From the NCBI RefSeq assembly GCF_010747475.1, contig NZ_VSLZ01000001.1, positions 248,001 through 312,000 on the forward strand: DNA of 64,000 nucleotides. Direction: 5' to 3'. A model generated the notes under the pieces. That model was not told the DNA's origin, ran no database searches, and saw nothing but the letters and a program-made list of their open reading frames with translations. This document shows, piece by piece, positions 1 through 64,000 of the stretch. The position numbers were made by a program, and so were the translations under genes. The stretch comes from Halorussus sp. MSC15.2. Lineage in GTDB: Archaea > Halobacteriota > Halobacteria > Halobacteriales > Haladaptataceae. The first letter of the stretch is position 1, and the number at the start of each line of letters is the position of its first letter.

Positions 1-65
1 AGTCTCCGACGGTCGAACCGTCGCTGGACGCGATAGCCGACGCCGTCCCCTTCCCGCTCGATTGA
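1..65 (+). CDS. C-terminal end of a truncated coding sequence
   Basis: The third forward frame is open from the left edge and ends with TGA at 63-65. It gives about 20 residues ending in AVPFPLD. The composition (Asp, Pro, Ala, Val) fits a haloarchaeal protein end, and the frame stops 60 bases before the next start codon. The first forward frame is closed by a TAG at 34-36; the second frame is also open here, so frame choice rests on composition and position. The function cannot be judged from this fragment. Confidence 0.45.
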   Translation, partial: SPTVEPSLDAIADAVPFPLD

Positions 66-125
66 CGGTCGCCGCGATTCGGCCGAGTAGAAACGAATTT
101 GTCTCTGGGTTGAACAGTCGGGGAT

Positions 126-1268
126 ATGGCGCTCTCCGCCCTCACTGCTCCGATTCTCGCGGTCGCGGTCGTCGCGCTCGTCTCGTTCGCGTCGATTCGG
201 CTCTACGCGTGGCGCGCGGCGAAGGACCCGCCCAAGACCGCCATGCGCCGAATCAGAACGGCGCTCGCGGTCGGACTGTCGCTGACCGGACTGGTCGCGC
301 TGTTCGCGCTCGTCCTCGCGGACGCACTCGACCTGACCGAGTCCGCGCTCGGCGCGCTGAGTCCCGCGCTGGCCGACTCCGCGGTCGGGGCCGTGCTGAC
401 GTGGGTTCCGACGTTTCTCGGCGTCACGGTCGCGGTCGTCGCGGGCTACCTCGGCGCGTACCCGTACGTCCGCGAGATTCGCGGCTTGGACGTGTCGGCC
501 GCGAGCGCCGCCGGGAGCGTGGCGAAACTCCTCGGCGCCGCGTTCGCGCTGCTCGTCGTCGTCGTGGGGACGCTGAACCTGCTCCCCGCCGGGGCGCTCG
601 ATACGGCACTCCCGGTCGTGGGCGTTCTCGCCGCGCTCGGGGTCGTCCTCTCCGCCCTGCAACCGCGCATCCTCGGACTGCTAAACGACGTCCGCGAACC
701 GACCGACGAGGAGCGCGACCGAATCGTGGGACTCTGCGAGACCGCGGGCGTCTCGCCCCATCGCGTGGGCGTTCTCCGACTCGACGCGAACAGCGTGGCC
801 ACCGTCGTCTTCGCGGGCCTTCCCGGCCGCCGCCACCTGCTCGTCACCGAGGACCTGCTCGCCGACCTCGACGACGACGCGGCCGCGGCCGTGCTGGCCA
901 GCAAGGCCGGCCGAGCGAAGTACTACTATCGAGAGACCAAGTTCGGGGTCGTGATGGCGGTCTCCGCTCTGATAATCGCAGTACTGACGGGCGAACTCCA
1001 GCGCGCGACGCACCTCGGGTCCGGTCCGCTCGCCCTCGCAATCCTCGTCCTCGCCGTCGCGCTCCCGTGGTTCGGCAGGCGTCTCGTCTTCGCGGCCGAC
1101 GACTACGCGGTCGAGCGCGTCGGGGCCGAGACGTACGTCGAGACCCTCGAAACCCTCGCCGACGAGTATCAGGTCTCCTACGAGTCGGGGCGACTCCGCA
1201 CCCTCGTCCTGATGCGGCCCTCGCTCGGCCGGCGACTCGACCGACTCTGGGGTCGAACCGACGAGTGA
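126..1268 (+). CDS. M48-peptidase-like integral membrane protein lacking the zinc motif
   Basis: This is a 380-residue membrane protein. Hydrophobic segments lie near residues 5-22, 47-70, 85-118, 135-155, 160-178 and two more around 278-325. Between them is a soluble part that follows the M48 (HtpX-like) pattern: an EERDRI helix, a GVSPHRVGVLRLD strand, GLPGRRHLLVTEDLL, and then the helix that normally carries HExxH. Here that helix reads VLASKAGRAKYYY, so both histidines and the glutamate are gone. The later glutamate zinc ligand is also replaced (AADDYA). By family knowledge M48 proteins degrade misfolded membrane proteins; this one should be catalytically dead and may bind substrates or regulate an active paralogue. 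No operon partner is evident, although the next gene starts 60 bases downstream. Confidence 0.7.
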   Translation: MALSALTAPILAVAVVALVSFASIRLYAWRAAKDPPKTAMRRIRTALAVGLSLTGLVALFALVLADALDLTESALGALSPALADSAVGAVLTWVPTFLGVTVAVVAGYLGAYPYVREIRGLDVSAASAAGSVAKLLGAAFALLVVVVGTLNLLPAGALDTALPVVGVLAALGVVLSALQPRILGLLNDVREPTDEERDRIVGLCETAGVSPHRVGVLRLDANSVATVVFAGLPGRRHLLVTEDLLADLDDDAAAAVLASKAGRAKYYYRETKFGVVMAVSALIIAVLTGELQRATHLGSGPLALAILVLAVALPWFGRRLVFAADDYAVERVGAETYVETLETLADEYQVSYESGRLRTLVLMRPSLGRRLDRLWGRTDE

Positions 1269-1328
1269 GTCGCGGCGTCGGCGACCGAACCCGATGGATT
1301 GACACGCCGTGCCCGAGAACGCTCCTCC

Positions 1329-2627
1329 ATGACGAGACTGCGAATCGCGGGCGGGCGGGTCCTCCGTCCCGACGCGACCGTCGAGCGCGCCGACGTACTG
1401 GTCGATTCCGAGTCCGGCGACATCGTCGCGGTCGGCGACCCCGAGGACGTGCCCGAGGGCGACGAGACGTTAGACGCCGAGGACGGACTGGTAATGCCGG
1501 GACTGGTCAACGCCCACACCCACGTCGCCATGACGCTCCTGCGGGGGTACGCCGACGACAAGGAACTCGACGCGTGGCTTCGGGAGGACATCTGGCCGGT
1601 CGAGGGCGAACTGACTCCCGAGGACGTGCGGGCCGGAACCGAACTCGGCCTGCTGGAGATGATTCGGTCCGGAACCACCGCGTTCGCGGACATGTACTTC
1701 CACGAGGAGGAGGTCGTGGATGCCGTCGAGGATGCCGGTCTGCGCGCCCGCCTCGGCTACGGCGTCGTCACCCTCGGCAAGGACGAGGACGGCGCGCGCG
1801 AGGACTGCGAACAGAGCCTCGCCACCGCCCGGGAGTTCGACGGCGCTGCCGACGGCCGGGTCAAGACGGCGTTCATGCCCCATAGCTTGACGACCGTCGG
1901 CGAAGAGTACCTCCGGGAGTACGTCCCAGAGGCCCGCGAAGAGGACATTCCACTCCACTACCACGCCAACGAGACCACCGACGAGGTCGAACCCATCGTC
2001 GAGGAGGAGGGCCAGCGTCCCCTCGAATACGCCCGCGACCTCGACATGACCGACGAGTCGGACTTCGTGGCCCACGGCGTCCACCTCGACGCGGCCGAAA
2101 TCGACCTGCTCGCGGAGACCGGGGCGAGCGTCGTCCACTGCCCGGCGTCGAACATGAAACTCGCAAGCGGGATGGCCCCGGTGCAGGACCTCCTCGACGC
2201 GGGCGTGACGGTCGGTCTCGGCACCGACGGCGCGGCGTCGAACAACGACCTCGACGTGTTCGACGAGATGCGGGACGCCGCCATGGTCGGCAAACTCGCG
2301 GCGAACGACGCCAGTGCCGTCCCCGCCGAGAGCGTCGTCCAGATGGCGACGGAAGGGAGCGCGTCCGCGCTCGGCTTCGACAGCGGTCGCATCGAGGCGG
2401 GCGCGAACGCCGACATCGCCGTCGTGGACCTCGACGCCGCGCACCTGACTCCCCGACACGACCTCGTGAGCCACCTCGTCTACGCGGCCCGCGGGTCCGA
2501 CGTGCGCCACACCGTCTGCGACGGCGCGGTGCTGATGCGCGACGGCGAGGTGCTGACCCTAGACGCCGAGGCGGTCCGCCAGCGCGCCGAAGAGCGCGCC
2601 GCGGCCGCCGTCGAACGTGCGGAGTGA
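1329..2627 (+). CDS. mtaD: Amidohydrolase: 5'-deoxyadenosine / S-adenosylhomocysteine deaminase (MtaD/DadD type)
   Basis: The 432-residue protein is a cytosolic metal-dependent amidohydrolase. Visible motifs are the first metal pair NAHTHV (His63, His65), HYHANET in the middle, HGVHLD, HCPASNMKLASG and GTDGAASNNDLD, which together are typical of the SAH/MTA/5'-deoxyadenosine deaminase branch. Known enzymes convert these adenosine thioethers or 5'-deoxyadenosine to inosine derivatives, clearing inhibitors of methyltransferases and radical-SAM enzymes. I chose the ATG at 1329 because MTRLRIAGGRV is the usual start of the small beta domain; an in-frame ATG at 1299 would add ten poorly matching residues. 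SAH hydrolase (4136-5419) lies nearby on the same strand, so both would act on methyl-cycle by-products. The exact substrate preference is not visible. Confidence 0.85.
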   Translation: MTRLRIAGGRVLRPDATVERADVLVDSESGDIVAVGDPEDVPEGDETLDAEDGLVMPGLVNAHTHVAMTLLRGYADDKELDAWLREDIWPVEGELTPEDVRAGTELGLLEMIRSGTTAFADMYFHEEEVVDAVEDAGLRARLGYGVVTLGKDEDGAREDCEQSLATAREFDGAADGRVKTAFMPHSLTTVGEEYLREYVPEAREEDIPLHYHANETTDEVEPIVEEEGQRPLEYARDLDMTDESDFVAHGVHLDAAEIDLLAETGASVVHCPASNMKLASGMAPVQDLLDAGVTVGLGTDGAASNNDLDVFDEMRDAAMVGKLAANDASAVPAESVVQMATEGSASALGFDSGRIEAGANADIAVVDLDAAHLTPRHDLVSHLVYAARGSDVRHTVCDGAVLMRDGEVLTLDAEAVRQRAEERAAAAVERAE

Positions 2628-2854
2628 CGCCGTAGCCCGATTCCGACCGGTCGCGTTCCGGTGACCCTCTCTCCGAGTCCCGCTCGATAGTGTCTCCGGT
2701 TAGACAGTCCGGTTTCGCCCTCCGATTCGGGCGTCGAAACGCGAGGTTGAAGATTTCAGTTGAACGGTTAAAGCAGCTTTTGAACCGTCTAACGAGATAT
2801 GGGTCTTTAATTCTGGTAAATTGAACCACGAAAACCAAATGGACGGCAGACGGG

Positions 2855-2862
2855 GTTTAATC
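2855..2862 (+). promoter_or_regulatory. Probable TATA box of the secreted repeat protein gene
   Basis: The run GTTTAATC lies 27-34 bases before the ATG at 2889, in a visibly A+T-richer intergenic stretch. The distance fits a leaderless haloarchaeal transcript. This is inference from position and composition only. Confidence 0.4.
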
Positions 2863-2888
2863 TCTCATTTCCTCTATCACCGAGTGGA

Positions 2889-3890
2889 ATGACCTCGAAA
2901 AAACGAACCCTGTCGGTCGTCCTCGCGGGAGTCCTGCTCCTGTCGGGCGTGGCGACCGCGGGTATGGGAAGTGCAGCGGCCGAAGTGACAGCGAACGATT
3001 CGCTCTCGGTCACGGTAGACCAGGCCGACGACTATAGCGCGACCGTCACGGTGACGCACAACGGTTCGGCAGTCACGAACGCCTCCGTGAACGTCAGCGT
3101 CACTGACGACAACGTCACGTACGCGGGCGCTGGCGAGTACGTGACCGACGAGAACGGGACCGTCGAACTGTCGGCACCCGCAGAGAACGTGACCGTCGAG
3201 GTCGCCGCGGAGAAGAACGGCGCGACCGGCGCGACCTCCGCGACGCTGGTCGCCGACGCCACCGAGGAACCGCTCGAAGGTTCGCTCGGCGTCAGCGTCT
3301 CGGAGACTGACGACGGCGCGACGGTGTCTGTGACGCACAACGGTTCGGCAGTCGAAGGCGCGTCCGTGACCGTCGGCGTTACCGACGATAACACTACGTA
3401 CGCGGGCGCTGGCGACTACACCACCGACGCGAGCGGTACCGTCTCGCTCCCGGCACCGTCGGAGAACGTGACCGTGGAGGTCACCGCGACGAAGGACAAC
3501 GCGACCGGAACGACAACGGCCACGCTCACCGCGAGCGAGGGCGAGCAGTCCTTCGGTAACCTCGTGTCGTCGTTCGTCCACGAGATGCTGAACGCGGGCG
3601 ACGACGGCGGTCCCATCGGACAGGCCGTCTCGGAGTTCGTGACCGAGAACAACCCGGGCAACGCCTCCGAGAAGAAACCCGACGACGCGGGCAAGCCCGA
3701 CCACGCCGGTCCGTCTGACAACACCACCGCGGAGAACGAGACTGACGAAGGCAGTTCGCAGGGTCCGCCCGAGAACGCCGGTAACGACGAGGACGGCGAC
3801 GACCAGAAAGGCAACGGTAGCGGCGATGCCGGAAACGATGGTGGTAGTAACGGCAACGGTAACGGGAAGGCCAAAGGCAACGGTCGATAA
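2889..3890 (+). CDS. Secreted protein with two Ig-like (carboxypeptidase-regulatory-like) repeats
   Basis: The 333-residue protein starts with a Sec-type signal: charged MTSKKR, a hydrophobic stretch to about residue 28, and Ala-rich cleavage region (GSAAAE). Two homologous repeats follow, about residues 38-118 and 125-206. Each contains TVTHNGSAV, a SV-V-VTDDN-TYAGAG turn and a V-L-APSENVTVEV strand, as in Ig-like or carboxypeptidase-regulatory-like beta domains. Many NxS/T sequons suggest N-glycosylation. The C-terminal ~100 residues are a Gly/Asn/Asp-rich low-complexity tail that ends in a basic GKAKGNGR without a membrane anchor or PGF-CTERM, so the protein is probably released. It lies between two methyl-cycle genes but has its own promoter-like region. 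The function is unknown. Confidence 0.75.
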   Translation: MTSKKRTLSVVLAGVLLLSGVATAGMGSAAAEVTANDSLSVTVDQADDYSATVTVTHNGSAVTNASVNVSVTDDNVTYAGAGEYVTDENGTVELSAPAENVTVEVAAEKNGATGATSATLVADATEEPLEGSLGVSVSETDDGATVSVTHNGSAVEGASVTVGVTDDNTTYAGAGDYTTDASGTVSLPAPSENVTVEVTATKDNATGTTTATLTASEGEQSFGNLVSSFVHEMLNAGDDGGPIGQAVSEFVTENNPGNASEKKPDDAGKPDHAGPSDNTTAENETDEGSSQGPPENAGNDEDGDDQKGNGSGDAGNDGGSNGNGNGKAKGNGR

Positions 3891-4135
3891 GTAGTTCCGT
3901 TCTGCCGAAGTCGCCCCTTCGGTTCCCGATTCTGGCTGACTATCCGTTCTTTCTTTGGCACGTCGCTCGGCGAGCAGACGCTCACAGGTTCGTCTACAGG
4001 CAGGTCGTCCGCGTGCCCCAGCAACAGCGCCGCGGCCGTCTCCTCGATGCGATGCGCCGAGGAACGACCGACTGTCTCCGACCAGTGGCGTCAGCCTTCG
4101 GTAGCGTTTTGGGCGCGGTTCCCCTTTGCTCGGGT

Positions 4136-5419
4136 ATGGCAGACTATCCATCCATTAGCGAGCAGGTGGACGACCTCGAATCTGCTCGCACCGACGGCCA
4201 TCGCAAGATGGACTGGGCGCGAGAGCACATGCCGATTCTGACCGCGATGCAGGCCGACTTCGAGGCGAACCAGCCCTTCGAGGGCCACCGAATCGGGATG
4301 GCGATGCACGTCGAAGCCAAGACCGCCGTGCTGGTCGAGACCCTCGCCGAAGGCGGCGCGGACGTCGCTATCACCGGCTGTAACCCCCTCTCGACCCACG
4401 ACGACGTGAGCGCCGCGCTCGACGAACACCCCAACATCACCTCCTACGCGAAGCGCGAGGTGGACGACGAGGAGTACTACGAGGCCATCGAGGCGGTCAT
4501 CTCCCACGAACCGACCATCACCGTGGACGACGGGATGGACCTCGTCGCGGCCATCCACGAGGACTACCCCGAACTCATCGACTCCATCGTCGGCGGGTGC
4601 GAGGAGACAACCACGGGCGTCCACCGCCTGCGCGCGATGGACGCCGACGGCGAACTCAAGTACCCCGTCTTCGCCGTGAACGACACGCCGATGAAGCGCC
4701 TGTTCGACAACGTCCACGGCACGGGCGAGTCCTCGCTGGCGAACATCGCCATGACCACGAACCTCTCGTGGGCGGGCAAGAACGTCGTCGTCGCGGGCTA
4801 CGGCGACTGCGGCCGCGGCGTCGCCAAGAAGGCGTCCGGACAGAACGCCAACGTCATCGTGACCGAGGTCGAACCCCGGCGCGCGCTCGAAGCCCACATG
4901 GAGGGCTACGACGTGATGCCGATGGCCGAGGCCGCCGAAATCGGCGACGTGTTCCTCACCACCACGGGCAACCGCGACGTGATTACGCGAGACCACTTCG
5001 AGAAGATGGACGACGGCGTCCTGCTGGCCAACGCGGGCCACTTCGACGTGGAGGTCAACCTCGACGACCTCTCGGACCTCGCCGTGAACCAGCGCGAGGC
5101 CCGCGACGGCGTCCGCGAGTACGAGATGGACGACGGTCGCCGCCTCAACGTCCTCGCGGAGGGTCGCCTCGTCAACCTCGCCAGTCCCATCGCGCTGGGC
5201 CACCCGGTCGAGGTCATGGACCAGAGCTTCGGCGTGCAGGCCGCGTCGGTCCGCGAACTGGTCGAGAACGGCGACCAGTACGACGCCGGTGTCCACGAAG
5301 TCCCCGACGAACTGGACCGGGAGATTGCGGAAATCAAACTGGACGCCGAGGGCGTCGAGTACGACGACCTGACGCCCGAGCAAGAGGAGTACATGGGTAG
5401 CTGGCAGCACGGGACGTAG
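4136..5419 (+). CDS. ahcY: Adenosylhomocysteinase (S-adenosyl-L-homocysteine hydrolase)
   Basis: The 427-residue enzyme reversibly splits SAH into adenosine and homocysteine using bound NAD+, and so removes product inhibition of methyltransferases. Diagnostic motifs are visible: MDWAREHMPIL at the N-terminus, TGCNPLSTHDDV, GGCEETTTGVHRL, the NDTPMKRLFDN segment with the substrate lysine, the NAD loop GYGDCGRGVAKKA (~residues 220-232), TTTGNRDV, and NAGHFDVEV. The length fits archaeal enzymes, which lack the C-terminal extension of the eukaryotic form. The frame is open further upstream (to 4013), but the ATG at 4136 gives the expected MADYPSISEQV start. The deaminase at 1329-2627 offers an alternative route for the same substrate class. 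Confidence 0.95.
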   Translation: MADYPSISEQVDDLESARTDGHRKMDWAREHMPILTAMQADFEANQPFEGHRIGMAMHVEAKTAVLVETLAEGGADVAITGCNPLSTHDDVSAALDEHPNITSYAKREVDDEEYYEAIEAVISHEPTITVDDGMDLVAAIHEDYPELIDSIVGGCEETTTGVHRLRAMDADGELKYPVFAVNDTPMKRLFDNVHGTGESSLANIAMTTNLSWAGKNVVVAGYGDCGRGVAKKASGQNANVIVTEVEPRRALEAHMEGYDVMPMAEAAEIGDVFLTTTGNRDVITRDHFEKMDDGVLLANAGHFDVEVNLDDLSDLAVNQREARDGVREYEMDDGRRLNVLAEGRLVNLASPIALGHPVEVMDQSFGVQAASVRELVENGDQYDAGVHEVPDELDREIAEIKLDAEGVEYDDLTPEQEEYMGSWQHGT

Positions 5420-5537
5420 CGCCTCGGAGCGGGGTCGCCCCGGTTGCTAAAATCGGTCACTTTCCGCGAGGTCACCGCCGGTCGTCGTTTGCAATCCGGT
5501 AGCAAGGTCGAAGGTCGCTCGGACCGAACCGTCCGCC

Positions 5538-6194
5538 ATGAGCGTCATCGCCGAATACGAGATTGAGTCTCCCATCTTCCGCGACGCGCTGTCGGCGGTG
5601 TCGGACGTGACTCTCTACGTCGAGGACGTATACGTCTCGCCGGACGGGTCGAGTCAGTACCTGTTCTGGACGGACGTGGACTCCGTCGAGGCGTTCGAGA
5701 CGGCGCTGACCGCCGACCCGACGATAGCCGAGGTGGAGGCGCTCACCGAACAGGGAAGCCGGTGTCTGTACCGGGTGACTCTCTCGGAAACCGGTGAGGA
5801 GGCGGCGACGTTCGAGACGGCCAGACGACTCGACTTCGCGGTGTTCGACGTGCGAGTGACCGACGACGGGTTCTCCCTGCGGTCGCGGGTACCGAGTCGG
5901 GAGGCGTTGGTCACCTACCGCGACGAGTGTAGCGAACGGGGCGTCGACTTCCGACTGAAGAACCTCTACAGCGAATCGGACCTCGCCGGCGACGGGGGCG
6001 TGGACGGCCGCTACGGTCTCACCGACGCCCAGCGGACCGCGCTCCAGAAGTCACTGGAGATGGGGTACTTCGCCGTTCCTCGCGAGACGACTCTGGAAGA
6101 GGTCGCGGACGAACTGGGGATATCTGTGCAGGCCCTGTCGACCCGACTCCGGCGGGGTCAAGAGAACCTCCTGCGCAACACCATCGAACGCTGA
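5538..6194 (+). CDS. Bat-type helix-turn-helix transcription regulator
   Basis: This 218-residue cytosolic protein belongs to the haloarchaeal bacterio-opsin-activator-like family. Residues 1-150 form the N-terminal domain common to this family (EYEIESPIFRDAL, the VYVSPDGSSQYLFW strand). Residues ~155-210 are the HTH_10 domain: YGLTDAQRTALQKSLEMGYF, then VPRETTLEEVADELGISVQALSTRLRRGQENLL, which contains the recognition helix. Such proteins usually control genes for light, redox or metabolic responses, but no target can be read here. The next gene, a HalOD1-like protein 73 bases downstream, may be co-regulated. The ATG at 5538 gives the canonical MSVIAEYEI start. Confidence 0.85.
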   Translation: MSVIAEYEIESPIFRDALSAVSDVTLYVEDVYVSPDGSSQYLFWTDVDSVEAFETALTADPTIAEVEALTEQGSRCLYRVTLSETGEEAATFETARRLDFAVFDVRVTDDGFSLRSRVPSREALVTYRDECSERGVDFRLKNLYSESDLAGDGGVDGRYGLTDAQRTALQKSLEMGYFAVPRETTLEEVADELGISVQALSTRLRRGQENLLRNTIER

Positions 6195-6267
6195 CCACTG
6201 ATAAAGCATTGAGTGGCTAAAGACGCGGAGATTCAACCCTACGTCACCAACGTTTCGTTGATTATTG

Positions 6268-6579
6268 ATGGCGAAAGTGGACCAGACGTCCGGTTCGGCC
6301 GACCCGACAGTGTACAGGAGCCAGATACCACAGACCGAGTCCGTCAGCAGCGCAGTCGTCGACGCCGTCGCCACCGCGTCCGGGCGAAGCGTCGTGCGAG
6401 ACGCCGCCGCTGACGACCCGCTCGACCCGCTGTACGAAACCCTCGACCCTGAGGCCCTCGACTCGCTTCTCACTCCGTCAGCGGGTGAAAGCGGCGGAAT
6501 CGAGTCCGTCACGTTCGAGTACTGTGGTTTCCGGGTCACGGTCACGGGTGCTCGTCGCCTGACCGTCACAGAGCACTGA
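6268..6579 (+). CDS. HalOD1-like output-domain protein
   Basis: The 103-residue protein has a disordered N-terminus, then a segment with helix SVSSAVVDAVATASGRSV, the PLDPLYETLDPEALDSLL motif and a terminal beta hairpin (SVTFEYCGFRVTVTG). This pattern is typical of the HalOD1 domain that haloarchaea attach to sensor proteins or encode alone. An in-frame TTG at 6265 precedes the ATG at 6268; I prefer the ATG. It follows the HTH regulator on the same strand. The biochemical activity of HalOD1 is not known. Confidence 0.75.
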   Translation: MAKVDQTSGSADPTVYRSQIPQTESVSSAVVDAVATASGRSVVRDAAADDPLDPLYETLDPEALDSLLTPSAGESGGIESVTFEYCGFRVTVTGARRLTVTEH

Positions 6580-6783
6580 CGGGGCGGGTCTGGACACCGT
6601 GACCGCATCGGCAGTCTCGGAGACGTCCTCCGACGCCGGCGTCCCTGTCGTGGCAACCCGCCTGTTCGGCGTATCCGCCAATTCACGGCCCCGAAAAAGC
6701 GGTGAACTCCCGTAGCGGACGCCGTCTGGGGTCTCTACGGACGCAGGACAAACTCTTTCCGCCGACCTGTCTAATCCCGGAAC

Positions 6784-7725
6784 ATGTCTCTCCACCACGC
6801 CGCCGACCCGAGCGATGAGGCGAAACCCTACGTCGAAGCGCTCGCGGATGTCTGCGACCACTACGACGTGGACGTCGAATCTCAGTACGCCACGCTTTCC
6901 GACCCCGCCAGTAAAGTCCACTACCTGACCGCGGGCGAGGGGCCGCCCCTGCTCCTCCTCCACGGACTCAGCACTAACGGGGCCACGTGGGTTCCGATGT
7001 TCGACGCCCTGACGGACCACTTCACCGTCTACGCACCCGACCGACCGGGTCGCGGTCTCTCGACCGCGGTGGACTACCGCGAGACCGGTTTCCGGCAATT
7101 CGGCGTCGAGTACCTCGCCGACCTGCTCGACGCGCTCGGAATCGAGGAGACGGCGGTGGTGGGCAACTCGCTCGGCGGGTTCCAGTCGCTCGCGCTGGCC
7201 GTAGATTACCCCGAGCGCGTGCGCCGCCTCTGTCTCGTCGGCGCGCCCGCCGGACTCTCGCGGTCGATTCCGCCCCTGTTCCGAGTCCTCGACCTTCCCT
7301 TGGTCGGTGACTGGCTGTTCGACTTCATCGAGGCGGAGTCGGTCGCGGACGCTCGGGACGCCTACCGTCGGATAAACGTCGAGGACGATTCCGCGCTCCC
7401 CGACGCCTACTTCGAACCCGGACTCGTCGCCGAGGACCTGCCGGGCCAGCGCGAGAGTCTGCGCTCGCTGATGGAGACCCTCGGGACGATGCGGGGGATG
7501 CGACCCCAGTTCGACCTGCGCGAAGCGGTCTCGGGAATCGAGACGCCGACGCGGTTCGTCTGGGGGACCGAGGACTACTTCTGGTCGCCGTCGGTCGGTC
7601 GCCCGGTTGCCAGCACGATGGCGAACGCCGACTTCGTGACGCTGAACGACCACGGCCACATGCCGTGGCTCGAACCGGACGACGACGCGACCGAAGCGGT
7701 GGTCGAGTTCCTCTCCGAGGCGTAG
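6784..7725 (+). CDS. Alpha/beta-fold hydrolase
   Basis: This is a 313-residue soluble hydrolase. The oxyanion region LLLLHGLSTNGATW lies near residues 56-69, the nucleophile elbow is GNSLGG (Ser ~128), and the catalytic His is in NDHGHMPWLE near residue 292. A WGTEDYFW segment carries the probable catalytic Asp. The layout YAPDRPGRGLS resembles haloalkane dehalogenase, lactonase or meta-cleavage hydrolase relatives, so the substrate cannot be assigned. There is no signal peptide. The next gene starts about 55 bases downstream on the same strand and encodes a Rid protein, so they may be co-transcribed. Confidence 0.85.
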   Translation: MSLHHAADPSDEAKPYVEALADVCDHYDVDVESQYATLSDPASKVHYLTAGEGPPLLLLHGLSTNGATWVPMFDALTDHFTVYAPDRPGRGLSTAVDYRETGFRQFGVEYLADLLDALGIEETAVVGNSLGGFQSLALAVDYPERVRRLCLVGAPAGLSRSIPPLFRVLDLPLVGDWLFDFIEAESVADARDAYRRINVEDDSALPDAYFEPGLVAEDLPGQRESLRSLMETLGTMRGMRPQFDLREAVSGIETPTRFVWGTEDYFWSPSVGRPVASTMANADFVTLNDHGHMPWLEPDDDATEAVVEFLSEA

Positions 7726-7779
7726 TATCGAAGAGCCGACGACGGGGATTTGAAGGCGTCTCCTGTTCTCACCCCGGAC

Positions 7780-8172
7780 GTGGACCGACAGAACGTCGCA
7801 AGCGGAACCGAGTGGGAATCGGCGGTCGGCTACTCTCGGGCGGTTCGCGTCGGGCGGGTCGTCGAGGTGTCCGGAACCACTGCGACCGACGACGACGGGA
7901 ATATCGTCGGCGAGACAGACCCCTACGCCCAGACGAAGCAGGCACTCTCGAACGTCGAGATGGCGCTGGAAGCGGCCGGAGCGAGCGTCGAAGACGTGGT
8001 GAGAACCCGGCTGTTCGTCACCGACATCGACGATTGGGAGGCTATCGGCCGAGCGCACGGTGAGGTGTTCGGCGACGTTCGCCCCGCCACCAGTATGGTA
8101 CAGGTCGAGCGCCTCATCGACCCCGAGATGGTGGTCGAAGTCGAGGCTGTCGCCCGTCTCGCCGAAGAGTGA
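7780..8172 (+). CDS. RidA family protein (reactive enamine/imine deaminase)
   Basis: The ~130-residue protein shows the Rid fold signature: VEVSGTTATDDDGNIVGETDPYAQTKQALSN, then VVRTRLFVTDIDDWEAIGRAHGEVFG and the end motif RPATSMVQVERLIDPEMVVEVEAVA. Canonical RidA deaminates 2-aminoacrylate-type enamines; this form, with the Arg in RTRLFVTD and a Glu near the C-terminus (VEVEAVA), could retain that. I prefer the GTG at 7780 because VDRQNVASGTEWE matches the common N-terminus; a TTG at 7750 would extend it by ten residues. It sits between the hydrolase and hjc. Confidence 0.8.
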   Translation: MDRQNVASGTEWESAVGYSRAVRVGRVVEVSGTTATDDDGNIVGETDPYAQTKQALSNVEMALEAAGASVEDVVRTRLFVTDIDDWEAIGRAHGEVFGDVRPATSMVQVERLIDPEMVVEVEAVARLAEE

Positions 8173-8297
8173 CCGTCCTCGACGCCACCCGTTTCAGTTC
8201 CGCCGCGCTTGCGGGGGACTTAACACGGGGAAGAGACGACTTCCGGATATGACCGACGTACGGGGTCTACCGGAACCGGACTCGTGGGGTGGCCGCG

Positions 8298-8792
8298 ATG
8301 TCGAACGCTAAGGGCGACCGCCGCGAGCGCGAACTCGTCAACCGACTCGACGAGGCCGGGTTCGCGGTCATGCGCGCGCCCGCCAGCGGGAGCGCCACCG
8401 AACGCGAACTCCCGGACGTGCTCGCGGGCGACGGCGACGTCTTCTACGCCGTCGAAGCCAAGTCGAGTTCGGGCGACCCCATCTATCTCACCGGCGAGGA
8501 GGTCGAAGCCCTCGTCTACTTCAGCCAGAACTTCGGCGCGAAACCCAAAATCGGCGTGCGGTTCGACCGCGAGGACTGGTACTTCTTCCACCCGGCGGAC
8601 GTCTACCAGACAGACGGCGGCAACTACCGCGTGAAGAAGGAGACCGCCCTCGAAGACGGCGACCCGATGGACGCGCTCAGAGCGACCGACGCGGACGACG
8701 AAGACGACGACGGTCACGACATCAGGGACGTGCTACACGCAGTGGAACAGGGCGTGCTGTCGCCCGACGAAGCGGCGTCGATGCTCGAATAA
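8298..8792 (+). CDS. hjc: Holliday junction resolvase Hjc
   Basis: The 164-residue nuclease cleaves four-way DNA junctions during recombination and replication restart. The archaeal Hjc core occupies residues 1-115: an N-terminal basic helix [18 protein letters not shown] with the conserved Glu, [19 protein letters not shown] with the active-site Asp, and [14 protein letters not shown] with the E-x-K pair of the PD-(D/E)xK fold. After an acidic linker ([12 protein letters not shown]), a short C-terminal helix ([19 protein letters not shown]) extends the protein beyond crenarchaeal Hjc; it may contact PCNA or another partner, which is inference. The ATG at 8298 is preferred over the in-frame GTG at 8289. 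Confidence 0.92.
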
Positions 8793-9171
8793 AGCTCTCC
8801 CGTCTCCTTCCTTCACTCCCTCCTTTCCCTTCGGCCTCTCGACCTGTCTACGACTCGTCCTTTCGACTCTCCCTTCGACTCGTTTCCTACTCCGACTTCT
8901 GTCCGTAGCGAGAAAACATATGGAAAAATATATTTGTTGTTGTGACTATTTTGACGATGTCGGTGACAGTGACTCGCGACTGACCGAATCGGTGTCCCGG
9001 TTCGTAGCGTCGCGTCGCTCGCGGGCTACGTCACCGGCGCACAGCGACCGGACTACGCGGTCTGACATTCGGCGATTCCGAGCGCCTCGACTCACCGGCG
9101 GCGGGCCGCGACGGGACAGGACCGACGGAGGGCCGGACCCGCCGCTCTTTACCATCAAAATACGGGGTCGG
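8793..9171. other. Intergenic stretch with a pyrimidine-rich tract
   Basis: From about 8795 to 8900 the + strand is almost purely C and T, in repeated CTCCCT/TTCGACTC-like words. An A+T-rich patch follows (about 8915-8950), and then ordinary G+C-rich sequence. I see no convincing gene. The tract follows the hjc stop codon and may serve in transcription termination. The region is convergent, since the next gene is on the - strand. Confidence 0.4.
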
Positions 9172-9855
9172 TCACTCGTCCGTCTCGAAGTCTGCGAGTT
9201 CCGACTGGTCGTCGTCCGTGACTTCCCCTCGGCGGGCGAGTCGGCCTCGCGGGAACGAGTACCGACGCAGGTGGTGGGGTTTCATGTCGTCGGAGCCGAG
9301 TCCCGCTGGTACCGGGTACATCGCCTCGACCACCACGTCGTCTGTGCGGTACGCCTCGTTGTTGTGGTAGTCCGCGACCGTGCAGTCGCGGTCGGTAATC
9401 CTGACTTGGTCGGCCCGGCGGGCGGTCGTCCGGACCACGACGAGCAGGTCGCCCGTCTCGCGGTCCACCACGGTCTCGCCGGGTTCGAGTTCGCACTCCT
9501 CGCAGAAGTGCGGTCCGTCGCTGGTCTCGTCCACGAAGGTCTCATCGCCGCAACTGGCGCACGTCACGGCCTTCTGGCCGGGCGGTGCGACGAGACCCTC
9601 GTTGACCTCCATGGCGACTCGCCGGAGGTGCTTGCACCGGACGCCCCGGAAGTTGTGGTCCGGGCAGGTACACCGTCCGCCGGGCAGGTCCACGGAGTAC
9701 GTGTTCCCGCTCTGGCTCTCGACTTCGTAGACGCCGCCGCCGAGCGGCGTGACTGCCATCCGCTCCATGCGAGCGCGCTGTGACCGGATGTCGGTCACGC
9801 GGCTCGCCGGAGGGAGCGATGCGCGCGTTCGTTCGGAAGCTGTTGTGTTTGCCAT
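9172..9855 (-). CDS. SWIM zinc-finger protein with an additional zinc ribbon
   Basis: The 227-residue protein has a SWIM-type zinc finger at about residues 57-79 (DLPGGRCTCPDHNFRGVRCKHLRRV, pattern CxC...CxH). A four-cysteine ribbon follows at about 98-122 (CASCGDE ... CEECEL). A beta-rich C-terminal region begins ETVVDRETGDLLVVVRTT and looks like a small nucleic-acid-binding or interaction domain. SWIM fingers bind DNA or proteins in recombination and transcription factors. The basic N-terminus (RSQRARMERMAV) fits nucleic-acid contact. There is no neighbouring operon partner; the gene is divergent from the small membrane protein gene. The precise role is unknown. Confidence 0.75.
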   Translation of the reverse strand: MANTTASERTRASLPPASRVTDIRSQRARMERMAVTPLGGGVYEVESQSGNTYSVDLPGGRCTCPDHNFRGVRCKHLRRVAMEVNEGLVAPPGQKAVTCASCGDETFVDETSDGPHFCEECELEPGETVVDRETGDLLVVVRTTARRADQVRITDRDCTVADYHNNEAYRTDDVVVEAMYPVPAGLGSDDMKPHHLRRYSFPRGRLARRGEVTDDDQSELADFETDE

Positions 9856-10248
9856 AGGCTTCCCCTGTGTGTTGCGGTGACCGGCAGTCTACGGTATCGG
9901 CGTCTCCACCCCCAATCGTCGTGCCTGCGGTCGATTCCGCGTACGAATAGGTAGGGGCTGGACACCCCTAAGTCTTGCATCTGTCGGAATAGCTAGAAGC
10001 GCGTCTCGCGGGCGGTAATGGCCCGATAACAGATACGTTCGATGGATAGGGGCGCGAATAAATGGCGGTGTCGAGTCTCCGCTTCGACCATCGTTGTCGC
10101 GGGTCGAAAACCCGGTCTTCGGTGGAAGTCGGAACCCCCGTATCTGACCTCGCGCGACCGCGGTCTGACGCGCCCCGCTCGCGGTGGAACATACCAGACT
10201 GGGGGCCGTTCCGAAGCCCTTTTGCCGGTACCCTCGGAAGCCCTCGGC
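9856..10248. other. Divergent intergenic region
   Basis: This ~390-base region separates two divergent genes and presumably carries both promoters. I see no RNA gene, no long repeat and no convincing reading frame: the frames open across it have abundant Arg/Pro/Ser, as expected from non-coding G+C-rich DNA. Confidence 0.4.
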
Positions 10249-10452
10249 ATGGAAATCGACCAAGAGACGCGCCGCGAGATACTCGTCGGCGTGGTGTCCG
10301 TCGGCCTGTTCGTCGGGTCGCTGATGTGGGTCGGCACGACGTACGGGGACGGCAGTCTCACGCAAACGGGTGCGTTGGCGGTCGTCGGCGTCATCGTCGT
10401 CTTCGTACTGCTGATGACCGGCGTCGGCTACTGGATGGCACAGCAGTACTGA
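10249..10452 (+). CDS. Small two-helix membrane protein
   Basis: The 67-residue protein has a short charged N-terminus (MEIDQETRREI) and two hydrophobic helices, about residues 12-31 and 42-63, joined by the polar loop TTYGDGSLTQTG. The frame is open upstream to 10042, but that part is Arg/Pro-rich and non-coding in character; the ATG at 10249 is the credible start. No family function is known to me. Confidence 0.7.
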   Translation: MEIDQETRREILVGVVSVGLFVGSLMWVGTTYGDGSLTQTGALAVVGVIVVFVLLMTGVGYWMAQQY

Positions 10453-10659
10453 CCGCCGTGCTCTCGGGCGCATCTCCCCCGACCGCACGCCGGTCGTCTC
10501 GTCTTCGGCGGGTCTCTCTGATACGTTACGAGCGACGCACGCTAACTACTCCGCGGCCGACCCGACCTCTCCAGCATCGCGCCAACGCGTCGCTGTTTCT
10601 GGAATCGTTTCGCGGGGAGACGGACCGCTATTCGGGACGAGAGCGGTTCCTGACTCCGA

Positions 10660-11742
10660 TTACTCGCTAACACTCTCTGCGTCGGCCAGCGCGTCCTCGT
10701 AGTAGCTCAGCGGGTGAGAAATCGAGTCGCATCGGGCGTCCGCGGTCGGGTCCTCCTCGTCGACGACCGGGCACTCCTCGTAGGCCTGCATCGTCTCGCA
10801 GGACGGCGGCGCGTACTGCGCGCCCGACTCGTCGCCGACGCGGTCGGCCCGGTAGCGGACCGCCGTCGCCGCCGTGTCGCTGTCCACGCCGCAGAGCGCC
10901 AGCAGTTCGTCGGTGTCGGCGTTGGCGCTCGTCAGGAACGACACCAGCGCGAACTCCGCGTGGTCCGAGAGGTTCTCGCCCGCCTGCGCTCGCTCCATCA
11001 GCGACGCGACGCACGGCGGGAAGCACTCGGGGGCGAGAACGTCGATGTCGGGGGAGATATCGACCTCCGAGAAGGTGTCCTCCAGTCGGGCTACCTCGTC
11101 GGTCAGTCCCTCCCGAATCTCGTCGGGGACGGCGGTCGGCAGGCCCGCCGCGACCCGTTGGCGGACCGCCTCCCGGAGGAGTTCGTGGAGTTCCGTCTCC
11201 GTGATTTTGACCGTCCCGTCGGCCAACTGCCGGGCGGCGAGCGTCCACGACTCACCGTCGAGATTCGACGACAGCGTGAGGTACTTGCCGACCGCGATTC
11301 GGTAGCCGTCGCCCTCCGGCGTCTCCGCCACGTCGCCCGAGAGGTCGAACTCCGCGAGGAGCGCGTCGAGCGAAATCGCCTTGTCGGCCGTACTCTTCAG
11401 GCCGTCGTCGGGGTTCCGGAAGTCGTCGGTGAACCGCTCGTAGGCCGTGCCGGCCTCGGCGCTGGCGTACTTCTCGACCGCGCCCGGCGCGTCCACGAGC
11501 GACACCAGCACGCGCGCCACGGGGTACGAGAGCAGTTCCGCCCGCGGGTTCCATCGCCGCCCGTCCTCGGCGTCGGGTCTGACCGTCCCGTCGATGAGCG
11601 CACGGCGCACCCGCTCGACGCCGCGCTCGACCGCGGGGTGGCGCTCGTCGCCGGTCACGATGGCGACGAGACCGATGTCGGCCTCCCGCACGCTCTCGCG
11701 GGCCGCCGCGAGAAACGGGTACCGGGCGTGAAGCGGGTCCAT
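10660..11742 (-). CDS. priL: DNA primase large subunit
   Basis: The 360-residue protein is the regulatory subunit of the archaeal/eukaryotic primase and binds an iron-sulfur cluster needed for primer initiation. The N-terminal region (MDPLHARYPFLAAARESVREA) is helical. The C-terminal half contains the conserved cysteines: PECFPPCV near residue 252, PSCETM near 319, ECPVVDEED near 328 and ARCDSISHPLSYY near 340. The downstream P-S-Y-Y motif is typical of PriL. Its catalytic partner PriS is not in this window. The start at 11742 is chosen because the open frame continues upstream through unrelated sequence. Confidence 0.9.
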   Translation of the reverse strand: MDPLHARYPFLAAARESVREADIGLVAIVTGDERHPAVERGVERVRRALIDGTVRPDAEDGRRWNPRAELLSYPVARVLVSLVDAPGAVEKYASAEAGTAYERFTDDFRNPDDGLKSTADKAISLDALLAEFDLSGDVAETPEGDGYRIAVGKYLTLSSNLDGESWTLAARQLADGTVKITETELHELLREAVRQRVAAGLPTAVPDEIREGLTDEVARLEDTFSEVDISPDIDVLAPECFPPCVASLMERAQAGENLSDHAEFALVSFLTSANADTDELLALCGVDSDTAATAVRYRADRVGDESGAQYAPPSCETMQAYEECPVVDEEDPTADARCDSISHPLSYYEDALADAESVSE

Positions 11743-11841
11743 ACTCCCCCCATTTCGGCCGACCCCGATAAACGCGACGAATCCGATGGAAACGCGCGAA
11801 ATCCGATGGGATTGATACGTCCGACCGCCGTCGGTGGTCCC

Positions 11842-12195
11842 ATGACCGAGGCGACCGAAACCGCACGGGCCTACTACGACGCCATCGACGCGGGCGACTA
11901 CGACCGCTTCGCCGACCTCCTCGCGCCCGACGTGGTCCACGAGCGACCCGACCGGACCATCGAGGGTCGCGAGACGCTCGTGGCGTTCATGCGAGAGGGG
12001 CGTCCGAACGAGGAGACCGCTCACGAGGTCGAAGCGGTGTACGTCGAGGCGGACGGCGGGGACGTCGCGGTCCGGGGCCGCCTGCGCGACGCCGACGGCG
12101 CTCCGATGTTCGCGTTCGTGGACGTCTTCGAGGTCGAAGCCGCAGAGGAGGACCGGACTCCCCGAATCTCCCGCATCCGGACCTACACCCAGTAG
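11842..12195 (+). CDS. SnoaL-like / NTF2-fold protein
   Basis: The 117-residue protein has the NTF2-like beginning TARAYYDAIDAGDYDRFADLLAPDVVHERPDRTIEGRETLVAFM, followed by beta strands EVEAVYVEADGGDVAVRGRL and FAFVDVFEVE. The fold forms a cone-shaped pocket used by small isomerases or as a binding domain, so no reaction can be assigned. It is divergent from priL, with about 100 bases between the two starts. Confidence 0.8.
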   Translation: MTEATETARAYYDAIDAGDYDRFADLLAPDVVHERPDRTIEGRETLVAFMREGRPNEETAHEVEAVYVEADGGDVAVRGRLRDADGAPMFAFVDVFEVEAAEEDRTPRISRIRTYTQ

Positions 12196-12292
12196 TCGCC
12201 GGTTCTCCTCCCACTCGGGACGGTCCTCTGCCCCGTTCCCCGTTCGCTCCGCTACCAAGACTTATGCCGCTGTTCTCCCACGTATACACACG

Positions 12293-12466
12293 ATGGGTCT
12301 CTTCAGAGACCTCGGCAACAAAGTCGAGGAGTTCAAGCAGGCGTCGGAGGCCGCGGCCGACGAGGAAGCGAGCCACGAGTGTCGAGACTGCGGCGAACGG
12401 TTCTTCGCCGACACCGAGACGTGTCCGGAGTGCGGGAGTAGCGACGTCGTATCGCTCGCGGAGTGA
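12293..12466 (+). CDS. Small zinc-ribbon protein
   Basis: This 57-residue protein begins MGLFRDLGNKVEEFKQASEAAADEE and ends with a four-cysteine ribbon, CRDCGERFFADTETCPECGSSDVVSL. The spacing CxxC-(12)-CxxC is a rubredoxin-like or zinc-ribbon knuckle pair. The N-terminal amphipathic helix may mediate self- or membrane association. Such mini-proteins are numerous in haloarchaea and mostly uncharacterised. Codon use (G/C in third positions) and the clean start support a real gene. Confidence 0.75.
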   Translation: MGLFRDLGNKVEEFKQASEAAADEEASHECRDCGERFFADTETCPECGSSDVVSLAE

Positions 12467-12553
12467 CGGCGGCCGTCGGTCCGTCGCTGTCGCTTACGCA
12501 TCGCCGGACGTGAGGCGCTCCGGAATCCCAACCGATACGTGTGGCAGTTCCCA

Positions 12554-12976
12554 ATGGCTGCCATGAACTACGTCGCGTGGGCGGTCGTCGCGCTCGTCGG
12601 TTACTCCGTCTTCACACCGCTGGCGAGTCTGGCGACCAACCAGATTCCGAGTACGGTCGTCGCGCTGGTGGCCAACAGCATGCTCGCGGTGTCGGCGGCC
12701 GTCGTCATCGCCTACCGGAACGAGTCGGTCGTCCCGTACCTCGCGGGCGAGAACGCGATTTACATGTACGCGGCAGGGATATTCCTGAGCGTCGGCATCA
12801 TCGCGTACTATCAGGCCCTGGGAGCAGGACCGGTCAGCACCGTCGTCCCCATCTTCGGGATGTTCCTCGTCGGCAGTTCGCTACTCGGCGTCGTGTTTCT
12901 GAACGACCCGCTGACCGCGAGGAAGGCCGCCGGAATCGTGCTGGCGGCCGTCGGCGTGTACCTGACGACGAGTTAG
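12554..12976 (+). CDS. EamA/DMT-type membrane protein (half-size transporter)
   Basis: The ~140-residue protein has four to five hydrophobic helices and the end pattern VVPIFGMFLVGSSLLGVVFLNDPLTARKAAGIVLAAVGVYLT, which is the hallmark of a single EamA repeat. Full drug/metabolite transporters carry two such repeats, so this one probably works as a dimer. The start is either ATG 12554 or ATG 12563 (MNYVAW). The substrate is unknown. Its stop codon overlaps that of the convergent serS gene by two bases. Confidence 0.8.
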   Translation: MAAMNYVAWAVVALVGYSVFTPLASLATNQIPSTVVALVANSMLAVSAAVVIAYRNESVVPYLAGENAIYMYAAGIFLSVGIIAYYQALGAGPVSTVVPIFGMFLVGSSLLGVVFLNDPLTARKAAGIVLAAVGVYLTTS

Positions 12977-14328
12977 TCCTTCTCGCCCGCACCGAGCGCG
13001 CTCTCGCCGACCGGTTCGTGGCCCTCGATGACCTCTTTGTCGCCCATGTACGGCCGGAGGGCCTCGGGAACCGTCACGGTGCCGTCGTCGTTCTGGTAGT
13101 ATTCGAGGACGGCGACCATCACGCGCGGCAGGGCGAGACCCGAGGCGTTGAGCGTGTGGAGGTACTCGGTCGATTCGTGGCGCTCGGGCCGGTAGCGCAG
13201 ACCGGCGCGTCGGGCCTGAAAGGCCTCGAAGTTCGATGCCGTCGAGACCTCCAGCCAGCGGCCGCCCCGTTCGGGACCGTCCTCCATGTCGTCGCCGGGT
13301 GCCCAGACTTCGAGGTCTATCTGCTTGGCGGCCTTGAAGCCGAGGTCGCCCGTGCAGAGTTCGAGGACCCGGTACGGCAGGCCGAGGCGTCGGAGGACCT
13401 CCTCGGCCTCGTCCAGCAGCTCGTGGAGTCGGTCGTAGCTCTCGTCGGGTTCCACGAAGTTGACCATCTCGACCTTGTTGAACTGGTGGACGCGGACGAT
13501 ACCGCGGGTCTCGGTGCCGTGTTCGCCCGCCTCGCGCCGGAAGTTGGGCGTGTAGGCCTGATGCTTCAGCGGGAGGTCGTCCTTCAGGAGGATGTCGTCG
13601 GCGTACATGTTCGTGACCGGAACCTCCGCGGTCGGGCAGAGCCAGAGGTCCTCGTCCTCGATTTTGTAGGCGTCCTCGTCGAACTTCGGGAGCTGGCCCG
13701 TCCCGGTCATCGACTCGCTGTTCACCGGGATGGGCGGGAAGACGTCTTGATACCCCTGCTCGCGGTGGACGTCCATCATGAACTGCATCAGGGCGTGTTC
13801 GAGTTGGCTCCCCTCTCCTTTGAGGAAGTAGTAGCCGCTGCCGGTCGTCTTGGCGGCCCGCGCCTCGTCGATGATGTCCAACTCCTCGCCGAGGTCGTAG
13901 TGGGGCGTCACCTCGTCGGGCAGGTCCCGGAGGTCGTCGAAGCCCTCGCGGCGCGTCTCGACGTTGTCGTCCTCGTCGTCGCCCTCGGGGACGCTCTCGT
14001 GGGGGACCTGCGGGACGCGCAGGAGCGCCTCCTCTAGCTCTTCCTCCAGTTCGGCGGCGCGCTCTTCGACTTCCTCGATTTCGGCCTTGAGTTCTTGGCT
14101 CCGCTCTATGGCCTCGTCGGCCTCGTCGTGCTTCCCGGCCTGTTTCAACTCGCCGATTTCGTCGCTGACCTGATTGCGCTCGTGGCGCAGGTCGTCGCCG
14201 CGGGCCTTCAGGTCGCGCCACTCCTCGTCTTTCTCCAGTATCGCGTCGAGGTCCTCGTCGGCCCCGCGAACGCGGAGTCCCTCGCGGACCTCCTCGGGGT
14301 TGTCCCGAATGTAGTTCCGGTCTAGCAT
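12973..14328 (-). CDS. serS: Seryl-tRNA synthetase
   Basis: The 451-residue class II synthetase charges tRNA-Ser with serine. The N-terminal ~110 residues form the long antiparallel coiled coil that holds the tRNA variable arm (KARGDDLRHERNQVSDEIGELKQ ... IEEVEERAAELEEELEE). The catalytic domain shows motif 2 (PNFRREAGEHGTETRGIVRVHQFNKVEM) and motif 3 (GLALPRVMVAVLEYYQNDDGTVTVPEALRPYMG). The ATG at 14328 (MLDRNYIRDNPEEVREGL) is the usual start; further open frame upstream is spurious. The stop overlaps the stop of the convergent EamA gene. Confidence 0.96.
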   Translation of the reverse strand: MLDRNYIRDNPEEVREGLRVRGADEDLDAILEKDEEWRDLKARGDDLRHERNQVSDEIGELKQAGKHDEADEAIERSQELKAEIEEVEERAAELEEELEEALLRVPQVPHESVPEGDDEDDNVETRREGFDDLRDLPDEVTPHYDLGEELDIIDEARAAKTTGSGYYFLKGEGSQLEHALMQFMMDVHREQGYQDVFPPIPVNSESMTGTGQLPKFDEDAYKIEDEDLWLCPTAEVPVTNMYADDILLKDDLPLKHQAYTPNFRREAGEHGTETRGIVRVHQFNKVEMVNFVEPDESYDRLHELLDEAEEVLRRLGLPYRVLELCTGDLGFKAAKQIDLEVWAPGDDMEDGPERGGRWLEVSTASNFEAFQARRAGLRYRPERHESTEYLHTLNASGLALPRVMVAVLEYYQNDDGTVTVPEALRPYMGDKEVIEGHEPVGESALGAGEKD

Positions 14329-14699
14329 TCCTACTCTCCAAATCCCGCTCCCGGCAAAAAACCGTATCGTTCGTGGGGCAGTGGTTGGCAGGGCGTGGAC
14401 GGGGTCAGGCAACGCCTGTCCTCGGTCAAGCAAGATAAAGTGATACGCGACCGAGAAAATATTGGGATAACTAGAAGAACCTTACAACTCGTATTTCGGA
14501 AGATTGCTACGAAACGGTAGCGGCATCAGGGGATACAGTCTGACCGCTTGACTGCCTACAGTACATCGCGGAGTCACCCCACTTTCCGCGCAGGAGTGTT
14601 TGACGACTGGCTATCCCCGAAACCGTGCTGGCACTCTCTCGGAGGATGCGAGCGACGCGTATCTTTACAAAAGAGAACGGCTGGAAGCAGTGGGGTTTC
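14329..14699. other. Intergenic left flank of an A+T-richer accessory island
   Basis: Between serS and the first island gene I see no convincing gene. The start of the stretch (to ~14440) resembles its G+C-rich surroundings. From ~14440 the base composition shifts to more A and T, with runs such as GAGAAAATATTGGGATAACTAG. Short open frames here lack haloarchaeal character. It may contain decayed sequence left by an insertion, but no terminal repeats or transposase motif were recognised. Confidence 0.4.
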
Positions 14700-15179
14700 C
14701 TACGTCCGCTGTCTCGTGATTCTTAGTGAACCCCAGACCAGACGAATGTTGAGCCTCTCGTTTTCTCTCATTCTCCCGGTTGGGTTAGTGAACTCGTACG
14801 ACTCCGTGCGTCCGTCGTCGGTCTCCACGTTGACCTCGAAGATACCCGGTGTGGACATCTTAATCGGCGTGTCGTCCACGAGTATGTTCGAAGCAGAATC
14901 CTTGTTCACCTTCCCGTTTTGGCCGTCGATTACGTACTTGAACTCATCGACCACCGGATTCTGCTTACCCGGAGTGACCCGATTTATCGTAACCGTGACC
15001 TCTCGGGTGTTCTGGCTGTTATTCACTAGATGGATGTTGCCCGGCAACGTATGCTGTCCTGGCGTCTTCCTGAAGTCGTCGCTTGTGGTCTTTGCGGAGG
15101 TCGATTGCGCCAGTAGAGACGGAGCGACGATGCTCGAACCGGTATACTTCAGGATGTCGCGTCGCGATTTTTCGGTCAT
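14700..15179 (-). CDS. Tat-exported protein, unknown function
   Basis: The protein (~159 residues from the ATG at 15179) has a Tat signal: SRRDILKYTGSSIVAPSLLAQSTSA. The mature part is small and polar with probable beta structure (NIHLVNNSQNTREVTVTINRV, FEVNVETDDGRTESYEF). A GTG start at 15188 is also possible, and it would overlap the TGA of the upstream metalloprotease gene as GTGA, so the two genes are very likely co-translated. The Lys- and Asn-rich, less acidic composition differs from neighbouring chromosomal genes. It could be a pro-region, inhibitor or chaperone for the protease, which is inference. The function is not recognised. Confidence 0.65.
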   Translation of the reverse strand: MTEKSRRDILKYTGSSIVAPSLLAQSTSAKTTSDDFRKTPGQHTLPGNIHLVNNSQNTREVTVTINRVTPGKQNPVVDEFKYVIDGQNGKVNKDSASNILVDDTPIKMSTPGIFEVNVETDDGRTESYEFTNPTGRMRENERLNIRLVWGSLRITRQRT

Positions 15180-15184
15180 GAATT

Positions 15185-15937
15185 TCACCTATCACTACAA
15201 CTTTCTATATGGTTTGCTGTGCAGTCCGAGTACGTTGGCTGCCAGTAGATTTCAGTCCCAGTTCCGTACGGGTTCTCTACCAAGTCGGCACAACACTCGT
15301 TAACTGAGCCGTTATCGTTGTCCCACGACACCATCGGTGTACATCGGGCAGGGCCACTACTCGTTTCATACCAGCTGCGTGCCATCTGCTCTTCGGCTAA
15401 GGGGGACGAACCGCAGCTAGCGGACAAATGTTCGTTGATGGCAGCGTGACCAAGCTCGTGGATGACGCTCGCGTACATCTGTGCGTAACGGGTTTCGCTT
15501 CCTTCCGCGGTCGTAGATTCGTCTGCTAGGTCACCGCACCGATGGGCTTCGGCAACACATAGGTGACTTCTCGAATCTGAACAGTTGCCTGTCGTCACCC
15601 CGTAATCGCTGTCGTAGTTCGTTACGAGGAGATTCGCGTCATTGTGGGTGTAATCGGCCTTACAGTAGTGCCAATCGTTCCACCACTCGTCGAGGGAACT
15701 GTACGTCACCGTTGCATAATGCCCGTCGCACTTCATCGTATCATCGGCAGGCCACCCGTCACCGACGATGTTCTCGTTTGGCGGACTCGGGTTGGCTGTG
15801 TGGATGTCTAGATTGACAGAGTGTCCTGCATCATTGAACGCATTCGTGATGAACTTGTCTAGCGCGCTACTCGGATTTCCTGGACCAAAGTTGTACAGGT
15901 CCGCTGTTAACCAAACGCCAATGTCGAATGTACTCAT
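15185..15937 (-). CDS. Cysteine-rich HExxH zinc metalloprotease-like protein
   Basis: The 250-residue protein contains HELGHAAINEH (residues ~174-184), an HExxHxxxxxH zinc site close to the metzincin consensus, except that the usual Gly is Ile. It has 11 cysteines, including CSDSRSHLC, HRC and a CC pair, which is extreme for a haloarchaeal protein and suggests disulfides. I see no signal peptide from the chosen ATG at 15937 (MSTFDIGVWLTADLYNFGPG). The frame continues upstream to 15985 but without a hydrophobic segment. It is followed with a 4-base GTGA overlap by a Tat-exported protein. A+T-rich flanks suggest transfer. Family placement beyond a zincin fold is uncertain. Confidence 0.65.
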   Translation of the reverse strand: MSTFDIGVWLTADLYNFGPGNPSSALDKFITNAFNDAGHSVNLDIHTANPSPPNENIVGDGWPADDTMKCDGHYATVTYSSLDEWWNDWHYCKADYTHNDANLLVTNYDSDYGVTTGNCSDSRSHLCVAEAHRCGDLADESTTAEGSETRYAQMYASVIHELGHAAINEHLSASCGSSPLAEEQMARSWYETSSGPARCTPMVSWDNDNGSVNECCADLVENPYGTGTEIYWQPTYSDCTANHIESCSDR

Positions 15938-16188
15938 ATTACGACAGTAATTAATAACTACGATAGAAGAATAAAATTTTCTCAATCCAGATTATATGAT
16001 TATATATTTGTTAGTGGAATATGTGATTATCCTATTGTTGGATTTAGTCGCTCGTCAGATTAGAACGGTCAGTCAACCGTTGCCGAGTACAAACCCATCG
16101 AAAAAGGGTTCCTCAAAATCTGCATCAACTACGTTCACGACTTTTGACGTTCAGTCCGGCAAGCGTCCGCGAGTGAGGTAGAAGGAAA

Positions 16189-16761
16189 TTACCAACAGTG
16201 GAGTACACCCTTAAGGTCCCCGATTCCGTCCACGCGGGCGATTAAATCGGGAGTAACGCGATATTCAGCTACTCGAATGGGGGCGTCGTGGTGAACCACC
16301 GTCGATTTCTGCGTCGTCCGCTCGGTTCTGTTTTCACTACTTGTCGTTACGCGTTCGCCATTCCGCTTGCTGACGGTGTACCGTGCTACTCCGACGAATT
16401 TCACTCGAAACGTTCTGGGAGAGGTCTCCTTGATGTTCGCACGTCGAAGAGAGTACTGTTTTAGTTCTGCCTCTCGGGGGACGTTCGGAAGTAATTCTGG
16501 CGTAATCGTGAGCGTATCTTCGTACGCCTTCTCGATACGAGCAACGGGAGTCTCGACTGTCTCAGTAGTAAGTTCTGCTGGCTTCGATGGAGCAGGCACC
16601 GCAAAGTCGGCATCTACGGGAGTACACGAAGTAGTAACATGCGTCGTGGTCGTCTCGGAAGGCTTTCGTCTTTCCGAGACCTTTCTCTCACTACATCCTG
16701 CAACAAAAGAACTGACTATGGCTATAGACTGTCCAAGGACAAGTCGCCGAGATACTTTCAT
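16189..16761 (-). CDS. Tat lipoprotein, unknown function
   Basis: The 190-residue protein starts with MKVSRRLVLGQSIAIVSSFVAGCSE: twin arginines, a hydrophobic core and a lipobox (FVAGC), so it is expected to be a lipid-anchored extracellular protein. A Thr-rich linker follows, then a domain with strands FRVKFVGVARYTVSKRNGERV and IRVAEYRVTPDLIARVDG. It is rich in Lys, Arg and Thr and is not acidic, unlike typical haloarchaeal proteins. It lies upstream of the metalloprotease gene on the same strand with a 251-base A+T-rich gap. No family recognised. Confidence 0.65.
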   Translation of the reverse strand: MKVSRRLVLGQSIAIVSSFVAGCSERKVSERRKPSETTTTHVTTSCTPVDADFAVPAPSKPAELTTETVETPVARIEKAYEDTLTITPELLPNVPREAELKQYSLRRANIKETSPRTFRVKFVGVARYTVSKRNGERVTTSSENRTERTTQKSTVVHHDAPIRVAEYRVTPDLIARVDGIGDLKGVLHCW

Positions 16762-17074
16762 GAGTCTGGATGTATATTATAAAGGTAAATATCTTGTTCC
16801 CCCCTTCTCCGATTAGCGTGCTGATTATCTGGCCATAATGCGCTTGTCCCCGAGTAGAGCGGCTATATCGCCAGATGTTCGTTTCACTGCAACACGGGAT
16901 TTCGACATTATTCGTAATCATCTTTGTGTGGCTGTCGAAAGTTCTGACCTCTCTCACGTTGATTAACCCAGATTCCCGTGAGTCAGTATCAGGGACCGTG
17001 CGACTGGCGAAGACCGTCCCGACTAACTTTCCGAGGGCGAACACCTTTTACCGCGCCGCGACCACCCAACGACC
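16762..17074. other. A+T-richer right flank of the accessory island
   Basis: This 313-base stretch holds the upstream region of the lipoprotein gene and, at its right end, the promoter of the following MBL gene (CTTTTAC at ~17045-17051, 24-30 bases before the ATG). The open frames across it are short and lack coding character. No RNA gene or repeat was recognised. Confidence 0.4.
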
Positions 17075-17986
17075 ATGACGCAGGGCGACCTCCGGGAAGT
17101 CACGGTCGGCGACTGCTCGGACCTCTACTACCTCGACACCGGGATGTACGATACCGACGAGTACGGCGCGGTCTACGTTTACGACGCCGCCCGGCCCGCC
17201 ATCGTGGACACGGGCATCGGCACCCACCACGAACTGATTCTGGACGCGCTGGACGAGTTGGACATCGCCCGCGAGGACGTGGCGGTCATCGCGCCGACGC
17301 ACGTTCACCTCGACCACGCGGGCGGCGCGGGGTTCCTCGCGGAGGCGTGCCCGAACGCCGAGGTGATGGTCCACGAAATCGGCGCGCCCCACCTCGTGGA
17401 CCCCGCCCGCCTCGTGAAGGGCACGAAGGCGGCGGTCGGCGACCAGTGGGAGTTCTACGTCGAACCGGAACCCGTGCCCGAGGACCGCATCGTCGAACTC
17501 AACGGCGGCGACACCATCAATCTCGGCGACCACCACCTCGACGTCTACCACGCGCCGGGCCACGCGCCCCATCAGGTCGTCTTCCACGACCGGGACGACG
17601 ACTCGGTGTTCACCGCCGACGCGGCGGGCATCTGGGTCCCCGCCACCGAGGAGATTCGCGAGACCTCGCCGCCCTCGAACTTCGACCTCGAACAGTGCAT
17701 CGCTGACCTCGAAACTATCCGGGACCTCGACCCTGAGACGCTGCTCTACCCGCACTTCGGCCCGCGCGAGTACGATGGCGGCGTCACGGACGAGTACGCC
17801 GAGGTCCTCCGCGAGTGGGTCGAGACTGTCGAGGCGAAGTACGAGGAACTGGGCGACCCCGAAGCGGTCGAGGACTACTTCGCCGAACACGCGGAGATGA
17901 CCGACGTGTGGGGCGAGCGCAAGGCCAGCGAGGAGGCGCGACTCAACACCCGCGGCGTCGTGGGGTATCTGGATAGTCGCGAGTAG
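17075..17986 (+). CDS. MBL-fold metallohydrolase
   Basis: The 303-residue protein has the metallo-beta-lactamase metal motif THVHLDHAGG (residues ~74-83), with further ligands in HAPGHAPHQVVF and DAAGI, and a late YPHFG His. This arrangement suits a two-metal thioesterase or lactonase-like hydrolase of the glyoxalase II type; the substrate is unknown. There is no signal peptide. A TATA-like CTTTTAC lies 24-30 bases before the ATG. It is transcribed away from the accessory island, with ordinary haloarchaeal composition. Confidence 0.85.
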   Translation: MTQGDLREVTVGDCSDLYYLDTGMYDTDEYGAVYVYDAARPAIVDTGIGTHHELILDALDELDIAREDVAVIAPTHVHLDHAGGAGFLAEACPNAEVMVHEIGAPHLVDPARLVKGTKAAVGDQWEFYVEPEPVPEDRIVELNGGDTINLGDHHLDVYHAPGHAPHQVVFHDRDDDSVFTADAAGIWVPATEEIRETSPPSNFDLEQCIADLETIRDLDPETLLYPHFGPREYDGGVTDEYAEVLREWVETVEAKYEELGDPEAVEDYFAEHAEMTDVWGERKASEEARLNTRGVVGYLDSRE

Positions 17987-18018
17987 TAGTCGGGCGTGAC
18001 GCTACCGACGAGTTCTGT

Positions 18019-18273
18019 CTACTCCTCGCCGTCTGCCACGTCGATGCTCGACAATTCGAACGAGTCGGTGAAGTCCGCGACGTAAATCTCGCCCACCGGA
18101 ATTTTGTCGTAGTTCCTCCAGATTTGTCCGGCGATAGCCGCGGCGGCGGTTGGCGAGTCGGCGTCGACGAACCCGTACTCCTTCGTCACGTCACCCGCGG
18201 AGCTCTCACACTTCGCGGCGACCAGATACTGGTGCTCCTCCGGTTCGGTTTCGAGTTCGATTGGAGCGTCCAT
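18019..18273 (-). CDS. Small conserved-type acidic protein, unknown function
   Basis: The 84-residue acidic protein (MDAPIELETEPEEHQYLVAAKCE...) has alternating strands and one helix (SPTAAAAIAGQIWRNYDKIP), followed by VGEIYVADFTDSFELSSIDV. This could be a small alpha/beta domain. The frame extends upstream to 18366, but the ATG at 18273 is favoured because upstream residues are Arg/Pro-rich. It faces the Gfo/Idh gene divergently. No family recognised. Confidence 0.6.
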   Translation of the reverse strand: MDAPIELETEPEEHQYLVAAKCESSAGDVTKEYGFVDADSPTAAAAIAGQIWRNYDKIPVGEIYVADFTDSFELSSIDVADGEE

Positions 18274-18407
18274 GTCTCCTCCTAGCCGACGGCGATAGAA
18301 GACCGTTCCGTCGGTCGAAAGCGGCCAGCGAGCGGCCGAACGCGGCGTCTCGGCCGGGACAGCCATCAGCGGTTTACGTCCCCATGTCGTCCGACTTGCT
18401 GATTCTG

Positions 18408-19646
18408 ATGGGAGTGCAACTCACCGAACCAATCCGAATCGGTATCGTCGGGGCGGGCAACCGCGGCCGGAACCACGCGGCGCGCTACGACTCGATTCCG
18501 GGCGCGGAAGTCGTCGCCGTCGCCGACGTGGACGAAGCGAAGGCGCGGGCGCTCGCCGAGCAGTGCGGTGCCGAAAGCTACCCCGACCACGAGTCGATGC
18601 TCGATGCGGCCGACCTCGACGCCGCGAACGTCTGTGTTCACACCACGCTCCACGCGGACATCGCGGTGGACGCTCTCGAAGCGGGCGCGCACGTCTTCTG
18701 CGAGAAGCCGATGGCGGGAAGCTACGCCGACGCTCACCGGATGAGCGAGGCGGCCGACCGGACCGGACAGCGTCTCGCGGTCCAGAACCAGTTACTCTAC
18801 ACCGCCGAGACGCGGGCCGCGAAGGCGTTGGCCGACGCGGGCGAACTCGGTCGAATCTACCACGGCATCGCGGCCCGGTCGCCGGGGTTCGCGTTCGGCG
18901 GCGACGGCGACCCCGAGGAAGTCCCGCTGGGCGCGCGCCGCCGCGGGACGCCCTACGTCGACGGGTACGGCTCCCCGCCCTTCGTCCGGGAAGAGACGGC
19001 GGGCGGCGGCGTCGTCCTCGACCTCGGGAGCTACACCGTCGGCCAACTCCTCTACCTGATGGGGTCGCCCGACGGGGACCCGCCCGCCGTCGAGCGCGTA
19101 CGCGGCGAGACGTTCCAGACCGTGCCCGAGCGATTCGACGCCGAGGGCGGAACTGGGGAGTCGTCCGAGTACGCCCGGCGCATCGAGGAGAGCGGCTACG
19201 ACGTGGAAGACGTGAGCGCGGCGTTCGTCACCTTCGAGGACGGGTCGGTCCTCTCGGTCCGGGCCAGTTGGTCGCGTTACATGGAGGACGAATCGAGCGC
19301 CGTGGTCGGCACCGAGGGCGGCGTTCGCCTCGACTCCTTCGAGTACTTCTCGACGGTCGCCGACGTGGAGATGCGCGCCAGCGCCGACCTCGAAGAGTAC
19401 CTGTTTCGCAAGCAGTTCCTCGACGGCGAGCGCGGCCGAGCGGCCTACGAGTCGGGTATCTGGGCCGACCCGCTCTACCACTGGGTCGAGTCGCTCCGCG
19501 GCCGGGCCGACCCCCTGCCGACCGACGACCTCGCGCTGGAGTCGATGGTCGTCACCGACGGCATCTATCGCTCGGCGGAACTGGGCCGGGAGGTCACCCG
19601 CGAGGAGGTCGTCGAGGGCGCTGACGGGAACAGTGGGGCCGAGTAA
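18408..19646 (+). CDS. Gfo/Idh/MocA-family oxidoreductase
   Basis: The ~412-residue protein starts with a Rossmann fold: IRIGIVGAGNRGRNHAARYDSIPGAEVVAVADVD, a GxGxxG-type NAD(P) site. It continues with VFCEKPMAGSYADAHRM, the EKP motif whose lysine is central in this family. The C-terminal domain contains GGGVVLDLGSYTVGQLLYLMG. Members oxidise or reduce sugars, inositols and related compounds; no substrate can be chosen. Starts at 18384 or 18408 are both possible; MGVQLTEPIRIGIVG is preferred. The acyl-CoA synthetase gene begins 63 bases downstream. Confidence 0.88.
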   Translation: MGVQLTEPIRIGIVGAGNRGRNHAARYDSIPGAEVVAVADVDEAKARALAEQCGAESYPDHESMLDAADLDAANVCVHTTLHADIAVDALEAGAHVFCEKPMAGSYADAHRMSEAADRTGQRLAVQNQLLYTAETRAAKALADAGELGRIYHGIAARSPGFAFGGDGDPEEVPLGARRRGTPYVDGYGSPPFVREETAGGGVVLDLGSYTVGQLLYLMGSPDGDPPAVERVRGETFQTVPERFDAEGGTGESSEYARRIEESGYDVEDVSAAFVTFEDGSVLSVRASWSRYMEDESSAVVGTEGGVRLDSFEYFSTVADVEMRASADLEEYLFRKQFLDGERGRAAYESGIWADPLYHWVESLRGRADPLPTDDLALESMVVTDGIYRSAELGREVTREEVVEGADGNSGAE

Positions 19647-19709
19647 ACGCGATTGAACCCCCCGGAAGTTCGGGAGTACCTTAATGTCGCGCGCTTCTGA
19701 CTGAATGGT

Positions 19710-21695
19710 ATGGAGTGGCGTGACGCCGAACGGGAGTACGACGACGAAGTAGTCGGCCAGTCCACGATGGCGCGACTGTTCGAGGAGAGCGCGGCCCGGC
19801 ACGAGAACCGCCCGGCCCAGCAGTACAAGGGGGCCGTCTACGACCGGTCGCTCGCCGGTACCGCCTTCCCCGCGGCGGCCGCCGGGGAGTTCCGGTCGCT
19901 CTCGTACGCCGAGATGCGCGACGTGGTCCGGTCGCTCGCGGCCGGGTTCCGCGACTTGGGCGTCAAAGCCGACGACCGCGTGGGCATCTTCGCCGACACC
20001 CGGATGGAGTGGGCGCAGGCCGACTTCGGCCTGCTCGCGGCGGGCGCGGTTGTAACGACCGTCTACCGCGGGTCTTCGCCCAATCAGGTCCAGTACCTGC
20101 TCGGCGACCCCGACGCCGACGGCGTCGTCGTGGAGAACGCCGAACTGCTCGACCGCGTGGTCTCGGTGCAGGACTCGCTCGACCTCGAATTCGCGGTCGT
20201 GATGGACGAACTGGGCGACCGCGGGGCGTCGGTGGCCGACGAGGCGGCCTTCGAGGTACTGACGCTCGGCGACCTGTACGAGCGCGGGAGCGAGGCCTTC
20301 GACCGCGAGAGCTACGAGTCGTGGGTGGACGCCCGCGACCCCGAGGACCTCGCCACGCTCATCTACACCTCCGGAACGACGGGCAAGCCGAAGGGCGTGA
20401 AACTGACCCACCGCAACTTCCGGTCGAACGTCAACCAGTGCTACAAGCGGTTCGGTCCCCGGCCGGACAAGACCGACGTCCCCGCCATCGACGAGAACGC
20501 CCGGACCGTCTCGTTCCTCCCGCTGGCGCACGTCCTCGAACGACTCGCGGGCCACTTCCTGATGTTCGCCGCCGGTGCGACCGTGGCCTACGCCGAGAGT
20601 CCCGAGACCATACAGGAGGACTTTCAGGCGGTCGAACCCACGACCGGAACCAGCGTCCCGCGGGTGTACGAGCGCATGTACGACGCCGTCCGTGCGAAGG
20701 CCGAGTCCTCGGCGGTCGGCGAGCGCCTGTTCGAGTGGGCCTCCGAGGTGGGCCGGGAGTACTTCGAGACCGAGAACCCGGGAGCGGTCCTCCGGGCCAA
20801 GCGCGCCGTCGCCGACGCCCTCGTCTTCCGGAAGGTCCGGAACGCGCTCGGGGGCAACATCGACTTCCTCATCAGCGGCGGCGGGAGTCTCTCGGCCGAC
20901 CTCTGCGCGCTCTATCACGGGATGGGTCTGCCGATTCTCGAAGGCTACGGCCTGACCGAGACCTCGCCCGTCGTGGCGGTCAACCCGCCCGAGGCGCCGA
21001 AAGTCGGCACCATCGGGCCGCCGGTGGTGGACGCCGAAGTTCGAGTCGATAGCTCGGTGGTGTCCGAGGAGACCTTCGGCGGCACCGACGGCGAGGTCGG
21101 CGAACTCCTCGTGAAGGGACCGAACGTCACCGAGGGCTACTGGGAGATGCCGGACGCGACGGAGCGGGCGTTCACGGAGGACGACTCGGGCGAGCGGTGG
21201 TTCCGTACCGGCGACATCGTGGAACTCCGCCACGACGACTACGTCGAGTTCCGCGAACGAGCCAAGGAACTGCTGGTCCTCTCGACCGGCAAGAACGTCG
21301 CGCCGGGACCCATCGAGGACGCCTTCGCGGCCAGCGACGTGGTCGAACAGGCGGTCGTCATCGGCGACGGCCACAAGTTCGTCTCCGCGCTCGTGGTCCC
21401 GAACTTCGAGGGCGTCCGCAAGCGCGCCGAGAGCGAGGGCATCGACCTGCCTGACGACGACCGAGACCTCACCCGTCACGACCGCGTCCGGGCGTGGATG
21501 GACGAGGAGGTCGAGCGCGTCAACCGGCAGTTCGAGTCCCACGAGCAGATAAAGCAGTTCCGCGTGGTCGGCGAGGAGTTCACCGAGGAGAACGGCCTGC
21601 TGACCCCGACGATGAAGAAGAAGCGCCGGAACATCCTGAAGCGGTTCGCCGACGAGATAGACGAGATTTACGAGCGCGAGTACGAGGAAGCCTGA
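19710..21695 (+). CDS. Long-chain acyl-CoA synthetase (AMP-forming)
   Basis: This 661-residue enzyme activates a fatty or other carboxylic acid to its CoA thioester through an acyl-adenylate. The P-loop-like motif YTSGTTGKPKGVKLTH lies near residues 221-236. Further motifs are SFLPLAHVLERLAGHF, LEGYGLTETSPVVAVNPPE, and the hinge WFRTGDIVELRHDDYVEFRERAKELLVLSTGKNVAPGPIE. The C-terminal TPTMKKKRRNIL motif contains lysines typical of long-chain synthetases (FadD15/ACSL type). It is cytosolic and probably feeds beta-oxidation; a thiolase lies at 38105-39247. Located on the same strand just after the Gfo/Idh oxidoreductase. Confidence 0.92.
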   Translation: MEWRDAEREYDDEVVGQSTMARLFEESAARHENRPAQQYKGAVYDRSLAGTAFPAAAAGEFRSLSYAEMRDVVRSLAAGFRDLGVKADDRVGIFADTRMEWAQADFGLLAAGAVVTTVYRGSSPNQVQYLLGDPDADGVVVENAELLDRVVSVQDSLDLEFAVVMDELGDRGASVADEAAFEVLTLGDLYERGSEAFDRESYESWVDARDPEDLATLIYTSGTTGKPKGVKLTHRNFRSNVNQCYKRFGPRPDKTDVPAIDENARTVSFLPLAHVLERLAGHFLMFAAGATVAYAESPETIQEDFQAVEPTTGTSVPRVYERMYDAVRAKAESSAVGERLFEWASEVGREYFETENPGAVLRAKRAVADALVFRKVRNALGGNIDFLISGGGSLSADLCALYHGMGLPILEGYGLTETSPVVAVNPPEAPKVGTIGPPVVDAEVRVDSSVVSEETFGGTDGEVGELLVKGPNVTEGYWEMPDATERAFTEDDSGERWFRTGDIVELRHDDYVEFRERAKELLVLSTGKNVAPGPIEDAFAASDVVEQAVVIGDGHKFVSALVVPNFEGVRKRAESEGIDLPDDDRDLTRHDRVRAWMDEEVERVNRQFESHEQIKQFRVVGEEFTEENGLLTPTMKKKRRNILKRFADEIDEIYEREYEEA

Positions 21696-21706
21696 GGGCG
21701 ACTATC

Positions 21707-22921
21707 TCATCGGACTCTCGTATCGACTCTCTCCGAGACCCGTTTCGCGTCCGGGAGGTGGGCCAGCGTAATCACTCGACCGTCGGAGGTTCGAATCCGA
21801 ACCGTACCGGTCCCCGATAATCGCCCGGACAGGCCTCTCGTGACGGTAACCGTCTCGATTTCGTCGTACGCCACTCGCCATTGCGGTGTCGCCAGACAGC
21901 GGTCGTATCCCGCGACGCTCCGCTCGGAAAGCCCGTACTCCATAGACCCGTACTGGACGTACTGCTCGATTCCCTTTCCGGCGGTAATAGCCGCGACTAT
22001 CCCCACGACGATACTCGTCGCAACGGGTACGCCGGTCGCTCCCTGAAGCAGGAACCACAGCGGAAACAGGACAAAAATCCCGTGTACGGACAGTGCGTAT
22101 CCAAGTCCGATTAGGAGTCCGCCGAGACGGACCGCTCGCCCGTTGGGGAAGAAACGAGCGGTCGGTTCTTCGTCCGGCGTCTCGATAGTCGTCCGTGCCG
22201 ACTCCTCGTCGGTGCCGAGACGGTTGGCGACGATGTCGGAGACGCGACTCGCGGTCGGTCCCGTCCGGTACCGATACAGGTCGTATCCGAGTTTGACACC
22301 GACGACCCCGACGAACGCGACCACGTCGCTGGTCTCGGTGCTGACGAGGGCTTCGACGACCGACGCGAACGCCCACATCGTGAGCAAGTAGGTAGCCGGG
22401 CCCGCCGCTACTGCTTGCGCCGACACCTCTCGGTACTCCTCGTCGCCGAGATACTCGGACCGGAACGTGACGCCGCGAGCGACGAACGCGCCGACGGCAC
22501 CCACTAGTACCGTTCCTACGACCAGTTCGCTGGGGGTCCACGCCAGTAATTCCTGCCCCTGTAAGACGAACAGTGAGTATCCGGAGAACGCCCAGACCCC
22601 GCCGAGGATAGCGAGCAGGCCGACCGTGTGGGGGACGTTTCTGGGGTACACCCGCGGACCACCTCTCCAGAGGCGGACACCGCCGCGTTTCTCGAACAGG
22701 CCGTCGAGGGGGACTCGCGTGCTGTGGATAGTAGAGCGTCGTTCGGCGAACAGGGCTTCGACGCCGGACCAACAGAGTACGATTCCTATCTCGACCCAGT
22801 ACAGCAGTAGTAGCGCGACGACGTCCCAACCGAGAGCGAGTACGCCGACTAATGGAAACAAGTTCGTTCCGACTATCCCGACGACCGGGAGTCGTTCGTC
22901 GCGTGTTCGGCCGGGTCGCAC
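21707..22921 (-). CDS. DUF6498-like multi-spanning membrane protein with C-terminal PH-like domain
   Basis: The 404-residue protein has about seven to eight hydrophobic segments. The first region, VVALLLLYWVEIGIVLCWSGVEALFAERR, resembles the DUF6498 family signature. The last ~75 residues (MEYGLSERSVAGYDRCLATPQWRVAYDEIETVTVTRG ... VRIRTSDGRVITLAHLPDAKRVSERV) look like a bacterial PH (YdbT/bPH2-like) domain. The start is GTG at 22921. It lies convergent to the acyl-CoA synthetase, 11 bases apart. Function unknown. Confidence 0.7.
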   Translation of the reverse strand: MRPGRTRDERLPVVGIVGTNLFPLVGVLALGWDVVALLLLYWVEIGIVLCWSGVEALFAERRSTIHSTRVPLDGLFEKRGGVRLWRGGPRVYPRNVPHTVGLLAILGGVWAFSGYSLFVLQGQELLAWTPSELVVGTVLVGAVGAFVARGVTFRSEYLGDEEYREVSAQAVAAGPATYLLTMWAFASVVEALVSTETSDVVAFVGVVGVKLGYDLYRYRTGPTASRVSDIVANRLGTDEESARTTIETPDEEPTARFFPNGRAVRLGGLLIGLGYALSVHGIFVLFPLWFLLQGATGVPVATSIVVGIVAAITAGKGIEQYVQYGSMEYGLSERSVAGYDRCLATPQWRVAYDEIETVTVTRGLSGRLSGTGTVRIRTSDGRVITLAHLPDAKRVSERVDTRVR

Positions 22922-23015
22922 TTCTTATCGTCTCCGTAGCATCCATAAATATGATTCCGTTGCGTCGTTCCATCCAACAACATCCGCTGAAGGAAACGAT
23001 GCTCGAATCCCCGTC

Positions 23016-25241
23016 TCAGAAGGTCGAGAGCGTACTCTGACCGGAGTCCGAGAACAGCGTCCCGTCGGTCAGCATCTCCTCGACGGTGCGGTCGATTTCG
23101 GCCTGCACGGCCGCCAGTTCCGGTATCGTCCGCTCGTTGTAGGCGCGCTTGGAGGTGTCGGTGTGTTCGGGGACGATTTCGTGGGCGCGCATCGAGAGGT
23201 CGGCCAGTCGCCGACTCGCCTCGGTCTCGCGATACTCCGGCAGTTCGAGCTTCGAGACGACCGTCTTCGAGAGGCTGGCTTTGCCTTCGGAGGCGACGTT
23301 CTTCAGCGACCGCTGGTATATCGCCGAGTTGAGCAGGGCACAGAGGAAGTGGGCCTCGCGCTCGCTCCCGGCCGCGACGAACATGTAGTGGTCGCCCGGG
23401 ACGACCAGTTTCTCGCCGAGGTCGTCGTCCTCGACGGTCGAGACGACCGCGAAGTGGGGTTTGAACCCGAGCCTGCACCACACCACCTTGTACTCGCTCC
23501 ACGTGTAGTCGCCCAGTCCGAAGACGTTGTAGAACGGTCCCTTCTGGAGCCACGAGGAGGCCCGGTCTTCCAGCGCCTCGCGGTGGCTCCGCAGGTAGTC
23601 GTAGGTCTTCGGATACCGGTTCTTCAGTTCTCCCTCGTTGTCCTCGTTGGCCTTCCGCATCGGGACCAGTCGGAGTTCGTGACCGAACAGGCCGTACTTG
23701 ACGACGTGCTTCGATTTGATGTACGGGTAGACGAACGCCGACTCCATCTCGGCCAGTTCCTCGCGGTTTATGGAGAACACGTCCTGCGCGTCGTCCTTGA
23801 CGCCGTGACGGATGTCGTGTGCGCACTCGCCGAGCGCGCCGCGTTCGGCGTCCTCGCGTATCCACGCCGAGGTGGTGTCCTCGTCGTCCACCGGAACGAC
23901 GCCGGTCCGGGCGGCGGCAAGCGTCTCCCGAATCGCCTCGGCCGTGGCGAAGTCGGGCCGCGCGTCGCCCGCCGTCCACGAGGTGGCGTCGACGGGGAAC
24001 GAGTGGTCGGCGTCGGCCCGGAACGCGTATATCGCCGCGTTCGCGCCGACCTGCTCGCCGAACGGTCGGAGTCGGTTGAAGTCGTGGATTCGGTCGAGCG
24101 CGAGCGGTCGGTCGCCCACGGTGAGCGTCCGGAGGAGTTTGCCCGCCGGTCCCGTCATGATGTCGCGCTTCATGACGAAGCTCGCACCGCCGCCCTCGGT
24201 CAGGTACCGATGGATGCAGACCCAGACGTAGGGAATCGACACGTCGTCGTTGGCGTAGCCCAACCGCGAGGCGGCCCCGTCGTGGGGGAGGAGGTCGAGG
24301 TCGGCGTCGGTCGCGCGCCAGCGGTCCTTCACGTCCTCGGAGAGTCGGCCCCACGGAATCCACGGCGGGTTGCCGACGAGGTAGTCGGCGGTCGGGTCGA
24401 TGGTCTCGCCCGCGAACGAGAGGTCGCCGTCGTGGCTCAGTCCGAGCGCGTCGGTCAGGAACACCGGGAGTTCGACCGCGTCCACGTCGGCGTCTTCGAG
24501 GACGGGCAGCAACGAGAGCAGATAGTTCAGTTTCGTACTCTTGACCGCGACCGGGTTCAGGTCGATGCCGACGACCGAATCGGTGACGTTCTCGACGATT
24601 TCTGTCGGAGTGCGGTCCCCGCGCATCGCCGCAATCTTCCGGTCGATGCAGACGGCGGGGAACACGCCAGACCCGCACCCGGGGTCGAGGAACGTCGCGG
24701 TCTCGAAGTCGTCCGCGTCGAGGGCGTCCACCGCGAGTTCGGCGACGCCGCGCGGGGTGTAGTACTCGCCCAGCGCGAGCCGGATTTCCCGGGAGACGAC
24801 GCCCTCGTAGAGCGTGCGCAGGAAGTCGGTATCGGCGCTCCGGAGGTCCTCTTTCGTGAGCGCGTCGCTCGGCGCGGCGGTCGTCCCGTCGGCCTCAGCG
24901 ACGCGGCGGTGCAACTCCCGAAAGCCGAACGACAGCGCGTCGGTGTTCGCGCTGGGTTCCGGATTGACGAGGGTGAACCCGAACTCGCGTTCGGCGAACT
25001 CGACGAACTGGTCCACGACGAAGTCGTAGTAGAGCGCGTCCACGAACAGTTCGTCTCTCGGATTCGCCGCGTCCACGTCCCCGAACACGTCGCCGTGGCT
25101 CGTCGTGACGAACTCCTCCCACTCCGCTCGGGCCGCCCGAACCCGCTCGTCGGTCTCCAACAGGTCGAGGGCCACGCTCGTGAACGCGTCGTAGGGCGTG
25201 CTCTCGCGCCCCCACCGCTCCAAGATTCCTCGGTCACTCAT
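23016..25241 (-). CDS. N6-adenine DNA methyltransferase (Eco57I/TaqI-like), apparently solitary
   Basis: The 741-residue enzyme has the SAM-binding motif FLDPGCGSGVFPA (residues 184-196), a preceding GEYYTPRGVAELAVDAL that is typical of type I/IIG methylases, and the catalytic NPPW at 291-294. After the catalytic domain, a TaqI-C/Eco57I-like target-recognition region is visible (SSWLQKGPFYNVFGLGDYTWSEYKVVW ... VVPGDHYMFVAAGSEREAHFLCALLNS). The N-terminal ~150 residues are helical with no evident PD-ExK nuclease triad, and no endonuclease gene is adjacent. It therefore looks like a stand-alone methylase for epigenetic marking or a remnant of a restriction system. Confidence 0.85.
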   Translation of the reverse strand: MSDRGILERWGRESTPYDAFTSVALDLLETDERVRAARAEWEEFVTTSHGDVFGDVDAANPRDELFVDALYYDFVVDQFVEFAEREFGFTLVNPEPSANTDALSFGFRELHRRVAEADGTTAAPSDALTKEDLRSADTDFLRTLYEGVVSREIRLALGEYYTPRGVAELAVDALDADDFETATFLDPGCGSGVFPAVCIDRKIAAMRGDRTPTEIVENVTDSVVGIDLNPVAVKSTKLNYLLSLLPVLEDADVDAVELPVFLTDALGLSHDGDLSFAGETIDPTADYLVGNPPWIPWGRLSEDVKDRWRATDADLDLLPHDGAASRLGYANDDVSIPYVWVCIHRYLTEGGGASFVMKRDIMTGPAGKLLRTLTVGDRPLALDRIHDFNRLRPFGEQVGANAAIYAFRADADHSFPVDATSWTAGDARPDFATAEAIRETLAAARTGVVPVDDEDTTSAWIREDAERGALGECAHDIRHGVKDDAQDVFSINREELAEMESAFVYPYIKSKHVVKYGLFGHELRLVPMRKANEDNEGELKNRYPKTYDYLRSHREALEDRASSWLQKGPFYNVFGLGDYTWSEYKVVWCRLGFKPHFAVVSTVEDDDLGEKLVVPGDHYMFVAAGSEREAHFLCALLNSAIYQRSLKNVASEGKASLSKTVVSKLELPEYRETEASRRLADLSMRAHEIVPEHTDTSKRAYNERTIPELAAVQAEIDRTVEEMLTDGTLFSDSGQSTLSTF

Positions 25242-25469
25242 CGTTTCCGTGGTTACTACGGGAGGAGGTCTCGTTAACTAACTACTGTTTCGCCTCGCCA
25301 GTTCGGGACCAGCCAACGTCCCTCGACCGATGAACTCCCTCCTCGGCGCGCTGTGTCGGCGCACTCATCTCCGACGAAAATCGCCAGACGGAAGAACTAT
25401 CTACGAGGCGTCCGGTCGGTTCCTCGTACATAAACGCACGCAATCACCGGCTCCTGACCTCTTCCGACC

Positions 25470-25477
25470 GTTTTAAA
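25470..25477 (+). promoter_or_regulatory. Probable TATA box of the antiporter gene
   Basis: The sequence GTTTTAAA stands out in the intergenic region 25242-25519. It lies about 45 bases before the GTG start and 28 bases before the ribosome binding site, which would give a short leader. Position-based inference. Confidence 0.35.
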
Positions 25478-25504
25478 CCTCATTACCCCATTTCACTCCC
25501 ACAC

Positions 25505-25510
25505 GGAGGT
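25505..25510 (+). promoter_or_regulatory. Shine-Dalgarno sequence deciding the antiporter GTG start
   Basis: GGAGGT ends nine bases before the GTG at 25520. Strong Shine-Dalgarno sites are uncommon before first genes in haloarchaea, so this helps fix the GTG start. Confidence 0.55.
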
Positions 25511-25519
25511 TCTACAAAA

Positions 25520-27387
25520 GTGGCAGCCGGAAGTGGCGCAAATCTCGTCCCTATCGTGGCCGCGATAATCGGTCTCGGCGTCGGAGCGCAGGTGTTAGCC
25601 GACCGATTTCAGGTGCCCAGCGTGCTGTTTCTCATCCTCGCGGGCATCGTCATCGGACCCGAGGGACTGCGAATAGTTACGCCGGAGGCGTTCGGTGGCG
25701 CGCTGTCCGCCATCGTGGGTCTCTCGGTTGCCATCATCGTCTTCGAGGGGGCGTTCCACCTCACCACCGACAAACTTCGCGAGGCACCCTCGGCGACCCT
25801 CAAACTCGTGACCATCGGTGCCGTCATCGCGCTCGTCGGGACCGCCGTGGTGGTCCGGTTCGCGCTCAACGTCGGATGGGACGTGGCGATGCTCGTCGGG
25901 TCGCTGCTGGTCGCCACCGGTCCGACCGTCATCACGCCCATCCTCGAAGTGGTTCCCGCCCGCGACCGCGTCGAAATCGCGCTCGAAACCGAGGGCGTCG
26001 TCAACGACGTGACCGCCGCGATTCTGGCGGTCGTGACGTTCGAGGTGGTCGTTCTCGAGGACCCGACCGCCAACGAGGTCATCGTCGACTTCGCCCAGCG
26101 ACTCGGCATCGGCGTCCTCGCGGGTCTCGTCGTGGCCGGAATCGTCATCTACTTCCTGCGCCACGTGGACCTCTCTCCGGCCAACGCCCCGCAGAACGCT
26201 CGGCTCATCACCCTCGCGGGCGCGCTGGTCGCCTTCGGGAGCGCGAACACCTTGGCCGCGGAGGCCGGCATCGCGGCGGTCGCGACAGCGGGTATCGTCC
26301 TCGGCAACGCCGACCTCCCCTACGAGGAGGACATCGCGGCGTTCAAGGGTGACATCACGCTGTTGGTCCTCTCGTTCGTGTTCATCGCGCTGGCGGCGTT
26401 GCTCAAATTCGAGAACCTGCTGGCGCTCGGGTGGGAGGGATTCGTGGTCGTTCTGGCCGTGGCGCTGGTGGTCCGACCGCTCGGCGTCTTCCTCTCGACG
26501 ACCGGCGACCGATACACCCTCAACGAGCGGGTGTTCATGAGCGTCGTCGACCGCGGGGAATCATCCCGGCGTCGGTCGCCACCCTGTTCGCGGTCCAACT
26601 GCAGAATCAGGGACTCGACCAGACTGCGAACGTCCTCGTCGGGACCGTCTTCCTCGTCATCTTGGCGACGGTCGTGTTCGAGGGCGGATTCGCTCGACAC
26701 ATCGCGGAATACTTGGACGTGATACCTATGCGTGTAATAATCGTCGGAGGCGGGAAGGTGGGCCGTTCGCTCGCCGAACGCCTCGAAGACCGTGGCGAGA
26801 ACGTGGTCATCATCGAGAAAGACCAAGAGATGGTAGAGCTAGCCCGCGGCGAGGACTTCACCGTCCATCACGGAGACGGGACGGACACGGAAGTCCTCCG
26901 GAGCGCGGGCGGAGACAACGCGAAAATCGTCGTGGCGGCGACCGGCGACGACGACGCGAACCTGCTCGTCGCCCAGTTGTCGAACTCGAAGTTCGACGCC
27001 GAAACCGTCATCGCGCGGGTCAACAACCCCGACAACGTGGACGCCTTCGAGGACCTCGGCGTGCGGACAATCGACGCCTCGTCGGCCACCGCGTGGGCCA
27101 TCGACAACGTCATCGAGCGTCCGGCGCTCTCGAACTGGATGACCGAACTCGGCCGGTCGGGCGACGTGCAGGAGATAGAGGTCACCGCCGACGACCTCGT
27201 GGGCAAGACCATCGCGGAACTCGACGACGAACTCCCGAACGGCGTCCTCATCGCGCTCGTGGGACGGGGCGGCAACAGCGAGGTTCCCGAGGAGGACTTC
27301 ACCCTCCAGCACGGCGACCACATCACCTTCCTCGGCCGTAAGGACGCGGTCTGGGAAGCCATCGACCGCTGTCACCCGCCCGCGTAA
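25520..27387 (+). pseudogene. CPA-type Na+(K+)/H+ antiporter with TrkA domains, interrupted by a -1 frameshift
   Basis: Two overlapping frames together encode one ~622-residue protein. The first gives about 11-12 membrane helices (LADRFQVPSVLFLILAGIVIGPEGL ... ETEGVVNDVTAAI, the ion-binding ND region), ending at NERVFMSVVD. The second continues RGIIPASVATLFAVQLQNQ, the last helices, then a TrkA-N NAD-binding domain (MRVIIVGGGKVGRSLAERL) and a TrkA-C domain (GKTIAELDDELPNG). Restoring one G near 26555 would give the family motif MSVVGPRGIIPASV. The break cuts the protein within the transport domain, so the encoded product is non-functional unless the shift is a sequencing error or is read through. 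Start: GTG with a good Shine-Dalgarno. Confidence 0.85.
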
Positions 27388-27408
27388 CGCGCACCCGCGG
27401 AACCTCCC

Positions 27409-27418
27409 CGTTTTATTA
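27409..27418 (+). promoter_or_regulatory. Probable TATA box of the aldehyde ferredoxin oxidoreductase gene
   Basis: TTTTATTATT lies 24-33 bases before the ATG at 27442, in a short 54-base spacer after the antiporter. The distance fits a leaderless transcript and suggests that the oxidoreductase is transcribed separately. Confidence 0.5.
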
Positions 27419-27441
27419 TTCACATTCCCCAACTAGCGGCT

Positions 27442-29133
27442 ATGAAACACGCCGAAGGTCCGCTCCTCACCATCGACGTGAGCGACCGCACGACTCGGAC
27501 CGAGGACGTGGACGACGTTCTCGAATCGTTCGTCGGCGGCCGGGGCGCCGCCACGAAACTGGCCCACGACCGGATTCCGTTCGACGCCGACCCGTTCGGC
27601 CCGGAGAACAGTCTGTTCTTCTCGACCGGTCCGCTTCAGATGTCTCGGATGAGTTTCACCGGCCGGATGAACTGCACCGGTCTCTCGCCGCTGACCGACG
27701 GCCTGCTCTCCTCGAACGCGGGCGGGTTCCTCTCGCGGAACTTCACCGGCGCGGGCAACGCCGTGGTCGAGATTACAGGCCGGAGCGACGAGTTGCTCGC
27801 GATTCACGTCACGGACGACGGCGTGACGTTCGAGGCGGTCCCCGAACTCGAAGGCGCGACGGTCTCGGAGACCGGCGACGTCATGGCCGAGCGCCACGGT
27901 CTGGGCGACGACCAACTCGCGGTTGCCGGTCCGGCGGGCGAGAACGAGGTCCGGTTCGCGGCCATCATGACCACCGAACACCGGGCGTTCGGCCGCGGGG
28001 GTCTGGGCGCGGTCCTCGGGTCGAAGGGCGTCAAGTGCGTCTCGTTCGACGGCGACGCCGCGCCCGAGGTCGACATCGACCCGGTCTCGATGGACGTCCA
28101 CCGGGAGGCCGCGACCGACGACGACAACCCGATGAAGGCGGCCGGGACGACCAGCGTCACCGAGTACGCCAACCACGTCGGCGCGCTCCCGACGCGCTAC
28201 TTCTCGGAACTGGAGTTCGAGGGCGCGGCCGACATCGGCGGCGACGCCGTCGGCGACAAGAAGTACGAGAAGGGAACCTGCTCGCAGTGCGCGTTCGCGT
28301 GCAAACTCCCGACCAGAGACGAGGAGACGGGACTCGAAACCGAGGGGCCGGAGTACGAGACGGTGATGTCGTTCGGGTCGAACGCGGGCGTGGACGACGT
28401 GGTGTCAGTGATGAAGTCCAACGACCTCTGCGACGAACTGGGGATGGACACCATCTCCTGCGGCGACGCGGTGTCGGCGTACCTCGCGGCCGAAGACGAG
28501 TTCGGGAACTCCGACCTGATTCACGAACTGGTCGAGAAGATAGCCTACCGCGAGGAGGAGGGCGACCTACTCGCGGAGGGCGTCGCCCGCGCCCACGACG
28601 AACTGGGCGTCGAGGACTGGACCGTGAAGGGGTTGGAGTTCGCGGCCCACGACGGCCGCCACCTCAACGGGCAGGGTCTCGCGTTCGCCACCTCGAACCG
28701 CGGCGCGGACCACATGTACGCCGAGTTCTACTCGAAGGAGTACCCCCTCGTCGGCAAGGACGAGGCCGTGGACCCCGAGGGACTCGACGGCAAACCGCCG
28801 CTCGTGGCCGAGAAGGAGAACCACAACGCGATTCTCGACTCCGGCGTCGTCTGCAAGTTCTCGCGGGACTTCCTGACCGAGGAACGCCTCGAGAAACTGT
28901 TGGACGCCGACTACGACGACCTGCAGGCAATCGGTGCCCGCGTCGTGGAACTCGAACGCCACTTCAACAACCGGCGCGGGTTCGACCGGGCCGACGACGA
29001 ACTGCCCTACGACCTGCCGAACTTCGAGTCGGCGCTCGACGAGTACTACGAGGTCCGGGACTGGAACGACGACGGGACTGTCCCTGAGAGCCGGATTTCA
29101 GGCGGTTCGGGCGCGGCGAGCGCGGACGACTGA
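27442..29133 (+). CDS. Aldehyde:ferredoxin oxidoreductase (tungsten-pterin enzyme)
   Basis: The 563-residue enzyme is of the AOR family, which oxidises aldehydes to acids with ferredoxin as acceptor, using a W (or Mo) bis-pterin cofactor and one [4Fe-4S] cluster. The cluster ligands are visible: CSQCAFAC (Cys280, Cys283, Cys287) and Cys471 in GVVCKFS. The N-terminal domain shows FVGGRGAATKLAHD and the pterin-binding NCTGLSPLTDGLLSSNAGG. The AEDEFGNSD and AHDGRHLNGQGLAFATSNRGADHM segments are in the catalytic domains. Pterin/metal supply genes lie later in the window (YqeC, MobA, WtpABC). The length is slightly below the ~600 of hyperthermophile enzymes. Confidence 0.92.
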   Translation: MKHAEGPLLTIDVSDRTTRTEDVDDVLESFVGGRGAATKLAHDRIPFDADPFGPENSLFFSTGPLQMSRMSFTGRMNCTGLSPLTDGLLSSNAGGFLSRNFTGAGNAVVEITGRSDELLAIHVTDDGVTFEAVPELEGATVSETGDVMAERHGLGDDQLAVAGPAGENEVRFAAIMTTEHRAFGRGGLGAVLGSKGVKCVSFDGDAAPEVDIDPVSMDVHREAATDDDNPMKAAGTTSVTEYANHVGALPTRYFSELEFEGAADIGGDAVGDKKYEKGTCSQCAFACKLPTRDEETGLETEGPEYETVMSFGSNAGVDDVVSVMKSNDLCDELGMDTISCGDAVSAYLAAEDEFGNSDLIHELVEKIAYREEEGDLLAEGVARAHDELGVEDWTVKGLEFAAHDGRHLNGQGLAFATSNRGADHMYAEFYSKEYPLVGKDEAVDPEGLDGKPPLVAEKENHNAILDSGVVCKFSRDFLTEERLEKLLDADYDDLQAIGARVVELERHFNNRRGFDRADDELPYDLPNFESALDEYYEVRDWNDDGTVPESRISGGSGAASADD

Positions 29134-29172
29134 TTCGGACCGTCCGCTCTCGACGCGTCGCGCCGAGCGACG

Positions 29173-30987
29173 CTACCTGTCCTGTGCGGCGGTCGTGGTC
29201 TCGTCGGTGTCCGCGGTGGTCTGCTGGCCGCCCTCGGTGGTCTGCTGGCCGTCGCCCTGTCCGGACGGCACGAGTCGCAGCACCGCGCCGGTGTCGCCCT
29301 CCGGAACGCCGCGCTTGTTGACGAGAACGAGAATCTCGCCGTCCGCGTCCCGGCCGAACTGGCGGACGAACCAGTTGAACTCGCCGTCGAAGACGAGTTC
29401 GCGCATCGTCCAGAGTTGGTCGCGCGGGACGACGCCCGGTCCTTGGGGCGGGATGTCCTCCTCGCCGGTGGGTGTCGTCGTCACGTCGCCCGGCGTCCCC
29501 TCTTCGGCGGGTGCCTTCTCGACGTTCTCGGTCTCGGCCGGTTCTACCGTCGTCTGGTTGGTAGTCGTCGTCTCGTCTTGTAGCGCGCCTTCCTGAGTGG
29601 TCGTCTGGTTACCCGCCGCCTCGGTCTGGTTGGCCGTCGTCTGCGTCTGGCCGCCCTGACCGAAATTCTGAGGCGGTTCCGCGGTCAATACCCGTCCGTC
29701 CGGGGCCTCCCGGGTCGGGTCCGCGGTCCACGCGCCGTAGACGTACTTGCCTTGGAGTTGCGGGATGGTGGACTGCTCGTAACGGTGGCCGCCGATAACC
29801 GTGATACCGACCCAATCGCCGTTGTACTCGTGCGGGAACTCGACGATGGGGTCCTGAAGCGGTGCCCCGCCGTAGGGCTGGTCGGGCGCGTTCGACGGAC
29901 AGTCCGTGATGGCGCTCGGGTCGCTGGGTCGCTCCGTGCTGAAGCAGTGGGTCCCCTCCTTGACGTTCCACCCGTAGTTCCCGCCTTTCTCGACGAGGTC
30001 TACCTCCTCCCAGAGGTTCTGCCCGGCGTCGGCCACGAACATGTTGCCGTCGCTGTCGAACGAGATGCCGAACGGGTTGCGGAACCCGTAGGCGTATATC
30101 TCGTCACGTCCCGGTGCCTCGCCCGCGAACGGGTTGTCGTCCGGGATGCCGTAGGGGAGTTCTTCGCCCTGCGTGTCCACATCGATGCGGAGGACGTCGC
30201 CCATTAGATTGTGGACGATGTCCTGTCCGTTACCGCCGATGTTGTTCTCGTACCAGTCGGGGACGTGGCCGTACATGTAGTCGTTCGCGCCGCCGCCGTC
30301 GCCCATCGGGACGTAGAGGTAGCCGTCTGGACCGAACGCCATCGGTCCGGAGTCGTGGTTGTACTGGGGCGACGGAATCCGCAGCAGCTGGCGTTCGGAG
30401 TCCGGATTGCCGGACCCGAAGTCCTCGGTCGCTTGGAACTCCGAGACGACCTCGATGTGGTCCCAGTTGATAGTTCGCAGTTCGTCCGTCGGCGGCGCGC
30501 TGTAGTGGAGGTAGAACTTCCGGTTCTCCGCGAAGTTCGGGTGGAAGTCGATGCCGAGCAGGCCGCGCTCGTCGTAGTTCTGCTGGGCGTCGGCGTAGAG
30601 GCCGTAGAACGTACCCAGTTCGACCATCCGGTCGGTGATGTCCATGAACGGTTCGTCGCTGAGACCGTTCTCCGTGATGGCGTAGACCTGCCCGGTCTGG
30701 TCGGTGACGAACTCGCGGTTGTTCGGGCCTTCAGCGACCGCGTAGTCGGTCGGCGCGGTCAGTTGACCGTTCGCTACCATCTCGGTGCCGACCTGCGTCC
30801 CCTCTTGGAAGAAGCCCTGTCGCTGTCCGTCCTGTTGGGTCGTCGTCTGCTGTGCCCCCGCTAACCCTACGAATCCGGCCGCAGTCCCCGCGGCGACGCC
30901 TTGGAGGACGTTGCGTCGCGAGGGAGTCATTCCGTCCGTCTGTTCGTCTGTCTGTTCGTCGGTGGTGTCACTTTTCTCGTCACTCAT
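29173..30987 (-). CDS. Tat-exported PQQ-dependent sugar dehydrogenase (glucose/sorbosone dehydrogenase family)
   Basis: The 604-residue exported protein begins with a Thr/Asp/Gln-rich stretch and the Tat motif TPSRRNVLQGVAAGTAAGFVGLAGAQ. The six-bladed propeller of soluble PQQ sugar dehydrogenases follows: RGLLGIDFHPNFAENRKFYLHYS, GPDGYLYVPMGDGGGANDY, YGFRNPFGISFDSDGNMFVADAGQNLWEEVDLVEKGGNYGWN, and VIGGHRYEQSTIPQLQGKYVYGAW. Between the last blades lies a long Thr/Gln/Glu-rich insert (~residues 445-520), probably a disordered or glycosylated linker. It oxidises sugars or polyols outside the cell if PQQ is available; no PQQ synthesis genes are in the window. A shorter start at MTPSRRN is also possible. 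Confidence 0.87.
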   Translation of the reverse strand: MSDEKSDTTDEQTDEQTDGMTPSRRNVLQGVAAGTAAGFVGLAGAQQTTTQQDGQRQGFFQEGTQVGTEMVANGQLTAPTDYAVAEGPNNREFVTDQTGQVYAITENGLSDEPFMDITDRMVELGTFYGLYADAQQNYDERGLLGIDFHPNFAENRKFYLHYSAPPTDELRTINWDHIEVVSEFQATEDFGSGNPDSERQLLRIPSPQYNHDSGPMAFGPDGYLYVPMGDGGGANDYMYGHVPDWYENNIGGNGQDIVHNLMGDVLRIDVDTQGEELPYGIPDDNPFAGEAPGRDEIYAYGFRNPFGISFDSDGNMFVADAGQNLWEEVDLVEKGGNYGWNVKEGTHCFSTERPSDPSAITDCPSNAPDQPYGGAPLQDPIVEFPHEYNGDWVGITVIGGHRYEQSTIPQLQGKYVYGAWTADPTREAPDGRVLTAEPPQNFGQGGQTQTTANQTEAAGNQTTTQEGALQDETTTTNQTTVEPAETENVEKAPAEEGTPGDVTTTPTGEEDIPPQGPGVVPRDQLWTMRELVFDGEFNWFVRQFGRDADGEILVLVNKRGVPEGDTGAVLRLVPSGQGDGQQTTEGGQQTTADTDETTTAAQDR

Positions 30988-31240
30988 CGCAACGTGGCTC
31001 TCGGCGACTCGCCAGATAAGCCCGCAACTTCGTTTTGGAGCCTCCGGTATCGTTTCGATATCGAAGGGCGGGTTTCGACGCCGACACCTCCATTACGACC
31101 GCGTCGGAGCGCGGGAATTGCGGCTGTCAGGCCGATAGGTTGCACCTATTGTCGGACAACGGTCTGATTCGGGCTCCCCGTGTGCCCCGTTCTCTCGGTC
31201 CACTACACGTCCGCTCTCGACGCGCTATCCGTACGCCGCG

Positions 31241-32158
31241 TTACGTTACGCTGAACCACCGTTCGAGTCCGACCGCGGGGACGAGAAACAGGAGTATCAC
31301 GAGCGACCACGCCGCGTCCACCGTGGCCGCGAACGCCGCGTCGAGGACCACCAGCGCCAGCACGCACGTTCCGACCGCCGGGCCGATAGTCTCCGGAACC
31401 GGGTTCCGGTAAGCCCGGCCTAGCGCCCGGCCGGTCCAAGCGAGGAATCCGACGCCGAGGACGAGCGACGCCGCGCCGTCGAGCGGACGCGGACGCGCGA
31501 CCGCCAACCGGACGAGGAGGACCGCTCCGGCGGCGACGGCCCCCGAACCGGCGACGAGGACGCTCCGCCGACCGCCGGACTCGGTCTCTCCCGACGCCAT
31601 GAACGTCACGGCGGCGATGTACGCGGCGACCGCGAGAGCGACGCCCGCGGCGGCCAGCGACGGCGTCGGCGACTCGCCCGCCGTCGTCCCCAGCAGGACG
31701 TTCAGCCCTCGAACCGCGCCCATCGCGGCGAACCCGGCGACCCCGCCCTTGAGAACGCCGTCGTACAGCACGATTCCCCCAGCGACCGAGACGGCGACGA
31801 TTCCGCCGACGACTCCGGCGGCGACGCCCGCCACGGCGACGCCGGCGACCAGCAACGCCGCGCCCAGCGCGTACCCCGTCCGGCGGGACACTCGCCCGGA
31901 GGGTATCGGTCGTTCCGGACGCTCTACGGCGTCCACGTCGGCGTCGAACGCGTCGTTCAGCGTCGTCCCGGCGGCGTACAACAACATCGACGCGAACGCG
32001 AGTCCGGCGACGCCGCCGAGGGTGACGCCGGTTCCGGTCGCGGCGGCGAGCGCGGCCCCCAACAGCACGTCCGGGGGCGCGGTGAAGAGGTTCGGAACCC
32101 GGACGAGTTCGGCGTACACCCCGACTGAGCGGGCGAACCGCGACCGCGCGTCGCCCAC
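31241..32158 (-). CDS. UbiA-family prenyltransferase, EboC-like
   Basis: The 305-residue integral membrane protein has about eight to nine hydrophobic helices. The first Asp-rich motif is NDAFDADVDAVERPERPIPSGR (residues ~68-89, pattern NDxxDxxxD), and the second is YDGVLKGGVAGFAAMGAVRGLN. The ERPERPIPSGR segment and the short opening VYAELVRVPNLFTAPPDVLLG match EboC proteins more than quinone or lipid-ether UbiA enzymes. It should transfer a prenyl chain to an acceptor in the membrane. It is the last gene of an operon: the GTG start at 32158 is one base after the stop of the TIM-barrel gene. The acceptor is inferred to be made by neighbouring cyclase and isomerase genes. Confidence 0.85.
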   Translation of the reverse strand: MGDARSRFARSVGVYAELVRVPNLFTAPPDVLLGAALAAATGTGVTLGGVAGLAFASMLLYAAGTTLNDAFDADVDAVERPERPIPSGRVSRRTGYALGAALLVAGVAVAGVAAGVVGGIVAVSVAGGIVLYDGVLKGGVAGFAAMGAVRGLNVLLGTTAGESPTPSLAAAGVALAVAAYIAAVTFMASGETESGGRRSVLVAGSGAVAAGAVLLVRLAVARPRPLDGAASLVLGVGFLAWTGRALGRAYRNPVPETIGPAVGTCVLALVVLDAAFAATVDAAWSLVILLFLVPAVGLERWFSVT

Positions 32159-32159
32159 C

Positions 32160-32990
32160 TCACGTCCACCCGTGTTCCGCCAAGAACGACATCGCGTCGC
32201 GGGCCGTCTCCTCGGCGGTCTCCTGATACGGGTAGAGTTCCACGGTGACGAACCCGTCGTAGCCCGACGCCTCCACGGCTTCGAGGAACGCGTCGATGTC
32301 CATCGCGCCCGCCCCGAGTTGGGTGTGTTCGTGCGAGCGGTCGGCCGGGATGTCCTCGACGTGGTAGTGGTCGGCGTACTCGCCCAGCGTCTCGACCGCC
32401 GCCGCGGGGTCCTCGCCGACGCAGAACAGGTGACCCGCGTCGAAGTTGCACCCGACGGCGGACGAATCGACCATATCGACGAACTCGAGGAACTGGTCGG
32501 TCGTCTCTATCAGCAGGTCGGGTTCGGGTTCGACCAGCAGGTCCACCCCGAGTTCCTCGGCGGTCGGAATCACCTCGTTCAGGCTCTGGACGAACGTCTC
32601 CATCGCCCACTCGCGGGACTTCCCGTCGGGAATCGGACCGCCGGGTTCGATGGAGATGTACTCGGCGTCGAACGCGTCCGCGAGGTGGAGCGCCTCGCGG
32701 GTGTAGTCGATGCGCTTCTGGCGGTACTCGGCGTCGGGTTCGACGTACGAGGGGTGGTGGAACCCCTCGATGGCAGTCAGCATGAAGGCGTTGCAGTTGC
32801 TGATTGCGAGGTCGTCATCGTCGAGCGCGCGCCGCAGTTCGGCCACGTCCTCCTCGTCCGTCTCGGGCGGGTAGAGGTGGGGTTGGTCGAACAGCAACTC
32901 GACGCCGTCGTACCCCGCGTCCGCGAGTATCTCGACCGTCTCGACCGGCCCGTAGTCGCGGAACGCGTTGGCTGAGAATCCGAAGTCCAT
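32160..32990 (-). CDS. TIM-barrel sugar-phosphate isomerase/epimerase-like protein (EboE-related)
   Basis: The 276-residue cytosolic protein belongs to the xylose-isomerase-like/AP-endonuclease-2 TIM-barrel group. Recognisable strands are MDFGFSANAFRDYG, GYDGVELLFDQPHLYP, EYISIEPGG, LLVEPEPDLLIE with the metal Glu, VGCNFDAGHLFCVGED with the metal Asp and His, HYHVEDIP, and YDGFVTVELYPY with the last Glu. All metal ligands seem present. It is the middle gene of the three-gene operon, with one-base gaps on both sides. A second homologue lies at 37094-37942, so the two may act on successive intermediates or form a heteromer. The substrate is unknown. Confidence 0.85.
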   Translation of the reverse strand: MDFGFSANAFRDYGPVETVEILADAGYDGVELLFDQPHLYPPETDEEDVAELRRALDDDDLAISNCNAFMLTAIEGFHHPSYVEPDAEYRQKRIDYTREALHLADAFDAEYISIEPGGPIPDGKSREWAMETFVQSLNEVIPTAEELGVDLLVEPEPDLLIETTDQFLEFVDMVDSSAVGCNFDAGHLFCVGEDPAAAVETLGEYADHYHVEDIPADRSHEHTQLGAGAMDIDAFLEAVEASGYDGFVTVELYPYQETAEETARDAMSFLAEHGWT

Positions 32991-32991
32991 G

Positions 32992-33792
32992 TTACCGCTC
33001 GTGGTCGAAGTTCGGCGACTGGTCGAAGAACTCGTAGGGGTTGTCGAAGACGACCTTCCGGACCTCCTCGCGGTCCCACCCTCGGTCGAGCATCTTGTCG
33101 CGGGCCTTGGGCACCGCCAGCGGGTCCGAGGGGTCCCAGTCGGCGGCGCTGTTGAGTATCATCTTGTCGGTGCCGTACTCCTCCAGCAGGTCGATGGCCT
33201 TCTCGTCCGCTATCTTCCCGGGATAGAGCGTGAATCCGACGTAGCAGTCGGTCTCCAGACTGGTGTCGATGGTGTTCTCGGTGTTGTGGTCGATGATGAT
33301 GCGCTCCTCGGTCACGTCCTCGTCCTGAATCATGTCCACGATGGTCCGGGTCCCCTCGGGCTTGTCGGTGTGAGGCGTGTGGACGATGACCGGGAGTTCG
33401 CGCTCCTCGGCCATCCGAATCTGTCGGCGGAACGCCTCGCGCTCGTCCTCGGTGTCTTGGTCGAGTCCGATTTCGCCGACGCCGACGACGGGGTCGCGGT
33501 CGAGGTACTCGGGGATGCGCTCCAGCACCTCCTCGGCCATCTCGGGGTAGTTCGCCTCCTTGGGTTCGAGACCGATGGTCACGTAGTGGTCGATGCCCGC
33601 GACTCGCTCGGCGCGGTCGGTCTCGTGTTCGATTATCTGCTCGAAGTAGTCGAAGAACGACCCGGCGTGTCGCTTGTCCTGCCCGCTCCAGAACGCCGGT
33701 TCGATACAGCACTCGATTCCCGCCTGCCGCGCCCGCTGGTAGTCGTCGGTCGAGCGCGACACCATGTGCATGTGCGGGTCGATAATGCGCAT
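32992..33792 (-). CDS. TatD-family metal-dependent hydrolase (EboB-like)
   Basis: The 266-residue amidohydrolase-fold protein begins MRIIDPHMHMVSRSTDDYQ, which contains the first metal pair HxH. GVGEIGLDQDTEDEREAFRRQIRMAEERELPVIVHTPHTDKPEGT follows with the bridging Glu and the metal His, and IIIDHNTENTI with the next ligand. TatD proteins act as DNases or hydrolases; the version in ebo clusters (EboB) is of unknown substrate. It is the first gene of the operon 33792 to 31241 and probably carries its promoter in the divergent region 33793-34192. The other strand carries the inositol-phosphate-synthase-like gene. Confidence 0.88.
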   Translation of the reverse strand: MRIIDPHMHMVSRSTDDYQRARQAGIECCIEPAFWSGQDKRHAGSFFDYFEQIIEHETDRAERVAGIDHYVTIGLEPKEANYPEMAEEVLERIPEYLDRDPVVGVGEIGLDQDTEDEREAFRRQIRMAEERELPVIVHTPHTDKPEGTRTIVDMIQDEDVTEERIIIDHNTENTIDTSLETDCYVGFTLYPGKIADEKAIDLLEEYGTDKMILNSAADWDPSDPLAVPKARDKMLDRGWDREEVRKVVFDNPYEFFDQSPNFDHER

Positions 33793-34192
33793 ACCCCCGA
33801 GAAGGACGGGTAGACCCTTTGTTATTCGTCAGTTTCCCGCAGGCGCGGCCGAGCGACGGCCCGAACCGGTCGCTCGGTCCCGTCATCGCTCTCGAACGGC
33901 CGAAATAGCTGATTGTCCGACCCAAAATAACGGGCTTAACGCGAGTATGTGGCCGTTTTAGGGCGGTGCTTCGACTGCCGGTCGTCGTCAGGCGGTGGGA
34001 ATCGCATCGTCTTCGGGGAAACTACTGGATAACTAACCGACTCCACGTCGTAGTCCCGCCGGTAATGGACGGAACTGCGATTCGCTGGCTCCGACGTGGA
34101 GTACCTACGGTGAGACGCCTCGCCGAGTCCACGAGAGCGCACTCGGAGCGTCGTTCACCGCGACCGAGGCGCGCCGGACCGCGAGGGTCACG
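33793..34192. other. Divergent regulatory region of the ebo-like cluster
   Basis: The 400-base spacer separates the TatD/isomerase/UbiA operon from the inositol-phosphate-synthase/phosphodiesterase operon. It holds no convincing gene. An 11-bp perfect inverted repeat lies at 34040-34050 and 34092-34102 (ACTCCACGTCG and its complement, 41 bases apart), a possible operator. An A+T-richer patch around 33905-33960 could hold the promoter for the leftward operon. Confidence 0.45.
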
Positions 34193-35407
34193 ATGACGGG
34201 GACGGGAATCTGGGTAATCGGCGCGCGGGGCAACGTCGCTACTACGGCGGCGGTCGGTGCGCGCGCTATCGCTCGCGGCGCGACCGACGAGACCGGACTG
34301 GTCACGGCCCGGCGGCCGACGGCGGACCTCGACCTACCCGATGTCGCCGACCTGACGTTCGCAGGCCACGAGGTCCGGGAGGGGAGTCTCGTCGAATCCG
34401 CGAGAGCGCTGTCCGAGGACGGAACGCCCGCGCCCGAGACCGTCGAGACGGTCGCCGACGACCTCCGCGCCATCGACGACCGCATCAGGACGGGCACCGC
34501 GGTCAACGCGGGCGAGGCCATCGCGGACATCGCCGACGACACCGCCGACGCCGAGCGGTCGCTCGCCGAGACCGTCTCGCGCATCCGCGACGACTACGAG
34601 TCGTTCCGGGCGAGCGAGGACCTCGACCGGGTCGTCGTCGTCAACCTCGCATCGACGGAGCCGCCGACTGCCGACCCGGAGCAGTACGACACGCTGTCGG
34701 CGTTCGAGGACGCCGTGGCCGACGACGACCCGGACCTGCCCGCGAGTTCGCTGTACGCCTACGCCGCGCTGAAGGGCGGCCACCCCTACGTCAACTTCAC
34801 GCCGAGCACCGGGAGCGCGCTCGGCGGACTGCGCGAACTCGCGGCCGAGAACGACGTGCCCCACATGGGACGCGACGCCAAGACGGGCGAGACGCTGGTC
34901 AAGTCGGCGCTCGCGCCGATGTTCGCGGGGCGCAACCTCCGGGTCATGTCGTGGGAGGGCCACAACATCCTCGGGAACACCGACGGCGCGGTCCTCGAAG
35001 ACGAGCGCAACGAGGCGGGCAAGTTGGAGAGCAAGGGCGACATCCTCGACGCCATCTTGCCGGACGTGGGGCACAATCGGGTCCGAATCGACTACACGCC
35101 GTCGCTGGGCGACTGGAAGACCGCGTGGGACTACATTCACTTCGAGGGCTTTCTCGACACCGAGATGACGATGCAGTTCACGTGGGAGGGGTCGGACTCG
35201 GCGCTGGCCGCGCCCCTCGTCCTCGACCTCGTCCGACTCGTGGCGTACGCCGACCGGCGGGGCGAGGGCGGACTCCAGCGCCACCTCGCGTCGTTCTTCA
35301 AGGCCCCGCTCGGCGTGGAGGAACACGACCTCTCCCGGCAGTTCGAGATGCTCGACGAGTACGCCCGCGAGCGACGCTCGGAGGTGAGCGCCGGTGGCGA
35401 GCGGTGA
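34193..35407 (+). CDS. Inositol-3-phosphate synthase-like sugar-phosphate cyclase
   Basis: The 404-residue enzyme matches myo-inositol-phosphate synthase: the NAD loop GIWVIGARGNVATTAAVG (residues 5-22), YVNFTPSTGSALGGL, GRDAKTGETLVKSALAPMF (equivalent to GDDxKSGQT, with the catalytic lysines), MSWEGHNILGNTDGAVL, and RIDYTPSLGDWKTAWDYIHFEGF. The family converts glucose 6-phosphate to inositol phosphate through an NAD-linked oxidation, cyclisation and reduction. A cyclitol product would fit as precursor for the neighbouring phosphodiesterase, isomerases and prenyltransferase. It overlaps the next gene by 14 bases. Whether inositol itself or another cyclitol is made cannot be read. Confidence 0.85.
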   Translation: MTGTGIWVIGARGNVATTAAVGARAIARGATDETGLVTARRPTADLDLPDVADLTFAGHEVREGSLVESARALSEDGTPAPETVETVADDLRAIDDRIRTGTAVNAGEAIADIADDTADAERSLAETVSRIRDDYESFRASEDLDRVVVVNLASTEPPTADPEQYDTLSAFEDAVADDDPDLPASSLYAYAALKGGHPYVNFTPSTGSALGGLRELAAENDVPHMGRDAKTGETLVKSALAPMFAGRNLRVMSWEGHNILGNTDGAVLEDERNEAGKLESKGDILDAILPDVGHNRVRIDYTPSLGDWKTAWDYIHFEGFLDTEMTMQFTWEGSDSALAAPLVLDLVRLVAYADRRGEGGLQRHLASFFKAPLGVEEHDLSRQFEMLDEYARERRSEVSAGGER

Positions 35408-36770
35408 GGACGCCGACGCCGGGCGAGTGATAGTCCTCGACGTGGTCGGTCTCCGCCCGGACCACGTCGAGACGGGTCTCGCCGAGCGAATCGGCGACGC
35501 GCTGGACGGCGGTTCGACCGCCGCGCTCCGCCCGCCGTTCCCCGCGGTCACGGTGCCGGTCCAGACGACGCTCGGCGAGGGTCGGTCGCCCGCGAGTCAC
35601 GGCGACGTCTCCAGCGGCGAGTACGACCGCGACCGCGAGACCGTGGCCTTCTGGGAGCGCGACCGGGACGACCGGGACCGCATCTGGGAGACCGCGAGCG
35701 ACGCCGGTCTCACCACCGGCGCGCTGTTCTTCCAGCACCTCATCGGGACCGACGCCGACGTGGCGGTGACGCCCTCGCCCATCGAGGACGAGAACAACGA
35801 CCTCGTCGAGATGAACTGCTGGACCAACCCCGACGGCTTCTACGACGACCTCGAAGCCGAGTACGGCCACTTCCCGCTCCACCGGTACTGGGGTCCCGGC
35901 GCGAGTCGCGAGAGCAGCGAGTGGATTCTGAACGCGGCCCGCGAGGCGGTCGAACGCTACGACCCGGACCTGCTGTGGGTGTACGTTCCCCACCTCGACT
36001 ACGACGCCCAGCGCCACGGTCCCGACGCCCCCGAGGTCGAGTCGGCGGTCGAGACGGTGGACGACCTCGTCGGCGAGTTCGTCGCCGACCTCCGGGACGA
36101 CGCGCGATGGGACGAGACCGTCGTGAACGTCCTCAGCGAGTACGGATTCCACGAGGTCGAGACCCCCGTCTTCCCGAACCGCGCGCTCCGAGAGGCCGGA
36201 CTGCTGTCGGTCCGGAACGACGGCGAGGGCGGCGAGGAAGTGGATATCCCGGCGTCGGACGCGTTCGCCATGGTAGACCATCAAGTCGCGCACGTTTACA
36301 CGGACTCTCCGTCGGACGCCCGCGACGCGCTCGCCGACCTCGACGGCGTGGCCGAGGTGCTGGACGACCGGGGGAAGGCCGAGCGAGACGTGGACCACCC
36401 GAACGCGGGCGACCTCGTTCTCGTCGCCGACCCGGACGCGTGGTTCCAGTACTACTGGTGGGACGACGACGAGGACGCCCCCGCCTACGCGACGGAGATG
36501 GACATCCACGCGAAACCGGGGTTCGACCCGTGCGAACTGTTCTTCGGCGATTCGGGGCCGGTCTCGCTCGACGCGACGAAGGTGAGCGGGTCCCACGGCC
36601 GGGTGGACGAGGGGACGCTGGCGTTCTACGGTCTCAGCGGCCCGGCGGCCCCGGACCTCGGACTCGACGGGCCGGTGGACGCGCGCGCCGTCGCGCCGAC
36701 CGTCGCGGACCTCCTCGGTATCGAGGACGAACTCGACGCGGCGTTCGAGGCGTCGTCGCTGTTGGAGTAG
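35394..36770 (+). CDS. Type I phosphodiesterase/nucleotide pyrophosphatase-like protein (EboF-like)
   Basis: The 458-residue alkaline-phosphatase-superfamily protein begins RVIVLDVVGLRPDHVETG (metal Asp) and PFPAVTVPVQTTLGEGRSPASHGDV with the probable nucleophile Thr. WVYVPHLDYDAQRHGPDAPE provides metal Asp and His, NVLSEYGFHEVE is in the place of the SDHG motif (here SEYGFH), and SGSHGRVDEG carries the last His. There is no signal peptide. The GTG start at 35394 overlaps the cyclase gene by 14 bases, so the two are translationally coupled. In ebo clusters the equivalent gene is EboF. The likely role is removal or transfer of a phosphate or phosphodiester from the cyclitol product. Confidence 0.83.
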   Translation: MASGEDADAGRVIVLDVVGLRPDHVETGLAERIGDALDGGSTAALRPPFPAVTVPVQTTLGEGRSPASHGDVSSGEYDRDRETVAFWERDRDDRDRIWETASDAGLTTGALFFQHLIGTDADVAVTPSPIEDENNDLVEMNCWTNPDGFYDDLEAEYGHFPLHRYWGPGASRESSEWILNAAREAVERYDPDLLWVYVPHLDYDAQRHGPDAPEVESAVETVDDLVGEFVADLRDDARWDETVVNVLSEYGFHEVETPVFPNRALREAGLLSVRNDGEGGEEVDIPASDAFAMVDHQVAHVYTDSPSDARDALADLDGVAEVLDDRGKAERDVDHPNAGDLVLVADPDAWFQYYWWDDDEDAPAYATEMDIHAKPGFDPCELFFGDSGPVSLDATKVSGSHGRVDEGTLAFYGLSGPAAPDLGLDGPVDARAVAPTVADLLGIEDELDAAFEASSLLE

Positions 36771-36793
36771 TTCGAAAGTTTCCTCGCTTCGGA

Positions 36794-36934
36794 CTAACTC
36801 AGGAACGCTCCCGGCGTGCGCTCGAACTCCTCTCTGTGTTCGTCACAGCAGAAGTAGTACGACTCACCCGACCGAGTGGTCGTTATCTCCTCGTACTCGT
36901 GGACCCGTCCCCCGCAGACGAAACACTCCGCCAT
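36794..36934 (-). CDS. 46-residue TRASH-like zinc-binding protein
   Basis: The protein runs MAECFVCGGRVHEYEEITTT, then SYYFCCDEHREEFERTPGAF. The CxxC ... FCCxxH pattern and the FE-RTP ending resemble the TRASH/YHS-type treble-clef metal-binding domain. It is clearly coding by composition and by the clean ATG and TAG. It lies on the opposite strand in the spacer between the phosphodiesterase and the second TIM-barrel gene. Such proteins bind heavy metals or act as small adaptors. Its relation to the ebo-like cluster is unknown. Confidence 0.65.
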   Translation of the reverse strand: MAECFVCGGRVHEYEEITTTRSGESYYFCCDEHREEFERTPGAFLS

Positions 36935-36985
36935 GTCCGATTCGTGGGCTGGCGAGCGCAAAAGGACTCTGGCCGCAGGTCGCTC

Positions 36986-37094
36986 ATAGGGTCGGTTGTA
37001 ACTATTTTCGGTAGTGGTCCGTGACCGCCGGTATCTCGGGCGTGAAACAACCTGACGACGAATACGGGCTGGAACGAATTACAACCGACCCTAT
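36986..37094. repeat. 16-bp perfect inverted repeat bracketing 77 bp
   Basis: The left arm at 36986-37001 is ATAGGGTCGGTTGTAA, and the right arm at 37079-37094 is its exact reverse complement. Neighbouring bases do not pair, so the arms end sharply, as do terminal inverted repeats of small mobile elements. No target-site duplication is evident at the outer edges. The right arm's last base is the first base of the TGA stop signal (complement) of the TIM-barrel gene at 37094-37942. It may be a MITE-like relic, a protein binding site, or a long-loop structure in the transcript. Confidence 0.75.
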
Positions 37095-37942
37095 CAGACG
37101 TACTGGGCCAACGCCTCGAACGCCTCCGCGGCCGCCCGGTCGGGTTCGGCCGGGTACGTGTACAGTTCCAGCGTGGCGAACCCGTCGTAGCCGACATCGT
37201 CGAGGGCGTCGAAGACGGTCCCGAAGTCGAGGTCCCCTTCGCCCGGAATCCGGTGGTAATGTTTCCCCCGGCGTCCGCCGACGATGTCCTCCAGATGGAC
37301 ACCGGTGATGTGACCCGCCGACCGACGTATCGTCTCCCCGAGGTCCTCGCCGTAGACCGCAGCGTGGCCCACGTCGAGGTTGATGCCCAGCGAGTCGCGG
37401 CCGGTCGCCTCGACGAGTTCGAGTACCTCGTCGGTACACTCGACGAGCAGTTCCGGTTCGAACTCGATGCCGACCTCGACCCCCTTCGACTCGGCGTGGT
37501 CGAGTATCGCGTCGAGCGACTGGTCGAGGTACTCGCGGGCCTGCTCGGGCGGGTTCCCCGGCAACGGACGGCCGGTCGCCACGCAGACCGCCGGAGCGCC
37601 GACCGCCTCGGCGAGGTCGATGGCGCGCTTCGTGTACTCGACCCGCCACTCGCGCAGTTCGTCGTCGGCGTTGACGATGCTCGGTTCGAAGAACGCGGAT
37701 GGCGGCGCGTCGTCGTAGTACCCCATCGCGGTGTTGGCGTTCACGTTCGACACGTCGAGACCGGTCTCGTCCAGCGCCTCGCGGAGCGACCGGGTCTCCT
37801 CGTCGCCGAACGAGGGGAAGTAGGCGTGGGGGTCGTCGCCGAGTATCTCGACGCCGGCGTAGTCGTGGTCCGCGATTCGACGTACCGCTTCCGGGAGCGA
37901 GTGGCGGGTGTAGGCGTTCGTGGAGAAGGCCAGTTCGACCAT
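37094..37942 (-). CDS. Second TIM-barrel sugar-phosphate isomerase/epimerase (EboE-like)
   Basis: The 282-residue protein is a homologue of the one at 32160-32990. Shared features are MVELAFSTNAYTRH, YAGVEILGDDPHAYFP, AVCVATGRPLPGNPPEQ, GIEFEPELLVECTDE with the metal Glu, GINLDVGHAAVYGEDLG with the metal Asp and His, TGVHLEDIVGGRRGKHYHRIPGEGDLDF, and YDGFATLELYTYP with the last Glu. The HLED...KHYHRIPGEGDLDF stretch is characteristic of active epimerase-type barrels. It probably belongs to the ebo-like gene set, though on its own transcript. The stop lies within the inverted repeat arm. Substrate unknown. Confidence 0.85.
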   Translation of the reverse strand: MVELAFSTNAYTRHSLPEAVRRIADHDYAGVEILGDDPHAYFPSFGDEETRSLREALDETGLDVSNVNANTAMGYYDDAPPSAFFEPSIVNADDELREWRVEYTKRAIDLAEAVGAPAVCVATGRPLPGNPPEQAREYLDQSLDAILDHAESKGVEVGIEFEPELLVECTDEVLELVEATGRDSLGINLDVGHAAVYGEDLGETIRRSAGHITGVHLEDIVGGRRGKHYHRIPGEGDLDFGTVFDALDDVGYDGFATLELYTYPAEPDRAAAEAFEALAQYV

Positions 37943-38104
37943 GGCGTCGGTACGACAGCATCGCTCAAACCGCTTGTTGCAGGGCGAACGAATCGCTCGC
38001 GCTCACGTCATACTCGGATTTCCGAGATGCTTCCCGCCGCTCGGTCGCTCACGACGTTCGCTCCCTCACTCGCAAAACGTTGATGAAAAGAACCGCAGTC
38101 CGCG

Positions 38105-39247
38105 TTATTTCCGCTCGAACGTGATGGCCGCGCCCTGTCCGAACCCGACGCAGAGCGTCGCGAGTCCCTTGTCGGCGTCGCGCTTCTCCATCTCGTGGAC
38201 CAGCGTCACGGGCAGGCGCGCGCCGGAGGCCCCGAGCGGGTGGCCGAGCGCGATTGCGCCGCCGTTGACGTTGAACTTCTCGTTGTCCACGCCGAGTTCG
38301 TCGCGGGAGTAGACCGACTGGCTGGCGAACGCCTCGTTGAGTTCCACGAGGTCGAACTCCTCGATGGACTCGCCGGTGCGCTCCAGCAGGCCGCGGGTCG
38401 CCGGGACCGGGCCGATGCCCATCACGGTGGGGTCCACGCCCGCCACGTTGTTGTCGCCGACGTGGGCCATGATTTCGAGACCGTGTTCCTCGGCGAACGC
38501 CTCGCTCGTGACGAGCGTCGCGGACGCGCCGTCCGAAATCTGGGAGGCGTTACCCGGCGTGACCGTCCCGTCGGACTTGAACACCGTCGGGAGTTGCGAG
38601 AGGGTCTCCAAGTCGGTGTCGGGGCGGATGCCCTCGTCGGTCTCCACCAGACCGTCCTCGGTCTCGATGGGGACGATTTCGTCGTCGAACCGGCCCGACT
38701 CGGAGGCCTCGGCGGCCCGCTGCTGGCTCTGGAGCGCGTACTCGTCCTGCATCTCGCGGGTGATGCCGTACTCCTCGGCGACCTTCTCGGCGGTCATCCC
38801 CATCGAGAGTTCGCCGACGTTGTACATCTCGCCGAGTCGGGGGTGGACGTTCCCGTAGCTCTGGCTCATCGGTACGCGACTCATGTTCTCGACGCCGCCC
38901 GCGATGATGGCCCGTCGCTGGCCCGCGCGGATGGCGTCGCTCGCGCTGATGATGGCCTGCATCGAGGAGGCGCACCAGCGGTTGATGGTCGTGGCGGGCA
39001 CGCCCTCGCCCAACTCCGAGAGGAGCGCGATGACCCGCGCCACGTTGTTGTCCTGTTCCTCGCGCTGCTGGGCACAGCCCCACATCAGGTCGTCGATGTG
39101 TTCGCCTTCGAGTCCCGTCTCGTCGAGGATAGTGTCCACGAGCGGCACCGAGAGGTCTTCGCTCCGGGTGTCCGCGTAGACGCCGTCTTCCTTACCCTGC
39201 GGCGTTCGGACTGCCTTGGCGATGACTGGAGTGGTGTCGTCTCCCAT
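38105..39247 (-). CDS. Thiolase (acetyl-CoA C-acyltransferase)
   Basis: The 380-residue thiolase condenses or cleaves acyl-CoA/3-ketoacyl-CoA. The nucleophilic Cys is in NRWCASSMQAI (residue ~91), the catalytic His in NGGAIALGHPLGASGAR (~336), and the second Cys in CVGFGQGAA (~368). GGVENMSRVPMSQ and ELNEAFASQSV are also typical. It is cytosolic. With an acyl-CoA synthetase at 19710-21695, it fits fatty-acid degradation, but biosynthetic direction cannot be excluded. A clear TATA-like box lies upstream. Confidence 0.93.
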   Translation of the reverse strand: MGDDTTPVIAKAVRTPQGKEDGVYADTRSEDLSVPLVDTILDETGLEGEHIDDLMWGCAQQREEQDNNVARVIALLSELGEGVPATTINRWCASSMQAIISASDAIRAGQRRAIIAGGVENMSRVPMSQSYGNVHPRLGEMYNVGELSMGMTAEKVAEEYGITREMQDEYALQSQQRAAEASESGRFDDEIVPIETEDGLVETDEGIRPDTDLETLSQLPTVFKSDGTVTPGNASQISDGASATLVTSEAFAEEHGLEIMAHVGDNNVAGVDPTVMGIGPVPATRGLLERTGESIEEFDLVELNEAFASQSVYSRDELGVDNEKFNVNGGAIALGHPLGASGARLPVTLVHEMEKRDADKGLATLCVGFGQGAAITFERK

Positions 39248-39270
39248 ACTACCGTATGCGGTCTCGATTG

Positions 39271-39280
39271 TCTTAAAAGA
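39271..39280 (-). promoter_or_regulatory. Probable TATA box of the thiolase gene
   Basis: TCTTTTAAGA on the - strand lies 24-33 bases before the ATG (complement of 39245-39247). This distance fits a leaderless transcript. Confidence 0.5.
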
Positions 39281-39482
39281 CAGCAGAACTCGGCCCCCGT
39301 GGTGCGGAGTTTCCCGACGGTTCGCGTCCGTCGGGTCTCGACACCGCCCGGTGGCGCTCCCGCAGTCCGCGCGGACGCGTCGGTCCAGAAACTATTTGTC
39401 CGAACCCGCAGCTATAACTGTTCAATGACCCGCTCGGCCCGCGTCGTCCGCAGACCGACCTGCTCCCCTCCCTCGCCGACAC

Positions 39483-41267
39483 ATGGCATCGAAAACTGAA
39501 ACCTCCGCCTCGGCCGCGAGCGCCCGCGAAACGCTCACCGGGTACGCCTCCCGGACCCAACTCGTCGTGGTCGGGATTACGGCGGCCGCCCTGCTCGCGC
39601 GCTTCGTGAGCCTCGGCACCCGAGTCGCCCATCAGGACGAGGCTCGGGTCGCGTACTGGGCGTATCGCTTCATGGAGACCGGCGTCTACGAGTACCGACC
39701 TATCGTTCACGGCCCGTTCCTGACCATCGTGGACGGCCACCTGTTCGGTCTGTTCGGCGCGTCGGACTTCACGATGCGACTCGTAGTCGCGCTGATAGGC
39801 GGCCTGCTCCCGCTGTCGGCGCTGCTGTTCCGCGAGCGCCTCCGCGACTCCGAGACGGTAGCGATGGCGCTCCTGCTCGCGTTCAACCCAATCCTGCTCT
39901 ACTACTCGCGGTTCTACCGCAACGACGTGCTGCTGGCGGGACTCATGCTGGTCGCGTTCGGCTTCTTCGTCCGGGCGTACGACCACCGGCGACCGGCATA
40001 CCTCTACGCCGGGGTCGCCGCCTTCGCGCTGGCGTTCACCACCAAGGAGAACGCGCTGGTCTACCCCGTCACGTGGGCGGGCGCGGCGGTCCTGCTCTGG
40101 GACCACCGTCTGTTCGTCGAGCGGGCGGGCGACCGCGGCCTGCTCACGGCCGTCTGGGCGCGCGTCCGCCAGACCGCGGTCGGCGTGCTGAACTGGTGGC
40201 CCCACTTCACGCTGGTCGTCTTCGAGTTCTTCGCCATCGTCGTGTTCTTCTACGCGCCGCGCGGGACCGACCGACTCTCGGGGACCGACGTGCCCGGACT
40301 CTACGAGGCGCTCGCGAATCCGACCTTGCTCCCGGCGGTCGTCGAACACGCCACGCTCGGGTCGTGGAACGACTTCGTCGGCCAGTGGGGCGGCGGCAAC
40401 GAGGGGTCGTACCTCTCTGCGCTCAAACCCCTGCTGTCGGTCCTCGAAGCGGGCGCAATCGTGCTGCTCGCGCTCGCCGTCCTCGGCTTCGTCGTGGACC
40501 GGTACGTCGGCGAACGACCCAGCGACGCGGTGTCGTTCACGGCCTACTGGGGCTTCGCCAGCGTGCTCGGCTACCCGGTCATCGTGGACAACCCGTTCCC
40601 GTGGGAGACGATTCACATGATAGTGCCGCTGGTCGTCCCGGCCGCGGTCGGTCTCGCGCTGATAGCCCGCCTCGGGTTCGAGAGCGTGGCCGACGGCGAC
40701 GCGCTCTCCGCGACGGCGGCCGCACTGATTCTACTGCTGGTCGTCGGACAGGTCGGTGCGACCGCGGTCAGCACGTCCTACCTCGACTCCCAGAGTCCCG
40801 ACAACGAACTCGTCCAGTACGCCCAGTCGTCCAGCGAGATGAAACCGGTACTTCAGGAGGTGCGCGACGTCGCCCGGTCGAACGACGGCATCGACGTGAT
40901 GTACTACGGCGACGACCCGAACTTCGACGGCGACAACTTCTACGCGCCCGACCCGTCCTCCCACGCGGTGCCGCCGGCGGGCGACGGCTGGTTCGCCCGC
41001 CTGCCGTTCGCGTGGTACATGGAACTGTACGGCGCGGAGACCGACAGCGTGAGAGAACCCGAACTACTGCAGGGCGACGACAAGCCGCCGGTCGTCATCG
41101 CGCTCGGCGACGCGAACTCCTGCTCGAAGACGTACGACAACGCGGAGGACATCGACGAGTACATGGACGGCTACCGCCGCTACGAGGTCCAGCGCTACCT
41201 CCACGACAGCGGATGCGTCATCAGCAGCACGGTCATCTACGTGGACGAGAACGCGACGCGGGAGTGA
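39483..41267 (+). CDS. agl23: Agl23-type flippase-associated membrane protein
   Basis: The 594-residue multi-spanning protein has 11 or more hydrophobic helices and the signature VSLGTRVAHQDEARVAYWAYRFMETGVYEYRPIVHGPFLTIVDGHLFGLFGASDFTMRL, followed by RFYRNDVLLAGLML and TTKENALVYPVTW. It matches the family called Agl23 or TIGR03663, a relative of dolichyl-phosphate-mannose glycosyltransferases (GT-C-like). Agl proteins build and flip N-glycans for S-layer proteins in haloarchaea. The exact role is not settled. No other glycosylation genes lie next to it. The extracellular C-terminal part is polar. Confidence 0.82.
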   Translation: MASKTETSASAASARETLTGYASRTQLVVVGITAAALLARFVSLGTRVAHQDEARVAYWAYRFMETGVYEYRPIVHGPFLTIVDGHLFGLFGASDFTMRLVVALIGGLLPLSALLFRERLRDSETVAMALLLAFNPILLYYSRFYRNDVLLAGLMLVAFGFFVRAYDHRRPAYLYAGVAAFALAFTTKENALVYPVTWAGAAVLLWDHRLFVERAGDRGLLTAVWARVRQTAVGVLNWWPHFTLVVFEFFAIVVFFYAPRGTDRLSGTDVPGLYEALANPTLLPAVVEHATLGSWNDFVGQWGGGNEGSYLSALKPLLSVLEAGAIVLLALAVLGFVVDRYVGERPSDAVSFTAYWGFASVLGYPVIVDNPFPWETIHMIVPLVVPAAVGLALIARLGFESVADGDALSATAAALILLLVVGQVGATAVSTSYLDSQSPDNELVQYAQSSSEMKPVLQEVRDVARSNDGIDVMYYGDDPNFDGDNFYAPDPSSHAVPPAGDGWFARLPFAWYMELYGAETDSVREPELLQGDDKPPVVIALGDANSCSKTYDNAEDIDEYMDGYRRYEVQRYLHDSGCVISSTVIYVDENATRE

Positions 41268-41352
41268 CCGGCCTCGTCTCGAATTCGGAGTTTTTGGCGG
41301 CAGTATCTGCAATCCATCGCGAACCGTCCCGTCGTCACGGGGCTTCGACGCG

Positions 41353-41358
41353 CTTAAG
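41353..41358 (+). promoter_or_regulatory. Probable TATA box of the AAA ATPase gene
   Basis: CTTAAG lies 27-32 bases before the ATG at 41385, preceded by a G+C run that could serve as BRE. Leaderless-type spacing. Confidence 0.4.
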
Positions 41359-41384
41359 CACCTTTAGCGTCAAACCTCCGGGGA

Positions 41385-42779
41385 ATGAGCGACGCGGCAC
41401 TGGACGTCGTCGAATTCCTGCTCACCGCGAGCCTCTACAACGACAACCGAGAGCTAGACGAGAACGACCTTCCCCCGCGCTACCGGCAGGTCTTCTGGCC
41501 CGACGGCGCGCCAGAATCGACCGACCGTGACAGACCCGGAAGTGACAACTCCCCGCTCGGCATCGAGCGCCCGATTCGGCCCACCATCGAGACCGCACGT
41601 CGGGCGACCGGGGTCGAGAACCCGTGGAGCGCGATTTCGGGCCTGATGTTCAGCGACCGCGACGAGTTCTCCGGGTCGCTCGAACTCACGCAACCCGACA
41701 TGGCCGAGGAGTGGTTCCTCGACCGGGGCGAAGAACGCATCCTCCACAATCCGGTACTGGCCTACGCCTTCGAGGGCGAGGTAGACGGGGCGGACTACGA
41801 GGCGGCCCGCGACGCCAACCGGCCGGTGCAGGCCGACCGCGCGTGGATAGACGGTCTCCTCTCGCAGTACTTCGCCGACGAGGAGGAAGAGGAGATGCTG
41901 GACCTCGTGGACATCCGAGCGCCCGAGGAGATAGAGACCACGCTGGACGACCTCGTGCTGACCGAGGACCAAGAGTCCGAGATTCACAAGATAGTGAAGG
42001 CCATCGAACACCGCGAGTACCTCGCGCAGATTGGCCTACGCGAAATCGGGAAACTCCTGTTCGTCGGGCCGCCCGGAACCGGGAAGACCTCGACCGCGCG
42101 GGCGCTGGCCTACGACCTCGACCTCCCGTTCGTGGAGGTCAAACTGTCGATGATAACGAGCCAGTACCTCGGTGAGACCGCCAAGAACGTCGAGAAGGTG
42201 TTCGAGGTGGCCAAGCGCCTCTCGCCCTGTATCCTCTTCATGGACGAGTTCGACTTCGTGGCCAAGACCCGCGCGAGCGACGAGCACGCCGCCATCAAGC
42301 GCGCGGTCAACACCCTGCTGAAGTCCATCGACAACATCAGTCTGATTCAGGACGACGTGCTGCTCATCGGCGCGACCAACCACCCCGACCAACTCGACGC
42401 CGCGGCGTGGCGTCGCTTCGACGAGATTGTCAACTTCCCCAAACCCGACGCGGGGATGCGCTCGGACATCCTCCGACTCATCACTCGGCCGATGGACATC
42501 GTGGACTTCGACCCCGACGAACTCGCCGAGGAGACCGAGGGCCTGACCGGCAGCGACCTCCGGATGGTGCTCCGCGAGGCGGTGCTGGACGCCCTGACCG
42601 AGGAGCGGACCGCGCTCACGCAGGAGGACTTCGTGGACGCCATCAAGGACTTCGAGGAGCGGGACAACCTCAAGGACCTCGACATGATAGAGGGCGACCA
42701 CGACGCGCTGGTGGCCGGTGGCGACATCTCCGGGTCCGGCGGCGCGAGCGCGGACGGCGGGCACAGCCACGACCACTAA
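41385..42779 (+). CDS. AAA-type ATPase
   Basis: The 464-residue protein has an N-terminal part (~190 residues, acidic) and an AAA module. Walker A is LLFVGPPGTGKTSTARAL (residues ~224-241), Walker B is CILFMDEFDFVAK, sensor 1 is VLLIGATNHPDQLD, and an Arg-rich RRFDEIVNFPKP follows; sensor 2 lies in TGLTGSDLRMVLREAV. The N-domain and the single AAA ring resemble proteasome-activator or katanin/Vps4-like ATPases, not a classic PAN. The C-terminus is Gly/Ser/His-rich (GGHSHDH). It is cytosolic. Its substrate or remodelling target cannot be inferred from neighbours. Confidence 0.85.
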   Translation: MSDAALDVVEFLLTASLYNDNRELDENDLPPRYRQVFWPDGAPESTDRDRPGSDNSPLGIERPIRPTIETARRATGVENPWSAISGLMFSDRDEFSGSLELTQPDMAEEWFLDRGEERILHNPVLAYAFEGEVDGADYEAARDANRPVQADRAWIDGLLSQYFADEEEEEMLDLVDIRAPEEIETTLDDLVLTEDQESEIHKIVKAIEHREYLAQIGLREIGKLLFVGPPGTGKTSTARALAYDLDLPFVEVKLSMITSQYLGETAKNVEKVFEVAKRLSPCILFMDEFDFVAKTRASDEHAAIKRAVNTLLKSIDNISLIQDDVLLIGATNHPDQLDAAAWRRFDEIVNFPKPDAGMRSDILRLITRPMDIVDFDPDELAEETEGLTGSDLRMVLREAVLDALTEERTALTQEDFVDAIKDFEERDNLKDLDMIEGDHDALVAGGDISGSGGASADGGHSHDH

Positions 42780-42953
42780 GTCGATAACTTTCACTTAGCT
42801 CCACGACCGGCGTCGAGTTAGAGTCCCTACTCTCACGGAGTCTTCTACGTCGGAACTGTCGAAACCGAAGATTCCGACAGCATCCGTCTCGCTTCGACCC
42901 AACACCTATATTGCGTCACAAAAGATATGTGGATAGAAGGCCAACAAACCAGC

Positions 42954-43586
42954 ATGAACCGCCGTCAGTTACTTGGAGCAGTTGGTGGGGGTGCTTCCAT
43001 CTCGGTATGCGGATTTCTCAAAACTATGTCCTCAAACGACGAAGAAGTAGCGTATCCCAAGGTTTCCGTTCACGGAGATACCACAGACCCTGAGCGTAAC
43101 GTAGCACTATCGGTAGAGGTGATTCAGCAATTCAGTCGAGAGAGTCCTGCCGAGATTCAGGTGGCGTTTACGAACACCGCCGAGTCAGCGCGCGAGTTCT
43201 ACTTCGGGAGCACTCCTCCGTTTTCGGAGTATCTCTCTACGGAACGGAACGATGGGACTCAACTCGTCGCTATCCCGAGGAACCGCTCTCACATTTCCTT
43301 AGGTGACGTGAACGACGCGACAGGTGAATCAAGCGAAAATCAGGAAATCGTACCAGAACGTCCATTAGACGGCTGTTGGCGGCTCCATGGAGACTTGGCA
43401 GTTTGGGGATTCGCAAATCAAAAAACAGTCAAACCGGGTGAGACCTTACAGGAAAAGTTCACCGTTCTAGATTATTCAGATAACACGACCTGTCTCCCCG
43501 GCGGTGAGTACCGATTCGTCTCTCCAAACTACTTTGGACAAAACAATCCGTGGGGATTCACCGTCGAACTGACGTACAGCGAATAG
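42954..43586 (+). CDS. Tat-exported protein, unknown function (accessory island)
   Basis: The ~210-residue protein starts MNRRQLLGAVGGGASISVCGF, a Tat signal. A lipobox is not clear, as Val precedes Cys. The mature part looks like a beta-sandwich: VALSVEVIQQFSRESPAEIQVAFTNTAESAREFYFG, GETLQEKFTVLDYSDNTTCLPGGEYRFV, WGFTVELTY. Two Cys (DGCWRL and TTCLPG) may pair. An upstream ATG at 42927 is less likely. The base composition is visibly lower in G+C than the adjacent AAA gene. It is convergent with the serine protease gene, forming an accessory pair. No family recognised. Confidence 0.65.
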   Translation: MNRRQLLGAVGGGASISVCGFLKTMSSNDEEVAYPKVSVHGDTTDPERNVALSVEVIQQFSRESPAEIQVAFTNTAESAREFYFGSTPPFSEYLSTERNDGTQLVAIPRNRSHISLGDVNDATGESSENQEIVPERPLDGCWRLHGDLAVWGFANQKTVKPGETLQEKFTVLDYSDNTTCLPGGEYRFVSPNYFGQNNPWGFTVELTYSE

Positions 43587-43675
43587 AGCCTCGTCTGGGT
43601 TGATTTCAAGACGATACGGTTGACGATTCGTATTCGAGAAATTTCGATGGCCGGATACTGTCCCGGCAGTCCTGT

Positions 43676-44755
43676 CTATTGGTTTCCGAAACTGTATCCT
43701 TGGTACTCGTGAATGGCGTATGCGGCCGCGCCACTGCTGTGATTATCGACCAAGTCACCGGAGTGGAGATTAACCACGTACGCCTTGCCTTTGTCACTGA
43801 CGAAGTAGATGATTCCTCCTGAGTCGCCACCCTCCGTGTAATCTCCATCCAACTCGACGAGTTCGGTCAGGAGAGCGTTGTTAGAACAAGAGTACGTGTT
43901 GTCGTACGAGTCAATCTGGGCAGTTGCCGTACAAGACGCTGCAAACCGGCCTTTAACGGTCGTTCCATCGGACGAGAACGAATCCAATCCAGACTGAGTG
44001 ACCCATCCTTCGATGGACGCACTCTCGTTCACGATGTCGTCGGAAACGCCTTCGTCGGACGCGGGTGTGACGAACACGGAGTCGTGTTCTAGGTACTCGT
44101 CGCTGACGTCGCCGAAGTAATCCTCGACTTGGTACATCGGTTCGCCATTCGTGTCTGTGTTGTCACAGCCGTTACCAGAACTGAGGAACACGTGGCGTGC
44201 ACTCATCATGTATCGGTTGCCGTTTTTGTACGCGGCACAACAAGCACTACCGCCACCGTAATCCGAGTTGATTGCAACTCCGCCCTTTGCAGGGTCGTAG
44301 TTGTTGAGGTAACATGCCTCCCAGTCCATCGAAACGTCGTTTTCGACAACGATGGAGACTCCGTCAACCTCTTCAGGAATGTTAACGTCCGTACTCGGTC
44401 CTCGCGTCCCCACTCGAACTTGTTTCATTAGCTTGCCACCGATTGAACGTTCACCGACTGTCAACCCAACTAGAACGACGTCGTTCTCGTCCTCGTAACG
44501 CTTTTCGAGACCGTCCCGGACTTTGCGTGCTGTCTGGACCTGTTCCCACCACTTCGTTGAAACCTTCTCTGTTTCGACGGGTCCATCGCTATCACGGAGA
44601 GTGACGATTTCGGTCGTGTCCTTGGAGGAAGCGCTACCTTGGGCGGCGTAGCCAGCCATCCCAACACCAGTGATACCTATTCCTTTCAGATACTTCCGGC
44701 GACTGCTTTTGATTCCTTTTTCCGAGTCGGAGCGGGGATTCGTTTTCTCTGTCAT
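43676..44755 (-). CDS. Tat-exported chymotrypsin-like serine protease
   Basis: The 359-residue protein carries a Tat signal (SSRRKYLKGIGITGVGMAGYAAQGSASS). A helical pro-like segment follows (WWEQVQTARKVRDGLEKRYEDE). The protease domain shows the S1 triad: His in MMSARHVFLS (~residue 191), Asp in LEHDSVFVTPA, and Ser in EGGDSGGIIYF (~residue 317). Cysteines (DWEACYLN, SACCAAY, NGCDN, ASCTATAQ, YSCSNN) suggest disulfides. It ends with YAIHEYQGYSF. A strong A+T-rich region (44756-44911) lies upstream. It would act outside the cell. Target unknown. Confidence 0.82.
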   Translation of the reverse strand: MTEKTNPRSDSEKGIKSSRRKYLKGIGITGVGMAGYAAQGSASSKDTTEIVTLRDSDGPVETEKVSTKWWEQVQTARKVRDGLEKRYEDENDVVLVGLTVGERSIGGKLMKQVRVGTRGPSTDVNIPEEVDGVSIVVENDVSMDWEACYLNNYDPAKGGVAINSDYGGGSACCAAYKNGNRYMMSARHVFLSSGNGCDNTDTNGEPMYQVEDYFGDVSDEYLEHDSVFVTPASDEGVSDDIVNESASIEGWVTQSGLDSFSSDGTTVKGRFAASCTATAQIDSYDNTYSCSNNALLTELVELDGDYTEGGDSGGIIYFVSDKGKAYVVNLHSGDLVDNHSSGAAAYAIHEYQGYSFGNQ

Positions 44756-44911
44756 ATTTGCGGCGATTAAATATACAAAAAGAAAACGCTTTTAATTTTC
44801 TAAGATTATAATATATAACAATCTTTGAGGGTGAGTATTTTTCGAACGTAGAACCCGTTCAGGCCGATACGTCCCCGAAACCTTTGTACCCCAAGCGACT
44901 ACCTCCGGCAA

Positions 44912-45736
44912 ATGCAGGTCACCCTCCTCGGCACCGGCGACACGACCGGCACGCCCACGCCGGACTGCGACTGCGACACCTGCGAGGAAGCACGCAGTCG
45001 CGGCGTCGAGCGCTCGCGGTTCTCGGTGCACGTCCGCAACGAACGCACCGGCGAGGCCCTGCTGATAGACCTCAGCCCCGACTTTCGCCACCAGTTCCTG
45101 ACTCACGACGTGGGCCTGCCCGACGAAGCCGTCGTCACCCACATTCACTTCGACCACCTCGACGGACTCGGCAACGCCTACCGACTGCTGGACGCCCTGC
45201 CGGTCTACGCCGCGGACGAGGTGGACCCCGTCACCGACGAGAGCGTCGCCGACACGATTCGGCGCAAGTACGACTACCTCGACAGGGTGACGGTCCGGGA
45301 CCGGACGCCGCTCGAACCCTTCGAGACCTGCGGGTTCGAGGTGACGTTGGTCCCGGTCGAACACCCGCCGATGCTCTGCTACGGCGTCGTCGTCGTTGAC
45401 CCCGAGACCGGCGCGAAACTCGCGTTGACCGGCGACACCAACTACGCGGTTCCAGACGAGAGTCGCGCGGTGCTGGCCGACGCCGACCTCCTGCTGGCCG
45501 ACGCAATCGTCCCCGCGCACCTCTGCGAACACCATCCGATGGGCGGCGACCACCACGGCCCGGACGGCGTCCCCCGGACGTTCGGCACCAAGCACATGAC
45601 CCGAGAGGGGGCGCTGGCGCTGGCCGAGGAACTCGACGCCGCGGAGACGCGGTTAGTCCACCTCGCTCACTACTATCCCGCCGAGGAGGCCTTCGAGGAA
45701 CCGCTGGCTATCGACGGCGAACAGTACCACCTCTGA
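44912..45736 (+). CDS. MBL-fold metallohydrolase, PhnP-like
   Basis: The 274-residue protein begins MQVTLLGTGDTTGTPTPDCDCDTCEEARSRG, which matches the PhnP/beta-CASP-like opening with zinc-binding cysteines. The metal motif is VVTHIHFDHLDGLGNAYRLLD. Further ligands are EHPPMLCYG, LTGDTNYAVPDE and VHLAHYYPAEE. PhnP is a cyclic phosphodiesterase (5-phospho-ribose 1,2-cyclic phosphate); no other phn genes are nearby, so another phosphodiester or nucleic-acid-related substrate is possible. It is cytosolic. Confidence 0.85.
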   Translation: MQVTLLGTGDTTGTPTPDCDCDTCEEARSRGVERSRFSVHVRNERTGEALLIDLSPDFRHQFLTHDVGLPDEAVVTHIHFDHLDGLGNAYRLLDALPVYAADEVDPVTDESVADTIRRKYDYLDRVTVRDRTPLEPFETCGFEVTLVPVEHPPMLCYGVVVVDPETGAKLALTGDTNYAVPDESRAVLADADLLLADAIVPAHLCEHHPMGGDHHGPDGVPRTFGTKHMTREGALALAEELDAAETRLVHLAHYYPAEEAFEEPLAIDGEQYHL

Positions 45737-45754
45737 GACGGTTCGGCGGTCGGC

Positions 45755-47200
45755 CTACCGACGCCGCGCGACGCCGAGTCCGACCAACAGCGTCCCGAGC
45801 GCCCCGACCGCCGCGAGGGGGCCGAAGCCGGGAACGCCGGTCTTGGCACTCGCCGGTTCGCGGTCTTCGGTTTCGCCGCCGCTGGCGGTCGTCTCCCCGT
45901 CGTCCATCGCGCCCTCGGAAGTCCGGCCCTCAGTCGCTTGCCCGTCCGTCGTTTCTCCCGTCGGACCCTGACCGTTGGCCAGACCGCTGATGTTCTGGAG
46001 CACGTCGTGGCACCGACTCAGCGCCGTCGCGTTCGCGTGGCGTCCGGAGTCGCCGTGGAGTCGGGCGGTCCCGGTGGCGTTCAGGTCGGTCGCGGTCGGA
46101 CCGCCGTGTTCTCCGGCGGGGAGTCGGACGGCGTCGTACACCAGCCACGGGGCGTAGAACTCCCAGACGACCTCGCCTTCGGGCGTCACCTCGACCACCC
46201 GGTGGTTCGCCGAATCGGTGACGAGGGTGTTGCCGCTCGGCAGGCGGTCGGCGTCTCGGGGCCACGAGAGATTCCCGGTGAGCGTCCACGTCCGGTTCCA
46301 GCCCTCACCGTTCGTCAGATTGCCGTCCGGATTCGCGTACTCCACGATGCGGTCGTTCTCGCTGTCGCCGACCAGCAGCGTCGGCGTCCCGTTCTCGCTC
46401 TCGAGATAGTCGGGATTGTGCTGTTCTGACAGAATGTTCTTCTTCCCGTCCTCGCCGAGTTTCATCACGATTTCGTTCGTGGAGCGGTTCACCACGATGG
46501 CTTGGTCGAAGTTCCGCGGCGAGGCGAGGTAGAGACCCTCGCCGACCTTGTCCACGTCGTTGACGTGGGTCCAGTCGTCGGTGTAGTTCTCTTCGAGGGT
46601 CTCGGGGTCGTAGTGGTCGTCGAAGCGCCACTCCCACGTTATCTCCTCGGTCGTGCGGTTGTAGACGAAGATGCGGTCGTCGTTCCGCTGGGCCGACGCG
46701 TTGTAGTTGCGCATGTTCGCCAGCAGAATCTCGCTACCGTTGTTGATGAGGTCGGCGTCGTGGGTGTCGGCGATGTCGAAGGTCTTCGACCAGACGCGCT
46801 CCTGCGTCCGGGGGTCGAACTCGTAGACGAGCGTCCGGTGGCCCTTCACCGTGGCGGTGACGAAGAGGTTCCCGTTGTCCATCCGGTCCACGTCGTATCC
46901 CCACGCCACGTCGTACTTCTCGGCGCTCTGGTGGACCCACTCGATTTCGCCGTTCGGCCCGACTCCGACGAGTTTCGCCGGGCGCTTGCCGCCGTTCTTC
47001 CCGAACCGGAACCCCTGAACGCTGATGACCGTGGTCCCGTTCGTGGGGGCGTCGATGGTTCCCGCGCAGGGATTGGGGGACGCCTGCGACGCGACCGAGC
47101 GCGCGTCGGTGTTCGGGGTAGCGACGACCGGTGCTACCATCGAGAGACAACACAACAGGGTTAACGCGACGGCGAGCGACCGCCGAGAGGTCGTTGGCAT
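45755..47200 (-). CDS. Arylsulfotransferase (ASST)-like surface protein with PGF-CTERM anchor
   Basis: The 481-residue protein has an N-terminal signal peptide (RRSLAVALTLLCCLSMVAPVVA). A beta-propeller follows whose pieces fit the arylsulfotransferase family: GPNGEIEWVHQSAEKYDVAWGYDVDRMDNGNLFVTA, HDADLINNGSEILLANMRNY, WTHVNDVDKV, and RDADRLPSGNTLVTDSANHRVVEVTPEGEVVWEF. A Thr/Glu/Gly-rich linker leads to the terminal PGFGPLAAVGALGTLLVGLGVARRR, a PGF-CTERM signal cut by archaeosortase A and lipid-anchored. Numerous NxT/S sites suggest glycosylation. True sulfotransferase activity is unproven in haloarchaea. Confidence 0.85.
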   Translation of the reverse strand: MPTTSRRSLAVALTLLCCLSMVAPVVATPNTDARSVASQASPNPCAGTIDAPTNGTTVISVQGFRFGKNGGKRPAKLVGVGPNGEIEWVHQSAEKYDVAWGYDVDRMDNGNLFVTATVKGHRTLVYEFDPRTQERVWSKTFDIADTHDADLINNGSEILLANMRNYNASAQRNDDRIFVYNRTTEEITWEWRFDDHYDPETLEENYTDDWTHVNDVDKVGEGLYLASPRNFDQAIVVNRSTNEIVMKLGEDGKKNILSEQHNPDYLESENGTPTLLVGDSENDRIVEYANPDGNLTNGEGWNRTWTLTGNLSWPRDADRLPSGNTLVTDSANHRVVEVTPEGEVVWEFYAPWLVYDAVRLPAGEHGGPTATDLNATGTARLHGDSGRHANATALSRCHDVLQNISGLANGQGPTGETTDGQATEGRTSEGAMDDGETTASGGETEDREPASAKTGVPGFGPLAAVGALGTLLVGLGVARRR

Positions 47201-47504
47201 GAATCTCCGTATCGACGTTGGTCGGTTTTTAGCTACTGGTTAGGGTGCGATTACTCGCCCGGAACTGTCTGCGCTCCGACGTGAATACTTTGTGTTTTCC
47301 CGGAGTACTCCGGGCCACGTTCAGCGTTCTCCGCCGACGCCGACTTCGGGGTCGCCACACGACCCCGAGAGCGGGGAGTCCGATAGCGCGACCGAGGAGC
47401 GTCGTACTGCGATTCACACTGTAAAAGTCAGCCTCCTCTCATGTCTTTCTTCCGGGGGAATTGGTATCAACGGGTTTAAAAATACTGTCTCCTCATGTGA
47501 GTTT
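47201..47504. other. Intergenic region between divergent surface-protein genes
   Basis: This 304-base region lies between the ASST-like gene and the duplicated-domain lipoprotein gene, which are divergent. The last part (47440-47490) has an A+T-richer TTTAAAAATACTG run about 20-30 bases before the ATG at 47505, a likely promoter. The word CTCCTC..CATGT appears twice (47431-47443, 47490-47498). No gene recognised. Confidence 0.4.
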
Positions 47505-48266
47505 ATGGATAGGAATACTCCGTCCAGACGACAGTTCCTCACCGCCAGCGCATCTGCACTCTCGCTCGCACTCGCCGGTTGTTCCGGCGGCGAGACGTCC
47601 GAGGGAAGCGACACGACGACCGGCGACGGTGGCGGGGACACGGAGACGACCTCCGACGACGCCAGCGAGACGACGACCTCGACTGCACAGTCGAGCGGTT
47701 CGAGTTCCTTCGCGGTCAAGGTCGTCTACGACGGCGAGTGGCAAGGCTCGATTTCGGCAGGCGGCAGCGCGAAGTCGATTCAGGGGAGCGGGACCAAGAC
47801 CGTCGATATCTCGGGCGAACCGAACATCGTCTCCGCGAACGCCCAGAAGAAGGACGGCGGCGGCGATGCGAAGCTGACGATTCAGATTCTGAAGGACGGC
47901 GAAGTGGTCAAAAAGAGCAGTACGACCGCCGAGTACGGGATGGCCCAGACGACGTACTCGCCGTTCGGTTCGGCGACCACGTCCGGCAGTTCGTCGGGCG
48001 GGTCGAAGCTCTCGGTCAAAGTCGTCTACGAGGGCAAGTGGCAGGGTTCGATTTCGGCAGGCGGTAGCGCGCGCTCGGTCCAAGGGTCGGGGACGAAGAC
48101 CCTCGACGTGAAGGGGAGTCCGTCGATTCTCTCCGCGAACGCCCAGAAGAAGGACGGGGGCGCGGGGAAGAAGTTGACCATCAAAATTCTGCAGGACGGC
48201 GAAGTGTTGAAGAAGAGTTCCACGACAGCCGAGTACGGCATGGCGCAGGTCACGGCCACGCTGTAG
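47505..48266 (+). CDS. Tat lipoprotein with two tandem copies of an MmpS-like domain
   Basis: The 253-residue protein has a Tat/lipobox signal (PSRRQFLTASASALSLALAGCSGG) and a Thr/Asp/Gly-rich linker. Two near-identical repeats of about 80 residues follow, each starting with VKVVYxGxWQGSISAGGSA and continuing with QGSGTKT, SANAQKKDGG, LTIQILKDGEV (or LTIKILQDGEV) and KKSSTTAEYGMAQ. The pattern resembles the MmpS-like or small beta-sandwich domains in exported lipoproteins. The high identity points to recent duplication. Function unknown. A TTTAAAAATAC promoter-like box precedes it. Confidence 0.75.
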   Translation: MDRNTPSRRQFLTASASALSLALAGCSGGETSEGSDTTTGDGGGDTETTSDDASETTTSTAQSSGSSSFAVKVVYDGEWQGSISAGGSAKSIQGSGTKTVDISGEPNIVSANAQKKDGGGDAKLTIQILKDGEVVKKSSTTAEYGMAQTTYSPFGSATTSGSSSGGSKLSVKVVYEGKWQGSISAGGSARSVQGSGTKTLDVKGSPSILSANAQKKDGGAGKKLTIKILQDGEVLKKSSTTAEYGMAQVTATL

Positions 48267-48341
48267 CGCATCCGACACACCGTCTCTGGCGTCTCGTTTT
48301 CGAGGTTAGGATTCATGAGTCCGACCGTCGTATCCTCGGAC

Positions 48342-48812
48342 ATGAACATCTCACTCAGGGAACGCCTCGCGGACGCCGACTTCTGGGACCGCCACGCCAA
48401 CCCCGCCAGCGGGTGGTCCCGCGTGCCGACCGGTCCGCTGCTGGTCTACGCCATCTACGCCCGGAACTGGAGGCTCCTCGCCGCGACGGTGGCGTTCGTC
48501 GCCGTCAACCCCGTCCTCTTCCCGGAACCCGACCCCGACGCCGACGAGGGCTGGATGACGAAGGGCGTCCGGGGCGAGCGGTTGTGGATGCGGGGCGCGG
48601 ACGCGGGCCGAGCGAACTTGCTGAACGTCGCCAACGCGCCGGTGTTCCTCTACGCGCTCCACTCGGCGGTCCGGCGACGCCCCGGCCGGACCGCGCTGTT
48701 CACGGCGCTGACGATGGCGCTGAAACTGGCGTTCGTGGACCGGATGGCGAAACTCTACGAGCGCGAGAACGGGCGAGACGAAGGCCGAGAGTCCGCCGGG
48801 GAGGGAGCGTGA
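48342..48812 (+). CDS. DUF6653-like membrane protein
   Basis: The ~156-residue protein begins MNISLRERLADADFWDRHANPASGWSRVPTGPLLVYAIYARNWRLL, with two hydrophobic helices (~residues 33-60 and ~95-120), a conserved-looking DEGWMTKGVRGERLWMRG loop and a charged tail. I associate it with the haloarchaeal DUF6653 family. An in-frame ATG at 48315 is also possible. Its stop overlaps the GTG start of yqeC (GTGA), so the two genes are co-translated. The link to cofactor chemistry is unknown. Confidence 0.7.
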   Translation: MNISLRERLADADFWDRHANPASGWSRVPTGPLLVYAIYARNWRLLAATVAFVAVNPVLFPEPDPDADEGWMTKGVRGERLWMRGADAGRANLLNVANAPVFLYALHSAVRRRPGRTALFTALTMALKLAFVDRMAKLYERENGRDEGRESAGEGA

Positions 48813-49549
48813 CCCTTCCAGAGGCGCTCGACGCCGAGACCGGACTGACCTGCGTGGTCGGCGCGGGCGGGAAGAAGACGACGCTCTACGCGCTGGCCGA
48901 CCGCCTCGACCGCGCCGTCGTGACCGCGACGGTCCGCATCCCCATCTTCGACGCGGCGGTGGCCGAGATGGTCGTGACCGACGACCCCGTGGCCGCGCTC
49001 GACGCGACCGACGCCCCTGTCCGCTTCCCGCTGGGACTCGTGCCAGAGCGCGAGCGCGAGGACCGCTACCGCGGCTACGACCCCGAGACCGTGAGCGCCC
49101 TCGCCGGCGCCCACGACGGACCGGTCCTCGCGAAGGCCGACGGCGCGCGGACGCGCTGGCTGAAGGCCCCTAACCAGCGCGAACCCCGGATTCCCGCGGC
49201 GGCCGACACGGTGGTTCCAATCGCCAGCGCCCGCGTCGTCGGCGAGACGCTCTCGGACGACCGTGTCCACCGGCCCGGGCGCGTGGCCGCCGTCGCGGAC
49301 CGCGAGGTCGGCGACGAAATTCGCCCCGAGGACGTGGCGGCGGTCCTCGCCAGCGACGAGGGCGGCCTGAAGGGCGTCCCGAAGGGCGCGACCGCGGTTC
49401 CCGTCGTCAACATGGTCGATTCGCCGGAACTGGAGCGAACCGGCCGCGAAATCGCCGAGGGGGTCCTCGACCGCACGCCCGACGGGGTTTCCCGCGTCGT
49501 CCTGACCCGGATGGTCGCCGACGACCCCGTGGTCGCCGTGGTGGAGTGA
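48809..49549 (+). CDS. yqeC: YqeC-like selenium/molybdenum-cofactor accessory protein
   Basis: The 246-residue protein begins with the nucleotide-binding motif LTCVVGAGGKKTTLYALADRL (P-loop-like, residues ~12-32) and continues with AKADGARTRWLKAPNQREPRIPAAADTVVPIASA, a hallmark of the YqeC family. DEGGLKGVPKGATAVPVVNMVD is another typical block. YqeC is linked by genomic context to maturation of selenium-dependent molybdenum hydroxylases. It overlaps the upstream gene by GTGA, and a MobA gene lies convergently 370 bases downstream. No Sec machinery is seen in the window. Confidence 0.85.
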   Translation: MTLPEALDAETGLTCVVGAGGKKTTLYALADRLDRAVVTATVRIPIFDAAVAEMVVTDDPVAALDATDAPVRFPLGLVPEREREDRYRGYDPETVSALAGAHDGPVLAKADGARTRWLKAPNQREPRIPAAADTVVPIASARVVGETLSDDRVHRPGRVAAVADREVGDEIRPEDVAAVLASDEGGLKGVPKGATAVPVVNMVDSPELERTGREIAEGVLDRTPDGVSRVVLTRMVADDPVVAVVE

Positions 49550-49645
49550 GTGAGGCGGTACTGGTGGAGTGAGTGAATCGTTTGGTGGAATAAGTGAGGC
49601 GGTACTGATAGCGTAAAGCGGTACTGGTAGAATTAGTGAGGCGGA
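49541..49645 (+). repeat. Degenerate ~22-bp tandem repeats reaching the yqeC stop codon
   Basis: Copies of a unit like GTGGTGGAGTGAGTGAGGCGGTACTG follow each other about four to five times, with substitutions (AATAAG, GCGTAA, AATTAG variants). The first copy contains the last codons and the stop of yqeC. A 24-base inverted copy lies at 49824-49847. The spacing is irregular, so it is not a CRISPR array. Confidence 0.7.
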
Positions 49646-49919
49646 GCTAGCTTCAGGCTTGAACGACGGAGTCACCGCAACCGCACGGCACCGCGTCGGC
49701 CTCACACCTCCCCAACCTCCTCACTCTCTCGCTACGCTCGGTCGTTCGTCCCTCGCGCATCGGCGCAACACGAGGTTGCGCCAGCGCGCCGAGAGGAAGG
49801 TTGAACGGTCGAGAGACGCGTCCTTCACTCCACCAGTACCGCTTCACCGACCGGTAACGTCGCGTCCGTCGAGCGACGACTTCGGTTCTCTACTCGCCCA
49901 CTCCTCCGACCCCGACCAC
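49550..49919. other. Spacer between yqeC and mobA, mostly repeat DNA
   Basis: The first ~100 bases are the degenerate tandem repeats. Next is an ordinary G+C-rich stretch, with an inverted copy of the repeat (49824-49847) close to the end of the convergent mobA gene. No gene was recognised between them. Confidence 0.5.
49824..49847 (-). repeat. Inverted copy of the yqeC-tail repeat
   Basis: The reverse complement reads GTGAAGCGGTACTGGTGGAG then TGAA, which matches 49550-49573 with two differences in 24 bases. Together the two form a long inverted pair with about 250 bases between them. Confidence 0.65.
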
Positions 49920-50582
49920 TCACTCCCGCAGACGTTCCTCGGCGGCCTCGAACTCCTCGTGGGTGTTGACGTTCTCGAAACTGTCGGCGTCGAACTCCGA
50001 CAGTTCCTCGCCCTCCACCACCGCGTAGTCCAACTCGAACAGCGGTTCGATTATCCTGCTCTCGCCCGCCACCAGCGCGGCGTCGCAGGCGTCGGCCATC
50101 GGTCTCGCCCGGTAGACGGCGTGGGTGGTCTCGAACCAGTCGGTGGGACGCGGGACGGCGGCGTCGCGGGACTGCCTCGGGTCGCTCGGGGACTCTCGCT
50201 CGTCGGCGTCCCGTCCGCGAGCGCGCTCGAAGAGATACGCCACGAGGTCCGGGTCCAGAAACGGCATGTCGCAGGCCGCGACGAAGGCGTATCGCGAGTC
50301 GGTCTCCTCGACCTCCCGGAGACCCGTCCGAATCCCGGCCATCGGTCCCTCGTCGGGGTCGGGGTCGATGGCGAACCGGACCGGGCGGTCGTAGCCGTCC
50401 AGCGCCGCGGCGATGGTCTCGCGCTGGTCGGCCCTGCAGTTGACGACGAGCACGTCCACGACGGGCACGAGGCGGTCGGCGACTCGGCGAATCATGGGGA
50501 CGCCGGCGAGGTCGCCGACCGCCTTGTCCCCCTCGCCGAACCGGGTCGAGCGACCCCCCGCGAGGACGACTCCGGCGGGCAT
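49920..50582 (-). CDS. mobA: Molybdenum cofactor guanylyltransferase MobA-like
   Basis: The 220-residue nucleotidyltransferase starts PAGVVLAGGRSTRFGEGDKAV (GTP-binding LxGGxSxRxGxxK motif, residues 2-22), continues with DPDPDEGPMAGIRTGLREV, FVAACDMPFLDPDLV with the metal Asp, and ends YAVVEGEELSEFDADSFENVNTHEEFEAAE (NVNTxED-like). MobA joins GMP to molybdopterin for bis-MGD enzymes; the family also contains MobA-like (MocA) forms for cytosine dinucleotides. YqeC lies convergently. The start at 50582 is favoured over a longer open frame. Confidence 0.87.
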   Translation of the reverse strand: MPAGVVLAGGRSTRFGEGDKAVGDLAGVPMIRRVADRLVPVVDVLVVNCRADQRETIAAALDGYDRPVRFAIDPDPDEGPMAGIRTGLREVEETDSRYAFVAACDMPFLDPDLVAYLFERARGRDADERESPSDPRQSRDAAVPRPTDWFETTHAVYRARPMADACDAALVAGESRIIEPLFELDYAVVEGEELSEFDADSFENVNTHEEFEAAEERLRE

Positions 50583-50778
50583 ACCCCGCGGTTCGTCCGC
50601 CAGCGTGAAATAGGCCGCGGCGTCGCCCGGGTCGCGCAGGTCGAGACACGCCCACCGACAGCGGGCGGTACTCCCCCGATTCGAGGCCGGAACCCCCGTA
50701 CGGAGCGCGATACGCCGACGCTTTACTAAGAAGATTTCAGCTCCGTCGGGGAATAAACCGCAAGTGCCGTAACGGTTG

Positions 50779-50799
50779 ACCCCCAAGGACGTTGGGGGT
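50779..50799 (+). promoter_or_regulatory. Perfect 8-bp stem, 5-base loop hairpin just before a solute-binding protein gene
   Basis: ACCCCCAA at 50779-50786 pairs with TTGGGGGT at 50792-50799, with the loop GGACG. The end lies nine bases before the ATG at 50809, so the hairpin would cover the translation start region, or act as a DNA operator for a dimeric regulator. Confidence 0.6.
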
Positions 50800-50808
50800 A
50801 GATACCAA

Positions 50809-52239
50809 ATGACAAGGAGGGCGGACGGCACCGACAGTAGACCAGTCAATCGGAGGGACTTCCTGAAAGCCGCCGGGGCGGGTACTGCGGCAACCAGTTT
50901 ATCCGGGTACGTCGGGTTCCAAGGCAAACCGACGCTCGAGATATGGCTGTCGTACTACACCGAGGGCGAGACGAAACGGGCGTACACCGACAAGATAGTC
51001 AACCAGTTCGAGAGCCAGACCGGCATCGGAATCAACATCACGGGGGTTCCGTACACGGACATCGTCACCAAGTTCCGGTCGGCGCGGGCCGCCGGTAACG
51101 TTCCGCACCTCGTCGAGGTGATGACTCGGCCCGGCATCCTCGCTGGCGACGCGGGGCTTATCGTCAACGACCTCTGGCAGAGTTCCGAACTCGCCGACAA
51201 GACCGCCGAGAAGATTATGAAGGGTCACAAGGTGTGGGGTGCCCAATCGACGGGAAAGAAGGGTAACTTGGTGACCTTCCCGCTCGGGTTCAGGCCGTTC
51301 TTCAGCGCGTGGCGGAAGGACTGGCTCGACCAGGCGGACATCGACCCGAGCGAGGTCAACTACAAGGCCGGAAGCCTCCACTGGCAGGACGACATCAAAC
51401 CGATTTACGAGCGCCTCAACCAGACGCAGTTGGGTCAGCAGCAGGGATTCTTCCCGGATACGACCGGGATGAAACAGAGCGACGAGGAGTACATGTCGTT
51501 GTACATCCCCCAGCACGGCGGGTCGCTCTCCGGCGTCGTCAACGTGAAAGGCACCGAAGCCACCATCGACAGTCAGGCGGCCCGGAACGCCATCAAGATG
51601 CAGTTCGAGTTCATCGACGAGGGGCTGTTCCACGAGAACTCCATCAACCACGGCGACGAGGAGTCCACGACGCTTCACTGGTCGGGGAAAATCGCCGTCA
51701 ACCACATTCAGGACTCGACCGACCTGTGGGGCGACTACCTCGAAGAACAACCCAAGGCCATGAAGGAGGGCGATTACACGTGGGGGCTGCCGATGAACGC
51801 CGGTACCAAGGCGGCGCTGGCGTGGCTGCCGTCGCTCGGATTCATCGCGGACGGGTTCAGCAACCAGCAGGAGAAAGACGCCGCGGTCAGGTTCCTCGAG
51901 TGGTGGATTGGTGACGACCAACGGGCGGTCCAGAACTCGAAGAAGTTGGGGTTCGTCCCGGTCACACCCCAGACGATTCAGGAGGAGGACTTCTTCGGGC
52001 AGACCCAGACCCACACGGAGTTCTGGCGCGGTGCGTGTCTCGGGACGCTCAAGGAGTTCCGGCCCGCGGTGATTCCGGCGGTACCGGGCGCGAGTGCGGT
52101 CACCTACGACATTCCGCGCAAGATGCACCAGCGCATCTCGCAGATGCTGCGACGCGGCACGGGACTGGACGAGGCCGTCAACGAAGCGACGACGCAGGCC
52201 GCGAAGGAAATCAACCAAGTCCTACAGGAGAACCGGTAG
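50809..52239 (+). CDS. Tat-exported ABC transporter solute-binding protein (family 1, sugar-type)
   Basis: The 476-residue protein has a Tat signal (NRRDFLKAAGAGTAATSLSG). No lipobox Cys is seen. The mature part begins TLEIWLSYYTEGETKRAYTDKIVNQFESQTGI, with ITGVPYTDIVTKFRSARAAGNVPHLVEV, and a ligand-site segment TWGLPMNAGTKAALAWLPSLGFIADG; these fit family 1 extracellular binding proteins. No permease or ATPase gene is adjacent, so it is an orphan here. A hairpin lies directly upstream. Ligand not determined. Confidence 0.82.
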   Translation: MTRRADGTDSRPVNRRDFLKAAGAGTAATSLSGYVGFQGKPTLEIWLSYYTEGETKRAYTDKIVNQFESQTGIGINITGVPYTDIVTKFRSARAAGNVPHLVEVMTRPGILAGDAGLIVNDLWQSSELADKTAEKIMKGHKVWGAQSTGKKGNLVTFPLGFRPFFSAWRKDWLDQADIDPSEVNYKAGSLHWQDDIKPIYERLNQTQLGQQQGFFPDTTGMKQSDEEYMSLYIPQHGGSLSGVVNVKGTEATIDSQAARNAIKMQFEFIDEGLFHENSINHGDEESTTLHWSGKIAVNHIQDSTDLWGDYLEEQPKAMKEGDYTWGLPMNAGTKAALAWLPSLGFIADGFSNQQEKDAAVRFLEWWIGDDQRAVQNSKKLGFVPVTPQTIQEEDFFGQTQTHTEFWRGACLGTLKEFRPAVIPAVPGASAVTYDIPRKMHQRISQMLRRGTGLDEAVNEATTQAAKEINQVLQENR

Positions 52240-52434
52240 AAAAACCGCAGTCCGCTAACTGTCGCCATCCGACACCGACATATTTCGGCCTTCCATCGTT
52301 CGTTGGGACCACTGCCGGAGCCACTGGCTTTGGACCGAGCCGAACGTTCCAGAACGTCGCGTAGACCCCCGGCAGACCGACGAGAACGCACGGCGGAACG
52401 TATCGCCGACCTGCTCGGGGCGCTCTCCACCCGC

Positions 52435-53079
52435 TCACTCGCTCCGAATTTGCGCGACCCGCGACTCGCCGGAGGCGGCGTCGATGTGGACGTTGAACGT
52501 GTCGCCGTCCGCGGTGACGGCACGGACGAGCCACGTGTTGCTCTCGCGGTAGGGTTGCTCGGGTACCTCGAGGACCTCGTGTCCCTCGTCGGCGAGGACG
52601 TCCTTCGCGCGCTCGGTCGCGGTCTCGGCGTCCCGGACCGCTCGGTCTTGGCGCGTGAGGTTAACCGTCAGCACCGGCACCTCGCTGGTCCGGACGACCT
52701 GTTCGGTGACGCTCCCGAGGACGTACCGGTCCACGCCCGAACGCCCGTGCGTGCCCATCACGACCATCTCGGCGTCCTGCTCGTCGGCGTACTCCACGAT
52801 GGTCTGGGCCGGGGTTCCCTCTTCGATGGCGGTGACGACTTCGACGCCGCGGTCCTCGGCGGCCGCCTCGATGCTGGCGAGGGCCGCCTCGCCCTCGGAC
52901 TCGCGGGCCGCCCGCGTCTCCTCGCGGCCCGCCTCCGAGGGCTGGTAGTCCAGCGCCTTCTCGTCCACGACGTAGAGCGCGTGGACGGTCGCGTCGCAGA
53001 GTTCGGCCACGTTCAGCGCGTGCGTGGCGACCGGCGACTGCTCGCTCCCGTCGGTCGGGACCAGAATGCGGTCGTACAT
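52435..53079 (-). CDS. Universal stress protein with extra C-terminal domain
   Basis: The 214-residue protein has a UspA domain at residues 1-145: MYDRILVPTDGSEQSPVATHALNVAE, ATVHALYVVDEKAL, AEMVVMGTHGRSGVDRYVLGSVTEQVVRTSEVPVLTV, which contains the ATP-binding G-x2-G-x9-G-S/T. The last ~65 residues are unlike Usp and contain NTWLVRAVTADGDTFNVHIDAASGESRVAQIR, resembling a PepSY-like or small beta domain. No operon partner is present. It is cytosolic. The extra domain might sense or bind a ligand or protein. Confidence 0.85.
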   Translation of the reverse strand: MYDRILVPTDGSEQSPVATHALNVAELCDATVHALYVVDEKALDYQPSEAGREETRAARESEGEAALASIEAAAEDRGVEVVTAIEEGTPAQTIVEYADEQDAEMVVMGTHGRSGVDRYVLGSVTEQVVRTSEVPVLTVNLTRQDRAVRDAETATERAKDVLADEGHEVLEVPEQPYRESNTWLVRAVTADGDTFNVHIDAASGESRVAQIRSE

Positions 53080-53165
53080 ACGCGACGCTACGGCGGTGTG
53101 ACTGAAAAACGCTCACGGTCTCTGACCCGAACTGTTACCACGGAGCAGGGCGTACCCCTGTCGAG

Positions 53166-54976
53166 ATGGGTGGGGGTTACGAATTGCGGGGTCGCCTCCT
53201 TCGGGCGGACCTGACCGCCGGTAGCGTCGAGAGCGAACCGGTCCCCGAGTCGTGGCTGCGGCGGTACCTCGGCGGCAAGGGACTGGCGGCCCGGTTCCTG
53301 TACGACGAACTCGACCCCGGTACCGACCCGCTCGGACCGGAGAACGTCCTGCTGTTCGCGCTCGGCCCGCTCTCGGGACTGACGCCCGGGGAGCAGCGAT
53401 ACGCCGCGGTCACCAAGTCACCGCTGACGGGCGGCTTCCTCGACTCCTACGCGGGCGGGGCGTTCCCCGCGGCGCTGGCGGGAGGCTTGGGCGACTGCAT
53501 CGCACTCCTCGTGGAGGGCGCGGCCGACGAACCGACCGTCCTCCGAATCCGTGACGGCGGGGGAACGCTCGAACCGGCGGGCGACCTGTGGGGCGAGGAC
53601 GCCGCCGCGACCTGCGACGCCTTCGACGCCCCGGTCGCCTGCGTCGGTCCGGCGGGCGAACGCGGGGTCCGGTACGCCACCGTCGCCTCCGACGGCGGCG
53701 ACCATCAGGCGGGCCGGGGCGGTGCCGGGGCCGTGATGGGTTCGAAGAACCTGAAGGCGGTCGTCGCCGACAGCGACCCGCTCGACCCGCCGGACGCGCT
53801 CGCGGCCCTCCGGGCCGACTACGAGTCCCGGTTCGCGGCCGACGAGACCGGCCGCTGGCAGGCCGCGAGCGAGACGGTCGAGACCGTGGACTTCGCCGAC
53901 GAGGTCGGCGTCCTCCCCACCAGAGGCTGGCAGGACGGCGCGTTCGAGGGCGCGGACGCGGTCGGCATCGAGGCGGTCCGCCGGGCCGCGGTCGCCCGGG
54001 AGCGCGAGGGGGCGATTCCCGGCGGCTTCCGCGTGGAGACCGAGACCGACACGGGGCCGGAGGTGAGTGTGAGCGACGACGGCGAGACCCGCGGGTCCGT
54101 CCCCCGCGGCGCGACTGCCATCTCGCTCGGGTCGGGACTCGCCATCGACGACTTCGACGCGGTGGCCGCGCTCGGCGGAACCTGCGACCGCCTCGGTATC
54201 GACGTCATCAGTGCGGGCAACGCCGTCGCGTGGGCCATCCGGGCGAGCGAGGAGGGCATCGTCGACCGGGACCCCTCGTTCGGCGACGAGGCGGCGGCCC
54301 GCGACCTCCTCGGGGAAATCGCCCACCGCGATACGGAACTTGGCGACCTGCTGGCGCGGGGCGTGGACGCCGCGGCCGAGCGCTACGGCGGCGGTGACCT
54401 CGTGCCGACGGTGAAGGCGATGGAACTGCCGACCTACGACCCCCGCGGGTCCGCGTCGATGGCGCTGGCCTACGCCACCAGCGACCGGGGTGCCTGCCAC
54501 CGCCGCGCCCGGCCGGTGGTCGAGGAGGTGTTCGCCACCGAGTCGTGGAGTCGCGAGCGTCGGGCCGAGACGGTCGCGGCCGAGCAGGACGCCCGGTCGT
54601 CCTCTGGAGTCTCGTCGTGGACGACTTCGCGGGCGAGACCTTCGAGGACCTCGGCGCGGAGTGGCTCTCGGCGGTCGGACTCGACTACTCGACTGACGAA
54701 CTCCGCACCGCTGGCGAGCGAATCTGGACGCTGACGCGACTGTTCAACGTCCGGGAGGGGTTCGACCGGGCCGACGACGAACTGCCCGAGAAGCTGACCG
54801 AACCGTTGGCGGGCGGGCCGCGGGCGGGCGAGGCCCTCGACAGGGAGGCGTTCGAGGACCTGCTGTCGGCCTACTACGACCGACGGCAGTGGGACGAGCG
54901 CGGCCGACCGACCCGCGACCTGCTGGCGCGACTCGACCTGCTGGACGCGGTGGACGACGAGACGCCGGTCGGGTGA
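53166..54976 (+). pseudogene. Aldehyde:ferredoxin oxidoreductase paralogue, frameshifted and lacking Fe-S cysteines
   Basis: Two frames together encode a ~603-residue AOR-family protein. The first frame gives FLxGKGL-type opening (LRRYLGGKGLAARFLYDEL), AGGAFPAALAGGLGD, and DRLGIDVISAGNAVAWAIRASEEG, to about residue 478 (AEQDARS). The second frame continues LWSLVVDDFAGETFEDLGAEWLSAVG and RLFNVREGFDRADDELPEKL. Restoring one G near 54600 joins them. The place where [4Fe-4S] AORs have CxxCxxxC holds AREREGAIPGGF, and the late Cys is also missing. The protein therefore cannot bind the usual cluster, even if the frame is intact. The other AOR gene (27442-29133) has all four. Confidence 0.85.
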
Positions 54977-54994
54977 GCCGTCAGCCGAGACCGA

Positions 54995-55966
54995 CTACCC
55001 GAACCTGTCGAGTCCCGACTGCCGCCGGGCCTTCCGCTCCGGTTCCGCGACCCACGGCGTCCGGTCGTCGCGCGCCGCCGCCGCGTCCACCTCGGGCGGG
55101 TCCGCGGGGTCGTGGCCCGGACAGTCGGGACCGCACGTCGCGGGGTTGACGACCCGCTCCTTCCAGCGACAGTAGGGCAGGCCGGGGCTTCCCTCGCGCT
55201 CGGCGACTTCGACCTCGGCGCAGGCCGGGAACTCGTCCGGACGCCACCCCTTGCCGTAGGCGCGCTCGGCCGTCCGCCTGCGCCGCCGGGCCTTCTCGTC
55301 GGGCGATATCATCGCCACGTCGGTCCGGAGCGGGCGTTCGTCGAGGAGTTCGACGCCCCAGTCGTCGGCGGGGAGCGGGTCGGTCTTCCGGACCACCTCC
55401 CGGTCGCCCGTCTCGGGGTCGAACCGCCAGACGCCGACCGAATCGGGAATCCGATTGAGGTGCGCGCCGGTGACGTAGCTCTCGGTGGCGAGGACGACCT
55501 CGTCCACGAGCGCGAGGGCGGCGTCCTTCCGGAGCTGGAGTCGCAGGTCGCCGGGGTCGCCGAGGTCCGGCTTGTTCTCGACGGCGACCAGCCGCCCGAA
55601 CCAGTCGTCGGGGTAGCGCGCGACCTGTCGGACGCCCCCGTCGACGGCGCGCTCGAAGAAGCCGATTTCGACCGCCCGCTCCGCGATGCGGCGGGCGCGC
55701 TCGGGCGGCGCGTCGATGGCGTCCACGGGGTCGCGTGCCCGCCCGACGCCCACGTCGCTCTCGATGGCCGCGCGGGGGACGGTCTCCGGCGTCAGATTCG
55801 CCCGGTCCTCGAACCCCGGACCGGGTTCGACGCAGACCACGTCGAGGACGCGGTTGCCGGGTTCGCGGACGCCGCCGCCGAGTTGGCGGGCGACGACGGC
55901 CTCCTCGCGGGCTTCGAGGTGGGCACACAGCGCCAACTCGAAGGGGTACTCTCGCACGACTCCCAC
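54995..55966 (-). CDS. DUF5787-like protein with possible PD-(D/E)xK nuclease features
   Basis: The 323-residue protein begins VREYPFELALCAHLEAREEAVVARQLGGG. A segment with LVAVENKPDLGDPGDLRLQLRKDAALALVDEVVLATESY contains an E-x-K pair in a beta-alpha context, as in PD-(D/E)xK folds. The C-terminal part has four cysteines: PACAEVEVA, LPYCRWKE, ATCGPDCPGH, suggestive of a metal- or Fe-S-binding knuckle. I associate the family with DUF5787. The start is GTG at 55966. It is convergent with the AOR paralogue. Function unknown. Confidence 0.7.
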   Translation of the reverse strand: MGVVREYPFELALCAHLEAREEAVVARQLGGGVREPGNRVLDVVCVEPGPGFEDRANLTPETVPRAAIESDVGVGRARDPVDAIDAPPERARRIAERAVEIGFFERAVDGGVRQVARYPDDWFGRLVAVENKPDLGDPGDLRLQLRKDAALALVDEVVLATESYVTGAHLNRIPDSVGVWRFDPETGDREVVRKTDPLPADDWGVELLDERPLRTDVAMISPDEKARRRRRTAERAYGKGWRPDEFPACAEVEVAEREGSPGLPYCRWKERVVNPATCGPDCPGHDPADPPEVDAAAARDDRTPWVAEPERKARRQSGLDRFG

Positions 55967-56093
55967 TCGGTCCGCCGGAACGAAAAGCCTCCCTATCGTG
56001 ACCCAGTGTGACCTCTGAGACTCGTCTCCGACGCTCCCGAATTCCCTTCCGAGATATCCGCAAAACCGACCTCGAACTCGAAAAAAGCCGTCG

Positions 56094-56423
56094 CTAGTCG
56101 TCCGCGGGAATCGGCTCTTCCTCGCGCTCGCTCTCCTCGGCCTCCGATTCCTCGCTGTCAGAAACGCCGCTCTCGGGCGCTTCCGTGGTCGGCGCCTCCG
56201 GTTCGGTGTCTGCGGCCGGGCGTTCGGTTTCGACCGCTGGACGTTCGGTTTCGACCGCTGGACGCTCCGGTCGGTCGGCGGCGTCGCCCTCGTCGGTCGC
56301 GAGGAACGCGGCGAGTCGTTCCTTGGCGCGCACGGTCCACGCGGTCCTCTCGCGTTCGCGCTCCTCCTCGGATTCGCTGACTCTACTGGACGTTCGTGAC
56401 CAGTCGCCGCGCCTATGACACAT
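56094..56423 (-). CDS. Small acidic low-complexity protein
   Basis: The 109-residue protein starts MCHRRGDWSRTSSRVSESEEERERE, with a helical RAKERLAAFLATDEGD and a repeated RPAVETE heptad (three copies) leading to an acidic tail. The Glu/Arg/Ser/Ala composition and the MCH-type start recall small haloarchaeal proteins, but it could be a chance frame in G+C-rich DNA. It is on the same strand as the DUF5787-like gene, 128 bases upstream of it. No function can be assigned. Confidence 0.55.
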   Translation of the reverse strand: MCHRRGDWSRTSSRVSESEEERERERTAWTVRAKERLAAFLATDEGDAADRPERPAVETERPAVETERPAADTEPEAPTTEAPESGVSDSEESEAEESEREEEPIPADD

Positions 56424-56548
56424 GGTACTACCCCGCACGGAAAAGCGGTCGCGAACGAGTTAACGATTTTCGACGCGCGGCGATACGTCGGCGGCGAAAG
56501 AAGACGCGGTACGGTGGTTCTACCGCTCGGTGCCGTGGTCTCTCGTCC

Positions 56549-56830
56549 CTACTGGAACCGTTCGAGCAGGGCGACCACCCCGCGGACGACGACCAGCGGG
56601 AGCGCGAACGTCAGGCCGATGGCGGCGACCCAACCGCCGAGCAGCAGCGGGACCGGCATCGGCAGGAGGGCCGCGACGGTGGCGAACGTCACCCCGGTCA
56701 GCAGCGCCGACGCGACCAGCGCCAGCAGGGTGGCGACGGGGAGCGCGAAGCGAGTGACTCCCGAGGCGATGCGCCCGCGTCGAGTCCGGGACGCGGGTCC
56801 GGTCCGTCGGATTCGAGTGTTTAGTTTCAT
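56549..56830 (-). CDS. Small membrane protein with two to three helices
   Basis: The 93-residue protein starts with a basic segment (MKLNTRIRRTGPASRTRRGR) that is followed by hydrophobic helices near residues 29-50 and 55-85 (LALVASALLTGVTFATVAALLPMPVPLLLGGWVAAIGLTFALPLVVV). Positively charged residues face the cytoplasm. The frame is open upstream, but the ATG at 56830 is the credible start. No family recognised. Confidence 0.65.
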   Translation of the reverse strand: MKLNTRIRRTGPASRTRRGRIASGVTRFALPVATLLALVASALLTGVTFATVAALLPMPVPLLLGGWVAAIGLTFALPLVVVRGVVALLERFQ

Positions 56831-57094
56831 CGGTCTTTCCTCACGTGTAGATAGGCGCCCCGACCCCAAAAGTGTAATCTGAATAATATTTCTGTAGTCG
56901 GCGTTACTGGAATGCGGTTCTGTAGGGATATTGTCACTTCTATGGTCCGATTCCTCGATTCCGGAGTAACTGAGAGTCGGAGAAAGCGTTCGAGAGCCTG
57001 CCTCGGGTCGGTAGGTGGACACCACTCTCGGAGACACCTCTGAGAGTGTCACGAGAGCGAAAGAACGACAATCGTCGCTCGGGCACGATTCGGC

Positions 57095-57340
57095 ATGGAC
57101 GACACGGTGTCTTCGAACCGGGGACTCGACCCGCTCCTCGGTTCGTTCGCGTTCGCTATCGGAACCCTCCTCGCGCTCTACGGCGGTACCGCGTTCGCGG
57201 CCCACGTCTACCGCCACGCCGTCGCATTCGACCGTCTCGCGTTCGCCGACGCGTTCGTTCCCGCACTCGTGTTCGTCGTGGGCGTCTCCGTCGCGTTCGG
57301 TGCGTTCGTCGGGGTTCTCCTGCACGTACTGCAGACTTAG
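57095..57340 (+). CDS. Small membrane protein with two helices
   Basis: The 81-residue protein has two hydrophobic segments, about residues 14-38 and 52-78, joined by a short loop with His, Arg and Asp (YRHAVAFDRLAFADAF). The ATG at 57095 and haloarchaeal third-base use support it. It is divergent from the membrane protein gene at 56549-56830, and its stop overlaps the stop of the PIN-domain gene by a few bases. No family function known. Confidence 0.65.
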   Translation: MDDTVSSNRGLDPLLGSFAFAIGTLLALYGGTAFAAHVYRHAVAFDRLAFADAFVPALVFVVGVSVAFGAFVGVLLHVLQT

Positions 57341-57816
57341 GCCCGCGGGTCCCGGTCCGGTCCCGGATACTCGCCGCCCTCCACCGCTTCGTACAGCGAC
57401 TCGGCGTCGAACAGCGCCGCGAACCCCTCGGGCGTCTTGACGCTCACGTTCAGGCGCGACCCGAAGGTCGCGCTGGCCTCCGCGCCGCGGAGTTGCTCGT
57501 CGTAACTCAGCAGGTGCGCGGCGCGCCCGCGGTACGCGCTCGCCAGCGCCGGGTGGTCGCCCTCCGGGTGTTCGACCCCGACTCGCAGGTCCTCGATTCG
57601 CTCGCGCCACGCCGCGGCGAGGTCCTCGTCCGCGAGGTCCCGAATCACGGACTCGGCGTCGTCGAGCAGGGCGTCACTGGCGACCAGTTCGACCCACGTG
57701 TGGCCCCGAATCTCGTCCATCGCCTCGCGCGCCGCGCCGGCCGCGAGCAGGTCGGCGACCAGCACGTCGGCGTCCGCGACGATTCGGGCCGGGTTCGTCT
57801 CGGGCGTCTCAGCCAT
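57337..57816 (-). CDS. PIN-like domain protein
   Basis: The 159-residue protein begins MAETPETNPARIVADADVLVADLLAAGAA, with an Asp-rich first strand typical of PIN domains. Further acidic residues occur in DEIRGHTWVELVASDALLDDAE and GDHPALASAYRGRAAHLLSYDEQLRGAE, which would complete the Mg2+ site. PIN domains are RNases and occur as VapC toxins or in tRNA/rRNA processing. A 42-residue frame overlaps the start on the same strand, as expected for an antitoxin or a leader. Not proven to be a toxin. Confidence 0.72.
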   Translation of the reverse strand: MAETPETNPARIVADADVLVADLLAAGAAREAMDEIRGHTWVELVASDALLDDAESVIRDLADEDLAAAWRERIEDLRVGVEHPEGDHPALASAYRGRAAHLLSYDEQLRGAEASATFGSRLNVSVKTPEGFAALFDAESLYEAVEGGEYPGPDRDPRA

Positions 57817-57937
57817 CTACGCCCTCCCGGTTCGCGCCGTCGCTCGCTCGTTCCCGATGCGCGGCGAGACGCTCCCGTATCGTCTCCGCGTCGGTTTCGT
57901 ACGTCTCGGCGCGCTCGAAGAGGTCGGCCCAGTTCAT
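57809..57937 (-). CDS. 42-residue protein overlapping the PIN-domain gene
   Basis: The frame reads MNWADLFERAETYETDAETI, then a helical RERLAAHRERASDGANREGVDG. Its stop overlaps the ATG of the PIN gene by eight bases, so the two would be translated together. The amphipathic helix is consistent with a small antitoxin or stabilising partner, but no DNA-binding motif (AbrB or RHH) is seen. It could also be a leader peptide. Confidence 0.55.
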   Translation of the reverse strand: MNWADLFERAETYETDAETIRERLAAHRERASDGANREGVDG

Positions 57938-58016
57938 GCCCGGCAGTCGGGGGCGGGCGGTGAAAAGTCCTCCTTACGCGGGTCGTGACGCGATGGAGTC
58001 AGCGGCGCGCCTCCCG

Positions 58017-58457
58017 CTACGAGTCGTCGTGGGCGTAGGTCATCCGCACGAGTTCCTCGGTGCCGCCCTCGGGGACCTCCATCTCGCGGTCGTACACCTC
58101 GAAGCCGACCGACTCGTAGAACGGGACCAGTCCGTCCCGGCAGAGCAGCGAGAGACCCGGAACCGACTGGAGGTCGGGGTAGTCCACGAGCGCGTCCATC
58201 AGGGTCTCGCCCAAGCCCTCGCCGCGGCGGTCGGCGGCCACGACGACGTCGAAGACCGTCGCGTAATAGGTGTAGTCGGTCAGCACCCGCCCCGCGGCCG
58301 CGAGGTGGCCGTCGTCGAAGACCCCGAGGGCGACCTCCGTCTCGGCCAGTGCATCGCGGACGTCTCCGACCTCGCGGTCTTCCCACCACTCGTACTCCCC
58401 GTAGAGTACGGTCAGTTCCGGTGCGTCCTCCGGCGCGAGTTCACGGACTTCCGTCAT
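58017..58457 (-). CDS. GNAT-family N-acetyltransferase
   Basis: The 146-residue enzyme has the GNAT core: MTEVRELAPEDAPELTVLYGEYEWW, the strand VALGVFDDGHLAAAGRVLTDYTYYATVFDVVVAADRRGEGLGETLMDALVD with the acetyl-CoA loop RRGEGLG, and LSLLCRDGLVPFYESVGFEVYDRE. It transfers an acetyl group from acetyl-CoA to an amine. The substrate cannot be told. Confidence 0.87.
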   Translation of the reverse strand: MTEVRELAPEDAPELTVLYGEYEWWEDREVGDVRDALAETEVALGVFDDGHLAAAGRVLTDYTYYATVFDVVVAADRRGEGLGETLMDALVDYPDLQSVPGLSLLCRDGLVPFYESVGFEVYDREMEVPEGGTEELVRMTYAHDDS

Positions 58458-58482
58458 CTGCCGAATCGTGTGATTCCCGACA

Positions 58483-58489
58483 AAAAAAG
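58483..58489 (-). terminator. Oligo-T tract downstream of the LEA14-like gene
   Basis: Seven Ts on the - strand lie about 55 bases after the stop of the 58544-60355 gene. Archaeal RNA polymerase terminates at such oligo-T runs, and the next gene on this strand starts downstream. Weak inference. Confidence 0.35.
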
Positions 58490-58543
58490 TGGTATCGGTA
58501 GTGTGTCACCGAGTAGCAGGAAAAATCGTCGTCCGGCGTACGC

Positions 58544-60355
58544 CTATTCGCCGAACGCGTTCGTCTCGATGGTATCGGTGTAGCTCATCGAGTCGAGTTC
58601 GACCGTGAACTGCTGGCCGCCGTACTCGACTACGGCGTAGTACGACACCGACAGTTCGGACCGCTCGCCGCCTTCGAGGTGGCCGACCCACCACTTCGGT
58701 ATCTGGTCGTTGTCGAGGTACGCCTTCGTGTCGATGCTACGGGTCGTCTGGCCCGGCACCGTCGTGCCGACGTGGCTCTCGTTGTCCGCCAGCACCACGT
58801 CGTTCGCTTTCACCTCGTAGCCGAACTTCACGACGGTCAGCGGTCGGGAGCGCTCGTTGGTGATTTCGCCGGAGACCACCATGGGCGTTCGGTCCATCGT
58901 CGGGTCGCCCCACTGCGAACTCATGTCGTGGAGCGTGGCGACTTTGCGACCCTGGACGGTGACCTCCTCGTCGCCGCCCGAGAACCCGCCGAGCATGTCC
59001 GTCTCGAAGGTCCGGTTCTGCGCGGGGAGTCCGACCGGTAGTTCGGCGAAGCCGAGGTCCGCGAGCGCGCGGCCCTCCGTCCGCAGGGCGGTGCGCTCGC
59101 CGTTCTCGACGTGACTGACCCACCACTGCTGGATGGTCCGGTCGCTCACGTCACCACCGAATTCGAGTTCGTTGCGGCCCGGCGCGAGCGTCGATTGCGT
59201 GCGGTCCTCGAACAGCGTCACGTCGTTGAGCGACACCCGGTACTTCGCGTCGAGCGCCACGTCGGCCAGCGTCGAGTTCGCGTCGTTGGGGTTGTTCACG
59301 ACGACGGTGTTGGAGAACCGGGTCCCCGAGTCGGTCGCCGACCAGTCGCGCTCGACCGACTCCACGACCGGCGGTTCGAAGCCGAACCCGTTCGCGCTCT
59401 CGACCGTCCGCGTGTTCGTCTCCCCGCCAGCGAGGATGTCCGTCTCGAAGATGACGCGCTGGCTGAGGAACGGAAGCGGGACGCGCCGGGTCCCGTCGTC
59501 GGTCTGCTCTATTGCGAACACCGACACGTCGAGGGTCGTCGTCTCGTCGTTTCTGATGTGGCTGACCCACCACTCGTCCAACTTCCGGTTGTCGAGCGAC
59601 GAGTTGATGTCGATGGTGCCCGTCGAGTTCGCGGCGATTTCGACGCTCCCGTTCGTGGTCCCCTCCGCGACCGTCACGTCGTTCATCGACACCTCGTAGC
59701 CGAGTTTCGAGAACGTGACCGGTGCGCCGTTGGGGTTGCGGACCGTCCCGGAGAACCGGAGCGGCGTCCGGTTCGCGGTGGCCTGACCCCACGAGGCGTC
59801 GGTCCCCACGACGGTCAGCAGCGTCCGGTCGCCGACCGTCACCGACTGGTTCGCGTCGCTGTCGAACGACGAGAGCATGTCGGTCTCGAACGTCCGGTCG
59901 CGCGACGGCAGACTCTTCGAGAGGAAGGCGGCCTCTACCGACGGTCGGACCGAGACGGTCGTCTTCTCGCCGTTGTTGATGTGGCTGGCCCACCACGCCG
60001 GTATCTTCTCGTTGTCGATGTGAGTCCGGAGCGTCACCTCGTTGCGGCCGGGCGACAGCGAGAGACCGCCGCTCGACCCCGACGCCACCGTCACGTCGTT
60101 CATCGCCACGTCGTAGGAGACGCCCGCCACGCCGGGGACGCCGACTCCGTTGGGATTGTTGACGACGATGTCGGTCCGGATGCCGGTTCGCTCCTGTGAG
60201 ACCTCGCCCCACTCGTTCTCGACCGATTCGACGGTCGGCGGTTCGGGACTCACAACGCCGGTCGAGACGGCCGCGCCGACTCCGGCGGCGGAGACGACCA
60301 GTCCGACCGCGAAGACAGCCGCTATCTTCCCGAGCGTACCACCCACGATACTCAC
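58544..60355 (-). CDS. LEA14-like (WHy-domain) protein with four tandem domains
   Basis: The 603-residue protein starts with an N-terminal signal or anchor helix (VGGTLGKIAAVFAVGLVVSAAGVGAAV). Four LEA-2/WHy-type beta domains follow in an A-B-A-B order. The A domains contain VESVENEWGEV or VESVERDWSAT and VVNNPN. The B domains contain a WGxxTxxRTPxxxSG stretch, a GYEVSMNDVTVAEG or GYEVKANDVVLADN strand, and end in a W-W-V-x-H motif (DEWWVSH, PKWWVGH). The FETDML stretch marks the A/B joints. Such proteins protect against water stress or act at the cell surface. The start is GTG at 60355, possibly 60346. Confidence 0.8.
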   Translation of the reverse strand: MSIVGGTLGKIAAVFAVGLVVSAAGVGAAVSTGVVSPEPPTVESVENEWGEVSQERTGIRTDIVVNNPNGVGVPGVAGVSYDVAMNDVTVASGSSGGLSLSPGRNEVTLRTHIDNEKIPAWWASHINNGEKTTVSVRPSVEAAFLSKSLPSRDRTFETDMLSSFDSDANQSVTVGDRTLLTVVGTDASWGQATANRTPLRFSGTVRNPNGAPVTFSKLGYEVSMNDVTVAEGTTNGSVEIAANSTGTIDINSSLDNRKLDEWWVSHIRNDETTTLDVSVFAIEQTDDGTRRVPLPFLSQRVIFETDILAGGETNTRTVESANGFGFEPPVVESVERDWSATDSGTRFSNTVVVNNPNDANSTLADVALDAKYRVSLNDVTLFEDRTQSTLAPGRNELEFGGDVSDRTIQQWWVSHVENGERTALRTEGRALADLGFAELPVGLPAQNRTFETDMLGGFSGGDEEVTVQGRKVATLHDMSSQWGDPTMDRTPMVVSGEITNERSRPLTVVKFGYEVKANDVVLADNESHVGTTVPGQTTRSIDTKAYLDNDQIPKWWVGHLEGGERSELSVSYYAVVEYGGQQFTVELDSMSYTDTIETNAFGE

Positions 60356-60566
60356 AGTACCACCCCGCGTCGCTGTTCGCGTGCCATGGGATGGGGTTTC
60401 GAACCAACACCTAAGTAATTTTCTTGCAGAGAGGACGGCAGAACTGCCAACATTCGAAGGTATTCCTCCGGTAACGTGGCCACTTCGAAGCGGTCGTTCG
60501 CTCAGCGTGACACAGAGAGTACTCGCACGACGCGTCGACGCGTTCACCGGAAAACAGACACGGAGG

Positions 60567-61547
60567 TTACTCCGACAGCACGGCGACTCGGTCGCGGGGG
60601 AGCGCGACCCCGACCTCGCCGGTCTCTGGCGGGGCCGCGGCGTAGGCGTCGAGTCGCTGACCCGCGACGTCGAGCGCGAGGCGACACCGGCCGTCCTCCC
60701 GCAGGACCCGTTCGACCGGCGCGGAGAAGTCCGGATTCCCGGGGTTTAGTTCGACGTGTTCCGGACGGACCGCGAGGTGGGTCGCTCCGTCGGCGTCGCC
60801 GAACCGCAGGCCGCCGCCGTCCCCGGGGACTGCCAGCGTCCCGGCGTCGAGTTCGAGGCAGTTCGCGCCCGTGAACCGCGCGACGAACGACAACTCGGGT
60901 CGCTCGAAGACGGCCTCGGGCGTGCCGGTCTGGACGATTCGCCCGTCGCGGATGACCGCCACGCGGTCGGCGATGGCCCGCGCCGTGGTCCGGTTGTGCG
61001 TGACGTACATCGCGGTCTCGTCGGCCAGCACGTCGGCCAGCACCTCCCGGAGCGTCTGGCGGGTCGGCACGTCGAGCGCCGAGAGCGGTTCGTCCAGCAG
61101 GAAGGCGTCGGGGCGGACCGCCAAGGCCCGCGCCAGCGCGACGCGTTGGGCCTCCCCGCCAGAGAGCGTCGGCGGGTAGCGGTCGGCGAGGTCCGCCACG
61201 CCGAACTCCGCGAGCAGGTCGTCGGGGTCGCGGGTCTCGTGGTACCTCTCGCCGAAAGCGACGTTCTCCCGGACCGTCATGTGGGGGAACAGCGCGTAGT
61301 CCTGAAAGACGAACCCGAGACCGCGGTCCTCCGGCGGCGCGTCGGTGAGGTCCCGGCCCGCGAGGGCGACCCGGCCCTCGTGGTCGTGGAACCCCGCGAC
61401 GGTTTCGAGCAGGAGGCTCTTGCCCGACCCGCTCGGCCCGAGGACGACCAGCGTCTCGCCGTCGGCGACCGAGAGGTCGGCGGTCACCTCGAAGCGGGCC
61501 GCGCCCTCCGCGGTGAAGGCCGCGGACACATCGACGTCGAGGCTCAC
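60567..61547 (-). CDS. wtpC: Tungstate/molybdate ABC transporter ATP-binding protein
   Basis: The 326-residue ATPase has Walker A (GPSGSGKS), the Q-loop VFQDYALFPHMTV, the signature LSGGEAQR, Walker B LLDEPLSALD and the switch His in YVTHNRTTA. The C-terminal ~90 residues form a TOBE-like regulatory domain (GATHLAVRPEHVEL ... PVERVLREDGRCRLALDV). The GTG start at 61547 is preceded by a GGAGGT Shine-Dalgarno (61556-61561 on the - strand). It is the last gene of the operon after WtpB and WtpA. Confidence 0.9.
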   Translation of the reverse strand: MSLDVDVSAAFTAEGAARFEVTADLSVADGETLVVLGPSGSGKSLLLETVAGFHDHEGRVALAGRDLTDAPPEDRGLGFVFQDYALFPHMTVRENVAFGERYHETRDPDDLLAEFGVADLADRYPPTLSGGEAQRVALARALAVRPDAFLLDEPLSALDVPTRQTLREVLADVLADETAMYVTHNRTTARAIADRVAVIRDGRIVQTGTPEAVFERPELSFVARFTGANCLELDAGTLAVPGDGGGLRFGDADGATHLAVRPEHVELNPGNPDFSAPVERVLREDGRCRLALDVAGQRLDAYAAAPPETGEVGVALPRDRVAVLSE

Positions 61548-61562
61548 GCTCGACCACCTCCG

Positions 61563-61631
61563 GCGCTCGCTCGTCTTCCGGTCGCTCCGGCGGCCGCCCG
61601 TCTCGCGCTCGCTCGTCGTTCGGTCGTTCCG
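61563..61631 (-). repeat. Imperfect 27-base direct repeat between permease and ATPase genes
   Basis: Copies at 61563-61589 and 61605-61631 (GCGCTCGCTCGTC followed by TCCGGTCGCTCCG or TTCGGTCGTTCCG) match at 24 of 27 positions. They occupy most of the 85-base spacer. Confidence 0.6.
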
Positions 61632-61632
61632 C

Positions 61633-62667
61633 TCACGGCCACCCTCCGTCGTCGTAGGCGACTGTTCGCACGAGCAGGAAGACGACCGCCGAGAGCGCCA
61701 GCAGGAGGGTGGCGACCGCGCCCGACCGGTCGAGTCCGGCCGAGAGGTAGGTGTTGTAGATGAAGACGGGGGCGTGCTGGGCGCTGAGGCTCCGGCCCTC
61801 GGGGAGGTAGAAGAACTCGACGCTGTAGGCGACGATGGCCACCGCGCCGAACTCCGAGACGGCCCGCGCCCACGCCAGCACCCCGCCGGTCAGGACGCCC
61901 CGCCACGCCAACGGGGCGGACACGCGCCGGAACGTCTCGAAGCGGTTCGCGCCGAGGGTCCGGGCCGCCCACTCGACGCGGGTGGGGACCGACTCGAACG
62001 CCTCGCGCGCCGCGTTCACCGCGAAGGGTGCCGAGACGAACGTCATGGCGAGCACCATCCCGAGCATCGTCTGGAGGACGGTGAACTCGAAGGTGAACTC
62101 GACGACCGGAATCGTGAATTTCACGCCGCCGAACGCGCCGCCCTTTCCGAACCCGAAGAGGATGGCGAGACCGGCGACGCTGTGGGGGACGACCAGCGGG
62201 AGGTCCACCAGACTCTCGACCAACTGCTGTCCGGGGAACCCCCGCGCGAGGACCAGCGCGAGCGGTACCCCGAGCGCGACGCTGGCTATCGCGGCGAGCA
62301 GCGGTGCGTACACCGAGAGGTAGAGCGCCCGCTGGACCGCGGGGTCGGCGGCCATCTCGGCGACCAGCGCGGGGTCCTGCCGGGCGACCAGCATCAGCAG
62401 GGGCAGGCCGAGCGCGACCAGCAGGGTGGTCCCGAGCGTGGCCGCGAGGACGCCGAACGCGCCCCGGTTCCGGTAGGCCGCGATGGCTCCGGCCGAGAGG
62501 ACCGCGAACCCGGCGTACGCCCCGGGGTAGCCGACCGCCAGCGCGGCCGCGAACGCGACGAGTTGGACCGACACGACCGCGAGGACTGCGGTCCCGGTGC
62601 CGACTCGCGGCGCTGGCGTCCCCGCGGCGGTCCTCGCGGAACTCCGATTCTCGGCGTCTGTGCTCAC
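61633..62667 (-). CDS. wtpB: Tungstate/molybdate ABC transporter permease
   Basis: The 344-residue permease carries the ABC-coupling EAA segment EWAARTLGANRFETFRRVSAPLAWRGVLTGGVLAWARAVSEFGAVAIVA (near residues 235-282), with the G-A/LGA-x-x-x-x-F core. At least nine hydrophobic segments are seen; the first ~100 residues (VLAVVSVQLVAFAAALAVGYPGAYAGFAVL) are an extension not present in compact ModB/WtpB permeases of ~230-250 residues. It lies between WtpA (gap of four bases) and WtpC. Confidence 0.88.
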   Translation of the reverse strand: MSTDAENRSSARTAAGTPAPRVGTGTAVLAVVSVQLVAFAAALAVGYPGAYAGFAVLSAGAIAAYRNRGAFGVLAATLGTTLLVALGLPLLMLVARQDPALVAEMAADPAVQRALYLSVYAPLLAAIASVALGVPLALVLARGFPGQQLVESLVDLPLVVPHSVAGLAILFGFGKGGAFGGVKFTIPVVEFTFEFTVLQTMLGMVLAMTFVSAPFAVNAAREAFESVPTRVEWAARTLGANRFETFRRVSAPLAWRGVLTGGVLAWARAVSEFGAVAIVAYSVEFFYLPEGRSLSAQHAPVFIYNTYLSAGLDRSGAVATLLLALSAVVFLLVRTVAYDDGGWP

Positions 62668-62671
62668 GGTT

Positions 62672-63769
62672 TCACAGTTGGAGCGGTCCCACTGAAGCTT
62701 TTGCTTCCGCGTGCCGGGCCACGCGGTCGGGCACGTCGCCGTCCTTCGTGACGACCGCGGGTTGCTTCGGGATGAGACCGTTGTCCTTCAGAATCTTCCG
62801 GCCCGGTTCGGTTATCATGTACTCGACCCACTGCGCGCCCCGGGCGGGCGCCTCGGCCACGCTCGGCACGGTGATGCCGTACGCGATTGGCGCGCCGACG
62901 TACTCGGTGCCGCCCGCGTTCACCGTCGCCTTCGCGTAGTGCTTCGCGTACTTCTGGCTCAGTTTCGAGAGGTCCACGTGGGGCTGGAGGTCCACGTACG
63001 GCATCCCCGACTGAGTGGCGATGGACCGGTAGTAGAGGGCGTAGTCGAGTTTGCCGGACTTCAACTGGCCCTCCAGTTTGGTCTCGGTCCCGGTCGGGAC
63101 GGTCATGTTGTCCCGTATCTTCTGGAAGGTCTGGTCGTCGTAGAGGCGATTTCCGTCCAACTGCTCCTTTCCCAACTGCATCGCCATGACCGCGCGGTAG
63201 CCGCCGGGGTCGATGGCCGGGTCGCTGTGGCCCACCGTCACGTCGTCGCGCGAGAGGATTTCCCACCAGTTGTCCGGGCCGATTTCGTCGGCACCGGGCG
63301 AGTCCTCGCGGTACTGGAGCGACATCGCGTTGGTGGCGAAGACGGCGTACCAACTGCCGTAGTCGGGCACCACGCGGTCCCGGATGAGCCGGAAGTCCGA
63401 GACGCCCAGTACGTCGGCTTTCCGGCCCTGTGCGGTGATTTTCTTCGTGGACGCGACCGACCCCTTCGCCTCTCGATTCACCGTCACGCCGTACTCATCC
63501 TCGAACTTCGGTTCGGCCGCACTGAACGGCGGCGCGAGACTTCCGGCGTGGAAGACGGTCATCGAGTCGGCGAGCGGCGTCGCGGTGTCGTCGGCCTCCT
63601 CGGTGGTCACCGCTTCGTCGGTCTCGGTCCCGGCGTCGGTGGTCGTCTCGTCCGTCGCTGTCCCGTCGGACGACTGGCCGCCGATACACCCGGCGAGTCC
63701 CCCGAGTCCGACCGCGCCGAGCGCGCCGGTCGCCTTCAGCAGGGCGCGCCGAGAGCGTTGTTCCCTCAT
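62672..63769 (-). CDS. wtpA: Tungstate/molybdate-binding lipoprotein
   Basis: The 365-residue protein has a Tat/lipobox leader (SRRALLKATGALGAVGLGGLAGCIGG), a Thr/Asp/Glu-rich linker and the WtpA/ModA-type binding core: MTVFHAGSLAPPFSAAEPKFEDEYG with the HAGSL oxyanion loop, GSVASTKKITAQGRKADVLGVSDFRLI, VGHSDPAIDPGGYRAVM, and YALYYRSIATQSGMPYV. It captures tungstate or molybdate outside the membrane. The ATG at 63769 is preferred over an upstream GTG at 63775. A ModE-like gene is divergent 65 bases upstream. Confidence 0.9.
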   Translation of the reverse strand: MREQRSRRALLKATGALGAVGLGGLAGCIGGQSSDGTATDETTTDAGTETDEAVTTEEADDTATPLADSMTVFHAGSLAPPFSAAEPKFEDEYGVTVNREAKGSVASTKKITAQGRKADVLGVSDFRLIRDRVVPDYGSWYAVFATNAMSLQYREDSPGADEIGPDNWWEILSRDDVTVGHSDPAIDPGGYRAVMAMQLGKEQLDGNRLYDDQTFQKIRDNMTVPTGTETKLEGQLKSGKLDYALYYRSIATQSGMPYVDLQPHVDLSKLSQKYAKHYAKATVNAGGTEYVGAPIAYGITVPSVAEAPARGAQWVEYMITEPGRKILKDNGLIPKQPAVVTKDGDVPDRVARHAEAKASVGPLQL

Positions 63770-63834
63770 AGACACAACCCCGTTCTATCGCCCGAGACAT
63801 AACGGTTTTGCTCCCCCGCACCGTCGGTCGCGGT

Positions 63835-64000
63835 ATGGACGCCGGATTCGAGGCCCACCTCCGGGCCGACGGGGTGGAGTTCGACGCCGCGGACGCCGAA
63901 CTCCTCAGGGCGGTGGACGACGAGGGGTCACTCAACCGGGCGGCCGACGCCCTCGGGCGGTCGTACTCCCGCGCCCACCAGCGACTCACCGCGCTGGAAG
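63835..64000 (+). CDS. ModE-like winged-helix regulator, N-terminal part (runs off the window)
   Basis: The first 55 residues are FEAHLRADGVEFDAADAELLRAVDDEGSLNRAADALGRSYSRAHQRLTALE, a LysR/ModE-type winged helix in which LNRAADALGRSYSRAHQRL is the recognition part. ModE-type regulators sense molybdate or tungstate. The divergent arrangement with wtpABC supports control of the transporter. The gene is cut by the right end. Confidence 0.75.
   Translation, partial: MDAGFEAHLRADGVEFDAADAELLRAVDDEGSLNRAADALGRSYSRAHQRLTALE

Follow-up and report, generated by a model that had tools for sequence, protein, structure and literature searches.

Clusters of ebo genes are widespread in bacteria and present in some plastids, and a run of six genes in the haloarchaeon Halorussus sp. 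MSC15.2 raises the question of whether archaea possess a pathway of this kind and what it would make. The window, that is the whole stretch analysed, comprises 64,000 nucleotides of contig NZ_VSLZ01000001.1 (positions 248,001 to 312,000). The six genes proposed by an earlier sequence-only reading were found again where it had placed them, their positions being confirmed by an ORF check and their folds by Pfam. They are listed below with the evidence for each assignment, together with a nearby gene regarded as a candidate accessory outside the core.

29173..30987, minus strand: GSDH-family beta-propeller dehydrogenase with Tat-like signal SRRNVLQG (Pfam GSDH; candidate accessory, non-core)
31241..32158, minus strand: UbiA prenyltransferase, EboC/SCO3242-like, 305 aa (NCBIfam, motifs, tree)
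32160..32990, minus strand: TIM1, xylose-isomerase-like TIM barrel (Pfam AP_endonuc_2, NCBIfam, AlphaFold model)
32992..33792, minus strand: EboB, TatD-like amidohydrolase (identity, invariant columns, tree)
33793..34192, no strand: divergent intergenic region of 400 bp between the EboB and MIPS units (ORF check)
34193..35407, plus strand: MIPS, archaeal-type myo-inositol-1-phosphate synthase (Pfam NAD_binding_5 and Inos-1-P_synth; PDB match)
35394..36770, plus strand: EboF-type phosphodiesterase / nucleotide pyrophosphatase family protein (Pfam Phosphodiest, identity, SEYG motif)
37094..37942, minus strand: TIM2, second xylose-isomerase-like TIM barrel (Pfam AP_endonuc_2)

Single bases separate UbiA from TIM1 and TIM1 from EboB, the MIPS and phosphodiesterase genes overlap by 14 bases, and the divergent intergenic region contains no ORF of the size of EboA.

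Three of the six products have recognizable Ebo relatives. The UbiA protein, which carries the motifs NDAFDADVDAVERPERPIPSG and YDGVLK...MGAVRGLN, scores 191.7 bits against the NCBIfam EboC family NF035940 (cut-off 250) and 180.5 bits against the SCO3242 family NF045897 (cut-off 260), the third-ranked family reaching 67 bits. Its proposed EboC-like nature is upheld by the tree, with scores below both curated cut-offs: Ebo-type UbiA proteins, the haloarchaeal ones included, split off from other haloarchaeal UbiA with an SH-aLRT of 100. Full-length identity to canonical EboC is about 29%. The cluster TatD can be called EboB, as had been suggested, on the basis of identity, invariant columns and tree. 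Full-length identity is 44-46% with most bacterial EboB, 41% with the Deinococcus protein and 25% with ordinary haloarchaeal TatD; the EboB alignment displays 55 invariant columns including EPAFW and HTPH, and the haloarchaeal clade (support 99) is nested within the EboB tree. For the phosphodiesterase, identity and motif point to EboF. It matches Streptomyces EboF at 42% identity over 436 aa and its canonical counterparts at 34-40%; across five EboF proteins the range is 34-43% over most of the length. In place of the SDHG of ordinary NPPs it has SEYG, a feature common to EboF that 41/47 of the haloarchaeal and 51/57 of the bacterial proteins carry.

The correspondence stops there. Comparisons with the Ebo families favoured the EboB, EboC and EboF lineages and gave no support for EboD, EboE or EboA, so that the one-to-one assignment to EboA-F first envisaged had to be abandoned. 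EboA, which is required for export in N. punctiforme, was detected as a domain (NF035938) in none of 30 cluster-bearing haloarchaeal genomes, the positive controls giving 165 and 133 bits. The DHQ-synthase-like EboD had no match in 26 of the 30, and the other four reached just 20-25 bits. The TIM barrels were tried as EboE, as the sequence-only reading would have it, and rejected: haloarchaeal scores were at most 28 bits against a cut-off of 250 for NF035939, where the controls gave 402 and 434 bits, and the profile found no true EboE elsewhere in the cluster-bearing haloarchaeal genomes. An EPEP-type motif is common to TIM1, TIM2, the actinobacterial TIM barrel and EboE; since xylose isomerases carry a similar EPKP, we did not count it as evidence for EboE. 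BLAST with one Deinococcus EboG, a short and fast-evolving protein, yielded no match among the haloarchaeal loci.

Neither is the cyclase an EboD, as had been supposed; it belongs among the true homologues of MIPS and has no relationship to EboD. Its best PDB match is the Archaeoglobus fulgidus mIPS 1u1i (290 bits), with which the NILGxxDG loop and the active-site lysines align; most active-site positions are intact. We take these lysines to be K274, K278, K306 and K367 of 1u1i. While both enzymes belong to the same family, the haloarchaeal ones form their own clade (support 99) and lie inside an ebo-like cluster. TIM1 matches best, among NCBIfam families, IolO (76 bits), a protein of inositol catabolism. 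It has invariant E156, D184, H210 and E251, and its AlphaFold model (pLDDT 93) aligns to D-tagatose/ketose 3-epimerases with a VIA-align Z of 31; it is thus predicted to be a metal-dependent ketose/inosose epimerase or isomerase. The closest bacterial homologues of TIM2 adjoin ebo genes in three loci (L117, L128 and L138; SH-aLRT 94). By homology, then, the cluster combines proteins of EboB, EboC and EboF type with an archaeal-type MIPS and a pair of TIM barrels that have the epimerase fold, and we infer that MIPS and the extra barrels occupy the place of EboD as a cyclitol-supplying module.

This linkage is not due to chance, because EboB, TIM1 and EboC stand together in every one of 40 haloarchaeal loci (each at most 20 kb, collected with UbiA as the query), and the complete set of six is nearby in 31 of them. 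That the genes would be conserved jointly across haloarchaea is therefore borne out, and the two outcomes held to argue against the ebo reading, membership of unrelated families in trees and unlinked genes, were checked for and not seen. The commonest order places MIPS-PDE divergent from EboB-TIM1-EboC-TIM2; divergence is kept in most of the 40 loci, and TIM2 lies immediately 3′ of EboC in most relatives. In genome G233 two loci run into the ends of their contigs, and MIPS-PDE and the beginning of TatD are found elsewhere in the assembly, on separate contigs. Two further loci hold MIPS as fragments only. Beyond the six, crude ORF calling revealed no additional conserved gene in these neighbourhoods except GSDH in a minority. 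Some copies are flanked by ABC sugar transporters, Gfo/Idh/MocA proteins and mannonate dehydratase, flanks that are not conserved.

The cluster UbiA occurs in 56/391 genomes of the class Halobacteria and has no relative on viral contigs. Among 242 haloarchaeal genomes MIPS is present in 29, namely in 28/28 that carry the cluster versus 1/214 others (Fisher p ~8e-36, uncorrected for shared ancestry). Full-length MIPS is missing from 5 of the 56 cluster-bearing haloarchaea, with none detected in three and short fragments in two; Haloarcula pellucida also lacks it, and some haloarchaea retain EboB-TIM1-EboC-TIM2 without MIPS. As judged from gene content, the set is conserved and co-inherited in scattered haloarchaea.

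A close parallel is provided by Actinobacteria, where clusters of the type MIPS-SCO3242-TIM-EboA-EboB-EboE-EboF are found, for example on a plasmid of Streptomyces sp. NBC_01563 (L099), whose SCO3242 prenyltransferase, EboA and EboE are so named by NCBI. The two systems share MIPS (48% identity to the Streptomyces cluster enzyme), an EboC-type UbiA, EboB (44-46%), EboF (42%) and an extra xylose-isomerase-like TIM barrel (31%), and both lack EboD. The haloarchaeal version differs in having neither EboA nor EboE, in its two TIM barrels, which are not orthologous to the actinobacterial one, in its layout of two divergent units and in an EboC under the SCO3242 cut-off (180 versus 260 bits). With canonical EboABCDEF of Nostoc, Bacteroidota, Pseudomonas and eustigmatophyte plastids it has in common EboB (46%), EboC, EboF (34-39%), gene linkage and the logic of a sugar cyclase combined with a prenyltransferase, whereas its cyclase is MIPS instead of a DHQ-synthase-like EboD, EboA and true EboE are lacking, and its host is an archaeon. 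A need for ebo in metabolite export has been shown only for the scytonemin monomer in Nostoc, whose ebo mutants fail to export an indole alkaloid (PMC6282210).

A deltaproteobacterial MAG (JACREV010000085.1, L117) carries MIPS-TIM-EboB-EboC and, like the haloarchaea, no EboA or EboE; EboF was not found in this assembly. Its single TIM barrel is 42% identical, and its EboB (55%) is sister to the haloarchaeal EboB clade (SH-aLRT 94); for its EboC and MIPS, no clear sister relationship to the haloarchaeal proteins emerges. In Gemmatirosa, whose cluster is otherwise of the EboG type, EboB is Deinococcus-like (75%, SH-aLRT 100) but EboC groups with SCO3242 (99/96) and has MIPS and a TIM barrel beside it. 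Judging by these phylogenies, a single module made up of prenyltransferase, cyclase and TIM barrel appears to be exchanged, and the case suggests joint exchange of prenyltransferase and cyclase in particular. Since MIPS stands in for EboD in the Streptomyces SCO3242-type cluster, in Gemmatirosa and in the MAG, haloarchaea did not invent the substitution. In our trees, support for uniting haloarchaeal EboC with EboC from the MIPS-type clusters of bacteria is weak: SH-aLRT was 91 in a quick tree, a careful one gave 56/62, and the AU test leaves alternatives. An origin from Actinobacteria is unsupported, because EboB is nearer to that of the MAG and the MIPS tree gives no clear placement. We found no paper describing MIPS in place of EboD and, as the sequence-only reading had anticipated, no description of an archaeal ebo-type cluster in the literature searched; the haloarchaeal cluster is apparently the first ebo-related variant in archaea.

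What could it make? We favour, with a probability of roughly 0.58, a MIPS-type ebo-related pathway that would make and prenylate a myo-inositol-derived cyclitol. MIPS would convert glucose 6-phosphate into myo-inositol 1-phosphate, the metal-dependent TIM barrels would act as isomerases or epimerases on an intermediate of cyclitol or ketose type, and EboF would remove phosphate or split a phosphodiester. DGGGP synthases, related to EboC, perform O-prenylation, and geranylgeranyl is the usual haloarchaeal prenyl donor; by analogy, membrane-embedded EboC may attach an isoprenoid, probably geranylgeranyl, to the cyclitol or its phosphate, and EboB could trim or remodel the product. That product would be a small prenyl-cyclitol lipid, which might ferry a metabolite through the membrane, a role proposed for cyanobacterial ebo, or might be the active compound itself.

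An unlikely alternative is that the cluster prenylates an aromatic molecule or some other compound that is not a cyclitol, for which MIPS and the TIM barrels supply a sugar-derived decoration only. Ubi-297, a bacterial EboC relative, farnesylates quinoline acids such as 8-hydroxyquinoline-2-carboxylic acid (8-HQA) in vitro (PMC9235831), so that the acceptor of the cluster EboC may be aromatic; the indole alkaloid of Nostoc and the haloarchaea without MIPS point the same way. However, the haloarchaeal neighbourhoods have no conserved gene for making aromatic compounds, and the Gemmatirosa SCO3242-type EboC beside MIPS and a TIM barrel ties EboC to the cyclase.

MIPS acts in archaetidylinositol synthesis in methanogens, and we consider it about as unlikely that it feeds this inositol phospholipid here too, the other genes being lipid-remodelling or unrelated neighbours. 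An annotation review (PMC8305020) lists HVO_B0213, the MIPS homologue of Haloferax volcanii, with the synthesis of polar lipids whose head group derives from inositol. Yet neither the six genes nor the four flanking genes scanned include a CDP-alcohol phosphatidyltransferase, and the haloarchaeal archaetidyltransferase candidate sits within a highly conserved operon (PMC8305020). Moreover, the rarity of MIPS and its almost perfect tracking of EboC are unlike a general head-group enzyme; the data argue that it serves the ebo-like pathway and not general inositol-lipid synthesis. A sugar or inositol catabolic cluster of TIM-barrel isomerases, TatD-like lactonase and phosphatase with an incidental UbiA, despite the sugar-related flanks of some copies, the IolO and ketose epimerase resemblances and the GSDH nearby, is very improbable given that MIPS is biosynthetic, that flanks vary whereas EboB-TIM1 adjoin the query UbiA in 40/40 loci, and that TatD and PDE belong to EboB and EboF in particular and not to their wider families at large.

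Having a characterised relative that gives inositol phosphate, MIPS narrows the likely ebo substrate, and as some haloarchaea are genetically tractable, the pathway can be put to the test there.

GSDH lies within 10 kb of EboC in 9/26 genomes versus 0.48 expected, uncorrected for relatedness. More tentatively, and again by analogy, a previously unseen geranylgeranyl-cyclitol lipid, made by EboC from MIPS-derived inositol, might carry a secreted metabolite that the Tat-exported GSDH-family oxidoreductase finishes outside; this doubtful extension would parallel the role proposed for ebo before the final scytonemin step in cyanobacteria. On this view EboB, EboC and EboF would form a core of general use in both Bacteria and Archaea, the cyclitol module being interchangeable. 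Haloferax volcanii encodes HVO_B0215, a homologue of a membrane-bound-dehydrogenase-domain protein; its genome, like cluster-bearing ones, is weakly matched by the EboE profile.

All six open reading frames proposed by the sequence-only reading are present in the window, with the spacing it described: UbiA, TIM1 and TatD are separated by one base on the minus strand, the plus-strand genes MIPS and PDE overlap, and TIM2 lies beyond PDE.

31241-32158, minus strand: UbiA prenyltransferase (EboC)
32160-32990, minus strand: TIM1, xylose-isomerase-like TIM barrel
32992-33792, minus strand: TatD hydrolase (EboB)
34193-35407, plus strand: myo-inositol-1-phosphate synthase (MIPS)
35394-36770, plus strand: phosphodiesterase (PDE, EboF)
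37094-37942, minus strand: TIM2, xylose-isomerase-like TIM barrel

Their Pfam matches are, in gene order, UbiA, AP_endonuc_2, TatD_DNase, myo-inositol-1-phosphate synthase (two domains), Phosphodiest and AP_endonuc_2, all exceeding curated cut-offs. Among named genomes, the closest is that of Halorussus aquaticus, whose TatD is 99% identical.

Tested against Ebo families, TatD, UbiA and PDE go with EboB, EboC and EboF, so that this half of the proposed ebo assignment stands. Window EboB shows 45% full-length identity to bacterial EboB, versus 25% to ordinary haloarchaeal TatD, and the EboB alignment has 55 invariant columns. In a quick tree (SH-aLRT only), the haloarchaeal proteins form a single clade (99) nested in EboB, with a deltaproteobacterial MAG protein as sister (94) and actinobacterial EboB not near. 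The best models for UbiA are NCBIfam EboC and the actinobacterial SCO3242, both under cut-off and with the next family far behind; Ebo-type UbiA all split from 20 other haloarchaeal UbiA with support 100. PDE is 42% identical to Streptomyces EboF, and where ordinary NPPs have the metal-site motif SDHG, 41/47 haloarchaeal and 51/57 bacterial EboF-type proteins have SEYG. Cluster-bearing haloarchaea yielded no EboA or EboE, in searches that included positive controls, and no EboD. Because these three defining genes are absent, the cluster is not classed as canonical ebo.

The expected linkage across haloarchaea was borne out, the TatD-TIM1-UbiA trio occurring together in 40/40 loci and all six genes in 31/40. 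Close relatives of UbiA (45-66% identity) occur in 56/391 Halobacteria-class genomes and 19/86 genera, and EboB-type TatD, among 393 genomes of the phylum, only in haloarchaea of the window's order. In the commonest layout of the 40 loci, PDE-MIPS diverge from TatD-TIM1-UbiA-TIM2; the window and genome G009 depart from it, with TIM2 on the far side of PDE. Crude ORF calling found no further conserved gene in these neighbourhoods.

MIPS is tied to the cluster almost, not strictly, since among 242 genomes it occurs in 28/28 bearing UbiA versus 1/214 others (Fisher p about 8e-36, shared ancestry uncorrected), then in 23/28 further UbiA-positive genomes. Of the five exceptions, G347, G390 and G321 gave no match; G338 and G380 have MIPS fragments, 52-69 residues long. 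Fragments of this length lie at L084 6900-7055 and L091 6056-6262, where the rest of the cluster is kept. Thus, the cyclase can go first in loss. The alignment of window MIPS to Archaeoglobus fulgidus mIPS (290 bits) spans the whole protein and includes the NILGxxDG loop and the catalytic lysines. Cluster MIPS of haloarchaea and of Actinobacteria each form one clade (99 and 99), both inside the archaeal-type group. MIPS has a second haloarchaeal context, in the window's own genome, G232 and a Halomarina plasmid (L223 10348-11532, equal to G000:C2:31351-32535; L224 9750-10946; L255 8983-10227), where a homologue 67-73% identical is found near GT4-like glycosyltransferases and Gfo/Idh/MocA oxidoreductases; these stretches contain no Ebo genes and perhaps encode a glycosyl-inositol pathway.

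The best structural matches of the TIM1 model (pLDDT 93) are ketose 3-epimerase-type barrels (Z about 31, several families tied, Thermotoga TM0416 among them), although a fold by itself leaves the substrate open. The metal-ligand positions of TIM1 do not vary among TIM1, TIM2 and their bacterial relatives. In the tree, TIM2 joins ebo-linked bacterial barrels (94), and the bacterial protein closest to TIM1 is encoded in a Phycisphaerae MAG, in the vicinity of EboB.

MIPS-type ebo clusters also occur in bacteria. Streptomyces plasmids carry MIPS-SCO3242-TIM-EboA-EboB-EboE-EboF, a layout that, among 80 loci from named genomes, is repeated across Actinobacteria; these clusters have EboA and EboE, whereas none was found in cluster-bearing haloarchaea. 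A Gemmatirosa kalamazoonensis plasmid carries a mixed cluster:

L105 2824-9949: EboG (stand-in for EboA), EboB, EboE and EboF with MIPS, SCO3242-like EboC and a TIM barrel

Its EboG, EboB, EboE and EboF backbone is Deinococcus-like or canonical (EboB 75% identical to that of Deinococcus), whereas its EboC groups with SCO3242 (99/96) and is mutually adjacent with MIPS and the TIM barrel. This looks like a natural module exchange, and hints at joint movement of the prenyltransferase, the cyclase and a TIM barrel as a single module. The cluster of a deltaproteobacterial MAG (L117) is MIPS-TIM-EboB-EboC, and searches of its assembly detected no EboA, EboE or EboF. In two gammaproteobacterial MAGs, a TIM2-like barrel sits beside EboC-EboA-EboB-EboE-EboF, MIPS being elsewhere in the genome; these barrels (L128 270-1145, L138 7294-8118), 43-46% identical to haloarchaeal TIM2, directly adjoin the ebo genes, and no EboD was seen at either locus. 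The best tree places haloarchaeal and bacterial MIPS-type EboC together with weak support (56/62), and the data do not reject an alternative in which the bacterial Ebo UbiA all form one group (p-AU 0.35); we therefore claim no shared origin for the haloarchaeal and actinobacterial types.

In the literature searched, with most subscription journals outside it, we found no description of archaeal ebo, in agreement with the sequence-only reading, and no mention of inositol for ebo; actinobacterial genes of this cluster type are already named by NCBI. We therefore rate the haloarchaeal cluster as a variant of a known system.

Homology, linkage and co-occurrence are established here. As for the pathway, MIPS would supply inositol phosphate, which the TIM barrels and EboF would then shape; EboC may prenylate the product, by analogy with DGGGP synthases acting on polyol phosphate, and EboB would take a late step. 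An isoprenoid-cyclitol has been predicted as ebo product (PMC5133447), and the cyanobacterial model invokes a prenylated cyclitol lipid aiding metabolite exit from the cytoplasm (PMC6282210). Two points count against the prenyl-cyclitol proposal: the acceptors farnesylated in vitro by Ubi-297, the sole EboC relative assayed, are quinoline acids (PMC9235831), and MIPS is missing from the cluster in a few haloarchaea.

Another gene adjoins the cluster in the window:

29173-30987: GSDH-family beta-propeller dehydrogenase with Tat-like signal

Such a gene is found no more than 10 kb from EboC in 9/26 genomes versus 0.48 expected, relatedness uncorrected, and in one Streptomyces cluster a ScyD/ScyE-family gene adjoins MIPS. 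We take these neighbours only as a lead. The GSDH gene is itself adjoined by a gene for an aldehyde ferredoxin oxidoreductase-family protein (27442-29133), which is cluster-adjacent at high identity only in a near-identical Halorussus genome.
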